A stretch of 64,000 bases of DNA from Aphrocallistes beatrix (Eukaryota > Porifera > Hexactinellida > Sceptrulophora > Aphrocallistidae). Of the stretch, positions 1 to 64,000 are shown in pieces. The notes beneath the pieces are model-generated. The model saw only the letters and a program-made list of their open reading frames with translations, was not told the DNA's origin and searched no databases. The first letter of the stretch is position 1; each line of letters begins with the position of its first letter. The DNA is taken from NCBI GenBank assembly GCA_963281255.1, contig OY725503.1, positions 3,658,001 through 3,722,000 on the forward strand, read 5' to 3'. The position numbers and the translations under genes are program-made.

Positions 1-84
1 TTAGTGGCAGATAAATAGCAAATAGTATATAATGCAATTAATGGAATCACTCTAAGGGGACTCATCCTAATAACAAAATTAGGA

Positions 85-130
85 GATTAATAATTTCCAA
101 TGTCAAAGTTGCATTTGGATCAAACGTATG
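85..130 (-). pseudogene. Possible relic of a PCMT 3' end
   Basis: About 40 bases here match, at roughly 80% by eye, the last codons and 3' flank of the PCMT1-like gene at 10935-10975. Both share the block AAAATTAGG, then GAT, then ATTTCCAA, GTC and TTGC in the same order and spacing. In the intact locus this sequence lies just beyond the 5' end of a USP gene. Its presence left of the first USP copy suggests the duplicated unit was USP plus a piece of PCMT, and that the array continues left of the window. The match is short, so this is tentative. Confidence 0.35.
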
Positions 131-290
131 CTGGATCGAGATGGTTAAACCATTAACAAGAGCAACATTATTAATTAATACAAATAGACGTACACCACAA
201 AACATTTGTGTTGAACAGTCACAGTAATAAAAATACTAATAAGCCATGCAATCCATGCTAACTATAAAACAAATAAAAAATAATCTATCA
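130..290. repeat. 3' flank duplicated with the USP gene
   Basis: This stretch is nearly repeated at 5815-5973. Shared blocks include AAACCATTAAC, AATACAAATAGACGTACA and CACAAAACATTTGTGTTG, followed by a near-identical run into the stop codon of each USP gene. Both stretches lie directly 3' of a USP gene (copies at 291-1895 and 5974-7548). The duplication that made these two copies therefore included non-coding flank, and it is recent enough for non-coding sequence still to align. Confidence 0.75.
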
Positions 291-1895
291 TCAATGTGTG
301 TCTTTAGTCACAAGAGGCAGTCTCTCGTAGAAGAGTACATAGGCGTGAGAATTTAACACGTGGTGAAGATCGGTTCTAAACCAATGGTCGTCACTAATAA
401 AATACCATTTTTGAAGTGGATCTGTATCCATTGGCTTGTCTGTTGCAGTTGCTCCTTCATCTTGTCCTTCTATTCTGCCAGATTTCGCACTGTCCTTGCT
501 AGGAATTTTAGATGGATTACTCCAATCTGCTATATTAACATAAGCCATGTAATGTCCTTCTACCATCCAACCTGTGTGATCCACTATTCCTCTCAGACCG
601 TACAGGATCTTGTCATCACAATCCTTAAGGACGGACGTGTTTGATACACAGAATGGTGACATGTCTAGGACCAGGGGGAACTTAATATGCTTGTCCACTT
701 TCTGCAGACGGGTTCCCGATTGAGAGAAACGGTTAAGGTGTATGGTGAGGACAGGTGCGAGGGTTTTGATGTGGAATTGCTTAACTGCGCTAGTGTATAT
801 GAGAGCATCATAGTCGATACTATCAGTGTCATCTTTCCTTTCGTCCTTATCTCCATCGGAGTTCGAGTTCGTATCTGAGGCTTTGGGTTGCTTACGAACG
901 AGTTGAGGGTTACAAATTTTGCAGACGTAGTCCTTCTCTAGGAATTTAGGCGAGAAAAATCGCATGAGATAGTATTCAAGAGAACCTTCAGGGTAATCTT
1001 CAGGATCATTCAGCCGTTTCAATTCTTTAGATTTGACTGCTCCTTCTTTTTCAGAGTTTGACTCTATTTCACTTTGAGGTTGATTGGAACTAGGAATATT
1101 ATCTTTATTATTAGGGGCATTGACTTCCTCACTTTCTGCTGGTAGAGGGAGTGAAATGTCAAGAAAATCTTCAGTTATATCAAATATAGCACCGCACCCC
1201 AGGCACTTCACTGTATCGATCATTTCCCCACCGAAAGTGTCATCAATAAAAGTACCTGTGAACACGAAAACGTTCTCAAATTCCTTTTTTGTATCTCAAA
1301 AGTTCCTCTCTCCCCTCAGGATAATTTTTAGAATGGGATTATGGTCATTGATATTAAAATGATCAAAAAATGCAGCTTTCAATCGTTTTATTTCCTCGTC
1401 TTTCACTATGTCGATTAACGAACGGAATAGTTCGTGACTATCCTGTTGTGAACCTTTAGAAAACTTTTTACATCTCGCGATTTGATTGTGCACGGCCCTT
1501 GGTGTGATAATTTTTTTCAAAGTTTTCTTGTCATGAGATTTCTCTGTTGCTTCAGGATGAGAGAATGTTTCTATTATCAAATGAAAAAGTTCTTTCGTCA
1601 GTATTCCTGGTTCGGCTTTCTTGCCGGAATAGGAGAATTTTAAAGTCTCTAAATCAGGCTGTTTCTTTGGAACGAGTTTGTACTCAGTACGGGTCATAGT
1701 GTGGAGCAGCTGTTCCCTAAAGGGACGGAGATAGAGCAGGTTCTGTAAAGTGGAGTTGAAGTAGCAAGTACTTCCTAGGTTGGAGAGTCCTAGTATACGC
1801 GGCACACTCTTGATTCTTTTCTCACAATCAAAAAATAGCTTTTCTTCTGAAATATCCTTTTTGTTCCATTTGAAAAATTCAAATAGATTTTCCAT
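291..1895 (-). pseudogene. Broken USP16/45-type deubiquitinase (array copy 1)
   Basis: A ubiquitin-specific protease copy closely related to the one at 5974-7548. Translation starts at 1895 (MENLFEFF) and reaches the Cys box (NLGSTCYFNS, Cys about residue 44) and the QQDSHELF block. It then meets an in-frame TGA at 1296-1298. Beyond the stop the same frame resumes with the zinc-ribbon cysteines (KCLGCG, CKICNP) and the His box (VEGHYMAYV). Alignment to the paralogue shows one base lost in an A-run near 1325 and one gained in the A-run near 1287, so about 14 codons are out of frame. Either this is a young pseudogene or two homopolymer errors mask an intact gene. It has no N-terminal zinc finger. 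The His box reads HTGWMVEGHY where the sister copy has HTGGMVEGHY. Confidence 0.8.
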
Positions 1896-2106
1896 TATTT
1901 AGTTTACTAGTAATTTAAAATTTAAAATTAATTTTTTTCAGCATAATGATTGCAAGTAAAGTTCATAACTTAATGATACACAGAAAAACTACATTTAATG
2001 ATACATATTTGTACCAATATTTTACTGCTAGTTGAAATCTAAACACTAACGGATTAAATTAGTTATGCAAGCTGTATTACTAACTAAAACTAAAGCTCAA
2101 AATTGG

Positions 2107-4752
2107 CTATAGTACATGTTTAGTCACAAGAGGCAGCCTCTCGTAGAACAGTATGTAGGCTTGAGAGCGGAATACTTGGTTATGATCGGTTCTGGATATA
2201 TGAGAGTCACTAATATAGTACCATTCTTCTGTAGGCATCACGTGTTTATAGAGATGTGAGTCGGGGGAAGGTGTCGGTTGAAATTGTTGTTCGCAGGCGC
2301 AATTTTCTGATGTAAGCATTCTGTTGTCATCATTCTTCTGGGCTGGATCTAGTATATCCATTGACTGTTCTACTGAAGTTCTGTCTTCATTGTTTTTTTC
2401 CGTTGTGCTAGATTTCGCGCTTTTTTTGATAGAAATTATATATGGTACATTCCAATCGGCTATATTAACATATGCTACATAATGTCCAGCTCTTATCCCA
2501 CCCGAGTGATCCACTATTCCTCTCAGACCGTACAGGATCTTATCATCGCAGTCCTTAGGAACGGACGTGTCTGAGACACAGAAATGTGACATGTCCAGGA
2601 CCAGGGGGAAATCAACACGTTTTTTCAGTTTCTGCAGACCATATCCAGTTTGAGAGAAACGCTTGAGGTGTATAGTGAGGACAGGACCGACAGTTTTGAT
2701 GTGGAATTGCTTAACTGCGCTAGTGAATTTGAGAGCATCATAGTCGATACCATCAGTGTCATCATTTTCATCAGAGCTCGCATCTGAGGTCTCGTCCTGA
2801 TTACTAACGAGTTGAGGATTGCAACTGTTGCAGACATATTCCTCCTCTAAGAAAATAGGTGAGAAGAACCGCATGAGATAATACTCGAGAGAGTCTTTCG
2901 GATAATCATTAGCCATACGATTGAGTCTTTTCATTTCTTTAGATTTGACCTTCACTTCTTCTTCAGAATTTGACTCTATTCCACTTTGAGGTAAATTGGA
3001 AATAAGAATATTATATTTTTTACTGTATTCAGGTAAAGGCAACGAAATGTCCAGAAAATCTTCATTTAAATTCAATATGTTCTTACATCCCTCACACTTC
3101 ACAGTACTGAGCATATTCCCACCGAAAGTCTCATCGATAAATGTACCAGTAAACACAAAAATGTTCTCGAATTCACTAGCATACTTCTTCAAGTTCTTTC
3201 TATCCATAGAACAGTTCTTTGATTGAGTTTTATCGTTTTTGATGCTGAAATGTTCCCCAAAAGCTATCTTCAGTCGTTTTATTTCTTCATCCTTCACTAT
3301 GTCGATCATAAAACGGAACAATTCGTGGCTATCCTGTTGTGAACTATCAGAAAACTTTTCATGTTTTTTCGCGATTTCAAATCGCACGGCCCTAGGTTCG
3401 ACGATTTTTTTTCTAATCTTTTCGCCCAAAGTTCCCTTCATAGCTTCAGATTGGTAGACAGTTTTTTGTATCAGATTGAAAAGTTCCTTTGTCAGTTGTC
3501 CAGGTTCGGCTTTCTTGTCAGAGGCAAATTCGATAGTTTCTAGTTCAGGATGTTTCTTAGGAACGAGTTTGTACTTAGTACGAGTCATTGTGTAAGACAG
3601 CCGTTCTCTAAAAGGACGGAGATAGAGCAGATTCTGTAGAACAGAGTTGAAGTAACAAGTGTTCCCTAGATTGTAGAGTCCGATTACATGCATACTCTTA
3701 GTTCTGTCATTCTTGCAACCTTCAGATCGTTTCCGCTTCTTCTGACTTTCAGCAGCAGCATCTTTAGTTTCGCAAGTTGTGGACTCTGAATTATGCTTGC
3801 GCTTTTTACCAGATTTATTAATAGGATAAGAGTGGTTTAAAAACTCTGTCTGTTCTGTTAATTCATCAACTTCAATAGTTGACGTAGTCAATGGCAGAAC
3901 AGGAGATTTCGAAATTTTTGATTGCTGACATTCTTTTTCCATATTTCGCACTTTAGCAGTTAATTGTTTATTTTCATCATCTTTTTCCTGTATTATTGAT
4001 TCCAATTCTTTCACTTTATTCAAATAAAATACTTCAGGTTTGTCGAAGTGCTTTGATTCAAATGGTTTTTCGTGTTTCGGTAACTCAGATCGTTTGATTA
4101 ACGCCTCACATCCCATTTCCTTATATGGGCATGCTATTAGTGTGTTTGGACATTCTTTTTCAATGTGTGACTTTAATTCTTTTCGAATTACACTTTTCAA
4201 GCATTCGTTAGGACAAACTAAAGGAAATTCTAGGCAGATTTTGTTGTGATTCTCCAATATTTTGTATTGGATTGTAGTTCCACAATATTTACACTCGATA
4301 ATTTGAAGCTGACACTCGTTTTCGCAATGATTTTGTAGTTCAGATCGCTTCAAAAGAACGCCACATGCGTTAGAACAGTTCAGAATGAATTCTTCACACT
4401 CATCCAAGTGTGCATCGATTTCTCCCAGACTTCCTTTCCACACACATCCTCTCTTCATCAGAGGACACTTTACTCTCAATTTGGGGATATTATTTCTTTG
4501 TTTGGTCACCGGAATAAAGTCTTTCCCTTTCCTGCACACTTCACAAACTAATATCTGATTAGGTTCATTTACTAAACAAGCGTTTCGCATTAATCCGAGG
4601 CACTCAACACAAATATAAAAGTCCATTTCGGTTTCGCCCAAATCATTTTCTAGTAAATTCCATTTGTAGCCTCCATACTCATCTTTCCCAATTCCAATCA
4701 GCAGGAGTCGTTCTTTACAATCAATTGTATTGTAAATCTCTCGTCTAGCCAT
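2107..4752 (-). CDS. USP deubiquitinase fused to RING-remnant and TRAF-type zinc fingers
   Basis: An 881-residue intronless ORF. Residues 46-73 hold two Cys pairs (C48/C51 and C70/C73) laid out like the edges of a TRAF RING, but the middle ligands are missing. Residues 96-230 carry repeated Cys/His units typical of TRAF-type zinc fingers (C96, C103, H115, C119; C126, C130, H142, C147; C154, C157, H169, C173; C180, C184, H196, C201; C208, C215, H227). A predicted coiled coil spans about 240-275, then a basic linker. The USP catalytic domain starts near 355 (NLGNTCYFNS, Cys366) and includes QQDSHELF, a zinc ribbon (KCEGC, CNSCNP) and the His box RAGHYVAYV. It should cleave ubiquitin. The TRAF-like half suggests recruitment to a receptor or ligase complex, which is inference. 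The linker resembles that of the ZnF-UBP copy at 7992-10745, so the N-terminus appears to have been swapped. Confidence 0.85.
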   Translation of the reverse strand: MARREIYNTIDCKERLLLIGIGKDEYGGYKWNLLENDLGETEMDFYICVECLGLMRNACLVNEPNQILVCEVCRKGKDFIPVTKQRNNIPKLRVKCPLMKRGCVWKGSLGEIDAHLDECEEFILNCSNACGVLLKRSELQNHCENECQLQIIECKYCGTTIQYKILENHNKICLEFPLVCPNECLKSVIRKELKSHIEKECPNTLIACPYKEMGCEALIKRSELPKHEKPFESKHFDKPEVFYLNKVKELESIIQEKDDENKQLTAKVRNMEKECQQSKISKSPVLPLTTSTIEVDELTEQTEFLNHSYPINKSGKKRKHNSESTTCETKDAAAESQKKRKRSEGCKNDRTKSMHVIGLYNLGNTCYFNSVLQNLLYLRPFRERLSYTMTRTKYKLVPKKHPELETIEFASDKKAEPGQLTKELFNLIQKTVYQSEAMKGTLGEKIRKKIVEPRAVRFEIAKKHEKFSDSSQQDSHELFRFMIDIVKDEEIKRLKIAFGEHFSIKNDKTQSKNCSMDRKNLKKYASEFENIFVFTGTFIDETFGGNMLSTVKCEGCKNILNLNEDFLDISLPLPEYSKKYNILISNLPQSGIESNSEEEVKVKSKEMKRLNRMANDYPKDSLEYYLMRFFSPIFLEEEYVCNSCNPQLVSNQDETSDASSDENDDTDGIDYDALKFTSAVKQFHIKTVGPVLTIHLKRFSQTGYGLQKLKKRVDFPLVLDMSHFCVSDTSVPKDCDDKILYGLRGIVDHSGGIRAGHYVAYVNIADWNVPYIISIKKSAKSSTTEKNNEDRTSVEQSMDILDPAQKNDDNRMLTSENCACEQQFQPTPSPDSHLYKHVMPTEEWYYISDSHISRTDHNQVFRSQAYILFYERLPLVTKHVL

Positions 4753-5169
4753 CTCAAATGTTCATAATAATGATATATCTATCTAACTCAAAATAAAAAT
4801 ATTATATATCTGACTGCAAATGGAAATTTAGTGTAGGGAATCTAAAATATTCATATAAATCTATAAACTTTACTTTACTTTACTTTAACTTGAATATCTA
4901 AGTAAAACCTTCATTTCTGGACAAAATTCGTCAGAAATTAAGTTACAAGTAGGTTATAGATAGGAAATTTCAAGAGTATTGTGCCATTAAAATAAGAAAT
5001 TTATATGTATTTGCTAGATTTGGTACATCATATCATATTTTTCTACGATATACGCAAATGCAAAAGTAAAAATAGTGTTACAAAAAATTTTTCAAAAGAA
5101 TTCCATTTTATTGTGTACCAGTAGTCCCCTTAGGTTTGACTGTTTTATATGTGAAGTTGTTTTATTGTC
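4753..5169. other. Intergenic, no gene seen
   Basis: AT-rich spacer upstream of the TRAF-finger USP gene. A short run of TTTAC repeats lies near 4868-4890. No open frame of convincing length and no recognisable RNA gene was seen. Confidence 0.6.
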
Positions 5170-5600
5170 TCATTTGGCACAAAATTAAGTAAATCATGGC
5201 TATCCTATTGTAAACCTTCAGAAAAAAATATCTGTTTTCCTATTATTTCATTTGTACCACCTTAGGTGAGTCGGAATAGATGTTATTTTTTGTTGTGAAA
5301 TATTCCTGTTATAGGATCCCTTCGTGGCTTCAAACTGGTAGGTACTTGCTCTTAGAAATTTAAATCATTTTATCGTTTTTCTAGACTCGCATTTATTTTC
5401 AGAATTTATGAATGAGTATGTACTCAGTACGGGTTATGGTACAAATCAGATGTTCTTTAAAGGGGCGGAGGTGGAGCAGATTCTGTAGAACAGATTTGAA
5501 CTAACAAGTATTCCCTAGATTGTAGAACCCTGTCATGTGCGTACTCTTAGTTATGCTTCTCATAATCAACAGACTGTTTCCTTTTTACAATTTCTACAAC
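5170..5600 (-). pseudogene. Decayed USP relic in the array
   Basis: Scattered blocks match the Cys-box half of the neighbouring USP genes in the same order. Around 5185-5225 there is a version of the segment encoding SQQDSHEL. Around 5325-5345 there is the segment ending near the SEA(T/M) residues. Around 5415-5560 there is the segment running from TRT-Y through LLYLRP to the NLGNTC region, then GLYN and TKSM. Many indels and stops remove any open frame. The tail near 5555-5585 resembles the linker of the ZnF-UBP copy more than that of the finger-less copies. This is an old, dead fifth member, partly deleted before the sister of copy 1 was inserted. Confidence 0.7.
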
Positions 5601-5973
5601 TCTATATATTTGTAAGCTAGAGACTTCGAATTATTTTTGTTCTTATGAGCAGATTTTTTATAAGAAAAGGAGTTTAGAGATGTCGGTATGCAAAGTATTG
5701 CCTGTTTTTCCTAAATCGGTATCGGATTGTCCTTTCCTTGATTTTGTTTTAGCATTAAGTTTACTAGTTAGTGGCAGATAAATTATTTTCGATAGGGTTA
5801 CTACTACAAAAATATCTTGAGTGGTCAAACCATTAACGAAGAGCACCGATTATTAACTAATACAAATAGACGTACATCACAAAACATTTGTGTTGGAGGT
5901 CACAGAGCAATAAAAATACTAATAAGCTATGCAATCCATGCTAAATATGATACAAATAAAAAATAATCTATCA

Positions 5974-7548
5974 TCAATTTGTGTCTTTAGTCACAAGAGG
6001 CAGTCTCTCGTAGAAGAGTACATAGGCGTGAGAATTTAACACATGGTGATGATCGGTTCTAAACCAATGGTCGTCACTAATAAAATACCATTCTTGAAGT
6101 GGATCTGTATCCATTGGCTCGTCTGTTGCAGTTGTCCCTTCATCATGTCCTCCTATTTTGCTAGATTTCGCACTGTCCTTGCTAGGAATTTTAGATGGCT
6201 TACTCCAATCTGCTATATTAACATAAGCCATGTAATGTCCTTCTACCATCCCACCTGTGTGATCCACTATTCCTCTCAGACCGTACAGGATCTTGTCATC
6301 ACAATCCTTAAGGACGGACGTGTCTGAGATACAGAATGGTGACATGTCTAGGACCAGGGGGAACTTAATATGCTTGTCCACTTTCTGCAGACGGGTTCCC
6401 GATTGAGAGAAACGGTTAAGGTGTATGGTGAGGACAGGTGCGAGGGTTTTGATGTGGAATTGCTTACTGGCATCAGTGAATGTGAGATTATCAAGGTTAA
6501 TACTCTCAATGCTATCCTCCTTTTCGTTTTTATCTCCATCGGAGTCTGAAGGCTTGTCCTGCTTACTAACGAGTCGAGGGTTACAAATTTTGCAGACGTA
6601 GTCCTTCTCTAGGAATTTAGGCGAGAAAAATCGCATGAGATAGTATTCAAGAGAACCTTCAGGGTAATCTTCAGGATCATTCAGTCGTTTCAATTCTTTA
6701 GATTTGACTGCTCCTTCTTTTTCAGAGTTTGACTCTATTTCACTTTGAGGTTGATTGGAACTAGGAATATTATCTTTATTATTAGGGGCATTGACTTCTT
6801 CACTTTCTTCTGGTAGAGGGAGTGAAATGTCAAGAAAATCTTCAGTTATATCAAATATAGTACCGCACCCCAGGCACTTCACTGTATCGATCATTTCCCC
6901 ACCGAAAGTGTCATCAATAAAAGTACCTGTGAACACGAAAACATTATTAAATTCATTTCTGTATCTCAAAAGTTCCTCTTTATTAGCTTCAGGATAGTTT
7001 TTTGATTTGGATTTTCGGCCATTGATGTCAAAATGATCCAAAAATGCAGCTTCCAATCGTTTTATTTCCTCGTCTTTCACCATGTCGATTAACGAACGGA
7101 ACAGTTCATGACTATCCTGTTCTGAACCTATAGAAAACTTTTTATATTTTCTCGCGATTTGATTATGCACGGCCTTTGGTGCGAGAAATTTTGTTTTCTT
7201 GTCATGAGATTTCTCCGTTGGTTCAGACTGAGAGATTGTTTCGTTAATCAAATAAAAAAGTTCTTTCGTCAGTATTCCGGGTTCGGCTTTCTTGCCGGAA
7301 TAGGTGAATGTTAAAGTCCATAAATCAGGTTGTTTCTTTGGAACGAGTTTGTACTCAGTACAGGTCATGGTGCGGAGCAGCTGTTCCTTAAAGGGACGGA
7401 GATAGAGCAGGTTCTGTAAAGTTGAGTTGAAGTAGCAAGTACTTCCTAGGTTGTAGAGTCCTATTATAGGCGGCATACTCTTGATTTTGCTTCTCTTATC
7501 GGTAGGACGTTCTCCTGAAATCTCCTTTTTTTTACTTTGTTTGCTCAT
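5974..7548 (-). CDS. USP16/45-type deubiquitinase catalytic domain (array copy 3)
   Basis: An intact 524-residue ORF consisting almost entirely of a USP catalytic domain. After a short basic leader (MSKQSKKKE) comes the Cys box GLYNLGSTCYFNS with the catalytic Cys at residue 38 and the oxyanion Asn five residues before it. Next come EQDSHELF, the zinc-ribbon pairs (KCLGCG and CKICNP) and the His box GGMVEGHYMAYV. It ends in the C-terminal strand AYVLFYERLPL. Compared with human USP16/45 (about 815-823 residues) it lacks the ZnF-UBP domain and most of the catalytic-domain insertion. It is the closest sister of the broken copy at 291-1895, with duplicated flanks on both sides. The predicted role is ubiquitin removal; substrates are unknown. 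Without ZnF-UBP it should not sense free ubiquitin C-termini. Confidence 0.9.
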   Translation of the reverse strand: MSKQSKKKEISGERPTDKRSKIKSMPPIIGLYNLGSTCYFNSTLQNLLYLRPFKEQLLRTMTCTEYKLVPKKQPDLWTLTFTYSGKKAEPGILTKELFYLINETISQSEPTEKSHDKKTKFLAPKAVHNQIARKYKKFSIGSEQDSHELFRSLIDMVKDEEIKRLEAAFLDHFDINGRKSKSKNYPEANKEELLRYRNEFNNVFVFTGTFIDDTFGGEMIDTVKCLGCGTIFDITEDFLDISLPLPEESEEVNAPNNKDNIPSSNQPQSEIESNSEKEGAVKSKELKRLNDPEDYPEGSLEYYLMRFFSPKFLEKDYVCKICNPRLVSKQDKPSDSDGDKNEKEDSIESINLDNLTFTDASKQFHIKTLAPVLTIHLNRFSQSGTRLQKVDKHIKFPLVLDMSPFCISDTSVLKDCDDKILYGLRGIVDHTGGMVEGHYMAYVNIADWSKPSKIPSKDSAKSSKIGGHDEGTTATDEPMDTDPLQEWYFISDDHWFRTDHHHVLNSHAYVLFYERLPLVTKDTN

Positions 7549-7991
7549 TATTAAGTCTACTACTACGTACGTAGTTAGTTATAAGCTAAACGATATTCAG
7601 TTAATTGTTGCAAAAATATCTTAATGATACACATAAACTTATAGAAAATTATATTTAATGATATGTACACCAATATTTTCACTGAAAATTGAAGTTGAAG
7701 CCGAAATTTTACAACATTTTCCATCTCAAAATTATTTTCCCGCTCATCAACGTAGTTATTCCTCTCCGTAATTTACTTTCAACATCCGTAATAGTGATTC
7801 CTCGCTCTACACTTATAAAAGAATCTCAAGATTTCAAATTTATGTTAGATTAATTGCTAAACAATTAATCAACATGAACACATTGTAAACCATTCTCACG
7901 TTGCAGTTACAGAACAATATAACACTACCGGATTAACTAATAGACTTAGCCATGCAAACTTTTGCTAACTATAATACAAGTTTAAAATTAA
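7549..7991. other. Intergenic, partly duplicated
   Basis: Spacer between two USP genes. The part at about 7600-7690 aligns with sequence upstream of copy 1 near 1960-2030 (shared TTAATGATACACA, ATTTAATGATA and ACCAATATTTT), so the duplication included 5' flank as well. No other gene seen. Confidence 0.6.
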
Positions 7992-10745
7992 CTAGAGTAC
8001 ATGTGGATCTTTAGTCACAAGAGGCAGTCTCTCGTAGAATAGCATGTAGGCTTGAGAACTGAACACGTGGTCATGATCGGATCTGGACATGTGGGAGTCA
8101 CTGATATAGTACCATTCTTCTGTAGGCATCACGTGTTCGTAGAGGTGTGGGTCGGGTGTAGGGGTCGGTTGAGATTGTAGTTTGCAGGCGCAATTTTCGG
8201 ATGTAAGAGACATTCTGCTGTCTTCGTTTTCTTGAGCTGGGTCTGTATCCATTGGTTGGTCTTTTGAAGCTCTTTCTCCCTCATTTTCTCCCGCTGTTCC
8301 AGATTTCGAGATATCCTTGCTGGGAATTTTAGCGGGCACATTCCAATCTGCAATATTAACATAAGCTACGTAATGTCCACCAGACATTCCACCGGAGTGG
8401 TTCACTATTCCTCTCAGACCGTACAGGATCTGGTTATCATAATCCCTAGGAACGGACGTGTCCGATAGGCAGAAAGGTGACATGTCAAGCACCAGAGGGA
8501 ACACAATATGTTTGTTTACTTTCTGGAAACGGTATCCCGATTGATAAAAACGCTTGAGGTGTATAGTGAGGATAGGTGGTAGGGTTTTGATGTGAAACTG
8601 CTTATGCGCATTGCTGAAATGGAGAGTATCGAGGCCAGTGTTCTCAGTACTATCTTCTTTTTCGTCTTTATCTTCATCAGAGTCCGTGTTCGTATCTGAG
8701 CTAACTAAACAAGGGTTGCAAATGGTGCAGAGATAGTCCTTCTCCAGAAATTCAAGTGCGAAAAATTCCTTGAGATAGTGTTCAAGAGAATCTTCGGGGT
8801 AAACTGCAAGTTCATTGAGTCGGATCACTTTTTTAGATTTGACTTCTAAGTATTTTTCAGAATTTGCCCCTACTTCGTTTGAGGGCTGCTTGAGTGGGTG
8901 ATCGGATTCATCTATTTCGCGATTAGATTTATCTACATTGCTATTAGGTTCATTTATATCCATTCGATCATCAGAAAGTTGACTACTATTCTCTTCTGGT
9001 CCTGTGTGGCATTCCTCAGAATCAGGATTCTCTCCGTTTTCTGTCTGTGGGTCAGTATTCTCGGTTCTAGAAGTATTTGAGTGACCTCCCGTCTCCTCAT
9101 TATTCTGGTTATTCTGAATTCCTGACTCCAGATTTGACTTATTTATTTCATCACAAGGGGGATGATCTGTTGGTGGCATGTCCAAATCTTGCTCTGGACT
9201 ATTCTCACTTTTCTTCACGTTGCTTCCATCCCCTATACCCTCCTCTCCACTCCTGCTGTCATTCCTTGGGTTAGATGTGTTCAAGTTTTTCAATTCAATG
9301 TTCTCAGTTTCTCGACCAGTATTACTGGTTTCTAAACTCTGGAAGGTTTGGAGATCCATTTTCTTACTGCTCTTTTTCTTTAAATTCTTTTTTTCAGCTT
9401 TGTTCAACTGCCTCTGTTGCTTGCTAGTTAGTTTCTTATTCTGTGGTTGAGTACGGACCTTCCCTTTCTTACTGTCTACTGGGACTGGGAGAGACAGTGA
9501 AATGTCCAGAAAATGTTCAATTGTGTCAGATACGTTACCGCAGTCCAGACAGTTCACTGTACTGATCATTTTACCGCCGAAGGTGTCATCGATAAAAGTT
9601 TTAAAAAACACGAACACGTTTTTAAATTCGCTAGCGTATTTCCTTAGGAGTTTCTTTTTGTCTTCAGGATAGTTTTTGAATTGGGATTTATGATCTTTGA
9701 TATCAAAATGATCCAAAAATGCAGCTTTCAGTCGTTTTATTTCCTCGTCTTTCACTATGTCTATCAGGATGCGGAGCAATTCATGACTATCTTGCTGTGA
9801 ACCGTTTGAAAACTTTCTATGTTTTCTCCCGATTTCATTCTGTACACTCCTGGGTGTGATAACTTTCTTGGAAGACTTTTTGCTGTGAGATCTCTCCGTT
9901 GCTTCAGACTGGTAGGCCGTCTCTTTTATCAATTTGAAAAGTTCTTCTGCTAGTTTTCCAGGTTCGGCCTTCTTGTCAGAGTAAGCGAATGTTATAGTCT
10001 CTAAATCAGGATGTTTCTCCGGAACAAGTTTATACTTAGTACGGGTCATGGTGTGGTGCAACTGTTCTCTAAAGGGACGGAGATAGAGCAGATTCTGTAG
10101 GGCCGAGTTGAAGTAACAGGTGTTCCCCAGATTGTAGAGTCCTATTACACGCATACTCTTAGTTCTACTACCTTTGCAATCAACAAGTTGTTTATTTTCT
10201 ACTACGATATAGGATTGATCTGAAACTGACTTAGGCCTCTTCAGGTTTTTAGCAGCAGCCTCCTTAGCTTTGAAAGTTACTGACTCCAACTTTCCCTTCA
10301 CTAATTTAGGATCTACGAATGCATCGCATTTGTAACACCATATTTGCCAGGTGTTAAAGCTAAAAGTCAAACAATGGCTGTTCTCAGCCTCGTAATGCTT
10401 AAGACTATGAGTGTTAGTGGAGTAACGGCCACATCTCGTATATAAACATTGCATGCACAACCAGAGATCTTGATCCTCAGCATTTCCCTTCTGCTCTGTA
10501 TTTCCTTCACACTTAATGCAATCTATGCACTTAACAGACATTATTGGTTGTTTCTTGTCTTTTTTTCCTTTGTCATTGTCCGGTTGGTACTTCCTAATAT
10601 GGATACAGTTTTCACTTTCTTTGTCATTCAAAGGAGAATCTTCAGTATTCTGAATGACTTCTCCATCTGATTCAGGAGTTACTACCCTTGAGTTTTCTTG
10701 GTTTTCTTCTTTCTTTTGAAAGTTTTTGTCTTCGTCACTTGACAT
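7992..10745 (-). CDS. USP16/USP45-like deubiquitinase with ZnF-UBP (array copy 4)
   Basis: A 917-residue intronless ORF and the only array member with the full USP16/45 layout. A ZnF-UBP domain lies at about 45-142 (C47, H49, C73, C76, WLCMQC at 95-100, C105, the HSLKHYE block, H124, WCYKCD at 136-141). The catalytic domain begins near 198 (IGLYNLGNTCYFNS, Cys210). QQDSHELL and the CLDC/CTIC zinc ribbon follow, with a long Asn/Glu/Ser-rich insertion at about 400-590. Then come the His box GGMSGGHYVAYV and the terminal AYMLFYERL. Human USP16 and USP45 are about 820 residues and have many introns. This is probably the parent from which the shorter copies arose. Known relatives act on histone H2A and on repair and motility substrates; the substrate here is unknown. 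Confidence 0.9.
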   Translation of the reverse strand: MSSDEDKNFQKKEENQENSRVVTPESDGEVIQNTEDSPLNDKESENCIHIRKYQPDNDKGKKDKKQPIMSVKCIDCIKCEGNTEQKGNAEDQDLWLCMQCLYTRCGRYSTNTHSLKHYEAENSHCLTFSFNTWQIWCYKCDAFVDPKLVKGKLESVTFKAKEAAAKNLKRPKSVSDQSYIVVENKQLVDCKGSRTKSMRVIGLYNLGNTCYFNSALQNLLYLRPFREQLHHTMTRTKYKLVPEKHPDLETITFAYSDKKAEPGKLAEELFKLIKETAYQSEATERSHSKKSSKKVITPRSVQNEIGRKHRKFSNGSQQDSHELLRILIDIVKDEEIKRLKAAFLDHFDIKDHKSQFKNYPEDKKKLLRKYASEFKNVFVFFKTFIDDTFGGKMISTVNCLDCGNVSDTIEHFLDISLSLPVPVDSKKGKVRTQPQNKKLTSKQQRQLNKAEKKNLKKKSSKKMDLQTFQSLETSNTGRETENIELKNLNTSNPRNDSRSGEEGIGDGSNVKKSENSPEQDLDMPPTDHPPCDEINKSNLESGIQNNQNNEETGGHSNTSRTENTDPQTENGENPDSEECHTGPEENSSQLSDDRMDINEPNSNVDKSNREIDESDHPLKQPSNEVGANSEKYLEVKSKKVIRLNELAVYPEDSLEHYLKEFFALEFLEKDYLCTICNPCLVSSDTNTDSDEDKDEKEDSTENTGLDTLHFSNAHKQFHIKTLPPILTIHLKRFYQSGYRFQKVNKHIVFPLVLDMSPFCLSDTSVPRDYDNQILYGLRGIVNHSGGMSGGHYVAYVNIADWNVPAKIPSKDISKSGTAGENEGERASKDQPMDTDPAQENEDSRMSLTSENCACKLQSQPTPTPDPHLYEHVMPTEEWYYISDSHMSRSDHDHVFSSQAYMLFYERLPLVTKDPHVL

Positions 10746-10949
10746 TCTAATGATTTTATCAGTAAACTTATATAAATTTATTTCACTACAATTACTGACG
10801 ATCTCGTCTTAACAAGTCAAGTTAATATATCTAGGGATTTTAATATCGCATATAAATATCTCGGCAAAATATCAAATTGGGGTAGAAATCTAAGTCAAGC
10901 TAGGGGAAACAAAATAACAATAGCGAAATAAGCAAAATTAGGGGATCAG

Positions 10950-11825
10950 TCATTTCCAAGGTCCAACTTGCTTTTCCTTCGAAGTCAAAGGAACATACAT
11001 GACTCCCATCAACGAGGTCTTCTCAATCTTCCCCTCCATAGTTTTATCATACCTCATCAGGTGTTGGCTGCCCCCTTGCGGTCCCACGGGTATCACGAGT
11101 CTCCCGCCTGGTTTAAGTTGGTCCAACAGCGGTTGGGGAACTTCGGCCGCTGCCGCTCCCACGTGGATAGCATCGAACGGAGCAACACTAGGGAATCCGA
11201 GCCTTCCATCTCCCAATACGTACTCTAACTGTCCAGATTTCAGCAGGTCATCGTTCGATTTTTTTGTGTTTCTAATTGAGAAATCCACCAACTCCTTGAT
11301 ATGCTCAATACCCACTACTTTCCCCTTACCCCCAATCAGTTTACTCATGCATACACTGAGGTAGCCAGACCCTGACCCTACATCAAGTGCAGTCATCCCC
11401 TCTTGGAGATGATCCTTCAACATTTCAAGGGCGTACGCGTGCATGTGTGGAGCTGAAATAGTGGCCTGGTAGTCGATGGACTGAGGCGAATCTTTGTACG
11501 GATTATAACTCACGAAGTCGCCCCTATCAACGCTCTTCATTGTCTGCTCAATGCGTTCTGTCTTGACTATTCCATTCGCTTTCAACTGATTAACTAGATC
11601 TTCATTAGACGCACCATGCGCTCTCCAAGCCATATGTCGAGTCTGCTGGGAATATATATTATTATCTGGGTCTAGGTTTACAGTGGCTGTGACGTTACAG
11701 CGTGTGATAGGCAGGGAGATTAGGGTTAGCGTGCAGAAAGAGGAGATACACAGGTTCAAGCTTGAGGTCCTCGTAACAAACCTTGTAAAGCTAGTGGGAA
11801 TACTATTCCTAAACAATGTCAGCAT
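10950..11825 (-). CDS. PCMT1: Protein-L-isoaspartate O-methyltransferase
   Basis: A 291-residue intact ORF. From Met65 (MAWRAHGAS) it follows the PCMT1 family closely: the substrate region [23 protein letters not shown] motif [24 protein letters not shown], the [12 protein letters not shown] block and the C-terminus [11 protein letters not shown] ending in WK. It transfers methyl from S-adenosylmethionine to isoaspartyl residues in aged proteins. The first 64 residues are an extra leader with a hydrophobic stretch (about 24-42). That could be a membrane anchor or targeting signal; translation from Met65 would give the usual cytosolic 227-residue enzyme. A decayed piece of its 3' end may survive near position 100. 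Confidence 0.95.
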
Positions 11826-11988
11826 CTGCTACGTATAAAGACATGTGAATATTCACAAACATACTATATAATAAGCCAAATTATCAAGAATAAATACATA
11901 TAATAATAATAATAAATAGAGGAAAATAGTCAACAAAAAAATGATTTGTTCATAAAAAAAGGGTGACATAATCGAGCAAAAGGTGGTT

Positions 11989-12855
11989 TTATTCGGATTT
12001 AGCATACAACCTCTCGAATCTTTCGTGAGTAGACTCGGTCGTTAACAGAACTCGGTGGTTCTTGAACTGTTCGGCTTTCACAAAGGCTTCGTCAGTACCC
12101 ATGAGCTTGTCTAAGATCCCAAAATTACTAAAATTGCACACGAAACTGTGGTGGTGGAAATCGTGATGCTCATTGGAGTAGACATAAGGCAAATGAAAAC
12201 CCGAATGATCTATCAAATTGATGTAGATGGCAAATAGAATCCAAATTGTAATGCTAAAGATATGACCTCCTAGGAGTATTGGTCCAATGATACCTGCTAG
12301 ATTCACGGAAAGAATGTGCTCTAACGGATGTGCGTATAAACTGGCAGCAGTACATGGGGAAGTCCATTCATGATGCATCTTGTGGATGTGTTTGTAGAGA
12401 AATGGAATATGGAGTGCGCGGTGTGAAAAGTAGAACCATATTTCCTCGCAAACCATGTACCCGAGGAATCTGAGACCAAAATCCCAAAATGAAGGGAGGA
12501 TGGGACTAGTGGATATGCCACGCATCGTTGCTGCGTATGGAAAGGAAAGAGCAAACGCGAATCCTATCACGAATTGATTGAAGAATCCTAAAGCAAGAGC
12601 GCGTTTGAATTTCTCCTTATCGATCGGCCGGTTCTTTTCCGGCTGTATCTTGTATTTCGCCAGGAACTTCGGTTTACCGGTAATATCAAGAAATGAGAAA
12701 AAAGCAACGAAACTCCAATAGAAGATGGTCAATGAAACAAACGGTAAAAAACAGCAGAGTATGAAGTGATTATGTCCACAGAGGTCCAGAATTAGGAACC
12801 AGACCTGAGAAATGAAGGAGGGAGCTACAGGATCGTGTGACAGTGACTCCTCCAT
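11989..12855 (-). CDS. Fatty acid hydroxylase superfamily membrane protein (FAXDC2-like)
   Basis: A 288-residue single-exon ORF with several membrane segments (about 14-55, 88-108, 125-143 and 182-215) and the full set of histidine boxes of di-iron ER hydroxylases: HRALH at 145-149, HKMHH at 158-162, HSGFH at 217-221 and a histidine-rich cluster at 230-236. These enzymes (sterol C4-methyl oxidase, C5-desaturase, FAXDC2) oxidise sterols or fatty acids using O2 and cytochrome b5. Spacing and length fit FAXDC2 or MSMO1; the long loop around residues 60-82 favours FAXDC2. The substrate cannot be told from sequence alone. Confidence 0.88.
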   Translation of the reverse strand: MEESLSHDPVAPSFISQVWFLILDLCGHNHFILCCFLPFVSLTIFYWSFVAFFSFLDITGKPKFLAKYKIQPEKNRPIDKEKFKRALALGFFNQFVIGFAFALSFPYAATMRGISTSPILPSFWDFGLRFLGYMVCEEIWFYFSHRALHIPFLYKHIHKMHHEWTSPCTAASLYAHPLEHILSVNLAGIIGPILLGGHIFSITIWILFAIYINLIDHSGFHLPYVYSNEHHDFHHHSFVCNFSNFGILDKLMGTDEAFVKAEQFKNHRVLLTTESTHERFERLYAKSE

Positions 12856-13135
12856 TCTAAAATGGGTAGAATCTTATTCCGGTAACTAAATTGTGGAGTT
12901 GCTAAGATTGTAATGTTTTGGTATATGTATATAAATTGAATTGTGGAGCTATCTTATTACCAAATAAGTAATTTGGCCAAAATGGAATTAGACTGTGCTA
13001 GCGAAAAGAATGCTATTTTGTTGAAAAAAAGAATTGCGTACGATTTATTGGTGAAAAAAGGTTCCAAATTATTGTAATTATATGCATATATATTTACGGT
13101 AGGTACGTACCGTTAAAGATAATATTAGGCGGGGT

Positions 13136-14257
13136 TTAACTTTTAATCTTAGAAACATTTAGGAGTTTATCGATATTGTGAATGTGTTGTTCATAGAGAG
13201 TAGCCTTGGCTATCAGTAACTTGAGAAGTTCATCCTGCTCCATCCTATTCACAGTTTCTACTCTGTCCCTATCTGTTACGGATGGTATTTCAGGAGATGG
13301 TACGTTGCTTGTAATGGGATCTTCACTAAGGATAGGAGGGTTCTCGTCTTCAGTGGTGAGAGAGGAGATGGACCATGCACAACTCTCATCTAAATCCGGC
13401 CACTGTTCTTGCATTTGGTCTGACATTGGTCCTCTGGTGGGTGGGGATGGGGGAGGAGTTGTCTGAACCTCGACTTCTCTAGTGCTCAGAGTTTGCACTG
13501 AGTGGTTAGTTAGAGTTTTAATAACTTTATTACTGTCAACATTGTCATTATCTCTAATGCTTTTAACGACTGGTGTTTTTGAGTCGTTAACTAAACTAGA
13601 AACTTCATTATAATCCAAAGTATTCGTACACTGATGTTGTTGTGTACGTTTCTTTCCAGTGTTAGGAAGCCTTGGGGGTAAAGCAGGAGGTGTAGCTGTT
13701 GCATTTTGAGAAATATCGAGCATAGACAAGTCAGTGGGTATCTGTGTAGATGGGTTAGTAATTGGGTCTGAGTACTTAGAGGTAGGTAGGTATTTGTCTG
13801 TTAATCGTTGGTAGTAGTCTTGTTTTCTCTCATTAATGTTATCGCTGTGTTCCGTGTGGTATTTGTACTTGAGAATTTCGTTCTTACGCTTAGCACGCCA
13901 CTCCTGGAGAATATCTGAAGAGGTGTGAAGTGAATCACTCCGGAAGTTTGCAACATTAATGCGCGGATCAATTTTCGTAATTGTGTCCTTTCCTCTCTGA
14001 CTTGGCCGGGGGTGTATTGAGATTTTGGAGATAGGCATCGGACTAGATATTTCGAAACTATCTTCGAAGTAGGCATCTGAAGTATATGTGCAAGGATCTG
14101 CTATACCCAACTCCGTTCTAAAATCAGTATGGCTCAAATCCAAAGATTCATCATCACGAGATTTCAGACAGAAGTTATGATTCAACCTTGATGGCGTCTT
14201 CTCTCGAAATCTTTCGATCAGTTTAGAGATGGTGGATTCCTTTTTCGAAGGTTGCAT
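13136..14257 (-). CDS. Disordered Ser/Pro-rich protein, possibly PROSER3-like
   Basis: A 373-residue intact ORF, largely low complexity. The N-terminus holds a short conserved-looking block (ISKLIERFREKTPSR, about 9-23), and near 115-130 lies SDILQEWRAKRKNEILK. Similar RFR and QWR-type blocks occur in vertebrate PROSER3, which is why I suggest that relation from memory; it is weak. The middle is rich in Pro, Thr and Ser with polyproline patches. The last about 45 residues (LLKLLIAKATLYEQHI) look helical or coiled-coil. No signal peptide or membrane segment. Function unknown. Confidence 0.6.
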   Translation of the reverse strand: MQPSKKESTISKLIERFREKTPSRLNHNFCLKSRDDESLDLSHTDFRTELGIADPCTYTSDAYFEDSFEISSPMPISKISIHPRPSQRGKDTITKIDPRINVANFRSDSLHTSSDILQEWRAKRKNEILKYKYHTEHSDNINERKQDYYQRLTDKYLPTSKYSDPITNPSTQIPTDLSMLDISQNATATPPALPPRLPNTGKKRTQQHQCTNTLDYNEVSSLVNDSKTPVVKSIRDNDNVDSNKVIKTLTNHSVQTLSTREVEVQTTPPPSPPTRGPMSDQMQEQWPDLDESCAWSISSLTTEDENPPILSEDPITSNVPSPEIPSVTDRDRVETVNRMEQDELLKLLIAKATLYEQHIHNIDKLLNVSKIKS

Positions 14258-14771
14258 TGATCAAAATCTTTCTACATGCCAAACAATTAATTAAGTAATT
14301 GATTTAATAATTCTAATATCTACTTGTTTATTACATACCAGCTGAAACAGTTGATAAAAATACTTACTGAACCACAGCTGATAGATTGAAAGAGCAAAAT
14401 CCATTAACTGAGCCAAATATCTTATTATATAATTTACACAGCACCTGTGCAGGACAGCCGAGTGGCTACAAGGCAGGATGGAATTCCAATTACCACGAAC
14501 TATTCCAATTATTTGAAGAGCGTAGCAAAAATGTATGTATCATGTGGTATAGTAAATATTGAAAGTAAACCAATGTAATGATGAAGGTACATGTTTATCG
14601 AATTCTCCACAATGTAAACAGTCTAATGTTAAACCAGCTGAGAATTGATGGCATAATTATAACAAGAATTGGGTCGTGTTGATTTGTCTATATTATAACC
14701 CGAATTAAAAGAGAAGTAGAGAGATAATTATTATGGAAAATTAGGCTTGGATAATTTAACAGAACTAAACA
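14258..14771. other. Intergenic, no gene seen
   Basis: Upstream of the disordered-protein gene. It contains a tRNA D-arm-like string near 14452-14480 (see rejected items) but no complete tRNA and no convincing ORF. Confidence 0.55.
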
Positions 14772-14924
14772 CTACATATCCCAGTTGGATTTCTTCTGAG
14801 CTGACTGTTGGATGCGCTTTTCCTTCTCTGTAGAAGAGTTTGCCCAGTTAAGAAGCAAGAAGAGTACGAATGAAGATCCAACCATGCTTAAACCCAGAAT
14901 TTGCATATTAGAAAGCTTTCTCAT
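14772..14924 (-). CDS. 50-residue single-pass membrane microprotein
   Basis: A small ORF with an ATG start at 14924 and a TAG stop at 14772-14774. The layout is typical of mitochondrial or ER small integral membrane proteins: a short basic N-terminus (MRKLSNM), one hydrophobic helix at about 8-27 (with SMVGSSFVLFLLLNW) and a charged tail (STEKEKRIQQSAQKK). It lies alone between two longer genes on the same strand. I do not recognise the family. A chance ORF is possible, but the start-helix-charged tail organisation is unusually tidy for one. Confidence 0.5.
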   Translation of the reverse strand: MRKLSNMQILGLSMVGSSFVLFLLLNWANSSTEKEKRIQQSAQKKSNWDM

Positions 14925-15778
14925 TGTGATCACAAATCTCTTTCAGTGCTCAATAAAATAACTTATCTAAGTCGAGGAGATCAAATAAACATTGCGTTGC
15001 ATCAAATCATATTCATTCCGCTACAGCATGTAAATTGATAGTGGGAAGTTTGTGAGTAAGATGTAAAATGCCAAGTGAGCTTCTAATAAGGTGAAATTGC
15101 TCTGTTTTAAGAGATACACATGGCCTAATCATCTGATATCTTCACATTGTAAAGTTGCAAAGTGGGTTAAAAATGTGATTTGAGAATTGACTCAATTCAT
15201 CAAAGGTATTTAGATGTTGTTTGAGAAAAAACTGTTGTAGGGATTTACTATGATCAAACTATGACTTAGAAAATTATCAAAGGCAAATAGACATCATGAG
15301 ACCAAGAAGTAACTTCTATTCAAAACAATTGTTATACGTAATTAGAACAATAGAAGAATCAATTTGCTGCATTGTGCCATATGGCAATTGATGTCATAAG
15401 TAGTCGTAATACGAGATATGTAAGCGAATTTAGTGTTGCAGTGAGGTTTAAGAGTAGATAGATGAGAATCCAGAACAAACGATGGAAGTTTCCCTAGCTT
15501 AATTAATGATAGCTCAATAACTCTTCATTAAAGTATTAACAGCCTTCATCAGTGCTGTATAGCATGATTATCATAATAAGATTACTGCTTACAATTCATT
15601 GGAATGACCAGATGATTTAACGGGGATTTATATCATCTAACCTAAAAAAAATTGGAATGCCCTGTACTAGACTGAAGATCACATTCCTTATAGTATCTAT
15701 CGTAACGTACAATGATAACACAACGAATAAACATATGAATAGACTAACACGGATATTATTAACGAGGGTATAAACTAC
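14925..15778. other. Intergenic, no gene seen
   Basis: AT-rich spacer between the microprotein and the 3' end of the ATP synthase gamma gene. No ORF above background, repeat or RNA gene was recognised. Confidence 0.6.
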
Positions 15779-16645
15779 TTATTTAACGGCCGCAGCTCCT
15801 GAAATAATTTCTATCAGCTCCTTCGTGATCACCGCTTGTCGTGTGCGGTTGAACTTCAGAGTGAGCTTTTCGATCATCTCTCCCGCATTCTTACTCGCCG
15901 AGTCCATTGCCGTCATCCGGGAACTCTGTTCGCTACAAGCTCCTTCCTTCATCCCGTAGAAGATGAGAGCGGCGAGCGAGAATTCATTGAAGCTTTGCAA
16001 TGTATCTTGATCGACGTCATCATACACTGCGAGCTTATCCGATGCTTCGAGTTGCTCCAGGGGGAATATCGGTATTTTAGTGGTTCTGTATGAAATGACA
16101 GATTTGAAATGATTATAATAGATCCCTCCAGTGTCATAGTGTACCCCAGAAGCTAAGACTTCTTCTGCCAGACGGGAAGCATCACCAAACACGGGATTCT
16201 TCTTCCCATAATCATTCACAGTCATCAAGAACTTCTCGCGATGTTTCTTAGAAAGCATTGTCTTCAACTTATCTCCAATAATCACCAGTTTGGTGTCATA
16301 GTTCGCGAGTTCACCGGATAACTCAGCGCGAATGGTTTTAGCGACATTAGAGTGGACAGCCCCACACAACCCTCGGTCCGAGGAGAGAAGAATCGCGAGG
16401 TAATTCTTTTTCTCCACCTCCTCAGATGCCAGGTCACTCGCTTCATACATAGCTTTCGCTCCTTGACCGAAAGTGCGAGCTGGTTTTAACTCGCGCTCAG
16501 CTCTCGCGAATTTCGCAGCTGACACCATTTTCATTGATTTGGTTATCTTCTGAATACTCTTGACACTTTTCAACCGCATGGAAATTGCTTTCAGAGTCGC
16601 CATCGCGAACTTCAAAGCACTAATAACAGGCACATATGGAATCAT
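15779..16645 (-). CDS. ATP5F1C: Mitochondrial ATP synthase F1 subunit gamma
   Basis: A 288-residue intact ORF, close to the usual length (about 298 in human). After a short basic, hydrophobic presequence it shows the family's N-terminal helix (AISMRLKSVKSIQKITKSMK), then SAAKFARAE, the SSDRGLCGAVHSN block, and the C-terminal rotor helix with SSRMTAMDSASKNA and FNRTRQAVITKELIEI. The gamma subunit is the central stalk that turns inside the alpha3-beta3 ring to couple proton flow to ATP synthesis. Met at residue 15 could be an alternative start, but the longer form supplies the import sequence. No introns. Confidence 0.97.
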   Translation of the reverse strand: MIPYVPVISALKFAMATLKAISMRLKSVKSIQKITKSMKMVSAAKFARAERELKPARTFGQGAKAMYEASDLASEEVEKKNYLAILLSSDRGLCGAVHSNVAKTIRAELSGELANYDTKLVIIGDKLKTMLSKKHREKFLMTVNDYGKKNPVFGDASRLAEEVLASGVHYDTGGIYYNHFKSVISYRTTKIPIFPLEQLEASDKLAVYDDVDQDTLQSFNEFSLAALIFYGMKEGACSEQSSRMTAMDSASKNAGEMIEKLTLKFNRTRQAVITKELIEIISGAAAVK

Positions 16646-17282
16646 TTAGATAAACACTGAAATCCATTACGTGGAAATCTTAGCAAAATTTCAACTTTTA
16701 AGTTTTAAATTATATTTTAATTAATAAAAAGACAATCAGTCGATACAATTTTAAAGTTATCCATCACTTTAATATCGCCAAGCTGTCTAATGAACAGGAT
16801 AAGAACAAACATACTATTCTTTATCAGATAGTAAATTATATTTATCAGATTGTGAATAATTTCTCGACACCTCAGGATGCAGAGTCTCCATCAATTACAA
16901 GCCTCGAACTCAAATCTCACAAATTCCTCAATTCATGAATATATTTGTATGATGCCCCCACTCCATACTGCAATATGTTAATATCTTGAGTAGGAGGATG
17001 CATCTTACCAGAATCAAATATATGTATGAAATGCCCTTATCAGTGCAAAATCATTGTTTAAGGCGTTTAATCAATTCAATAGTAAGGCATTTGGGGGAGA
17101 TTTAATAAAATAATATGTTCTGCTCTTTGAAGTGATCATTATAATTCCAATTGATAAATAACATCTATCACAAAAATAATTACACCAATCAGAATTATTA
17201 ATATTAAATGACATATCTAGAACTGCAAAATATTTCGATTATCAGATTACATGCATATCTTCAGCTAGCCAGCGTGCTTATG
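16646..17282. other. Intergenic, no gene seen
   Basis: AT-rich sequence between ATP5F1C and the 3' end of the Spire-like gene. No supported feature. Confidence 0.6.
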
Positions 17283-20200
17283 TTAAAATTGCGGTGCATT
17301 AAATAAATATTGCGAGTCGCTTATAGGCTCGTTAAACTCGTTAAACAGGAAAATGTTACAGTGTTGACAGACTAGTATTTTCTTTCCTTCCTTCCTTTTC
17401 GAATCATGAAATGTGGGAGAACTGTTAATAAAGTTTGGTGGGAGAACCTTAGTGATCTTGCAGTCTGCGCATACTTTCCTATTACAGAGTTTACAATGTG
17501 AGGCCCACTTTTTCCATGTGAACCTTTTGCTACAAACAAAACATAGACGACCAAACACCGTGTCAAGGTAGAGAGTGGGGTGTCTCTCTGATAGATCAGC
17601 CAGTGTGTTCTGTACCCAGACGTCTCTGGTGTGTGCAAGCTCTTGCAGACGAGAAACTCCGGCGTTGATATTGGGAGAATGGTTTCTGTTGTATTCTGCT
17701 TCTATTTCTGTTGTTGCTGGGCGTTCTAGTCTCCTCTTGTGTTTCCTTTTCTTCCCTCGGGAGAGAGAGTAACTGGATGAGTACAGCATATCCGAAGAGA
17801 ATGGCGATGTTTGGTATATAGTATTTCCGTTTTGAAGCATGTTGAATAAGGCACGGTTGGATCCGTCTCCATATGAAGAATCATCTGAGATGATGACAGT
17901 ATCTCTGTGAGAGAAATAAGACAGTAAAACTAATCCTCTAAAAGCGAAGCTGTAAGATAACAACTATATTACATACCTAGACGAATTAAAATCTCCTCCA
18001 AATCGAGAGTTTTGCATTTCTAGCAGAAGCCCTGTGGACGCACTGGAAGAGGGTCTACCATAGTAGGGGGTGGAGTAGTCGAGGGAACAGAGGCTGGTCG
18101 CATCGCTGTACACAGGAGAGCACCTGCTGTTGACTGACCACGGGGGGCTGTCGTTAGGATCAGATCCCGACGTTGATGAAGAGCATGCTTCACCCAAGTT
18201 ATGGTTGATAGGGACTTTGTACGAAGGCACCTTATTCACTCTCTCGTATGGGAGAGACACTGATCTGCCGTGTACTATGCCCTGCCTCTTGCTTTTGTAC
18301 AACTCGTCCTCCGTGATTGTTTCTTCCAAGCTAGCCCGTGGGGGGTAGTAGCGCTTGGGTGTATTATACTGCTTCTGGTACTTCATTTTATGCAAATCGA
18401 TCGTGTATCTAAGGTAAAGCTACGATTAAGTATCTATTACAACTGCGTAATAATAGCGAAGGAAATCGACGCAAACAACAGATGCACTGATTCTAGAAAC
18501 TCAGCATGTTAGTGGATTCTTGTAAACATAATTTAGATAGTTTAGGCTATGTGTGATGTAACACTCTAAAACTGAAAGGTTCAAGAAAATTCTTTCTCGT
18601 AGGGACAAGCTCTAATAATGCAGTTACCGCTAATTGCATGATTTTTCCGCTTATAACCACAATGAAATTTCTAGCAAGTAATTGTCAATCCGCATGTGAA
18701 AGAAATATTAATCATTCGCTAGAATATCAATTTACCTTCTCTTGAATTCAGGAGGAACTTCCTTCAGTGGGGGAGCTCGTTGTATTTGCTCCATCAACAT
18801 CTCATGGGGTGTACTGACACGACGAGTCGCCTCTGGTTTCTCATTCAAAATACGCTCTGATAAAGGCTTCAGACTGTAATTCTTATTCTTGATATTCTCT
18901 AATGTCTGATTGAATGGATCTGGTTTTTGTGTTGTTTTATTAATTTGTGTGTTTTTCTGCACACGTTTCAATGAGTCTTTTTTAAAATTCTTGATTTGAC
19001 TCTGCATAACTTCAAGCGTAGATGCGTTAGGTTTTGGGAACGTAGAACTTTGTGATGGGAAAACCTTGGAATTTCTCAACTCATAATCTCGCGAGTCTAG
19101 AGATTCAACAATTCGCTCCCAGTTCCGGAATCCATCATTGTACTGGAGATTATCCAGCATGATATTGCATCTGTAGAACTCGTCTACCAAACTCTTACAC
19201 ACGCTTTTGTAATGGGAATGAATCACCATGTCAAGCTGTCCATCAGAGAAACTAGCCTGCAGAAAAACACAGAATAAGTACAACCATAAAAATACTTACG
19301 AAGAGATAGAAGTTAGGAAATCTTACCATTACTTCTCTGAAATGTGCTTTACATCTTTCTAACACTTCATTGAGACCGATCAAGTTTGAAAGCCTAGGGC
19401 TGTGCTGTGAACTGAAGGAAGGGTGAAGAGGTGAGGTGAAAGGTGGGGATGTGAGTCTGCCCAAGTTTTCGTTCTCGAATTCATATGGAGAATCTGACAG
19501 ATCATCTCCGAAACAAGGCGAATCTATGAGCAGATATAACGTAGAAAGACGATACATATGATACCAGATAAGGGCTGGAATGTAACATGTGATCTATCAA
19601 AACACGGGAGATATCATGATCAACTGTTCAATATGAATAAATTCAAGTGGCTAAAATTATCTTGAACATAATTGCATCCAACATTCATTGAGAGCGACGC
19701 ATAGACAATTTAGACCATGTGAATATACATATTCAGCTCTTTTGTGATTATTATTCATAAGCTGGTTCATTCGAAACAATTGGACTACATAATACATGCT
19801 TACATCAGACTGTAAGCAATTGAAATGAGCCAATACAAAAGATACACATCCAAGCACTCTGTATTCACGAACAGAGATATCTCCAAAGTACATTTGCTTA
19901 TCAATGTATTACATGTATAATTAATTTTCAATTCAAATGACAACTTCTCTTATACAACGCTACGTAGGGGTTTAAAGGCACGCCTAGCTGTTAAATGATT
20001 ATTCAAAGCCATGGCATGAGCTAAGAATTATTATTGCTCCAAAAAAGAATAAACTGAAGAGGAGTATTATGCAATGTTACGTCTATATTTGAGTATAACA
20101 TATTGTATTACAACCTTGAACCGTCAGATTAGTTCATAGATAGAGAGTCACAAAATTTGGTAGTCCTCTCAATTTTGGTTCAAGCAGAAAATATGATTAG

Positions 20201-20818
20201 TAATAAATATCGAAGCGTGAAACTTAAATTTTAATAAAGAAACCTCACCACTCGTAGGAGTTTCTTCGGACACGTCCAACATAACTTCAATAAGGTTGCT
20301 CAGAGAAGGTGCCAACTGCCGCTCTTCCTCGTCACTGAGTTTATAATCCAGCGCATTGTATAACATGATAGCGATGGGACCGATCAGATCGTATTCAGTC
20401 GCGTTGCTGGTTCCATTCATGCGGAGTAGCATATCATCTGAGGAATCACTGTCTGTCGTCTGGGAACTAAGAGGGAGAGAGCGGACATATATAAAGACAT
20501 TAACATATAAGGTTAAATTACATAGATTGAGAGTACATACCCAGTTCCACTTTCGTTGCTATCGAATCTTGATGATAACACTCTATGATTAATCTTAACT
20601 TCTCCAGATCGACTGACCTGAACAGCTTCCATAGGTAGAGCATCATAATCCGAGTTTTCTGAAAATTTAGACTTGGAAATACTCTCAGGTCTGTAAATCC
20701 ATGGTCCAGGAAGGGATTTTAAGTCGAGAACTGTTAGATAACAAATGGCCCAAGCTTGTTCCTCAGAAATCGGATATGAGAATTGCTCGATAATCGTTCT
20801 TAAACTAATGAAACTCAT
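17283..20818 (-). CDS. SPIRE1: Spire-like actin nucleation factor
   Basis: Six exons join in frame at GT-AG sites: 20818-20541, 20466-20249, 19523-19327, 19256-18736, 18408-17977 and 17904-17283, giving 755 residues. Exons 1-3 encode a KIND domain (SLRTIIEQF, ISEEQAWAICY, and LYNALDYKLSDEEERQL with LSNLIEVML). Exon 4 contains WH2-like actin-binding stretches (MQSQIKNFKKDSLKRV and HEMLMEQIQ with LKEVP). The last exon holds a FYVE-type zinc finger (CFVCSKRF, HCKLCNRKVCADC, VCQHC). This domain order is diagnostic of Spire, which nucleates actin with formins on vesicle membranes. Length is close to vertebrate Spire. Assignment to SPIRE1 or SPIRE2 is not meaningful outside vertebrates. The introns are 72-75 bp, 70 bp, 725 bp and 327 bp. 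Confidence 0.88.
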
Positions 20819-22050
20819 TTTACAAATGCGATATGGTATTTTACAGTCTGATCATATAAAGATCTATACTCAATCAGCTATTTATATTGAAACTGGCAAT
20901 GCATCTGTAGAGTCTCCATACTGGGCTTCTACGTAGATATCTATTCTATTATACTAGGTCTATTTTATAATGATACAATTATATACTCTTTCATTGGAAC
21001 TGATACAACATCCTTCCTTACTCGGTATTGAATTTGCATTGACAAATGTGGAAGGTTAAACGTTACATAGATTCACTTAAGAAGAGACTATAAATGTTAG
21101 GATCCTGACTAGATCCATTTCTACCTGCGGTTTCATGGCTCGAACTATATCGGAGAATCAAGGTGTTGGAGTGGGAGTTGGTGGAACAAACAGAAAATGT
21201 TTACATCAGTGACATAACCAAATGATGAACTTTCCCCATGTTATAAAAGCTAAGTAATATAAAGAAAGTAAGCACATGCTCTGATAACAATTATGGCTAC
21301 GACATACACTACGAACAACATCCTAGTTCCTGATATGCATGTAGAGATGCATCAACAGATGAAGTAAGGGTTCAAAAAAGACCACATTATTTCATGGATA
21401 AATAGATACAATCATATCAAATAGCTTTTAATTATATCATCAAATTTTGTGGATTATCGAATTTTCGAGATTATATATTCGCACACAAGGTAAACTCACA
21501 GCGGAGATTTCTGTACTACTTAAGTAATCCAATATATAAATGACATTCCCTACACAGATATAGGATAAATAATTGTGATGATATGACCCCAAACCATTAC
21601 ATTAGCAACCACAAATATAAAAGGAATTCATCTGAAACGCCTTGATTTATTAGCTAAAGAATTAAAGGCTGATCTTAACGGAAGTGCAAAGTTATTAAAA
21701 GGAGAATTCTCCGATAGATATAAGTCAGGAAACTAATTAATAAACGTATTAACATTGAAAATTAGATGAGACAAAAATCTTTAAAGGAAATTATGCGAAC
21801 TTAAGTGTTTGAATTTATTAAGCAAAAGGAATAAATTAATTTCAAATACGTAGTAATTTAAAAAATCCATACGTAATAGGTTCGAACTTGGTATTTGAAT
21901 TTATTAGACAGAAGGAATAGGTTGAAATTATAAACATACATGAATACATACTGAATAGACATACATTATTAAACGCTGGAAGTGATTCAGGGTATATACA
22001 GGGTCTCAAACTAGAGGTTATCTTCTCGTAAGGCAAAACATGAGTGTGAG
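20819..22050. other. Intergenic, no gene seen
   Basis: About 1.2 kb of AT-rich sequence between the Spire-like gene and the first sulfatase. Only short chance ORFs are present, such as one at 21842-22036. No repeat family recognised. Confidence 0.55.
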
Positions 22051-23655
22051 TTAATCATCCCAAGGCACGATACATTGCTGTTGCATCGCCACTGGCTTCC
22101 ACTTTTCACTCGTATGAATTCCAACAGGCGATATCATGCTATCGAAGTAGTTATCAAGCCGATTTAAGAGTAAGTTGACAATGTTCGGATAGACGCTGGA
22201 CCTATCCCAGAGTTCTTTAGGATCTGAATTGATATGGAATAACAATAGAGGTGAATAGGTACGATTAGAAGTACGAGATTGGAAATCGATATCATCCTCT
22301 TCAAACGGGTCATCAGAAAAAGTCGATTCCTTTAAGTCAGAATAATAATACTCTGCTATAGAAGGTGGAGGGATCCATGAGCAATAGTGAGGGTCTGAGT
22401 ATATAGTACATTTCGCCCATTTTCCTGTCAATATTTTCCAGCTCCCGTAACGGAAAGCACTAGTCACTACTCCTCTCTCACTTACCTCAATATTATGCAG
22501 GATTTCAACTCGTTGAGCAGTGTTACCCCCGTGGACACCTTCAGATAAAAGACGCCATTGGTTAAACCCATCCAGAGAATTGTACTCACTATCCCTCGCT
22601 CCGGCTAGCATTAAGAGAGTAGGGTACCAGTCAGTTACATGAATCAGATTTCTCTCCACACGCCTTGGGTTCGTAATGAGGGGACTAAACACAAAGGCTG
22701 GAACACGGATTCCTCCTTCGAAAAGTGTGTATTTTCCGCCTCTCAAAGGGTAGTTACTCCCTGTAGAGCCTGGTATGGGCCACCCACCGTTATCAGAAGT
22801 GAAGACTATCAGTGTATTTTGCCAAAAAGCATTCCCTTTTCCAAGAAGTGCGTTGTAAACCTTATAAATGGTAGCATCTAATGCTGACATAATTGATAAC
22901 AGAATCTGTCTGTCTAATGTTTCAACTTGAGAGAAATAGCGACGGTAAGCATTAGGCACCTGGTTGGGCTGATGAACGCTCTGGAATGGTAAATAAAGGA
23001 AGAGTGGATCTTCAGTATTATGAGCATCAATTATCCTCACCGCCTCCGCACCAAACAACTCTATAGAATAAGTTCCATTGTGTTCAGGTACACATTCAGT
23101 CGAGTTTCCAGATGAATTATGAAGGTCTAAAGTCCATGATGGGGGTGGAATGTTATTAACATCCCACCATGTGTGTTGGAAATAATCTATAGCAGTCGTG
23201 TAATAGCCGAAATGAGAGTCAAAGCCTCTCGAAGTTGGAAGATACGTTCTCTTGTAATGCCCGAGATGCCATTTACCTACAATATGTGTTCTATAGCCAT
23301 GTTTCTTCAGGACATCTGGTAGCAGTGTAAACTCAAGTGGGAGGCCCATTTTCCAGCTAGGATGTAAAGAAGTTACGTTTTGAAATCCAAGATGGATGGG
23401 GTACCTCCCAGTTAGAAGGCTGGCCCTAGCTCCAACACCAACTGGCTGCGTGTAATACTGCTCCAACACTACACCTGATTTAGCCATTAAGTCGAGTAGC
23501 GGCGTTAAGACTTGGGTACTATGGTAACTGATGTCATGGTACCCGATATCATCTGATAATATAAATATTATGTTTGGCGGCGGTTTGGCTATTGTGTTCT
23601 GAAAAAGTATGTAGAAAGTAAAAGTGGCCAAGACACATGACACTCCAACCATCAT
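22051..23655 (-). CDS. Arylsulfatase B-like protein lacking the catalytic cysteine
   Basis: A 534-residue single-exon ORF with an N-terminal signal peptide (hydrophobic to about residue 22, ending AKPPP). It has the sulfatase fold: metal-binding SDD at 34-36, GKWHLG, the SRGFDSHFGY block, TSDNGGW and LRGGKYTLFEGG. The signature that should read C-x-P/A-x-R reads GVGAR at 73-77. The cysteine normally converted to formylglycine is Gly73 and the proline is Gly75; Arg77 and the following ASLLTGRYPIH are kept. All visible metal ligands are otherwise retained, so it probably folds but cannot hydrolyse sulfate esters by the known mechanism. The paralogues at 35791 and 40270 keep the cysteine. It is likely secreted or lysosomal. 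Confidence 0.9.
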   Translation of the reverse strand: MMVGVSCVLATFTFYILFQNTIAKPPPNIIFILSDDIGYHDISYHSTQVLTPLLDLMAKSGVVLEQYYTQPVGVGARASLLTGRYPIHLGFQNVTSLHPSWKMGLPLEFTLLPDVLKKHGYRTHIVGKWHLGHYKRTYLPTSRGFDSHFGYYTTAIDYFQHTWWDVNNIPPPSWTLDLHNSSGNSTECVPEHNGTYSIELFGAEAVRIIDAHNTEDPLFLYLPFQSVHQPNQVPNAYRRYFSQVETLDRQILLSIMSALDATIYKVYNALLGKGNAFWQNTLIVFTSDNGGWPIPGSTGSNYPLRGGKYTLFEGGIRVPAFVFSPLITNPRRVERNLIHVTDWYPTLLMLAGARDSEYNSLDGFNQWRLLSEGVHGGNTAQRVEILHNIEVSERGVVTSAFRYGSWKILTGKWAKCTIYSDPHYCSWIPPPSIAEYYYSDLKESTFSDDPFEEDDIDFQSRTSNRTYSPLLLFHINSDPKELWDRSSVYPNIVNLLLNRLDNYFDSMISPVGIHTSEKWKPVAMQQQCIVPWDD

Positions 23656-24415
23656 GCTAATTATTGTACAATATAAGTGGAATCATTATAGAGTAGGTGT
23701 AAGATGAAGTCAATTACTTTCATCTCGGTTAATTTCCTCGTAATGTAAGCAATATATGCTATCACCTTTGAAAAAAAAACTGCAAAATAGGAATAGAAAG
23801 TGCAGCAAGAGTTACAGCGCAAATAACCATTGCCAATAAAGGAAATGTTCAGTAAATTTAAATGAAACAAGCATGAATTAAACAGTGAAAGGTAATTTAC
23901 CAAAAACATATGTAAATTCCCTTAATTCCATTAGTTATCGCAAAGCATGTAAGTAGAAATTCAAAGTTTCAAGGTACACTATTAGGCATTTTTTAAAAGA
24001 CCACATCATGCAAATGTGTTTAACCACATAATATTAAACACAAAGTTCAAACCGAATAGTTCCGCAATAAGTTATCGCTAATTTAGATAGAAAGCTACCA
24101 TTACATTTCAATAAGGCAATGTAAACGGCTATATAGGAATTATATAATAGATGGTATATAGGGAGAGATATCGCAATAAGTGTAAAAAGATCGAAAAAGC
24201 TTTCATTCCACCTAATTAGAGAAATTGCATGATTGTGTTATGGCTAAAAATACTTGTTTGTAAAATGCATTCAGTATTATTGAATAATCAGAACAGCTGT
24301 GCTCAAACAATATTCAAAGTACATTCATCTGTAGCTGGATAAAATATGACATAAAAACGAAATGTACAGACAACATATGGCAACTCACCGCTTCTAAGAG
24401 TTAAAAACAGTTCAT
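23656..24415. other. Intergenic, no gene seen
   Basis: Spacer between the catalytically altered sulfatase and the last exon of the importin-beta-like gene. Nothing beyond short chance ORFs. Confidence 0.55.
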
Positions 24416-27400
24416 TTAATATTTAAAAAGCTTGCTAAGAGACTGGTCAGCATAAAAATACATTTTTTGAACATCAAAATTGTTGTTGTCCTTGCAATCT
24501 TCCATTATTTCTTCAATATCTTCTTTCTGTAAGGAATATCTCACACGAGACCCCATATTAGCTAGATGTCCGATTAGAGTCATTGAACTTATCTGAATAG
24601 ATGCAGAAGGATTGTCAGAAAGTGTAGGTAAAAAGTTAACATCACAGATAATCTTTGTGAATAGCTCAGCTTGCTGGTAGCATAACTCCAGAGCTGTTGA
24701 GTCGGTGAGGGAGAAAATTATAGATGAGAAGAGATTTAAGATGGAGGTAAAGGCAGTTATAATGACTGGAGTCAAGGGCGAGGTATTACGTACAGAATTC
24801 ATCAGTTTGTTAAAGCAAAGAACAGTAATGTTGATTACAAACTCAAATGCACTCTCAAATGTAGAGGGAGTGTAGGTGACCCATCTCTGAAAGAAACTAA
24901 GGAGTAGATAAGAATTCAAAATGATTATCTCAAAAGAAGGATGGAAACAATTTCAGACCAAATGGTGTCAAATCATCTTTATAATTTACCAAACAAGGAT
25001 GTATTGATTGATAAAATGAACTTATGAGTTGGGTGTCCACGTGTAATGTAACTTTGTTATAGTCATCCTAATGATGTAAGATTGTTATCAAATCATCCAG
25101 GAAAGATATGTGGGGTATAAGGGGTGCGTTCAAATGATTTGTCAGGACAAAATTTAATTGAGAATTATCTACGCCATGTGCCTTAAATATTTAATTATAG
25201 CTTGCAGCTTACGATTAGGATTAAATCGACTGTCAAACAGATTGGATCTCATCTGGAAAACTAAAATGGTTATAATGTCAGCAGAATCAGTTGCAAATTA
25301 ATATTTCTAGAGGAACAGGTGAAATTCTAGGTATTTTACTCAGCGTTTCTTCAGCAGAACGAAGAGCGGAAATAGCTCACACTGTAAAATATTATCTCAA
25401 ATATCGACTGAAAAGAATTAGCGTAGGCATTGTTTCGTTTCGTATGTGTTAGTTGTATGCAACTATGTAATTAAACATTATGATAGCGACAAAAATTTAA
25501 GTTGAAAATTCTACATACTAGTGATCTTATTGAAAAAGGCAAAATTTGGATATAATCAGTTTTATAATTGTCTACGTTGGCCACTTCGAAGTTCAAGCGA
25601 GTCAGTAGGATGTAGATCCATGTAGTCAATCCAAGCAAGGAGATATTCTATTAATTTTAATGCTACTCTCACATTCAACTAATTTACAGAATTCTTAAAA
25701 TCAACATACACTATAGTACAGTTAAAAGATAAAAAGCTAAGTAAACGGAACATCGCAGGACGAATATGAAAATTTCGGCGTATAAATAAACGTAATTAAT
25801 AACTGCGCAACAAGATTTCTCCATACGGTTCTGCCTGCTCGGGATGAAAGATAGGTGCGTGTTTGAGAATACTGTAAAATACAGATGCCACTTCCTTTCG
25901 TTTTGGATGTTTGCTATTGAATAGATCTTTCATGAATATAAACGGCCGCTTAGTCGATTGTTCCAAACGGTGAAACCTTTCCAGGATATCATCCGATTCA
26001 GAAAGATGGTTTCGTACTTCAAACGAATCAAAGTCCTCTCTGCGACGGAAGGACATATCATCTTCCAAGAAAAAGTCGGAGTGAGGGGGAGAGGGACAGG
26101 AGATATTAGGGTCTGTTGGGATGATGAGAGATTCGTCCTGTGGAATATGCATAGGTGTTATATCCGCATTTTCAATTATGGAATCCGCAGGCTGCAAACC
26201 ATTAACTGAAACATTGGAGATATTGCGCAAAATCGATTCTCCAAGCTGACTGTTGGAACTCTCGATCAGTCGCGAAAAATTGGTCGAGGACACTGTTTCG
26301 TTGGTAGACTTTTGCAGAACATTTATCTTCATGATTTCAAGCTCTTCCCAATTTGGATTAGGAAACATTTGCCAGAAGTGAGCATGGCCCATAAGCTCAC
26401 TATCACTTTTTGGCAGTCGGTACCGTTTTATTCCTCGTCTCGGTAGCATGGACTCGAGGTCTCTCAACGTATCTTTTTCAGTGGCAAGACCTTTCCTAAT
26501 CTGATCGTTAGTGAGACATGTGTTTCGGTCTACCAACAGTTTGTCGTGCTTCTTACGTCGTTTCGGTGGTCTTTCTTGCTCCTCTTGGATCGGATCGAGT
26601 GCACATTGGTTAAGAGCAGTGCGGACGAGGTTCCTGTGGGAAGAATCCATTGGGTTACCTGTTACATCCATATTCGTTGGTGAAATCTCAACCGTATTTA
26701 CCTCCACTTCTGGATGTATCATAGAATCATCTGGAGGAAGAGAAAGGGAAAAATTGTTCGCGAGAGAAGTTTCAAAAGGATCGAAATTATCATTGAACTG
26801 TTGATTGAAACTACCACTGTTCCCATCCAGACTGATCATACTATGAATGGAGGTAAAATTGGGAAGGTTTTCCATTTTGGCAAAGCTATCATTAGAACCT
26901 CCTCTTATGATGGATTGGAAAGAATCGACAGCGGGAGTTTTGTAGGCAGCGTAACTCGAGTCAGAAATCAAATTTAGATTGGTTAAAAGATCCATTAGTA
27001 AATGGTCTGTCTCAAATATCTCTGTATCTCCGACATAATTTGTGAGAGCTAAGTTTGCACCTCTGTTATTATTGGAACATATAAGATCGATCGAAACAGT
27101 TCGATGCTTTTTCAAGTCTTTATACATATCCTCGATGTCAACTAAGAGGAATTTAGTCTGCCTCTTATAGATACGAGTGATTCCAAGCATCAGAATGGCG
27201 GAGAGTCTTAATGCCATGGGCTCGTTAGGAGAAATCACCTCATCGCAAGCTTTTTCAATATTAACTGAGAGAAGTTCACGTTTGTTGAGGAGCGTAGCGC
27301 TAGACTGGTTGATCCCGATGGTGCCGGCTATCCAGGCACATCCTAAACGACCACGTTTCCGACAGAGAATGTGAATTGGGTAAAACATTTGATATGTGTG

Positions 27401-30400
27401 GTTTATAGTTTTTGCCATTTATAATGTTGACATTGCCTAATCAGATCTCTGGAGGTCAGTTTGGGAGGAAGCAGGAGGTAATTCTGTTCAGAGAAATCTC
27501 TTAGTTCCATTTTTGGATCGAATTAGAAAGAACGCGCAAAAATTAATTCGATCCTTGGAGTGTACGTATTGGAAATATAGTTAATTGATCAATTAAAGTT
27601 ATCAAAGAAATAAAATTACAGCCATGTCGATTAATAAATTCTATTTTCTAATCATATTATTTGTATTGGGAGACATACAGTCGCCTCGTTCTGGTAGAAT
27701 CATCTGGGAACTTGTAGAAACCAACAGATGATTTTGCAAGACAGTCAAATGCTATAATATTACAATTAATGTTGAGGTTAGACTAATTTTCAATACAAAA
27801 AAGGTGGTTGAAATTTGGGGGAGAAAAACATTTAGGACTGGATTTATCTTCAAGGAAAAAAATGACCCATTTTTAATTACTGGTAAGTCCACATATTTTG
27901 CACATGATTAGCATTTATGAAAGGTTGATAGATATGCATTCATGTGGCTTAATTGTTTAAATTAACTTTAATGGAGTCCACTATTAATCAATTAGCAAAG
28001 CTGTGTGCCTGTCTGGTCACAAACGAAATTGTGGGGTCTATATAATGTTTTTGATGTCTTCAAAAGAAATAAGGTTTGTTTACAAGATGTGAGATCGTAT
28101 AAACCATTTATCAATAATTGTCCTATACGTATTATACAATATTTGCATTATATGGAATGGACTAATAGTCAGGTTTTTTTCATTTCTACTAGCAATGGAT
28201 GATGGAATCGGAATTCAAGCAAATATTCTGTTAAAAGTTTATAATTAAATTAAGTATTATTTAAAATATTTACAGATCCTAATTCAACACATTTACTAAT
28301 TGGTGCTACACCACTAATTGCCTACGAAATCCTTATCTACCGAATAACATGTAACGAAGTCAATTTGCTCTACTGAATATTGATAAGAATCTGTCTTCAA
28401 AGTAAAAAGGGCTGAGTTGGAGCGTAGCAAAATTGGGTGACAATTATACGTACTATTTTGAAAAACGTCACAAATACGTTTTGAAATGTGAAATAGACAC
28501 AACATTACAGAAGGTCAACTAGTTGTGGGAGAGTTTTTGCTGAATGGTAATTTCGCAAAACGAGTTCTAGTAAATGAATTGTTGTAATTACTCTCTCGAG
28601 TTTTGATCATATCGACTAAATGTGGTTCATCGACGCATACTTTGATAGGTAGATGTTACACATCGTGGCTAGTTAGCATCTGCAAGAACACAATCCACCT
28701 GAATAATACATGCTACATTAAATCTCCATTTATGTAATAACACGCACTTACCTGTTCACCGCGATAATTATCTCAGGATTTGGTAAAAGATTCTCCAAAA
28801 GCTGGTTCAGATCTCGAAATATCTCTTCAGTCTTAGACTTTGCCTTTTCCTTTACAGATTCAATTACAATTATCAATAACTCCAGCACAATACAAGGTAC
28901 TCCTACGTATGATTGATTGTCGGAAATCTTCTGTGAGAATGAAAACAACAAATCACACACGAAATTCATCACTTTATTCACATTAGCCAATATGTATCGG
29001 TTCATTAGGCTATAGAGTGAGGTCAGTAAATGCAGGATTTCTTCGAGACACATACAAAGTGAATGTGTGAAAACAGGACATAGCTTAATTACGCGATGTG
29101 TGAATTCTGTTAGACTTATGACAAAGACAATCAAATTATTATTGAACTCATCCTGATATTTAGCAACACAAGTGTTTATAAGAAGACAGTTGACAGCCAC
29201 CACTGCACATGAGCAGTTCTTTTCATCGCGACAGAATGCCTTGATTAGTTTGCTGTCTTCAATCGGGAAAAACTTGTTCATCATATTGACGATTTTAGTA
29301 ATGAAATCAGGGATAAAGCTAATGCACTTGAAAGGTGAGTTCATAATTAAGCTTTGAATAGCACTGCCTATGCTAATAATAGTATTCGAAATTGTAGTAT
29401 TGCAGAGGGAGGCGTAGAGTTTGTGCAAGAGCTGAACGAACTGTTGACTGACGATATCTGCGTGTGTGAGGGGGTTTGTTAGAAAATAGTTCAGGGTTAC
29501 GCTTAATATTTTATCAATAGAAGGATCACAACCAAGACTATCACGTATCGCAATGATAATACACTCTGTGTTATATTTAGGATAATTGAAAAGAGATCTA
29601 TCTCCGCCCTTGTAAGATACTAGAAAATCAGTTTTAATCAGGTTAGGGTAGTAGAGCAGAGCTGTAGAAAGTAGAGAGGCAGCAGACTCTTTGGACCTAA
29701 AAGAAAGATATAATTATAACAGCCCTCCCTCTCTCTACATAACTGAGGCGTGTGCAAATTAATTAATGACATCAGAGAAATTAGATCATCAAACCTAATC
29801 TCTTGGTAGTAGGAGGAAGGCTTTAGGGATATAATGATAGTACCTGGACATCTGAGGCTCTGTAATCGCTTGCAATGTTAATGGTAAAAGACTCCTCAGC
29901 GACTCATCCAGATACTTGTCTAGTTCTCCACAGTGCAGTGCACATGTAAGCGCTGTGAACGAAATTCCCCTCGATTCAGGGTCACTTTCAGGGGTGCTAC
30001 TGTTTCCGATCAGAGGTACTAAAAGGCTAGCCGCACTGAACTTGTATATCTTACATAGATAACTCATGATGAGTGTGGCTAGATAGCACTTCTGTGTGTT
30101 GAATTCCCTGATAGCTATATCCTCGCTACTGTCGTGGTATGATGTAGCTAGACATTTGATGAAGTTACCCATAACGTCGTGTAGACGTAGCTCTAGAATG
30201 GCGATCTCCTTAATGGAGGAATAGGGAGCTCCTTTCTCTATCTTCACTAGGATAACTTTGCAAAACTCTAACACAAAATCGAACGCTTTAATAGTCATGA
30301 TTAGATCTTCGTTGAATTTCTAAAAGATAGTGTAATTAACGCGACTTGGAAAGATTCACTCAAATAATAATTGTGCTTAACTTACAGATTCGAGAGGTTT

Positions 30401-31036
30401 CATGACAATGTCGTGAATCTCGTCAAAGTAGGGCTCCAAGAGATCTGAATAATTTGAACACACTTCAATGAAGCAGTTCATCGCTTCTAATCGCACGTTT
30501 AGTTTCTATAAAGAAATCCAACTTTGAACGATGGATAATGGAAATAAATTGAGTAAATTATCAATAGAGTATAGTCTATACAAAAATGATGAGATATATT
30601 GCCTACATTCTCAACTTCAGAAGCAGAACATATGACAGCGAGTAGCATTTCTCTCTCCTCTTTAAGCAAAAAGTTCTCTCCAGCATAAGGAATAACCTTT
30701 TTCAATCCTTTAAGAGCTTCAACCATCAGCTCAGAATCGCCAGACTTCACAAACTGAGAGTAGATGGAGAGTAGTGCATTCACATTATTCTGACACTGGA
30801 ACTAGGAATGGTAATAGATAAATAAATGAATTGAAAACAAACACAACTTTATATAGATAACTCACTAACGAGTCAGTTTGTAGTTTGGCTAACTCGTTAA
30901 GAGTTTTCTTGCACTCTCCCAAAACAGGATTCTCGAAGATAGTCCGGAGACTTAGCTTCATAGAGAGGACTTCGCAAAGTGCATCGATGTCTTCATTGGG
31001 CACCAGTATAAACTTCGATGGCTTAGCTAAAGTCAT
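24416..31036 (-). CDS. Divergent importin subunit beta-like HEAT-repeat protein
   Basis: Six exons join in frame: 31036-30866, 30801-30607, 30505-30386, 30319-29844, 29696-28752 and 24884-24416, giving 791 residues. The chain is helical HEAT repeats. The segment LLKEEREMLLAVICSA with NVRLEAMNCFIEVC and YSDLLEPYF lines up with karyopherin beta-1 (about residues 200-260 of the human protein), and the last exon resembles its C-terminal repeats (ISSMTLIGHLA, FYADQSLSKLF). The family carries cargo through nuclear pores under Ran control. The N-terminal repeats holding the IBN/Ran-GTP site are almost absent: only about 60 residues precede the alignable part. The final intron (28751-24885, about 3.9 kb) encloses a complete REC8-like gene on the same strand. 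Other HEAT transport receptors are possible alternatives. Confidence 0.7.
25796..27418 (-). CDS. REC8: REC8-like meiotic cohesin kleisin, nested in an intron
   Basis: A 540-residue intronless ORF. From Met11 (MFYPIHIL) it has the kleisin N-terminal domain that binds SMC3: GCAWIAG, then SVNIEKACDEVI, LRLSAILMLGITRIYKRQ and FLLVDIEDMYKDL. The NIEKACDEVI stretch is nearer REC8 than RAD21. A long acidic, Ser/Asn-rich middle follows. The C-terminal winged helix that binds SMC1 is visible (KRKEVASVFYSILKHA, then AEPYGEILL). Length matches human REC8 (547). REC8 closes the cohesin ring in meiosis and is cut by separase. Kleisins normally start at MFY, so residues 1-10 may be a leader or untranslated. 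The gene lies wholly inside the last intron of the importin-beta-like gene, same strand. A RAD21L-type assignment is the main alternative. Confidence 0.82.
   Translation of the reverse strand: MAKTINHTYQMFYPIHILCRKRGRLGCAWIAGTIGINQSSATLLNKRELLSVNIEKACDEVISPNEPMALRLSAILMLGITRIYKRQTKFLLVDIEDMYKDLKKHRTVSIDLICSNNNRGANLALTNYVGDTEIFETDHLLMDLLTNLNLISDSSYAAYKTPAVDSFQSIIRGGSNDSFAKMENLPNFTSIHSMISLDGNSGSFNQQFNDNFDPFETSLANNFSLSLPPDDSMIHPEVEVNTVEISPTNMDVTGNPMDSSHRNLVRTALNQCALDPIQEEQERPPKRRKKHDKLLVDRNTCLTNDQIRKGLATEKDTLRDLESMLPRRGIKRYRLPKSDSELMGHAHFWQMFPNPNWEELEIMKINVLQKSTNETVSSTNFSRLIESSNSQLGESILRNISNVSVNGLQPADSIIENADITPMHIPQDESLIIPTDPNISCPSPPHSDFFLEDDMSFRRREDFDSFEVRNHLSESDDILERFHRLEQSTKRPFIFMKDLFNSKHPKRKEVASVFYSILKHAPIFHPEQAEPYGEILLRSY
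27419..28751. other. Intron remainder upstream of the nested REC8-like gene
   Basis: Part of the large intron of the importin-beta-like gene, between its exon 5 and the nested gene; it must hold the promoter of the nested gene. No recognisable repeat, and only short ORFs on either strand. Confidence 0.55.
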
Positions 31037-31235
31037 TATGACGAGGTGTGGATAAGGACTAAATCTAATGAATAAGTTGAATACAGAATTAATACAGCCG
31101 TTTGCTTTCCGAAATTAGTTATAATTGGGTATTTAAGGTCGGTGCAAATTACTTATTATTGATGATAATAATTTCACCATGATATACATATCTAACAAGA
31201 TCGCAGGTGTGACTGAATGAGGACATCTACAAGTT

Positions 31236-32573
31236 CTAGATACGGAAAAATCTCCATGATTCTGTGTCTGTCGACTGCAGAATTCCTTCTTCGTTGCTGT
31301 CACCACCACCCCAATTCCTCCCATAGCAAAACCTGGAGCCGACTGCATCAAATGACTTATAGAACTTGTCAGTCATAACATCTCCACTCACCACGTCATA
31401 AGCCATGGGCTTATCAGGTCCACGCGGAAAGGCTACTAACTGTCGCTCGCTTTCAGAGAGGAAGGCGCGATATCCGATGAGATCTAAACTGGAATTTGAA
31501 GTGGGATGGTTATAAACGACACATTTTTTGAAAGTTCTCGAATCCCAAAGTGCCAACTCTCCATTCTGTTTTTGAACTATGATATAAGAATCATTTATTA
31601 CCGGCTGGAGCCAGATGATAGGAGATATATACTGCTTCTTTTCATCCTGCATTACATGGGCCGGGTCACTGGGGAAAGTTCTTAAGTCCCAAATGAGGGC
31701 CTTCCCATTCCGAAGTCCAGATATCAGGTAGGGATGTTGCTTGTAGAATCCTTGGCTCAACACGGTAACCTTATTCGTGGAATAGCTGTATCTCATCTTC
31801 AGTTCTATGTCATACATGTACTGTCTAGTCTCACCACCAATGCCGAAATGGCCGCAACGTTTACAAGTGGAACTGTTAGCAATGATACTCCAGGGACTCT
31901 CTTCCATCACGCCAGGTCTTCTTAACACCCTGACATCGTGCTCAGAACTAACAGAGTTTTGTGGTTGTTTAAATTGGAAAGCCGATAGAGTACTTGAATC
32001 TGAGTTGAAAGGACCATCCCTTTGAAATGCGAATAGGGCCCATTGGTCACCGTCAATGGTTGTCCAGTCACATCCTGCAAACTGCGTGTGGTAAGACTGA
32101 AAATGGAAGATCTTTTTAACATTAAATTCCGGTTGAACACCTTTGTCAATCGATACCGTATAAATACTGAAGTTGCTTTCTCTTGGATAGCTGGATGCAA
32201 TGACGTTTTTTCTAATTAAATATTTTCCATCTTGGCTCAAGCATAAGGCCTCGATTAAATCTGGATGTCGCTGGGAGTTAGGAAGGGATGGCACCTGTGT
32301 AGGAGCTTGTTCCCATTGTAACCTCTCCACTTTTCTCTGATAACCAATCTCATTGGTTACACCGTATTGGTGCGATTTGTAGATATTCAATTTGTTAGTG
32401 GGTGGTCTCATTTGTCGCATGATTACTTTGGACGAAGTATGCCGAGTCTTATTCGCTCTCCTCGGAATATTCACGTAGGTGGATTTGTCAGTTTTTGGAG
32501 GTATTTTGAAATAACGTTTCTTTTCTTCATCAAAGTAGTAACCTGGAATTTCTCGTGGGTTTGCCCTTTTCAT
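31236..32573 (-). CDS. DCAF4: DDB1- and CUL4-associated factor 4 (WD-repeat)
   Basis: A 445-residue single-exon ORF. The N-terminus carries the family signature PGYYFDEEKKRYFKIPP. The rest forms degenerate WD40 repeats, including two WDxR boxes (ALIWDLRTF and ALWDSRTF) of the kind through which DCAFs bind DDB1. A CKRCG pair with a following HFGIGG lies mid-chain. The expected role is substrate receptor for the CUL4-DDB1 ubiquitin ligase. Length is close to the roughly 495-residue human DCAF4. The gene ends about 200 bp upstream of the importin-beta-like gene on the same strand. Confidence 0.85.
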   Translation of the reverse strand: MKRANPREIPGYYFDEEKKRYFKIPPKTDKSTYVNIPRRANKTRHTSSKVIMRQMRPPTNKLNIYKSHQYGVTNEIGYQRKVERLQWEQAPTQVPSLPNSQRHPDLIEALCLSQDGKYLIRKNVIASSYPRESNFSIYTVSIDKGVQPEFNVKKIFHFQSYHTQFAGCDWTTIDGDQWALFAFQRDGPFNSDSSTLSAFQFKQPQNSVSSEHDVRVLRRPGVMEESPWSIIANSSTCKRCGHFGIGGETRQYMYDIELKMRYSYSTNKVTVLSQGFYKQHPYLISGLRNGKALIWDLRTFPSDPAHVMQDEKKQYISPIIWLQPVINDSYIIVQKQNGELALWDSRTFKKCVVYNHPTSNSSLDLIGYRAFLSESERQLVAFPRGPDKPMAYDVVSGDVMTDKFYKSFDAVGSRFCYGRNWGGGDSNEEGILQSTDTESWRFFRI

Positions 32574-32696
32574 TCTATTAACTTCAATGTGGATATATAT
32601 TTAGTATAAAGAATTCGCAAAAAATATTTTGTGAACAACCGATATTAAGCTAATAATTTAAGAAGCAAATAAGTACTTTAACTATAATTAAATAAA

Positions 32697-33551
32697 TCAA
32701 TCTTTTTTTTGCTGAGAAGTCTCATCATCATCATCATCATCATCTTCATCTTCATCATCATCATCATCATCATCTTCATATCTGAAAATAGAATGCTTCT
32801 TTGGGGAATATTTATGTCTGAGCCATTTATGTTCAGGACAAAAGCTACGACAGATTCCATCCAGCCATGTTTCAATTGAACAGAAATGGTACTTCATGCT
32901 GTAGTAGGATTTCGAAATGAATTTGTAGGAATCAAAGACTTGCACTGTCCCTTTGTACCAACGTGAGCCAATGGTCTTCGCTTCCTGACCCAACCAGACT
33001 TCAACATGAACCATATCATGCTTTTGTTTCTTCTTTTTTTGATCGAAATAGGTAGCACTGATGAAGACTAAGTCACCGGGTTTCATCTGTTCTGTAGCGG
33101 CGAACTTTATCGGAAGAGTATCATACAAATATGCCTGATTCCAGGGCCCAATAACGAATCCGAAATCAGAAGACAAGTCTTTAAGTACCCTCCTTATAAG
33201 TCCACAGCAATCTAGATACAGTTTTCTATCGAAATATGTGCAGCCTGGCTTGTGGAAATGCTTAGCGTAAGGTGTACCGATGTAACTGAACAGTTTCGAG
33301 AGGAATTTATTCCGCAATTCAATTTTTTCATCACACGTGATAGTTCTTGGGATACTTTCACTAGATTTATTTCTTCTCAATTGCTCGATTCGCTTCTTCT
33401 TGAAAGTACAAAATGCGCTTTGTAAATCCTGTTCAGAATTATCAAATGTTTCATTTTCATCATCATTGTTTATTAAGAGGAACGCCACCTTAAACACTTT
33501 CTCTTCCATTCCGGTCTTTCCACCTTTATAAGGTGTACCTGTTACCTCCAT
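32697..33551 (-). CDS. Eukaryotic NlpC/P60-fold (papain-like) protein with acidic tail
   Basis: A 284-residue single-exon ORF. The segment at 90-212 has the order of an NlpC/P60 core: YIGTPYA, then the nucleophile motif LDCCGLIRRVL (Cys115), MKPGDLVFIS, and the His strand VHVEVWLG (His182), followed by QVFDSYKF. In bacteria this fold cleaves peptidoglycan peptides. Eukaryotic members exist but their substrates are largely unknown, so only a thiol peptidase, amidase or acyltransferase fold is claimed. No signal peptide, so probably intracellular. The C-terminus (about 249-277) is almost pure Asp/Glu and is encoded by a CAT/CTT trinucleotide run. Confidence 0.65.
   Translation of the reverse strand: MEVTGTPYKGGKTGMEEKVFKVAFLLINNDDENETFDNSEQDLQSAFCTFKKKRIEQLRRNKSSESIPRTITCDEKIELRNKFLSKLFSYIGTPYAKHFHKPGCTYFDRKLYLDCCGLIRRVLKDLSSDFGFVIGPWNQAYLYDTLPIKFAATEQMKPGDLVFISATYFDQKKKKQKHDMVHVEVWLGQEAKTIGSRWYKGTVQVFDSYKFISKSYYSMKYHFCSIETWLDGICRSFCPEHKWLRHKYSPKKHSIFRYEDDDDDDDEDEDDDDDDDETSQQKKD
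32700..32778. repeat. Trinucleotide repeat encoding an acidic tail
   Basis: Imperfect (ATC)n/(TTC)n run lying inside the coding region of the NlpC/P60-like gene; on the minus strand it reads GAT and GAA, giving alternating Asp and Glu. Length is likely polymorphic. Confidence 0.9.
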
Positions 33552-33640
33552 ATCAGCCTAGTTACCAGTTAGCTAATCAGAATGCAAATGAATGATCAGT
33601 CTAATATTTGAAAACAATAACTACGATTTACTATGGTTAA

Positions 33641-35516
33641 TTAAGCTTCTAAATTCAATTCTGGGTCAATAGCCTCAACATTCCATACTTCTGCGAATTT
33701 CGCACATAAAACTGCACACGTGTAAGCAGCTGAGAGGGTGTAGTTACTGATGGCCACTGTCTCCTCCGTATAAGACACACCTCTGTCTTCCAAAGTACCT
33801 CTCGCGAAAGCACCAACCACAAATACAACGGGTTTCTCCTCTTTAGCATAGTCAGCTGGATCAATGAACTTTTTTGAGTGATAAGAGGTCCCTACCTACA
33901 GTAGAACCTGGTTAATACGGACACATACTTTATCCCCTATGGAGGAAACGCATGTAAATCACTTCGGTTAATACTTAAGTACGAATTCAGGATAATACTT
34001 GTACGAACAAATTTCGACCGTCCCTGGTGTTCGTATTAATAACTAATTTGCACCTGGGATTTTTCTATTTATAGTAACTACCCCAAACTTGCATGGCTTC
34101 CCTACTGAAAATAGCTTAAACCGGAAATGACGCAGCAAAATTCCTAGGCAACGAAGGTTAACAAGGTTCTACTGTATTTGACTGGAGGAAATATAAGCTT
34201 TAAAACAGACTATATAAAAATGCAAACGCATACCTTCACACATCCCACAGGAAGATGTTCTGTTATTGGGTTCTTTATCACTTTCAGTAACGGTACATGG
34301 CTGTCGCTTCCTGCAGCTCTCACAACCATCTTATGCAACAACTGCACCATCACACCGCAAAACCGGTCGAAGGTCCGAGGGATTCGAGTTTGTGGTGATA
34401 CCTGAATCAAAACATTCCTCTCTGTATGGAGATATATCTAAATGAGTGATGTTACTTTCTTTAAGGAAACGAATCAAAATCAATTAACAAATTTTTGATT
34501 GCATCTTCAAACCAAAATAATAGTCGTAACAGATTTTGATCATAATCCTGTGACTCAATGATACCTACATAATTGAAGCACTCAGACTAGTCAATGAGAT
34601 GCTAAAACGTATTCACAATGTCAACATGTTATTGCAGACTGCATTTGTAAATTTTGCACAGAAAGGCTACGAACATTCATGTTAGCACAATGAATGGAAA
34701 AGTTGCGGCATCATATCATGTAATGAAATTAATATATGAATTAAGTCGGGTATCAAATGGCACAAAGCATATTTACCTCTAAATCTGAATTTATTAAAAC
34801 GGCCAGGGCCAAAAATTTTACAAACGAATCATGTAGCTTATAAGGTCGAGTTAATACAGATGTTGTCTTGTCGAAAACTGACACTAGAGCATGGCAACGC
34901 GACACATTTACATTTATGGTGACTCAAAGATCTGCCAGCGCTTATTAATGATTATTTATAAATCCCCGCCTATACCATGAATGTGTTGCGTCATTTCCCG
35001 TCTAAGCCATTTTGGGCGGGGAAGCCATATAAATTTGGGGTCCAGACTATAAATAGAAAAAAAACCAGGTAAAAGTGGCATTAACTCGAGTGGATATCAA
35101 TGGCTTTTAAAATCATTTATGGTTTGAAAGCTGTGTGGTAACTTTGTTCCTGCACAACTAACTTGCAAGAGTCCAGCCTGATTGATCGGAGAGTCGAGTA
35201 GCATGAGTAAGCACTGGTGCACAATATCCGGCCTTGCTAGCGAAGGATCTCTGCCCTCCTTGCTCAGCATACCATGGTGCTTGTCACTGGTTAAGAGCTG
35301 GTAACCGTCTCGCTTCGTGAAAGCTGTCTCCAAACAAGCTCCTTCCAATATTACTATCAACCTCTTGCTGTTTGAGTCCTTATTCGGTCTCTTAGGAACT
35401 GGTATATACTCTGTGGCTTTCTCTTCGTCTGAATCTTTCGATGCAGCATTGGGTGGATAGATAGCTTTCAACTTCCGTTTTTTACCAGACAAGCGTTTTG
35501 GGTTCCTAGCAGCCAT
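33641..35516 (-). CDS. EMG1: EMG1/Nep1 pseudouridine N1-methyltransferase (SPOUT)
   Basis: Three exons, 35516-35163, 34437-34234 and 33895-33641, encode 270 residues (human 244). Conserved blocks are [45 protein letters not shown], the [23 protein letters not shown] block, [20 protein letters not shown], and SISNY-type [10 protein letters not shown]. These are the RNA-binding and SAM-pocket elements of the Nep1 family. It N1-methylates a pseudouridine in 18S rRNA and is needed for small-subunit assembly in the nucleolus. The N-terminus is basic and disordered. Intron 2 (34233-33896) is largely a MITE whose end abuts the splice acceptor. Intron 1 is about 725 bp and contains no gene that I can see. 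Confidence 0.93.
33897..34176. mobile_element. pogo/Tc1-like MITE in EMG1 intron 2
   Basis: About 280 bp bounded by TA. The left end reads CAGTAGAACCTGGTTAA and the right end is its inverted partner (rc CAGTAGAACCTTGTTAA), 16 of 17 matching. TA flanks on both sides fit TA target-site duplication of the Tc1/mariner/pogo superfamily. No coding capacity. A shorter relative sharing an internal block of about 24 bp sits at 55272-55354. Confidence 0.8.
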
Positions 35517-35654
35517 CTAGCTTATAAGGCAAATACATCTCTTAAGTCTAAATCAGTTCTAGCAGGTTAGTTTTCAGACTACACTAATGTCTCGTGTGAC
35601 TGAAACAACTTTAAGTTTAAATAAGGGCACTAGCACAAAGGCTGTAAAGTAACA

Positions 35655-35740
35655 ATAGAAAACTTTTAATATACTATAATATATATATACACCAAATATA
35701 CATTAACGTATATATATATATATACACCTAAATATGACAC
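35655..35740. repeat. AT microsatellite
   Basis: Two short (TA)n tracts separated by about 25 bases in the gap between EMG1 and the second sulfatase gene. Confidence 0.8.
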
Positions 35741-35790
35741 ATAGACGTAAGGAGTTTGTAAGTGAATATTGGCAGTGACAAGTGAATCAA

Positions 35791-37389
35791 CTACTCCTCA
35801 TCGAAAACCCAAGGAGCGAAGCAACCTGCTTTCTTTGCAGCTTCTTCCCAATCCTTCTCATTGCGAGTCACCTTCCCACCAGGTACTATAGTAGCTAAGT
35901 GATCGTCCAAGCGATCAATCAAAAGTTCTACAATATTGGGGTAAGAATCTTTAACATCATAACGCTCGTATGGGTCTTCCTCTATATTGAATAGCATAAT
36001 GGGATCATACTTCGTCGATTTGTAAGACATAGACTTTGTGATGTAAGCCTTTGGTGAAGGGTAATTACCTGGAAAAAGCGAATCTTCCTCGAGGACATAG
36101 TAACCAGTGTTTTGTTCCGGGGGCGGGAACCAAAAGCAATAATACGGATAGGACTCGATAGAACAATTAGCCCAGCGGCCTGTTAAAAGTTTCCACTTCC
36201 CTACACGTAGAGCGCTAGTATGGTAGCGCCCATCATTTGGTATTATGTTATGGAGGATTTCAAATCTTGGAGAGTACACATTGCTACTAACTCCGTTTGA
36301 TATTAAATCCCATTGATCAAATCCGTCTAAACCTTCCTCGTCGCTCAAGCTACCTCCAGCAAGGTTTACAAGTGTAGTGTACCAATCACTAACATGAAAT
36401 AAACTAGATTCAACTCGCTGTGGATTCTTAATCAAAGGACTATGGACAAATGCTGGAACGCGAATTCCACCCTCGAAGAGTGTGACTTTACCAGCTCGCA
36501 AAGGATAGTTGCTCCCTTGTCCATCGGGGATGGTCCAACCACCGTTATCCGATGCGAATATGATGATCGTGTTATTCCAGAATTCGTCTCCTTTCAGTTT
36601 CAAACTTTCAACTATCTCTCCAATAGCATCATCTAGTGCAGTGACCATGCCGAGCACTTTACGTCTGTCACTGTTACGCACGTGAGAATACATCCGTTCA
36701 TACTTCTCTGTTACTTCAATTGGATTGTGTACGTTTTGTACTGCAAAGTACATGAACATGGGAATATCGGCATCGTGGTTTTGTATAAGACGCTTCGCTT
36801 CTTGACTGAAAATGTCGACACTGTAGGTTCCGTTTAACTCAGGTACGCACTTACTGTTGTTATGAAGATCGAGGCACCAGTCAGGAGGAGATGGCTGGTT
36901 AAACAGGTCATATGTTGTGTGAGTAAAGTAGTGTAAATCTGCACCATAGAACCCGAAGTGTGTATCGAAGCCACGACTCGTGGGGAGGTATTTAGGGTTG
37001 TAGTATCCGAGGTGCCATTTACCGATGGCGTGAGTGGCATAGCCAAGTGATTTTAGTTTCTCTGGCAGCAGGGTAAAGTTCAGACTGAGACCGAGTTCTT
37101 CTTGCACAGCAATGGAAAAAATTCTATTGAAACCGATATGGATCGGATAACGACCAGTCATTAGGCTAGCTCTCGTAGGGGAACAACTCTGCTGTGTGTA
37201 ATACTGTTCTAATCGCACTCCGTTCGCAGTTAAGTTGTTAATTGTCGGTGTATGGATATTACTACTATGGTAGCCCACATCGTTATACCCGAGGTCATCT
37301 GCTAGGATGAATATAATGTTCGGTTGTTTTGAATCAGTTACTAAGAGTCTAGTTGCAAAAATCAGCTGAAGCAAGACCACACACTTCAT
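35791..37389 (-). CDS. Arylsulfatase B-like enzyme
   Basis: A 532-residue single-exon ORF. The signal peptide spans about residues 1-20, and the mature chain begins KQPNIIFILADD. The catalytic signature is CSPTR at 69-73, the canonical C-x-P-x-R in which the cysteine becomes formylglycine. Metal and substrate residues are in place (ADD, RYPIH, GKWHLG, the SRGFDTHFG block, SDNGGW, LRAGKVTLFEGG). It should hydrolyse sulfate esters, such as those on glycosaminoglycans or other sulfated glycans, in the lysosome or outside the cell. Length matches ARSB (533). It is a paralogue of the genes at 22051 and 40270; all three lack introns and share the strand. Confidence 0.93.
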   Translation of the reverse strand: MKCVVLLQLIFATRLLVTDSKQPNIIFILADDLGYNDVGYHSSNIHTPTINNLTANGVRLEQYYTQQSCSPTRASLMTGRYPIHIGFNRIFSIAVQEELGLSLNFTLLPEKLKSLGYATHAIGKWHLGYYNPKYLPTSRGFDTHFGFYGADLHYFTHTTYDLFNQPSPPDWCLDLHNNSKCVPELNGTYSVDIFSQEAKRLIQNHDADIPMFMYFAVQNVHNPIEVTEKYERMYSHVRNSDRRKVLGMVTALDDAIGEIVESLKLKGDEFWNNTIIIFASDNGGWTIPDGQGSNYPLRAGKVTLFEGGIRVPAFVHSPLIKNPQRVESSLFHVSDWYTTLVNLAGGSLSDEEGLDGFDQWDLISNGVSSNVYSPRFEILHNIIPNDGRYHTSALRVGKWKLLTGRWANCSIESYPYYCFWFPPPEQNTGYYVLEEDSLFPGNYPSPKAYITKSMSYKSTKYDPIMLFNIEEDPYERYDVKDSYPNIVELLIDRLDDHLATIVPGGKVTRNEKDWEEAAKKAGCFAPWVFDEE

Positions 37390-37526
37390 ATTTGCTGCTA
37401 TGGTAAAATAGAACAGAATAAGAAAGTTATTTACATTAAAAAAGGCTTACTTTTTAAATCCACCAGATATCGAATAAATATTTCACATCTCAAAACAATT
37501 AAAAATCAATAAAACATAGATAAAGT

Positions 37527-39056
37527 TCAAATATCGTATCTACTCTTACTCTGTGCAGGTCCTTCTGAATGTTTGTCCACGTGGCGATAATGTTGTAGTT
37601 CAGTGGTTTCCTGCTGCACAAGACCATAATCAAAGATGATGTCAGCATCCTGTGTCCGCCCCTCTACAATTGCATCATCATCGTCATCCCAATCCCCTGC
37701 TTCGAGTACGACCGTTCTCTCTCCAGGTCCGAATCCAAACGGGAGGAACTTCCTCATTCTAGCTTCAAGGAGTTCTTGTCTGTCATGCTCACTATTATTC
37801 TCGGTTGAGTCCAAGGAGTGTGTGTTTGTAGTCGTTTTTATGGCAGCGCTTAGAGTAGCCAATTCGTTCACCTGTTCTTGATTGTAAATTAAGTTAACTA
37901 CATAACATGGCAACAACTGGGAAGCGTTTTTGACGACGTAAAATGTACCACCATCATAAATTTGGTATTTAGTCCCACTCATTACAGTGCTTTTGAGACC
38001 AGGAATAAGAGCACAGACTAACAGTTTAGAAGAATTAGAGTAGCTTAAACTGACAACGGGACTAGTACCAACATATATCCCAACTCCGAAAGCAGATCCA
38101 TTTACCACTCTCACTCCCTCAGTTCCAGGCATCAATAAACCTTTCGTAACGATGGATGGTAAGTTATTGACAGCAGTTCCATGGTACACGATTTCCAGTG
38201 TGTTAGAGAAGTTGCGAGCACGCTTATAATTTTTAGCTAAGGAATTGATGTCCCTTTGTGTCGCTATAAATCGCTTGGCAAGATCGGAACGTAATATATT
38301 TTCAATGCCTCCGATTTTGTAGCCGTGATCTCGACATTGCTTGATCAGCTGGTGAATAGATATGAAGCTTGAAGGACTGAACTCTTCTGGTTTCTTTTTA
38401 TCTTCGATTTCAGTATTATTATTTTCTGGGGGCTTATGAGATGGAACTGGTGTAAAAAGAGAAGCTTGCTCGTACAAAGACTGATCCAACTTTTTATTCT
38501 TCTTTGATAAAATTGTTACCTCACAGGATTCATGCGCTAACTGTAATAGGTTATATACCATGGGGCCACCCCTCTGATCCAAAGCACTTAGAAGTAATTT
38601 GTCATAAAGAGAGTCTGTATCTGAAAAGGTCAGTATTTGAGATTCAGAGTTGTTTATCTCAAAGATTGGTATTGAATTCGGATAGTCGGGGGGTAATTGA
38701 AATGTAATTGAGATCTCATCCTTTTTATTAATATTTGAGTTGCCAAACGTAAGAGCGACTTCAAAAGTTCTTTCATCCTTGCTTAAGAACTTAACTATTT
38801 CATAAATAGATGTTAAAACAACTTTTTCGTCGGTAACAACTTGTTCACATTCTTCTTGATCTATAGTTTTGAAAATAGTTTCGTCGACTTTACTTTCATC
38901 AAGGATCTTAAGAAACTCGGCTTGAAATTGAATTGTCAAGCTCTCTAACTCAGATTCTGATTCGAAAGTGCTATTAGGATCTGTATCAGTACCTGAGATT
39001 GCAGACTCTTCAGTTGTTACAGACACTTCATCAGGGGGAGGAGGTTTAGCGGCCAT
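37527..39056 (-). CDS. RWD domain plus ADP-ribosyltransferase (PARP-like) domain protein
   Basis: A 509-residue intronless ORF. Residues of about 45-185 fit an RWD domain (VVLTSIYEIVKFL, then SITFQLPPDYPNSIPIFEI), a fold related to ubiquitin-conjugating enzymes. Residues of about 280-400 fit a PARP/ART catalytic core: EIVYHGTAVNNLPSIV supplies the NAD-binding His, and GVGIYVGTSPVVSLSYS supplies the Tyr. The third position, Glu in poly-ADP-ribosylating enzymes (PEYLI in tankyrase), is Cys here (LLPCYVVNL). A mono-ADP-ribosyltransferase or an inactive reader is therefore more likely than a polymerase. The C-terminus has an acidic patch. I do not know a named orthologue. Confidence 0.78.
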   Translation of the reverse strand: MAAKPPPPDEVSVTTEESAISGTDTDPNSTFESESELESLTIQFQAEFLKILDESKVDETIFKTIDQEECEQVVTDEKVVLTSIYEIVKFLSKDERTFEVALTFGNSNINKKDEISITFQLPPDYPNSIPIFEINNSESQILTFSDTDSLYDKLLLSALDQRGGPMVYNLLQLAHESCEVTILSKKNKKLDQSLYEQASLFTPVPSHKPPENNNTEIEDKKKPEEFSPSSFISIHQLIKQCRDHGYKIGGIENILRSDLAKRFIATQRDINSLAKNYKRARNFSNTLEIVYHGTAVNNLPSIVTKGLLMPGTEGVRVVNGSAFGVGIYVGTSPVVSLSYSNSSKLLVCALIPGLKSTVMSGTKYQIYDGGTFYVVKNASQLLPCYVVNLIYNQEQVNELATLSAAIKTTTNTHSLDSTENNSEHDRQELLEARMRKFLPFGFGPGERTVVLEAGDWDDDDDAIVEGRTQDADIIFDYGLVQQETTELQHYRHVDKHSEGPAQSKSRYDI

Positions 39057-39112
39057 TTTCTAATATTATATCAATTTAATCGAAAAAATTGTGTCGTATT
39101 TTCATTCGTTAC

Positions 39113-39190
39113 AAGCGCGCTTCGCTTGCTTGCGCTGCGCGGCTGGTGGACACTTTGTGTCCGCCCGAGGCTCCCTTCGGTCGCCTGGGG
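39113..39190. repeat. GC-rich cluster of short hairpins
   Basis: Inside an AT-rich gap, about 78 bases are strongly GC-rich and consist of consecutive inverted repeats. There is an imperfect GCGC-flanked arm near 39116-39141, a perfect stem GGACAC-TTT-GTGTCC near 39147-39161, and a CCCGAGGC...GCCTGGGG arm near 39163-39190. No ORF of note. Origin unknown; possibly part of a transposon end. Confidence 0.6.
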
Positions 39191-39269
39191 TCACATTGGT
39201 TAATTATAAGGGAGATAGCATCTCTAAATATGTCTGTTCGACTGTTATAATCGATATCACTCGAAAAAT

Positions 39270-39530
39270 CACAAAATTTGACAATTTTAAAATTTTATTA
39301 TGAGTAGTGATGACGTCATAACAAAGTGATGAGTCATCATTTTTTGATGATAGTTGTATCATATGTGAGGTATGTTAGTATACAGATTCTATTAAAATTT
39401 CAGCCTTCTATCTCCTATAATGGCTGAGTTATGCTCGAATAACTGTGTTGCTTAACTTTTTAAAATGTGACAATGACGTCATAATTCCATGATGAGTCGA
39501 CATTTTGCTCTGAGCTCAGAACTTACTGGA
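39270..39530. repeat. Two diverged copies of a TGACGTCA-containing repeat
   Basis: Blocks near 39305-39345 and 39468-39512 share TGACGTCATAA, then GATGAGTC, then CATTTT in the same order, about 160 bp apart. Each contains a palindromic TGACGTCA. This looks like a decayed interspersed repeat, but the CRE-like octamers could also bind bZIP factors. Confidence 0.45.
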
Positions 39531-39604
39531 GCCATAACCAAAAGACTCCCACATGCCAAAAATCAGCTTTCTATGACCGGCAGTTTCTTCAATCAATTCG
39601 TTAC

Positions 39605-39609
<5 letters not shown>

Positions 39610-39638
<29 letters not shown>
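39610..39638. repeat. (TA)n microsatellite, left of MITE
   Basis: Perfect AT dinucleotide run abutting the left end of the hAT-like element. A matching run continues on its right side. Confidence 0.9.
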
Positions 39639-39641
<3 letters not shown>

Positions 39642-40049
39642 GGTTGGGTTCAAGTACAATTGTACTTAAGTACTTCTGTACTTAAGTACATTTTTTTAGT
39701 ACTTGTAATTGTACTTAAGTACTTTCCACATTTTTCTAAAGTACTTGTACTTGTACTTAAGTACTTTCTTGTTGTTTGTGTTAGTGTCCAGTACTACTTC
39801 AACATTCAATTAAATAAATGTGTGTAATATTATTTAAACCATTTTGCACTATTAGTACAAGAGATTTATCATGAGAGCTTGGTACTTGTACTTAAGTACT
39901 TTCGCCATTTTTTCGTTGTACTTGTATTTGTACTTAAGTACTTTCCACATTTTTCTAAAGTACTTGTACTTGTACTTAAGTACTTTCGCCATTTTTTTGG
40001 TGTACTTGTACTTGTACTTAAGTACTTACAGAAGTACTTGAACCCAACC

Positions 40050-40052
<3 letters not shown>
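39639..40052. mobile_element. hAT-like MITE built of palindromic units
   Basis: A 414-bp element with near-perfect terminal inverted repeats beginning CAGGGTTGGGTTCAAGTAC (right end is the reverse complement). The interior is a minisatellite-like array of GTACTTAAGTAC palindromes separated by TTTC-type spacers. The CAGGG terminus suggests the hAT superfamily. It sits within a (TA)n microsatellite, so an 8-bp target duplication cannot be defined. No transposase. ORFs here are low-complexity artefacts. Confidence 0.8.

Positions 40053-40096
<44 letters not shown>
40053..40096. repeat. (TA)n microsatellite, right of MITE
   Basis: Perfect TA run on the right side of the hAT-like element, most simply the other half of the microsatellite it inserted into. 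Confidence 0.9.
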
Positions 40097-40100
<4 letters not shown>

Positions 40101-40269
40101 TAATCGAGTTTTATTAGTAAGGATTATGGTTAATAAGATAACTGAAAAACATCTAGAGCAAACAATGCAATTTTCCCATCCAATAAATTAAATATACAGA
40201 TTACACTTTTCACACTGGGTGATACTTTGAATTATATATACATACACTAAAACGTTTAAGTGATAACGT

Positions 40270-41886
40270 TCAGTCGTCCCATGGTGCTAGGCATCCAAAC
40301 TTCTCTGCTGCTAATGCCATTTTTTTCCATTCGAATTTCTGAGATAAAGACGAGGCCAAAGTAAGCCAATATTCTTGAAGTTTTACTAAAAGAGCTATCA
40401 AAACATCTATGCGCTGTCTAGATACATCATGATATTCGTTCGGATCATCTTTTATGTTAAATAGGACAAGTGGAGAAAATATAGGACCATTGGAAGAGGA
40501 GTTGAAAGTTAATTTACTGTCGTTGTACTCTCCAATAAAATTAGGCGGGGAGTTTAACATATCTGGCGGGGAATTTTCTAAGTTGGGCGGGGGGATCCAC
40601 CCACACATGTATGGATTAGAATGTAAATTGCAACCTGCCCATATTCCTGTTAGAAGTTTCCAATTACCAACTCGTATCGCACTCGTTACGTGTCCGTTAC
40701 TGGATGACGAGTACATGTTATGCAATATTTCAGAGCGTGTGGGCGGACTAGAATTGTCCAATCCTCGTAATATCAATGCTGATTGGTCTACACCATCAAA
40801 TCCTTCATAATTTTTCGGATTTCCCCCAGCAAGACTAACTAGTGTTGGATACCAGTCACTTACATGGAATAAACCATTCTCAATACGGCCGGGATTACTC
40901 AAAAGAGGAGAGTGTATAAAAGCAGGGACGCGGATGCCACCTTCAAACAGTGTGAACTTCCCTCCTCTCAAAGGATAGTTCACCCCAGAAGAACCAGGTT
41001 TCGTCCACCCACCATTATCAGATGCAAAAATAACGATAGTATTGTTCCAGAAGACCGCACCCTTCTCTTTCAAAGCTGATACGACTACTCTTACACTCTC
41101 GTCCATTGCAGAAAGCATTCCTAGAGCGATTTGCCTATCCAATGCGACAGTGGAAGAGTATGGATCACGGAAAGTTTGAGGTACTTGGTTGGGGGTATGC
41201 ATGAGTTGCATTGGGAGGTACAAGAACAGTGGGACTTCATCATTATGTTGCTTTATGATTCTCTGAGCTTCTCGTGTAAATATGTCAGTGGCATACTCTC
41301 CTGTCAAATTGGATACACAATCGGAATTGTTATGAAGGTCCAGCGCCCAATGTGGGCCAGGTCGCGGTAGAATGTTGTAGCTAAGGTGTGAGTAATGGTA
41401 TAAAGATGATCCATAGAATCCTAAAAACGTGTCAAAACCGCGATTCGTAGGGAGGTACTCTGACTTGTAAAACCCCAAATGCCACTTTCCTATTATATGC
41501 GTGGCATAGCCTAACTCTTTCAGAGCCTGGGGAAGTAGTTTCAGATTCAGAGGCAGACCGACAGCTACTTGGTTCCTGGTATCTACACGCTGGTAGCCGA
41601 AATGCATCGGATATCTTCCCGTCATAAGCGAAGCTCTACTAGCCGTGCACAACGGCTGTGTATAGTACTGCTCGAGTATAGCTCCACCATTGGCAAGAGT
41701 ATCGAGGTTTGGAGTGCGGACGGATGGAGCGTGGTAGCCTATATCATGGAAACCTTGATCATCTGAGAGAACTAGAACGATGTTAGGTCTCGAGGTGTAT
41801 GCGGATAGGTAGAATGGAAGCATTATTGTTAATGTGAGGAGTTGCTGTAACCATGCCATACTGCTAAATGTGGAGTTTAGATTCAT
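40270..41886 (-). CDS. Arylsulfatase B-like enzyme with C-x-A-x-R signature
   Basis: A 538-residue single-exon ORF. The signal peptide starts at Met1 or Met10 (MAWLQQLLT) and the mature chain starts around SRPNIVLVLSDD. The catalytic signature is CTASR at 80-84, with Ala in place of Pro; C-x-A-x-R is tolerated in some sulfatases, so activity is expected. SDD, RYPMH, GKWHLG, the NRGFDTFLG block, SDNGGW and LRGGKFTLFEGG are all present. Substrates are probably sulfated glycans. It is the nearest gene upstream of the FOXL2-like gene, which is transcribed the other way. Confidence 0.93.
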   Translation of the reverse strand: MNLNSTFSSMAWLQQLLTLTIMLPFYLSAYTSRPNIVLVLSDDQGFHDIGYHAPSVRTPNLDTLANGGAILEQYYTQPLCTASRASLMTGRYPMHFGYQRVDTRNQVAVGLPLNLKLLPQALKELGYATHIIGKWHLGFYKSEYLPTNRGFDTFLGFYGSSLYHYSHLSYNILPRPGPHWALDLHNNSDCVSNLTGEYATDIFTREAQRIIKQHNDEVPLFLYLPMQLMHTPNQVPQTFRDPYSSTVALDRQIALGMLSAMDESVRVVVSALKEKGAVFWNNTIVIFASDNGGWTKPGSSGVNYPLRGGKFTLFEGGIRVPAFIHSPLLSNPGRIENGLFHVSDWYPTLVSLAGGNPKNYEGFDGVDQSALILRGLDNSSPPTRSEILHNMYSSSSNGHVTSAIRVGNWKLLTGIWAGCNLHSNPYMCGWIPPPNLENSPPDMLNSPPNFIGEYNDSKLTFNSSSNGPIFSPLVLFNIKDDPNEYHDVSRQRIDVLIALLVKLQEYWLTLASSLSQKFEWKKMALAAEKFGCLAPWDD

Positions 41887-42489
41887 TAGTGTCTATTCAA
41901 TGATGGTTGAAATATAATTCCTGTAATAAGCAAGTGCATTTATATTCAGTGTTGTGCTAAATGTCTTACCCAGTTTTTTTAATAATGAAATTGCAATACA
42001 AAGATCCTAACTATTGATTAGTCAGCACAATTCACCACCTTTATCATGAAGGTGTTAAAAAAATATTTACTCAAGGTGATATAAAAATATCCAGATTTCA
42101 TTTCAATTATTCAAAAAAAAATCACGATCGCGTAGACAAACGGAAGTTGCATATCTATGCAAAATGAGAGACATCTCTTACAGAAGCTATATACCAACAT
42201 TGTCTGGGATATGATGATATTTTTTAACGAGTATATGGTAGAGGATTATATTTCATAATAGCTTAGTTCCTACATACATAATGTATATATTTCTTATGTG
42301 AAAGTACAGCTATCCAAGTATAAATAAACAGCGAATTAGATACCCAAGACTAATCAATTCAAAAGGTGATAATTATACACAAACTTTACTCGTCTTAGCT
42401 ATTCAAAACAATCTTGTTAGCACAATCATAATTACGCTTGTTCTTTTTTATTATAAACAAATCATATCTCTATACAAAACATTGAATCA
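41887..42489. other. Divergent intergenic region
   Basis: About 600 bp between the 5' ends of the sulfatase (minus) and FOXL2-like (plus) genes, so it should hold both promoters. AT-rich; no specific motif can be claimed. Confidence 0.5.
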
Positions 42490-43554
42490 ATGTTCATGTC
42501 TGATCGGAGTGAATCACAAATGCAAACCCTTACGAGAGATACATTTCACACGTTTCCAGCTGCGTATTCGCATATTATCTTCCAACAACATCCTTTAGAG
42601 CAGCAGGCACTAAACGCTGCTAACATTTCGTATAACAACAATACGGGGCACTTGATGCCTCCTCATGAAAACTTCGCACTGCCTCTTCCAATTAACAATA
42701 AAGATGAATATGCTCATTCCAATATACAAAACTGTCAACAGGTCTCAAGAGGACGAAATAATTTACCGAATATGAAGAAACGTAAACAGGATCAGAATGA
42801 ACTCACACCACCTTCAGAAGAAGAAGGCAAGCACGATGAAAAACCTCCGTTTTCATATGTAGCACTGATTGCGATGGCAATAAAACATTCTCCTGAAAAG
42901 CGGCTTACGCTGAGTGGGATCTACCAGTACATCATTGATAAGTTTCCCTATTATGGCAGGAATAAGAAAGGGTGGCAGAATTCCATCCGACACAATCTCT
43001 CGCTGAACGAATGCTTCAAGAAAGTGGCTAAAGAAGGAGGGGACCGGAAAGGATGCTACTGGACTTTGGACCCTATTTGTGAGGAAATGTTCGAAAATGG
43101 GAATTTCAAGCGACGCAAGCGTATGAAGAGACCTACCAAACAGTCTCATCCGAAGCAGCCAATCTACTTCTCAGCCAGATCACAGATGGAAACACAGAGT
43201 CTACTACACCAGATAAGCCCGACCTATGCCAACTGGCCAGGGTGCACCCCGTCCACCCCATCCACCCCATGTACCCCTAACACACCACTCTACTCCTTCC
43301 CCCCACCAAATTTCGCAGCAATGCAATCAAACTTTTTAACCCCGCATGTTGCATTTAACCCTGAATTGGCAAATAATCCACTGTATAACTCAATGCCAGC
43401 TGTGAGCCAGAGACCAGATAACGGAACACTCGGGGGCTACCTCCCAGGAGTTGGTGCAGGGATGGGTTCAATTCCATTCCAAGCAGTCGCCCTCTTTCAA
43501 CAACAACAACGATCTGAATTGGCTAGCCAACAGTGTAAAGTTGAGGAAACTTGA
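42490..43554 (+). CDS. FOXL2: Forkhead transcription factor, FOXL2-like
   Basis: A 354-residue single-exon ORF. The forkhead domain is at about 118-212: [17 protein letters not shown], the [20 protein letters not shown] block, [15 protein letters not shown] and KGCYWTLDP, followed by the basic wing RRKRMKRP. The GIYQYII and RRKRMKRP blocks are close to FOXL2, which is also intronless in vertebrates. The C-terminus is rich in Pro/Thr ([13 protein letters not shown]) and ends with a Gln run. FOXL2 controls gonadal and craniofacial cell identity in vertebrates; the role in this organism is unknown. Confidence 0.9.
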
Positions 43555-44744
43555 ATTCGTTTAAAACTATTGTTGTAGCTAAGCTGAATCCATATATTCA
43601 TGGGTCCCTTTATGGTTAATTTGTTTAACTTTTGTATCGTTAATAGGGTGCTCAATGAAGTTGATTACACTAGATTATGAAAATAAATTTAAATCCATAT
43701 AATTAAATACGCGATAGTGTATATGTATACTAACGATATCCTAGAACTTAAAATTCTAACAAAATCGAAACAGTCTAACCTCCGATAGTGAACACCTCTG
43801 TTTATTAAACACCTCGATATAGTGAACACCATATTTTGAACAGTACATACAGGACATGTCTCAATTAAAATGTACTACTGTTTAATGAACACCTCGATAT
43901 TCCCGAAGGTGTTCAATATAGAGGTTGGACTGTATTCTCTTTCCTCCCATAATGAATAATTATTGATTATTAGATAATAAGTTTCACACAGTTGAAATTC
44001 AGGTTAGCGTGATGATAATTCTATCACGAGGCAGATTATGATTACTATGAATAATATATCGTTATGAAACTTTGATGTATTGGAATGTGTGTGTATTCAA
44101 AAATCTTCTTTGATTCAAAAAGTACAGCAATTATGAAGTCTAAAATCTTCTTTTGATGTCGAGAGCAAATTATTCTTATAATTCGCTTCTCATTTAAATA
44201 GGCCAGGAACATATCACTTTATTCATTCATATACATGCAACCTGCACCATCAAATAATCGGAATAACTTGGTCTGATTCAGAAAAATGCGCGCATGATTC
44301 GATAGAAAGCATCACTCATTTGAGAAGTCAAATTCAGTGATCAGCTTTCACAACACAACATAGCTTGAGCATTAATATTGTACACGTTCGTCATAGGATG
44401 AACGAGGTGATCAAATTTAACTAATTAGAAAAGTTGTTTTTTAAAATCCACCATTTGTCTCTTTTCATGCCCACGTGATCTCTGCCAGATATATTCGTTG
44501 CTTAAGTAATACTATAGCGATTCTGTTAATTTATGTAAAGACAATCTAAATAATCAGGATCCTCTATCAAGGATAGTAAGCTAGATTGATAGACAACAAG
44601 TTGATCGAAAAGCGGTCCATTAAGCTTTTTTTAGTGTACAGAGTTCACTAATTCCAGCTATTAGTATTAAATGCATATGTTTTGCAATAAATATATATTA
44701 AATGTGAACAACAATTCTTCTAATGCAGACATTAATAAATGAAA
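43555..44744. other. Intergenic with one MITE
   Basis: Convergent gap between the FOXL2-like gene and OTUD3. It includes an AATAAA-like signal near 43682 and the MITE at 43771-43932. No additional gene recognised. Confidence 0.55.
43771..43932. mobile_element. Short pogo/Tigger-type MITE
   Basis: About 160 bp with inverted ends CAGTCTAACCTC and (rc) CAGTCCAACCTC. Internal inverted segments repeat GAACACCTC and ATAGTGAACACC. The right side is followed by TA, but the left flank is not TA, so the target duplication is imperfect. No coding capacity. Confidence 0.65.
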
Positions 44745-47700
44745 CTAAATTGCCAAACCTTCGAAATCTTCACTAAAGTCGTCATCAAAATAAGAATTTG
44801 GTTGGTTTCCTTGCTTTGCGTCGCCTTTCTTTTGTGTTTCTGTCCGCCGAGATTTTCTCTCTGCTTTGGCTAACTCTTTTCTTTTCTTATTTGATAATTT
44901 GGGCTGAGCAGTCTACAATAAATATTTTCAAAATTATTCACCCTAAAATTCAATTAATCGTATGCAGAGGTCAAAAGGTGAATGACCACATAACATGTAT
45001 GGCGATAATTAAATAATCTTCAGCTAGTAATATCCATGTAAAATTATCTATCAAATTTAAACAAACATTGGATGATTAGATTTATATTTTTATACAAATA
45101 TTGAAAAAGGCTATTTTCTTGCAAAAAGCTATAATTATACTGGTAATAAGATATTTTTGAACTTTTTTTCTCTCGATTATTTCTGAAAAAATGTAGTATT
45201 AGTCATCAATAGCCATTGGAAACGCAAGCAAAAATTAATGTGAAAAATTGGAATCAATTAGCAGCAGAACGCAATGCGAGATAAGTCAACTTTCGTCTAG
45301 CACACTCATAGTACTTGTGACTTGTATATTGTTTTGAAGATAAATAATTATTAAACAATACTAAAATCAAATAATTCCATTGCTAAAACACACGCATTAC
45401 GACAAGTCTAAATTTAATTGTGCAATGAGCCAATCGATGATGCAGTGATTGCTTCAAACTCAGTTCGGAAAAACAATGTGTCGTCGTGATTCAGTATACG
45501 TTGTTTGAACTTAAGGATTGGAAACACCGGAGAGTTGTTATTCTCTCGTTCTGACTACTAAAATATATGTAGAATCAGCAAATAATTTATCAGTTCACTA
45601 AGTTGCAATCACAAACTTTCGTGTTTTGAGTTAAGTAGATACTATTACGTGTTCAAGACACAGTGGAATAGTGTAAAGTATTAGATACCTGTTGTTTCTT
45701 AGTGGGAAGCTGCTTAGCTTGTGGGTGTAGTTGTTGCTGCTGCTTTGGTTTTTCTTTAGAATCAATTGAGACAGGTTTAGAGTTGGATGCTTTCACAACA
45801 ACGCCACTGTCCTTAGTTTGCTGATTCGGATACTCATCTGTTTATTAATAGAAAAATAGAACTAGAACCTAAATCAGTTCGAGGTACAAGTTTGATTGTG
45901 TGTTTACAATAAGAGATATTTTTATCTTATTAAAATGTTGCTATTTACACTAATTAATTGGTAGCTATCTAATGAAACATATTGATAAAATGGTATTCAG
46001 CATATATGAGAGCATTCCGCATAACATTCAGTATTAATTCAGCATAGCACAATGAATGAGGATAGAATTTCAATTGATGTCGACAACACCTGCTGGCTAG
46101 ACACAAAACCCTATCTTCCACCTACTCCAGAATAATACATTAGCCGTGAGAGTGTAGCAAACTAGTTGATACAATGTCACAAGTATGTAAAGAATCAGTC
46201 TTCTTATCAAGCAATTAAGTGGTGCTAGAGCACAGGTCTGTGCGCGCATACTTGATTTCTGATTACGTGACGTCTTGTCTCTGAATCGAACGAATGCTGT
46301 TTGAGGTTCAGATCAAAAAACCCGAAGACACGCATGTTTTTTCTTGCACAAGTTTCTAGAATCACCCCATGCTTACTATGATATTATTACGTCCAAGGCC
46401 ATCAGACATGGGGCGACCATGGCCGTCCCACTTTTGAGGAGCTCCCGACGGCACTGATTACGTCACTGTGGAATTTCAAGCCAATAATAAATGCCTTCAG
46501 TGCATTTAGAATTTCAAGTAAGAGCAAATAATAACAGCAAAGTGTACGGATCATCCAAAATCCAAAAGGATCTAACATTACAACTCAAGACAGTGAACCA
46601 AGATTAGAATAGTATTCTAATTAAAACCAATTATAAGAATTTATTAAAGATTAAGAAATGATTTGTTGTTATTTCCAATGTACTTTTCGGCATAGCGTTA
46701 ATGGCATTGTAAAAAGCCCATTAATCAAATATCACAGATTAACATTTATCGCCGATATAATGTTATCTAATCAAAAACTTTCTCAGAAATTGACTACGAA
46801 TGGATGTTAGAACACGTTTCATGCTAGCCAAGAGACAAAAGAACAGACGAATTCTCTTAGCAATGGTCGGTGTAGCTGTAGCTATTTCAATCCCTCTCTA
46901 TCCCATTTTCATACATCCACGGATTACAGGACTCACTTTTCAGGATATCAGGAAAGAAGCTTGGAATAGAAAATAATAGATTTTATATGTTTTCGAATTT
47001 ATCAATAAATGTTTCGTTTACTTAAATATCGTCTTAATCTGTAATACCCGATATACATATATACGAGTAATTAATTTGAAATATATTCATAAATTTACTA
47101 TTAAAAAAATTCTTTCCCTTGCATAAATTTAAGACTTAACACCTTGTTGGGAATTAGTGCTTCATTGCTAAAATTATATTCAAAAAAACTTCATAAACAA
47201 GCGATATATCTGTTATTTTGGATAAAATAAATTTCACTCAAAATTTCGAAATTCCTTTTAGCTCTAAGGTATCACAAACCTGCAAGCACCATAATCTGTA
47301 ATACTTGAACAATTGCTTCAGAAACATCCCAGTTATTATCTTCCAAAGCTTGACACAGAGTTGATTTATCCTAGAATGTACTTGCAATATAATCAATGTG
47401 ATTATCGAATTATTTTCAACTGATTAAACTAATTAGTATTTATGAAATGCTCACTTGGCAGCCTGTGGCTTGCATGAGATTCATATAATCTTCTTCAAAA
47501 GATGACTTTGTACTAGTTTCCTTTGCTGGAGGACAGTAATTAGGTTGAGGGAGATCAGAGATTGATGTTATGATTGGATCGAATGGATCAAGATCAAATT
47601 CTTGAGAGAGATAGTCTGGGGGTTGGCAATATTTTTCAGGAGCTTGTGTCTTGGTTCTAGGTTGGCTCTTAGCCTGACTATGAATCTACAACATTTGAAA

Positions 47701-50407
47701 ACGTTCAGACATGCAATTAGCTCTACTGACTTTGAGTACTATTACTTTGACAGTGGGTAATTGCTTCGCCTCCTCTCCAAATAAGCCAGGGACCACAGAT
47801 GAATAGTGATCTTCTTCATTGTGGTAAGCTAAGTGGAGAGAGATTTTAGCTGAACGGCCTGGATTGGCTTCTATCACCCACGGCATCTCGTCTAGCTGGT
47901 GAATCACAATATCCACATTCCTTAAACGAGAGAAAGCTACCAGAGTCTCATTCCCTCCGAAAACTCCGTCTTTTGATAGCTCTTTTACTAAAGAAATTCC
48001 ATATTAAACAATGGTATGTTTGTTCGTATTAACTTGGGTGACTAAAGGTATAAATAAGTTATTTCAGAAACATTCTATTATATCATGTCTTATTACAAAC
48101 ACAATTTCACTAACATTTTCTATTCACTAGCTCCAAGTCTCTAACTGAACTCTCCCTTGCCTAATCATATGCTGTAAACTATCTCCAGCCTCTACCTCAG
48201 TAATACCTTTACTTTCCATTATTATACCCCTCAAGACTTCCATTACGTTATTAGGCATATCTTTGGCGTTGCCAGCTATCAATATGACACAATTTTCCAT
48301 CAAAAGCTGTTTGATTAAAGGTTTCTCCACAGCAATTCTATGCTGTACGTAATTCTTGTTAGAGGTATCACGAGAAAATGCAGTGAAGAGCTTTAATGAA
48401 TTTACACTTTCGTATGTTTCCCATTCGTGTTCAAAATAGAAGTCTTTTGACTTGTAACGACACCCGAAAAAGAGGTAGTTGTTCTGAATTCCTTCAAATG
48501 CTCTCTGGCATATGATTGATCTGAAAGGAGCAACTCCAGTACCAGGACCAATCATGATGTAGGGGTCTAATGGAAATTTGGTCAAGTTGAATGTGCCTTT
48601 CTTAACCCAGATAGGAATCGTATCACCAGTATTCAAGTTGCTCAACCAATTTGAACACAACCCTAATCTAGAATTAGGCAGCTTGGTCCTATACTCGACA
48701 CGGGCAACCAGCAAGTGAATCTGGTTAGGGTGAACTGAAGGGGAGGAAGCGATGGAGAAGGGTCTAGGTTTGATGGTGGGGATAAGATCCAGGAGGTAAG
48801 TTAGAGGTATGTCGGAAGCTGTCTTTGGGAAATCCTGTAACACTTCAAGAAGCATCTTCCTTGGCCGATAACAGTAATCGAACAGATCATCTTGACCTTG
48901 TGAGGAAGAAAATTCAGTCAGCCTTTCTCTCTCGAGTTCATCTCGAGATAACTTACTGAGAAGACTGAAGAACGATCTTCTTGGTCTGCAGGTTAAGTCC
49001 AGATTTAATGCGAAATCTGATACAGTGCATTCATGGCTGATATTAGCTGGCAAATTTCGTTTATTTTCATTCGGTAAAATTGATAAGATCGTTCGAGGCT
49101 CTAAATTGAGTATTTTTATGAATTCTTTAACGACCGCAGCTGAGTTCAGAGGTTGTATCATCGCAACATCACCAGGATAATACTTTATATCTGATCCGTT
49201 TACATCAACTATGACATGTCGTGTATCCTGGAAATGATCCTTTGATGTTAATCTTTCATTTGATACGAGCTTAGACAGATAAGGAGATATCTCAGAATAT
49301 TGCGCAGTTATTTTATGGTTTGAAGTTGAACTCATTTTGTCAGGTTGAATGGATATATTAAACTTCGGTGGAGGTAAAGAGGTATCCAGTATAGCTTCTA
49401 AACCATTCGGAATGGGACACATTGATAGTAGCTTAGTGGAGATGTCAGAAAGCCATGGGAGTGTGACTGCATCTAAGCCGAGCTCATGTTGCTCATCCGC
49501 TAGAGTTAGAGGGTAGAGTGGTGTCGCTCCCAACTGTTTGAGCCTTTTTTCAAGTCGCTTTGCTACAAAATTAAATTTCTGATAAGAGGAGTCTCCTAAG
49601 CCTAGAACGGTGAATAAGGTGTTCTCTAGTGAATTTGGTGGTAAATCACAACGCAAAAGGAACTTCCATGCTGATTTCATGTTATCAGGCTCTTCTCCTT
49701 GTCCAGTGGTTGAACATATGAATATGGAAATATTTTCGTTTATAAGGTTTTGTATTGGATAAGCGTCCATGGAGCAAACTTCAACTTGAAAATGGCGATT
49801 TTTTAGTAAGATATACAGTTCTTCTGATAGGTCTTCAGCCATACCGGTTTGAGAGCCGTACAATAGGAGTACTCGTCTACTAACCGATTCCATCTAAGCT
49901 AGGAGAATAATCTGAATACACATGTAAAAAGGAGAGCTTAAAAAATAAATAAATTTATAATTTTATCGTAGAACTATTCAGCCTACCAAATTTCTCTAAA
50001 GTCATTTCATCCTCCACCCACGGTCTAAAATCAGGTGCGTTATCCAAGATGAACTGGCAAACTTCAGCTCGATACTGCCAATGCTTCGTGTGATCTTGTT
50101 CATACTGATCAGCCAGAGCTCTGAACAAACAATTCCTAAAATGGACATAATGACAAACATCTCTTATTTAAAATGATGGCAAATGAGTCAGATAGAAGCA
50201 TCACCCATCTCCTAATATTTGTTTTAATTTAAGACCTCTTGTCTTAAGCTGTAGATTCAAACTGATGAAAGCCTTGTCATTTTCGTTCAGATATTTTCTG
50301 GCTTCTTGTTGTCTTCTCAAAGCTTTTCGCATTTGATTGTCCCTCAAATGTTCTTGTTTCTTGTGATGGGATCCATGCCCTCCTTTCCCTTTGTGTTTCT
50401 TCGGCAT
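44745..50407 (-). CDS. OTUD3: OTUD3 deubiquitinase, host of two nested genes
   Basis: Seven exons join in frame: 50407-50205, 50135-49987, 47987-47731, 47685-47455, 47370-47280, 45837-45689 and 44912-44745, giving 415 residues (human 398). The OTU core has the catalytic DGNCLFRAL (split across the exon 1/2 junction), FGGNETLVAFSR and the NVDIVIHQL block, with the His strand EEDHYSSVV. A UBA-like segment follows (ATGCQDKSTLCQALEDNN). The tail is basic (LSNKKRKELAKAERK) and ends FEGLAI. OTUD3 removes ubiquitin chains from cytosolic substrates. Intron 2 (about 2.0 kb) contains NDOR1 on the same strand. Intron 5 (about 1.4 kb) contains a microprotein on the opposite strand. The exon 3/4 boundary needs either a 45-bp intron or read-through of a TAG. 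Confidence 0.88.
46800..46976 (+). CDS. 58-residue membrane microprotein, possibly SMIM20-like
   Basis: A small ORF on the plus strand inside intron 5 of OTUD3. A basic N-terminus (AKRQKNRR) precedes one hydrophobic helix, then LYPIFIHPRIT and a charged tail. SMIM20 (MITRAC7), a cytochrome c oxidase assembly factor of the inner mitochondrial membrane, has the same helix-YPI-x-x-x-P arrangement and similar length (67). The match rests on few residues, so the name is a suggestion. The surrounding intron shows no other coding signal. Confidence 0.5.
   Translation: MDVRTRFMLAKRQKNRRILLAMVGVAVAISIPLYPIFIHPRITGLTFQDIRKEAWNRK
48127..49893 (-). CDS. NDOR1: NADPH-dependent diflavin oxidoreductase 1, nested in OTUD3
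   Basis: A 588-residue intronless ORF (human 597). The N-terminal flavodoxin domain binds FMN (LLYGSQTGMAEDLSEEL, STTGQGEEPDN, LGLGDSSY). The FAD domain includes YPGDVAMIQP and RPFSIASSP. The NADPH domain has MIGPGTGVAPFRS, YLFFGCR and the C-terminal tryptophan (LETWS). It passes electrons from NADPH to CIAPIN1/anamorsin for cytosolic iron-sulfur cluster assembly. It lies wholly within intron 2 of OTUD3 on the same strand. No introns, unlike its host. Confidence 0.95.
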   Translation of the reverse strand: MESVSRRVLLLYGSQTGMAEDLSEELYILLKNRHFQVEVCSMDAYPIQNLINENISIFICSTTGQGEEPDNMKSAWKFLLRCDLPPNSLENTLFTVLGLGDSSYQKFNFVAKRLEKRLKQLGATPLYPLTLADEQHELGLDAVTLPWLSDISTKLLSMCPIPNGLEAILDTSLPPPKFNISIQPDKMSSTSNHKITAQYSEISPYLSKLVSNERLTSKDHFQDTRHVIVDVNGSDIKYYPGDVAMIQPLNSAAVVKEFIKILNLEPRTILSILPNENKRNLPANISHECTVSDFALNLDLTCRPRRSFFSLLSKLSRDELERERLTEFSSSQGQDDLFDYCYRPRKMLLEVLQDFPKTASDIPLTYLLDLIPTIKPRPFSIASSPSVHPNQIHLLVARVEYRTKLPNSRLGLCSNWLSNLNTGDTIPIWVKKGTFNLTKFPLDPYIMIGPGTGVAPFRSIICQRAFEGIQNNYLFFGCRYKSKDFYFEHEWETYESVNSLKLFTAFSRDTSNKNYVQHRIAVEKPLIKQLLMENCVILIAGNAKDMPNNVMEVLRGIIMESKGITEVEAGDSLQHMIRQGRVQLETWS

Positions 50408-50649
50408 ATGCTACTAACATATCGATATATGAAATTACTCGTAATTAATCATAAATTTATAATTAAAGTCTGAATTTCAGATATGTTTGAAGGCAAAATA
50501 AGTAAAGTTGAACTATTAAACTGTATAAATAAATAGTTCTTAGCATGAAGAATAGTTTCAATCACTAAATCATTTACAAAGACAGAGATCTAGATTGGTA
50601 ATTAACTACCCTAAAGATAAGCTTAGGGAACAGAGAGCTGATACTGTCA

Positions 50650-53600
50650 TCATGTAATGTCAGATATGACAGTATCATTAAATGGAGGAGGATCCTGCTC
50701 GAACTCATCAAGAGTGATGGCTTGCGTTTGCGCTGTGCTGTTTATCTCTGAGCTTTGTATTGGAGGTAAGGGAGGCTGGATTATTATCACTTGATCGATC
50801 CCTTGCAAGTCTGAATGGCTTAGGTCTGCAAGTGGACTCTTCAACACTTCATGTGGCTGATCTGGTGGAGCGTTCACTTCCGGTACAACACTTGTTTGAC
50901 CTGGAAACAACTCTTCAATCAAGTTAGGCAAAAACTCATGGATAATCTGGCATGTGTTATCCCAAAGAGAAAGGTCGTTATATTTAAGCTCAGATGACTC
51001 AAAAGTATCCGCAGTTTTCATCACTAGAATCATATTTTTCAAACACTCCGGAATAGCTTCGCATAACAAGTCTGAGTTTTCAAGTAACATAAACTGTTTC
51101 ATGTAACTCAGTATTTTGATCCATAAATCTATGAACTCAGGTAACACTTGGAGATTGGTCAGATGTTGGAGGAATACTTTGCACAGGATGGTTAGAGAAC
51201 GTATGCGAGTTTCTTCAAGAGCTGTTTGTATCAGAGATTTCTCCGCTTTTAATAAATAGTCCAGGAGTGGGAAAAACACCTTATCAAAACAGCTGACCCA
51301 GTTGTGGATTGAAAGCTCTAGGAGGTATGGGGATAAGAGTGACTTTTGTAAGATATTGAATGCCGATTGCCGTAGGGCACGGTAACGGCTTGTAGCTAGA
51401 TGAGCCATTCCCTGTAGCAATGGACAGTAACCCTTCACCCAAGCAATCCGTTTCAAGTCCGCGTTCATTCCTTCTGCTGTCAATTGGACTTCATCCAGGG
51501 CAATCTGAGTACAGATCTCATTGATGTGATTGAAAGTGACCAACAGGATCTCCAAACACTTCTGCTGTTCTTTCTCCCAGAACGGAGCTGAGTGGAGGTT
51601 TGATGGTGGGCTGTTTTCATTCGAACGTAGATTTGCTGAATCAGGACTCTGTGGCATTTGCGAAGTTACTTCCGCGAAAGTTCTCACTGCATGCGTGAAA
51701 GCGAGAATATTCGTCACAGAGAGGGAGGGGCAATGGTCCAAGAGGAGAGAGTCGAGGAGACTGACCGCTTGCTGGTACGAGTCGAGACAAGAGACAAACT
51801 TTAGGGGTGTGGGACACAAGGTCAACCGGTCCTTAGGGTCTAGAGAAAATTCCCATGGTACCTGTAGAATCTTTTGACTTATCCGAGAATTGTCACTTGT
51901 TGTTCGCGCTAATTCATTACGAAACGATACTAAATCTGGGCAGCAGCCAGATCCAGCTAGCTCCACAATGGCGAAGATCACAGACCAATCGTGCACCCTC
52001 CGAATCAACAGATGTCTTGTGGAAATTATCCTTCGAATGCCGGCTAAAAGCTGAGCTCCGATCTCATTCAGAAGTGGTTGTGGGAGGCAGAGGAATATCT
52101 TGAGTGCTTGGAGTGCTCGCTCGCTCATGGAACCCATTGAAAAGAGACTGTTGATGGCTTGTAGTAGGGATATCACGCCGCGTTCGCAAAAACGTAGCGA
52201 GGAAAATCCATTCAGGATCAATGAAAATAAATGCGTTTCTAACTCTTGCCAGAACGAAGCTGCTCTATCCCTATTCGTAATGGCGATTTTGACCAGGAGT
52301 TCGAGGAAAAAGATCGCCTTTTCCTCGTCAGCGTGACTCATAGTCTCCTGACTTGCTTGACTAAACACGATTAGAGATTTTATCAATTCTTGAAGCGAAC
52401 CTAAAGCGAGGTACTTCGTATCTTGAAAGAGTTTGTCGAGATTGCAATTACGAATGCATTCCAATGCGGCTTCTCTAGCTTTAACTTCATTTGAATTGGG
52501 CACCCGCTGGCTATCAGATGTCATGTAGGAACGAATTAATGATATAATGGATGCGTCTTGTTTTCCGGCTCCGTTTTCAGTATACGAAATGGTGGCATCG
52601 TTACCTGTCAAGTAATTCTCAACTGTGAGCAGTTCGATAGGGAAAAGGTGAGTGGAGTAGATACGGAATAAACAGTTGAGAATGTCCTTCCAACCTATAA
52701 AACCATAAAACTTGAAAATGTGCTTAATTTTAATCATTTTAATTCAATGTTCATATAAACTTACTGTCTCTAATCACATTTCCGTGTAAGATGCAGATTT
52801 CAAAGACGGTAGAGGTAGCCAACCTCGCGTGACTGCTCGAACCGAAGAGGAGAGGAAAATCTTCTAAACTCTCGATAGCACTCAACATGTACGTGAAATT
52901 ACACACTGTGTGGATAACCTTGTCCAAGATGAAAGGTTGGTTGAAATGGGAAGAGACACAGCTCAATTGCTTGAAGCCATCGATTGCTTTCAGGATTATT
53001 TCTTCACTATTGGCGTTCTCAAAAATGAAACATAAAACGGAATTCGTAGGTCTCCAAATAAGTCCGAATATATCCTTATCATATTCCGGCATCAGAGCAG
53101 TGTAGAACTCAGCCTCTGGACTGGTCGACAGCTTCGAAGCCATCTTCCAGAGGTGTTCATCCAGAACCATGCCACCTCTCTCGTCTGGAATAACAATCTC
53201 GTTCTCTTTGATCTCTGTGTAAATCTCCCTCAGAAACTCAACTGGGAAACTCTTGCCACCATTCATGTCACGTTGTATTCGAATAAATGCGTCGAAACTC
53301 ATCGGAGTTTTAACCTCAGGATTATGTTGATCGGTGTTTAGCATTAAAATCGCATATGAGAGTACGAAAATGGCATCAACATTCGCGAAAATAGTCCCAA
53401 TACCATTTTCATTCTCTTCTAGCCAGTAGTCGGAGAAGATCTCCATCACACGTTGGATGACCGGCGCCTCACCAGACAGCCGAAAAGACTGTGTGAACTC
53501 TCTCACAGCTGATACTAACGGCAACCCATTGAAGTCAAACTGCTTGATAAACTCAATGAGGATTAACTCCTGGCGCTTATCACAGAGATATTCACCTAAG

Positions 53601-55713
53601 AAGGAGAAGAATTATTCACTTTTGTTTAGGAAGTTATGAGTATACCGGTTTTTCCTAGGGGTCAATTCTATTTATAGAGTATTTTTTAGGGTTCCCCCGC
53701 CCAAAATCCCTAGCCCGAATCGGGATATCCTTACCTATTGATTTCTTATTCAACCAAGGATTCTTCTTCAGTAGGACAGCGGCCTTCATTGGCTCAGGCG
53801 GGTCTGTTAGAATCTTGTGCGAAATGAAGTAAGCAATTCCCTCAGAAGGTTTGAGATTGAAAGCTTTACTCCCTGCTAAAAGCTCCTTCTTCATCGAGCG
53901 AAATTTTATCGCATCTTCTGGTGTAACATTTCGCGAGTTTGTAGAGTATTCGAGATGGTTTGGAGAATTCACTTCCTGGATTTTTAAACTTGGGTTGTTT
54001 TGGCGGACGATTGTCCGCGAAATGCTGACAGCTGCTTCACATGCAAGCAAATGTAGTGTTGTTAACCCATTCTGCGAATTCGCCAAATTCGCTAGGAAAA
54101 TACTCGTATCTTCGAACAGATTCTGTCGATACAAACTGCAGTCATAATTCAGATAAATGTCTCTTGCGAAATTTGGCACGTTTAGGATCTCTACAATGTA
54201 CTCCATGATAACTTCTTTCTTGCCAAAGAACACTTTCTCATTATTCACCATTTCCATCAGTTTAGTGTAAAATATCTCGAGTTGCAGTTTCAAGAATCTG
54301 CGATATGAAGTGAACAGAATGTAAGCATTTTGTAATATAATCGCGAAAATCTGCAGATTCTCGTGACGGAGTAAGAAGACGAGATACTTGCATAGGCTGT
54401 CTTGAATAATCTTAACGAGTGAGGGGAAACTCTCCAAGTTGAAAGGCAGGTTTTCAATCACAGTTTTCAGTAAATTCAACCCGATTCTCAGCATCTGTAT
54501 TGAATTCCTCTTATCAAATGGATTGATTAAAGTTGTTAAAAACCGCAATGCCTCCTTGATACAAGGCAGACTGTATGGTTGGTAAGGAGTCCTTTCTTTG
54601 CTGTTTGTGGGTGTGTCTGTGGTTATAACTGTATCGGTGGAGTTGGCGTTCTCTTCACTCGTGAAAGGTGGAATGATGGAATCAGTGTGTGCGTTGCTCT
54701 CAGAATTGAGATGATCAGAATCTACAGAGTAACGTGTCAATAGAAACGACTGGATGACCATATAAGGACATACTCACCTATCTCATTAAGAAGAGGATTC
54801 TCGTCGACTTTCTCAGGTGCAATCTCCTCTGTGCCTCTGCCCATATCATCTGTGTAAGACTCGTTGTCGCCGGTATAAGATGTGGAGTCAGACATGTTTT
54901 CTCGCTGTAGTGTTACTTCCTGTTCGCTCTCAGATGGATTCTCCTCTGTGAAGTCATGTGCCCTCTTCAGGATATGACGCAACAGATCGTTTAATGTCTC
55001 TTCAGAACATTTTCTTAAAAGCTCAGATAGGCGAACTTCAAAGCAAATCCTGAAACAAGACTGGAGGCATTCGCAGATATTCTCGTTGGTTAGGAATGTG
55101 CCGAGGGGGCTCGTGATCAGTGTTTTAAGGATGGTCAGTATCCACATCAGGACAACTTCGTCCTTAGCAGGTTCGCTGCCTTGGAATCGCGTATGTGTAA
55201 CGACATGTGCCAATGTATCTGTAGCCTCTATGACGCCTATAAAATGGCATTAATAAACATCATTACAGATACAGTAGAACCTTGTTAATACCCCTACGGA
55301 AGAAAATATGAACAAATTTCGACCGTCCCTGGTTTTCGCATTAACGAGGTTTTATATCATTGTGCATGCATACCTTTCGAGTTAGCACTGATTATGTCGT
55401 AGAGAATGAACTTGTGTAAACTATGCAATGCCAGTCCTGTGATGTGTCCACTGATGTTCTCGTTCTTGATTATCTCCAAGAACGGACGTACCAGTACACT
55501 GCAGTCCAGTTCGTAGAGGTTGGGAAGAGTGGAGAGTGATGTCTTGACGTTGAAGAGGTTTCTGAGAAACTCATCTGGTTCTTCATCGATACTCCGATGT
55601 GTTGAAGTGGTCCCCCAGCGAGAAGTTGACACTTTTCGCATTGAGGTGATAAGTGTCGTGATCTCATTCTGTATGATTTGAATGGAGCGGTGTTGAATAT
55701 TCACATTCGCCAT
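50650..55713 (-). CDS. GBF1: GBF1-type ARF guanine nucleotide exchange factor
   Basis: Five exons join in frame: 55713-55374, 55236-54778, 54721-53735, 53595-52765 and 52694-50650, giving 1,553 residues (human GBF1 about 1,860). Family landmarks are the N-terminal DCB region (FLEIIKNENISGHITGLAL), the HARF-type THTRFQGSEPAKDEVVLMWIL block, SCFRICFEVRLSELLRK, and a HUS-like stretch. The Sec7 domain carries SFRLSGEAPVIQR with the catalytic glutamate (GEA), YAILMLNTDQHN and NGGKSFP. Helical HDS repeats follow. It activates ARF1 at the early Golgi and recruits the COPI coat. Introns are short (70-141 bp); intron 1 carries a MITE fragment. Confidence 0.93.
55272..55354. mobile_element. Internally deleted MITE fragment in GBF1 intron 1
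   Basis: Starts CAGTAGAACCTTGTTAATAC after a TA and shares the internal block AACAAATTTCGACCGTCCCT with the element in EMG1 intron 2. The right terminus is degenerate (TTAACGAGGTTTTATA). It fills most of the 137-bp intron. Confidence 0.75.
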
Positions 55714-55993
55714 GTTAACATGTGCTAGAAATATTTCATAGCCTAGTTGGTATAATACACGTACTTGCTAGTTCGAAATGAATTCCAGTCATCCCGTACC
55801 ACATACCAACTCGTTCCAGGTAAACAGATAATCCTGCTTTTCGCTCTGTTCTTACAGATATCTCGTACAGAAATCGTACTTGTCATTTTGGTAGTTGGTA
55901 CGAGTTGACTAGTTCCCGTTTGAAAAAAACGGATATTAAAAGTATGTGAGATTGAATGGCATAATAATTGTAATAACAGCACGAATACATGTA

Positions 55994-58900
55994 TTATACT
56001 AACAATGGATTATGGTGAGAACTCAGACACAAGTTCCCTAAATTAACTTTCAATCTCTCCAACTCCTCTCGCATCCTCTCACACACAGAACTTAGACTCT
56101 CCTTCCTCTCATTAGCTATCACTGAGAACTGGGACATGTCGATTAGCATTTCTCTATCCCTTCTACTCGCCTCTCTCTCTATCTCCTGATCAGCACTCCA
56201 ATCAACCTTCAGTTTAGCTCTACAATCAGCCATGTCCTCGCGTAGTGAAGAACGGGTTTCGTCGCGATTTGAAATTATCACAGACATATTGGATTCCTCT
56301 TCTGAGAGCTGATTAATGGTCTTAGTGAAGTGATCGTTTTGCAATTGAACAACTCTGATCTTATTCGTGGTTTCCCAAAGAGATTCTTCTAACTCGATTG
56401 CTTCCTTTGAAAATTCCTTCATTATATCCTTAGTATCAGCTCTCTTGGACAGAATTTCAAATCTCAAACTCTCCTGCATACATCTCAACGCTTTCGTTTC
56501 TGTGTTCATTCGTTGGGTTCGTTCAATTAATCCATTTTTTTGTGTCTTCAACTCAATTACCTAAATGAAATATAGAAATAGTATATCACCTGCTTATCAT
56601 GTACGCATATGGTGAAGTGGGAAAGTATTCGTTCGACTTTTCCCTTAACTTACCTTCTGTTGGACTTCCTTGTACTTATCATTGGCTGTTCTTAACTCTT
56701 CAAGGAGTGCATTGTATATCACATCTTTCTCCAGTTTATCAGGCTCTACGACTAACAGTTCAGTTTCTAACTCACTGATACGGGCTTTTACTGAACTCAT
56801 CTCTTCAGAGTCTTTTCTCTCTAACAATGCGAACTCTTCGCTCTTCCTCTTAAACTCCTGTTCTAGCTCTGTCAGAACGAGAGAATCTTCTGAAATTTTT
56901 CTTTCCAATTCAAGCATTCCTTGCTTATAGCCCTGCTGGTCTTCCTGGGCAGTGGACATGCGTTGGTTGGAAATGGATAGAAACTTAGATTCTTCCTCTT
57001 TCTTAGCTTGGACCTTTTCTTGCTGCGTCTGCAAGAGTGATTCGATGTTTTGTCGCTCCTGAGTTCGCTTCACAAGGAGGTCTTTAGACAGCTTTATCTG
57101 ATCTCTCATCACAACGATCCCTGCCTCATGCGTTTCCTATTTGTAATATGTAAAAGCAATCCCCAAACTAAAGTTTGAAGTTCTACCATCTCACCTGTAA
57201 GCTCTTGAACTTAATCTCCATGCTGGTAGTCTCTTGTCGCAGCTTGGCAGCTTCTTCAGCTCGAGTGAGGAGAGTGGTCTTCAGCTGTTTTTCAACACCT
57301 TGTATTGTCTTCAACTCGCTCTGTACAGATTTGGTCGATCGCTCTACCCCTTTAAATTCCTTCTCGAGTCTCCTCTTGGTGACTCGTAAATGTTCATTTT
57401 CAGCTTCAATCTTACGCACTTCGTTAGATAAGATTGATATGTCATCCTATAGAAGGCATGCAATTTTTAAATTATAATTAAATTGAATAATTACAAGTCT
57501 ATCGGTTTCTTAAGAACCTGATATTTCTCCGATTTCTCATTCATCTCCTTCCTAATCGCGTTTTTCCTAGCATTTCGCTCAGGGATTTTATCAGAATAAT
57601 TCTGTATCAAACGTGAATTCGTTTCGCTCTCAGTATCAAACATTGCAAGAGTGGATTTCGCATGACTTAGATTGTCTTCAGCTCTCTTTAATTTCCTCAT
57701 TTGTACATTCAGTTCATCCTGGCAATCTTTCAGATCATCTTTATCAAGGATGAGATCGCGTTCTAAAATTGTATTCGATTTTCGTTGAGTGTTTCGTTTC
57801 TGGATTGTATCAGCTAACGTCGATTTGAGGTTGCTTTTCACAGTTTCATGTTCTGCACTTTCCTGTGTTAGTTCCTCACTTAACTGCGTAACATTGACTC
57901 CCAGTTGTACTATATCCTTGTTTATTTGCTCCAAATATTCTCTCGCTTCATTCAGTGATATCTGGACCTCAGCTCTAGAAAAGAGATACAAAAATACACT
58001 CTTTGAACTATCACAATCATAATGTATGTTATAGTTGGCTTTGATGAAATCGTTGAATAAAACAAAACAGTTCTCCGGTTCCCTAACTGTCAAGAGGTAT
58101 GCTGTAGTGATTACATCAGATCATGTTTCCATCTCGAGAAAAACCTTTTCGATGAAATAACTATTAAAAGTGCAAAAGTAGGACACAACTAGCGCTTCCA
58201 GGTTATTAATAAACTAATTAGAAAGAAGACTGTTAACTGATGGACGTATGGCATCAAAGATGGCTGTTTATCGACCGGGCTTCATGCGCCAACACAATAA
58301 ATAACGGAGACAATGCATACAGAACAAGTGCTGGGGATCATGAGGACTATCTGCATTGGAATACTTTTATTCAGTTGTGTTACTCTGAACGCATTGCCAG
58401 TTTTGAATAAAGAAAGCAGTGAAAATGGAAGCTTTGAGAAAGGATTAGCAAAAGTACTGACAGTTGCAGAAACGGTAGTGAAGCTGTGGATGGAATGGGA
58501 GGAATGGAAAAAGGAACATTCGAAAGCGTATGAGAGTTTGGCAGAGGACGAGTATCGATACAAAGTCTGGATGGAGAACTGGGGAAGAATCCACACACAC
58601 AATTCAGACAGCACAAAATCGCATAAACTTGGAATGAACGCATTCGGTGACTTGACGCACGAGGAATTCAAGAAGATGTACCTCTCAAAGTCCACCTTCA
58701 AACCTCAACGCAAAGGCATGAAGTTCCTCCCTCCACTCAACATGGGCGCTTTAGCTGAAACAGTCAACTGGACATCTGAAGGGTATGTAACACCTGTCAA
58801 GAACCAAGGACAGTGCGGCTCTTGTTGGGCTTTCAGTACAACCGGGGCGCTGGAAGGGTTGCACTATCGAGCGACTGGCAAACTGGTCTCAATGTCAGAA

Positions 58901-60254
58901 CAGAACCTGCTGGATTGTTCTTCTGTCTACGGGAACCAGGGATGCTCTGGTGGTCTGATGGACTACGCGTTTGAGTATATCAAAGCGAACGGAGGGATCG
59001 ACTCAGAGGAGAGTTACCCATACGAGGGGGAGCAAGGCAAGTGCAGATACAAGGGTAGATATTCCGTAACTAGTCTCTCCGAGTATGTCGATATCCCAAC
59101 CGGGGATGAGTACAGTCTACAGGTCGGAATAGCATCTCAAGGCCCAGTTTCCATCGCAATAGACGCGTCCCACTCTTCCTTCCAGTTCTACCGCAGCGGA
59201 GTGTACGTAGAGTCAGAGTGCAGTAGTCAGGAGCTGGACCATGGAGTGCTAGGCGTAGGGTACGGCTATGAAAACGGACAGGAGTATTGGTTGATTAAGA
59301 ACAGCTGGGGCACTGCATGGGGGGATCGTGGTTACATCAAAATGCTTCGGAACAAGTACAACCAGTGTGGTGTAGCCACCGTTGCGAGTTACCCAATAGT
59401 GTAAATGTGTCCTATGTAACCATTGTACATTAATTTTTACTGCTTTCTATATACACTTCTATTGTCTTTTCCACTTAATACAATATTGTACCAAATAAAT
59501 ATTCCCATTGTTATGTTCAGTTATAATCATGTCGCTATCTGTATATAATGGCTTTGAAAGTAGAGATATTGTGATGGTTTTACCATCTGGTGAATTGGAA
59601 ACAAGTGTTGCATGAATCCAATAATGACAATAGAACGAATCCTATGCGGTTGAGACAATAGAACTTAATTATGAAAAGGAAATGATGGAAACTAGTTTTG
59701 GAGTTTCTATACTAACACATATAATCATCTACTCCTACAGCTTACCTCATGGTGAGCATATTGTTGAGGAACTCTATGGCAGTGTCGTAATCCTTCTTCA
59801 AATTCTTCATCGTTGGTACTATCACTGAGGTATGCAGTTCTGTGATCTGCTTGTCCTTCTCGAGCCGCGAGATTTCCTCTTCCATCTCCTTCAGCCTGTT
59901 TTGGAGATCGTCGATGATTGCTTGGTTAGACAAGCGAGCGGACATAACAATTTGTTGGATTTCCTGCTGAATAGCATTGGGCATGTTGTCAAATTTGTAT
60001 CTGAGAGCGCTGGAACGTATCGTCTCTGTCTCCAATGTCTCATGCGAATCTTGCACATGTTTATCAAGCGTAGAGAGAATGCTGGTCAGGTTTTTTACAG
60101 TTGAAATAGCTTTTTCCTTTGTGTGGGGAGGAAAAATTGACTCGCTTTGCAATAGTAACTCGATATTTCTTAATATCTCGGTTGAATCGACTTGCACTCT
60201 CTGTTTCCCACTTGAAACATCGACGACGCTTGAGCTGTGCAGAGATAAGGCCAT
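55994..60254 (-). CDS. Coiled-coil protein, CCDC175-like, host of cathepsin L
   Basis: Five exons join in frame: 60254-59746, 57974-57518, 57446-57195, 57136-56654 and 56560-55994, giving 755 residues (human CCDC175 about 793). ATG at 60254 (MALSLHSS) is the start. Nearly the whole chain is predicted coiled coil. The N-terminal segment [16 protein letters not shown] with VMSAR and the following [14 protein letters not shown] resemble the conserved LP-x-x-I region of CCDC175; this is from memory and not decisive. CCDC175 function is poorly known. Exon 2 ends at a weak donor (GTTCTT). Intron 1 (59745-57975, about 1.8 kb) contains an intact cathepsin L gene on the opposite strand. Confidence 0.68.
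58313..59404 (+). CDS. Cathepsin L-like cysteine protease, nested
   Basis: A 363-residue intronless ORF. The signal peptide lies after Met10 ([13 protein letters not shown]). The propeptide inhibitor region has an ERFNIN-like helix and the GMNAFGDLT block. The mature papain fold shows [11 protein letters not shown] with catalytic Cys171, the [14 protein letters not shown] block, the catalytic His in [11 protein letters not shown] and the Asn in WLIKNSWG. It is expected to be a lysosomal or secreted endopeptidase. A propeptide extension of about 25 residues before the ERFNIN helix makes it a little longer than human CTSL (333). The gene lies in intron 1 of the CCDC175-like gene on the opposite strand. 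AATAAA-like signals follow near 59495. Confidence 0.95.
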
Positions 60255-60918
60255 GCTATTCACTTCTTAATCGGGTTGTAGCTCTTTTCCTTGATGGAAA
60301 GTAAATACTTTTTAGCTAGGATGAGTTCTTTCTGGAATATCGTACGTGAAGTTGGTTTGTATCTGGTTCTGATGTTCGTCAACACTTCTGGTGTAACTAC
60401 TGGCATAAATAAATCTTCGAAAATATTAAATAAAATATCTCATGCAACAGTAGGACTATTAGAAAGTCCCACACAGTGACTCGAATTGGCAGTTTACAAC
60501 GATTCGCCATTTAGTACCCAGGTAGTTCACCAGTGTTCTATCAGCATAGCTATGGGTAAACGAATAAGTCCCTAATTATAGTCGTTTCAGATTCGAATAG
60601 AATTTATATGTCGGTTAATTCGTGTTATAATTATTGATTCAAATGTGAATTCATCATCATTTTATGTTCACAAATGTGAAGTTGCATTTGTGATGCTGTA
60701 ACTTTACATATGTTATTATGAGTTGATATTTTATTTTGCTGACTATACTATATTAGGCTAACTTCTAAAATAATCGTGATGGCCAGCCGGCCCTTTATAC
60801 CCTCTCCCCATTAAATTTCTCAAAATGAACTTCTCTATGATCCATAATGGCAGATTTCACTGTAGTATATTTGCATTTTAATAACTTCACACATCAATAT
60901 GTATAAATATATATGAAT
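60255..60918. other. Intergenic, no gene supported
   Basis: Between the 5' end of the CCDC175-like gene and the 3' end of B3GALT6. A 61-codon plus-strand ORF (60294-60479) starts 40 bp from the CCDC175-like start; see rejected items. The rest is AT-rich. Confidence 0.5.
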
Positions 60919-61887
60919 TTATTCTATTCCGTCCAACCTGTGACAGCAATGAGAAGGCAGCACATTCCAATTATAGATGTAACCAGGATACGAGTTGAAC
61001 TCTTTCGGACACATCCGACCAGTATCCAGCCAACTCTCGTACTTTATTTTCATGTTATCCGCCGATTCTTTATGACTGACGAGATAGTTATTAGAACAAC
61101 CTCTTGATTCTGCTTCCGTGTTAAAACGTGTATCGTGATTCTTTGTGATATCAAGGACGCTAAGCCAAGCTCCAATGGTCACATCTTCATTCTTGAACTG
61201 TTTCAGAAAGTCTGCGTTTGCAGCTATATAGTGCACTAGATCAGAGCTGAGGATGTAACCACCGCCGAAAGCAAAAGGGAGATATTTATCACACAAATTC
61301 CATTCCTTCTCAGCCCATTTACCTGTGCGTTTGACTGAAGAACGACCACGGAAGAATCCCCAATACAAACGTGTCTTCGGAATTTCTTCCTCTCTAATGA
61401 CCCCCAATAACTTCGTCAGTTGCACGAAACTATCATCATCACACTTTAGCAGGAAATCTGTTCGTATATTTTTATTCACCCACTTGAAGCTCTCGACAAC
61501 TTTGCCCGTTAGCGTTCCGTAGTCATCTGCTAAATTCGGTAATAGTAATAAATCTTGGTAAGCTCCATCTTCCTGCTCCAATTGCTGATCAAGGTACCCA
61601 TCATTACTACTTCCAATCACAAATTTATGTTTCACATTCTTTATTTTCTGTAAAGGTAACAACCAAGTTTTCCTGATCGCATTTCTTTTGTCTATATTTT
61701 CTCTTGCGGACAAAATAACGATGAACAATGTGAATGGATTTGTTCCTTGCTTTACAAGGTTTTCTCCAGGATAGGAATTTATTCCTGGTGTGGTCTGGTG
61801 TGAACTCCAAATATAATTAATAATTAATTGGAGAGAAATTACTATTCCAGTTATAGTGATAACATGATATGCTCGCAACCTGATCAT
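60919..61887 (-). CDS. B3GALT6: Beta-1,3-galactosyltransferase 6
   Basis: A 322-residue intact single-exon ORF (human 329, also intronless). Type II membrane anchor at about 8-27, then the GT31 domain: RNAIRKTWLLP, LLLLPNLADDYGTLTGKVV, LLKCDDDSFVQ (metal-binding DDD), RLYWGFFRGR, CDKYLPFAFGGGYILSSDLVHYI in overlapping segments, the NEDVTIGAWL block and ESRGCSNNYLVSHK. The C-terminus PSHCCHRLDGIE is close to that of the human enzyme. It adds the second galactose of the proteoglycan linker tetrasaccharide in the Golgi, so this animal should make glycosaminoglycan-type proteoglycans. That fits the sulfatase genes nearby in theme only. Confidence 0.93.
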   Translation of the reverse strand: MIRLRAYHVITITGIVISLQLIINYIWSSHQTTPGINSYPGENLVKQGTNPFTLFIVILSARENIDKRNAIRKTWLLPLQKIKNVKHKFVIGSSNDGYLDQQLEQEDGAYQDLLLLPNLADDYGTLTGKVVESFKWVNKNIRTDFLLKCDDDSFVQLTKLLGVIREEEIPKTRLYWGFFRGRSSVKRTGKWAEKEWNLCDKYLPFAFGGGYILSSDLVHYIAANADFLKQFKNEDVTIGAWLSVLDITKNHDTRFNTEAESRGCSNNYLVSHKESADNMKIKYESWLDTGRMCPKEFNSYPGYIYNWNVLPSHCCHRLDGIE

Positions 61888-62031
61888 TCCAGTATTATGT
61901 CTTTGAGAGTTGCAAGCTGTAGAGCTATGAAAGGTATTACATTAAAGAACTTAAACCTATATTGTAGTGTGGTAAAAAGGTTCACACCTCTTTTAATTAA
62001 TAAATGTATTATAAAATAATGTTTTGCAAGT

Positions 62032-62637
62032 TTAATTAGTGTCTATGTGGTTTTCTAGAACAGGTGAGCTTGGTCTTTCAGCTAACGTCTCACTCCCAAG
62101 TTCAGCTGGGTTCTCCATGCTAGGCTCTTCCAAACTTTCCTGCATATGATAATCCTTTCCTATTTGCTTGTACCAATCCATCTTTAGGTTTTTCAGCGTC
62201 CTTGGCTTATGCCTCGCCACTTTTATAGTCCGCCTGGTCATCTTCCTGCCTCGAGATGTGCTGTTAAATTGGTTCGGACTGGAGTACCTCCGTGTCACAG
62301 CACTCCGTGTACTCTTCAACATGGCCTGTAAGACTGAGTTGAGGCAGACCTGCGGAACTTCCTCCCCCTGGTTGGCAAGAATGTTAGCAGCTGCCTTCTG
62401 AAACAGTTCCATATACTTATCGCACGTTTTCATTATTTCATTCTCGAACTGTGAAGTGAGTAATGTTTTCATAAGTTCGAGCGCTTCCATTGACTGTCCA
62501 CTGTTAGTTGTTGGTCCGAATGTTGTTGAAGTTAAGCTCATGGTGGAGGTGTTAGTTGGTTTGTTAATGTATTTAGTTTTCTTGTTGAACAATAGCCTGG
62601 TATAGTCCAGGTGTGGAGAGCAGTTATCTGGTTCCAT
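62032..62637 (-). CDS. DNTTIP1 dimerisation-domain protein
   Basis: A 201-residue single-exon ORF. Residues of about 45-115 (SMEALELMKTLL, NEIMKTCDKYMELFQKAA and GEEV) resemble the N-terminal dimerisation domain of DNTTIP1, the scaffold of the MiDAC histone deacetylase complex. A basic segment follows (RGRKMTRRTIKVARHKPR) and then an acidic Ser/Pro-rich tail. The C-terminal SKI/SNO-like DNA-binding domain of DNTTIP1 (human 329 residues) is absent. It is either a short paralogue or a lineage-specific version. Expected nuclear. The name rests on one domain. Confidence 0.6.
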   Translation of the reverse strand: MEPDNCSPHLDYTRLLFNKKTKYINKPTNTSTMSLTSTTFGPTTNSGQSMEALELMKTLLTSQFENEIMKTCDKYMELFQKAAANILANQGEEVPQVCLNSVLQAMLKSTRSAVTRRYSSPNQFNSTSRGRKMTRRTIKVARHKPRTLKNLKMDWYKQIGKDYHMQESLEEPSMENPAELGSETLAERPSSPVLENHIDTN

Positions 62638-62981
62638 CAGAATTGCTAAGTTTCTACACTACGTACAAGTAAATTAATGTTTCCAATTGTATAATCTGAT
62701 AAATCCTCACAAATTGGAGGTAGATGGTTAGGGTAGCAAATTTTTCAAAAGGTTTTACATATAGAATAGGCTCAAGCCATCCATTCAAATGACAAACTAT
62801 TTTTTTTGTGATTTCTATGTGTACGTACATATATATGACATATATAAGATATTATCCACTACGTATTAGGAACTAAAGTCCTAGATCCTACCTCGAATTA
62901 TTGCTGTAACATATTTTATCATAGAATTATGTCGATAGAATGTGGAATTTATTCACAGTAAATTTATAGTTAGAAATAATA
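62638..62981. other. Divergent promoter region
   Basis: About 340 bp between the starts of the DNTTIP1-like gene (minus) and MED7 (plus), presumably holding both promoters. No specific motif identified. Confidence 0.5.
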
Positions 62982-63990
62982 ATGGTAGATCAACCTGAAG
63001 GCGTTTCAACTTACCCACTACCCCCAAAGAAGTATTACACAGTCTTTACAGATGAAAACAAATCGAATGGTCGCATCCCTAAACCTCCAAAACCGCCTGA
63101 GGGTGAATACTCCGTATTTGGGGTTTTCTCTCGCATAGATGACCCCATGATTCTACCCCTAGAATCTCAGAACATCAAAAAGTTATACGGGAGTGATGAT
63201 GAGACAAGTCGAGTGGAGGAAATGAAGAAAATAACCAAGAGCATTTTGATCACGTACCTAGACCTGTTGCACATCCTCTCGAATAACATTACATCTCCAG
63301 ACAGGCTGTCTCGTATTGAACACATCAAGGTAATTAATACATGCCAACCTGAGCCATGATAAAATCGGGACACAGCGTTGAATTTCGCGGGACATGGCGG
63401 GACGCAAAAGAGAAGTACTATACATAGAATACAAAAAAGCGGGACATAATGGGGAAATTTCATGTAAAAGCGGGACACTCGTGAAAATTAGCTCAATAGA
63501 AGGTGAAAAAATCGGGACGTCCCGCTAAAAACGGGACAGTTGGCAAGTATGGTAATGAATCCTAACCCTCTCTGATTCCACACAATTTCCGCGTTTTAAT
63601 TAACCATGTTGGATGCGTACTAATATAATAAAGTATTAAGATTAGCTCTTTTCTGAAACACGCGCCAGAATCTAAACAAATGTTAAGGGTACTATAAAAA
63701 CTTATTTCTACAGCATATTAACGTATATTTTAACGTTTTTTTAGATTTTATTCATCAATCTCCATCATATGGTGAACGAGTTCCGGCCACATCAAGGGAT
63801 AGAGACGGTGCGAACTGTCATAGAACACCAAACAAAACAGAAAAATGAAGCTAAAATGAATATACAGAATGCCTTGGAAAAGTCTAGAAGCACGATGAAG
63901 TACTGTGAAGACATGTTGAATAACTACATTGCCGGTAATACGAAAATCGAGACCGGTCTAAAACAGGATGCACCTACTCTACAAGATCAG
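62982..63990 (+). CDS. MED7: Mediator complex subunit 7, 3' end outside the window
   Basis: Two exons are visible: 62982-63329 and 63745-63990, the second ending at a donor (GTAAGA) only ten bases from the window edge. At least one more exon lies to the right. Residues read so far (198) include YPLPPKKYYTVFTDEN, IPKPPKPP, PLESQNIKKLY, the TKSILITYLDLLHIL block and HHMVNEFRPHQGIETVR. These match the MED7 N-terminal PPPP-type region and helical bundle partner of MED21. MED7 is part of the middle module of Mediator and bridges transcription factors and RNA polymerase II. Intron 1 (415 bp) holds a transposon-like insert. Confidence 0.93.
63338..63550. mobile_element. Possible MITE in MED7 intron 1
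   Basis: About 210 bp with imperfect inverted ends (TACATGCCAAC at left; right end reads GTTGGCAAGTA, rc TACTTGCCAAC). The interior has repeated CGGGAC motifs, including a CGGGACGTCCCG palindrome near 63511. GC content is higher than in the flanks. No coding capacity. Superfamily not assigned. Confidence 0.5.
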
Positions 63991-64000
63991 GTAAGACAGG

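Follow-up and report, generated by a model that had tools for sequence, protein, structure and literature searches.

The window analysed here, a stretch of 64,000 nucleotides (C17:3658001-3722000 in a genome of 100.5 Mb and 28 contigs), carries a gene in which a TRAF-like zinc-finger module is joined to the catalytic domain of a ubiquitin-specific protease (USP), together with further USP copies (Table 1). The fused gene, U3, runs from an ATG at position 4752 to a stop codon ending at 2107, exactly on the coordinates and strand given in a preliminary description of this DNA. That description had reported TRAF fingers and a USP core in one uninterrupted frame. Pfam recognises both: zf-TRAF scores 78.4 bits, in two stretches, and UCH scores 151.4 bits (cut-off 23.9) over residues 357-870, covering positions 1-254 of the 254 in the profile. 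U3 is a real TRAF-finger/USP fusion in a single frame, and the earlier observation is confirmed. No match was obtained for any of three proteins (3/3) in NCBIfam, a library of bacteria and archaea.

Table 1. Features of U3 and of the neighbouring USP copies, with positions in the window.
Feature	Position	Strand	Basis or remark
U4, USP copy	291..1895	-	one frame with a single in-frame TGA (codon 200 of 535)
U3, fused TRAF-like/USP gene	2107..4752	-	one open frame, 881 aa
USP (UCH) catalytic domain, USP16/45-like	2143..3684	-	residues 357-870
Asp849, third catalytic residue	2206..2208	-	aligned with human USP16
Catalytic His757	2482..2484	-	aligned with human USP16
Catalytic Cys366	3655..3657	-	aligned with human USP16
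Linker	3691..3852	-	residues 301-354; common to array copies U5, U6, U9
Fusion junction	3843..3852	-	blastn ends: C7 homology stops at 3852, U9 homology starts at 3843
TRAF-like module	3853..4752	-	residues 1-300; 68-75% identity to five C7 loci
Short coiled-coil-like stretch	3913..4035	-	about residues 240-280; by eye
Five TRAF-type zinc fingers	4048..4467	-	residues 96-235; Pfam and motif pattern
Cys cluster C48, C51, C59, C70, C73	4534..4611	-	Cys pattern; RING remnant of the preliminary description
5′ flank of U3	4753..4848	-	blastn homology to flank of L032 (C7:316694-317596)
Broken USP N-terminal fragment, upstream of U3	5288..5656	-	kin to the fragment opening U6 and U7
U2, USP without ZnF-UBP	5974..7548	-	Pfam; 524 aa
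U1, USP16/45-like with ZnF-UBP	7992..10745	-	Pfam; 917 aa

Several genes of the window are single open frames. One further open frame, at 37527-39056 (-), combines an RWD domain with a PARP catalytic domain. An exon-by-exon search of the genome returned no match to Wnt, which is not proof of absence, and two matches to nuclear receptors. This combination fits best with a glass sponge, a group reported to live without Wnt signalling (PMC5684314). Published glass sponge genomes are compact and rich in single-exon genes, with 12,409 single-exon transcripts and 19,578 genes given for A. vastus (PMC10282587). Few introns alone are no mark of a glass sponge, however, because O. minuta, with 1.59 introns per gene, is described as similar to or slightly below demosponges (PMC10280926), and the table in the A. 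vastus paper shows many single-exon transcripts for further sponges too (PMC10282587).

The USP core of U3 is intact, as had been claimed. Cys366, His757 and Asp849 are present, as are the zinc ribbon cysteines C553/C556/C641/C644. With the full UCH profile above its curated cut-off, a catalytic Cys, His and Asp/Asn, and a zinc ribbon, U3 has the sequence features expected of a member of the USP family. The best match of this half to a solved structure is human USP16 (8wg5, E 1.8e-47), followed by USP15 (3.8e-21); among solved structures, the domain is thus nearer to USP16 than to other USPs, and the USP16/45-type assignment of the catalytic half stands. An N-terminal ZnF-UBP is expected of the USP16/45 subfamily, yet Pfam finds no zf-UBP in U3.

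The TRAF half carries five fingers, at the upper end of the four to five previously counted. They start at residues 96, 126, 154, 180 and 208 and all are complete (C-C-H-(C/H)). Five fingers were reached in 0 of 5000 same-residue shuffles of U3 (mean 0.18, maximum 4), the pattern counted, C-x(2-6)-C-x(11-12)-H-x(3-7)-C/H, having been written to fit the fingers of U3. A profile built from ten family members matches the solved structures of TRAF4 (E 7e-10) and TRAF6 (E 1.4e-7). The coiled coil mentioned in the preliminary description is retained in reduced form, as a short coiled-coil-like stretch judged by eye. At this place, after the fingers and ahead of the USP, the sister copy U6 has a 42-bp unit repeated 7.4 times (L013:5269-5580), which encodes a 14-residue repeat that is itself coiled-coil-like.

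The cysteines ahead of the fingers had been read as a RING that lost its ligands. The profile searches proposed alongside that reading recovered zf-TRAF and UCH; the RING thought possible was matched neither in U3 (E≤0.1) nor in ten relatives scanned (E≤0.05). U3 has five cysteines only, against the eight ligands of a RING E3 cross-brace. Moreover, the arrangement C-x2-C-x7-C-x(9-11)-C-x2-C precedes the fingers in 23/27 rows; of the remaining four, two (U6 and U7) do not have this region, and in the other two (L055 and L057) the spacing departs from the pattern. All five cysteines are invariant in a ten-row family alignment. The odd pattern is therefore not caused by the fusion, since non-fused relatives have it as well, and we reject a cluster broken by the fusion event. 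Searched against solved structures, the cluster hit the four-Cys zinc finger of XPA alone, at non-significant values (E 0.062 and 0.089). It lies at the place of a TRAF RING, because the TRAF6 match starts just behind the RING region of TRAF6. A RING remnant may thus be a fair guess, its ancestry being unproven. If the guess is right, C48, C51, C70 and C73 are presumably the first zinc site, following RING topology. As these four are the only paired cysteines, the cluster would bind one zinc at most and no RING E3 action is expected.

TRAF proteins bind receptor tails via their MATH/TRAF-C domain. U3 has the zinc fingers of the TRAF family, but no MATH/TRAF-C match was found in it (E≤0.1) or in ten relatives including the non-fused L032 (E≤0.05; one of the ten is a fragment). 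Genome-wide there are eight MATH matches, seven on C6 and one on C1. All are weak (best E 9.7e-5), and very divergent MATH domains could therefore escape detection. The preliminary description had proposed a receptor-recruited deubiquitinase, and TRAF-type fingers are indeed present in U3. However, the receptor-binding part of a TRAF is found neither in the fusion nor in L032, and the MATH matches of the genome lie elsewhere, on C6 and C1. Direct receptor recruitment is therefore unsupported, and we consider it scarcely probable.

By comparison, zf-TRAF matches are abundant. The genome has at least 151, a lower bound as 150 of 640 candidates were scored, and many lie in tandem clusters, above all on contigs C6 and C9; there are therefore many possible partners for the TRAF module of U3. 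Two TRAF-like genes, L050:1411-2949 (+) and L059:1468-3537 (+), encode C-terminal parts that resemble each other on visual inspection and are matched by no Pfam family; these parts could represent a divergent domain of effector or MATH-like type. A third, L054:1012-2355 (-), shows a weak C-terminal thioredoxin match below the cut-off (E 0.0069).

The nearest kin of the fused TRAF halves are five loci at 294-372 kb on contig C7. Two of these are open (L032 and L033, 323 and 324 codons), L034 sits behind part of another gene, and L035 and L036 contain stops. Homology between U3 and L032 at the DNA level (blastn) extends from 96 bp before the U3 ATG to window position 3852 (residue 300), and the frame of L032 has 320 residues from its own Met. 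The fused part thus amounts to nearly all of the C7-type protein (300 residues out of about 320) and is not the front half of a TRAF-like protein as first suggested. U3 is made up of an almost complete C7-type TRAF-like gene, which has brought along 96 bp or more of 5′ flanking sequence, in frame with a USP16/45-type catalytic unit.

Around the C7 TRAF-like genes lie single-frame genes that belong to a different family of the ubiquitin system. The only member of it that was scanned, L070:1-2529 (-), is a single open frame in which a UBC (E2) domain (UQ_con, 99 bits) precedes a U-box (E3; 48.5 bits). Of the U-box matches in the genome, 16/28 fall within C7:223-390 kb, where relatives of the N-terminal part of the family are found too. 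Moreover, L034:1453-3531 (-) (C7:294.5-296.6 kb) places a TRAF-like module behind the N-terminal part of this UBC/U-box family, in a frame of 693 aa. No UBC/U-box fusion is evident among the ten literature matches listed.

The partner of the TRAF half comes from a tandem array. UCH matches occur at 61 places in the genome, 15 of them within C17:3630.8-3668.2 kb, and zf-UBP is matched once in this array, in U1. A search with the linker and early catalytic part of U3 hit 23 places, 22 of which are in the array; the other is a 30-residue match on C1. The TRAF half occurs, complete or in part, in five units; three of them (U3, U6, U7) are open and keep the catalytic residues, and two are broken. 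U5 (C17:3656 kb) has a frame break, and in U11 (C17:3632 kb) the TRAF and USP parts lie in different frames. U6 and U7 are open over 944 and 862 aa. They are without the TRAF start, the Cys cluster and fingers 1-2, a USP fragment being joined directly before finger 3, so that among the open fused copies only U3 has the full TRAF module. Of the remaining units, U8 is broken, and the ZnF-less U9 is a USP preceded by part of a second USP. U10 (C17:3633376-3638205, L011/L012, outside the window) has three USP domains in one 1609-aa frame.

The catalytic residues vary across these copies. Cys, His and Asp are kept in U3, U6 and U7, with Tyr replacing the His of the QQDSHEL box in U7. Both broken fused copies, U5 and U11, have Asp at the position of the catalytic Cys. 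Within U10, the first domain (U10a) is without the catalytic His, the second has Cys, His and Asp, and the third (U10c) has Ser for Cys. Part of the array is therefore dead or binding-only. These losses are what would be expected if the fusion served as a decoy that merely binds ubiquitin; the triad retained in U3, U6 and U7 argues against this, and we give such a role little credence.

The TRAF halves of U3, U5, U6, U7 and U11 form one clade in both trees that we built (support 100/99 and 99/100). In the first, which held 21/27 non-fused loci after a filter on Cys content and motif had dropped L034, L041, L050, L054, L055 and L057, the fork joining the fused clade with the C7 loci has a support of 94/87. 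In the second, with 22/27 non-fused loci after another motif filter had dropped L048, L049, L051, L052 and L056, the corresponding forks have 82/54 and 86/74. A one-off assembly accident is rejected, as five copies share the one TRAF clade. The USP tree does not unite the fused copies (three label changes; one clade in 0% of bootstrap trees). The catalytic half of U5 groups with U2 (98/96), and U3, U8, U9 and the trio U6/U7/U11 form one group (99/100) with no resolved internal order. We read the USP half of U5 as a probable later exchange, and the TRAF half as having probably been lost from U8 and U9 or never present there. Independent fusions instead of one are held unlikely. A single fusion, followed by duplication, deletion and exchange within the array, would account for these units.

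A one-step exchange of the ZnF-UBP for the TRAF module, as initially pictured, does not follow from these data: zf-UBP is confined to U1 within the array, and the linker of U3 matches U9. As U9 and other USP copies of the array are without the ZnF, its loss may have come first. It is also conceivable that the locus makes two proteins, the TRAF-like and USP parts being separated by alternative transcription or an internal start. A ZnF-less USP does stand alone in the array (U2), and trans-splicing is reported in 4% of long reads in the glass sponge A. vastus (PMC10282587). Nevertheless, U3 is one stop-free frame, and neither junction nor linker is interrupted in U6 or in the U5 TRAF half, which makes separate products improbable. 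Relatives elsewhere were sought by pattern. None was confirmed in viral_contigs (81 pattern-matching stretches for A2 and 67 for A1) or in genome_contigs (27 for A2, the sole pattern used there).

A tandem array with this turnover may produce chimeric frames at random, and U3 could then be one that has not yet broken. The broken units U4, U5, U8 and U11 adjoin it and the array has many breakpoints. Moreover, changes on several own branches look neutral. In the TRAF half of U3, 29/36 changes are nonsynonymous (P 0.59), which shows no constraint and is similar to the TRAF part of the non-fused L032 (30/37, P 0.64). The same holds for the USP branches of U6 (19/26, P 0.28), U7 (21/26, P 0.66) and the broken U11 (33/44, P 0.30). 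Against this, the own USP branch of U3 has fewer nonsynonymous changes than neutrality predicts: 24/39, with a neutral share of 0.796 (P 0.007), and 12/20 when U9 is added to the sisters (P 0.036). Pairwise comparisons of U3 with its relatives give dN/dS values of 0.25-0.46 wherever dS was estimable, which excludes L037. We also simulated neutral evolution of the U3 frame, with substitutions only and no indels. With d set to 0.08, which is half of the synonymous distance separating U3 from U5 in the TRAF half, the runs gave a mean of 8.7 stops and the frame stayed open in 1/2000. At other distances it stayed open in 44/2000 (d=0.03), 8/2000 (d=0.05) and 0/2000 (d=0.135). Therefore, luck is an unlikely reason for the open frame of U3, and selection on it is likely. 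Three open fused copies with catalytic residues also speak against a decaying chimera, and we regard that explanation as unlikely overall. This does not extend to every copy. The docking half of U3 evolves quickly, and maintenance is less clear for U6 and U7; their own-branch tests and the USP tree give no support for the maintenance of all three open copies.

Taken together, the best explanation is a deubiquitinase that would be directed, probably to TRAF-like paralogues, by a TRAF-like module for docking and oligomerisation. We put this reading at a probability of about 0.48. The fusion would be made as one protein, probably expressed from the promoter of the TRAF-like gene itself. Its TRAF module may dock and oligomerise, the most plausible partners being further proteins of the large TRAF-like family. 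The contact would run via the fingers or the coiled coil, a likelier route than direct recruitment by a receptor. Ubiquitin removal would thereby be brought to TRAF-like complexes, making the protein a hard-wired antagonist or brake. More speculatively, this sponge lineage may shuffle parts of the ubiquitin system in tandem arrays that evolve fast, in a way comparable to the diversification of immune receptors in other animals. A TRAF-like sensing or adaptor family might then have both built-in writers (the UBC and U-box genes among the C7 TRAF-like genes) and built-in erasers (the TRAF-USP fusions), with one docking module serving activation and shut-off. We offer this wider scheme as a rather doubtful conjecture.

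Of known systems, USP16 and USP45 are the closest to the catalytic half. The core of U3 is most similar to human USP16 and the neighbouring U1 combines a ZnF-UBP with a USP, whereas U3 is without a ZnF-UBP and has a TRAF-like module in front. With TRAF4 and TRAF6, both matched by the family profile, U3 shares TRAF-type fingers; unlike them it has no detectable RING profile or MATH/TRAF-C and has a protease attached. USP7 consists of a MATH domain and a USP, and so resembles U3 in joining a TRAF-related part to a USP. However, it has the MATH domain and not the TRAF fingers, the reverse of U3, and its best match (E 1.6e-8) falls far short of that of USP16. TRAF proteins usually have their partner deubiquitinases, such as A20, CYLD and USP25, in trans. 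In U3 the pairing is covalent, and the junction is placed to about 10 bp. A TRAF-finger/USP fusion was not found among the matches listed from the open-licence PMC literature, going by titles and the starts of abstracts. Because donor relatives, the parent array and broken sisters survive in one genome, the steps by which an adaptor gains an enzyme are directly testable, and U3 is a testable case of a signalling adaptor gaining its own 'off' enzyme. Lastly, the AIG1 family of the glass sponge A. vastus, whose domain is tied to pathogen recognition, is likewise a tandem expansion of mostly single-exon genes; it differs in its domains, and the section on that family mentions no fusion (PMC10282587). 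U3 and its array would add the ubiquitin system to what has been published on single-exon genes expanding in tandem in glass sponges (PMC10282587).
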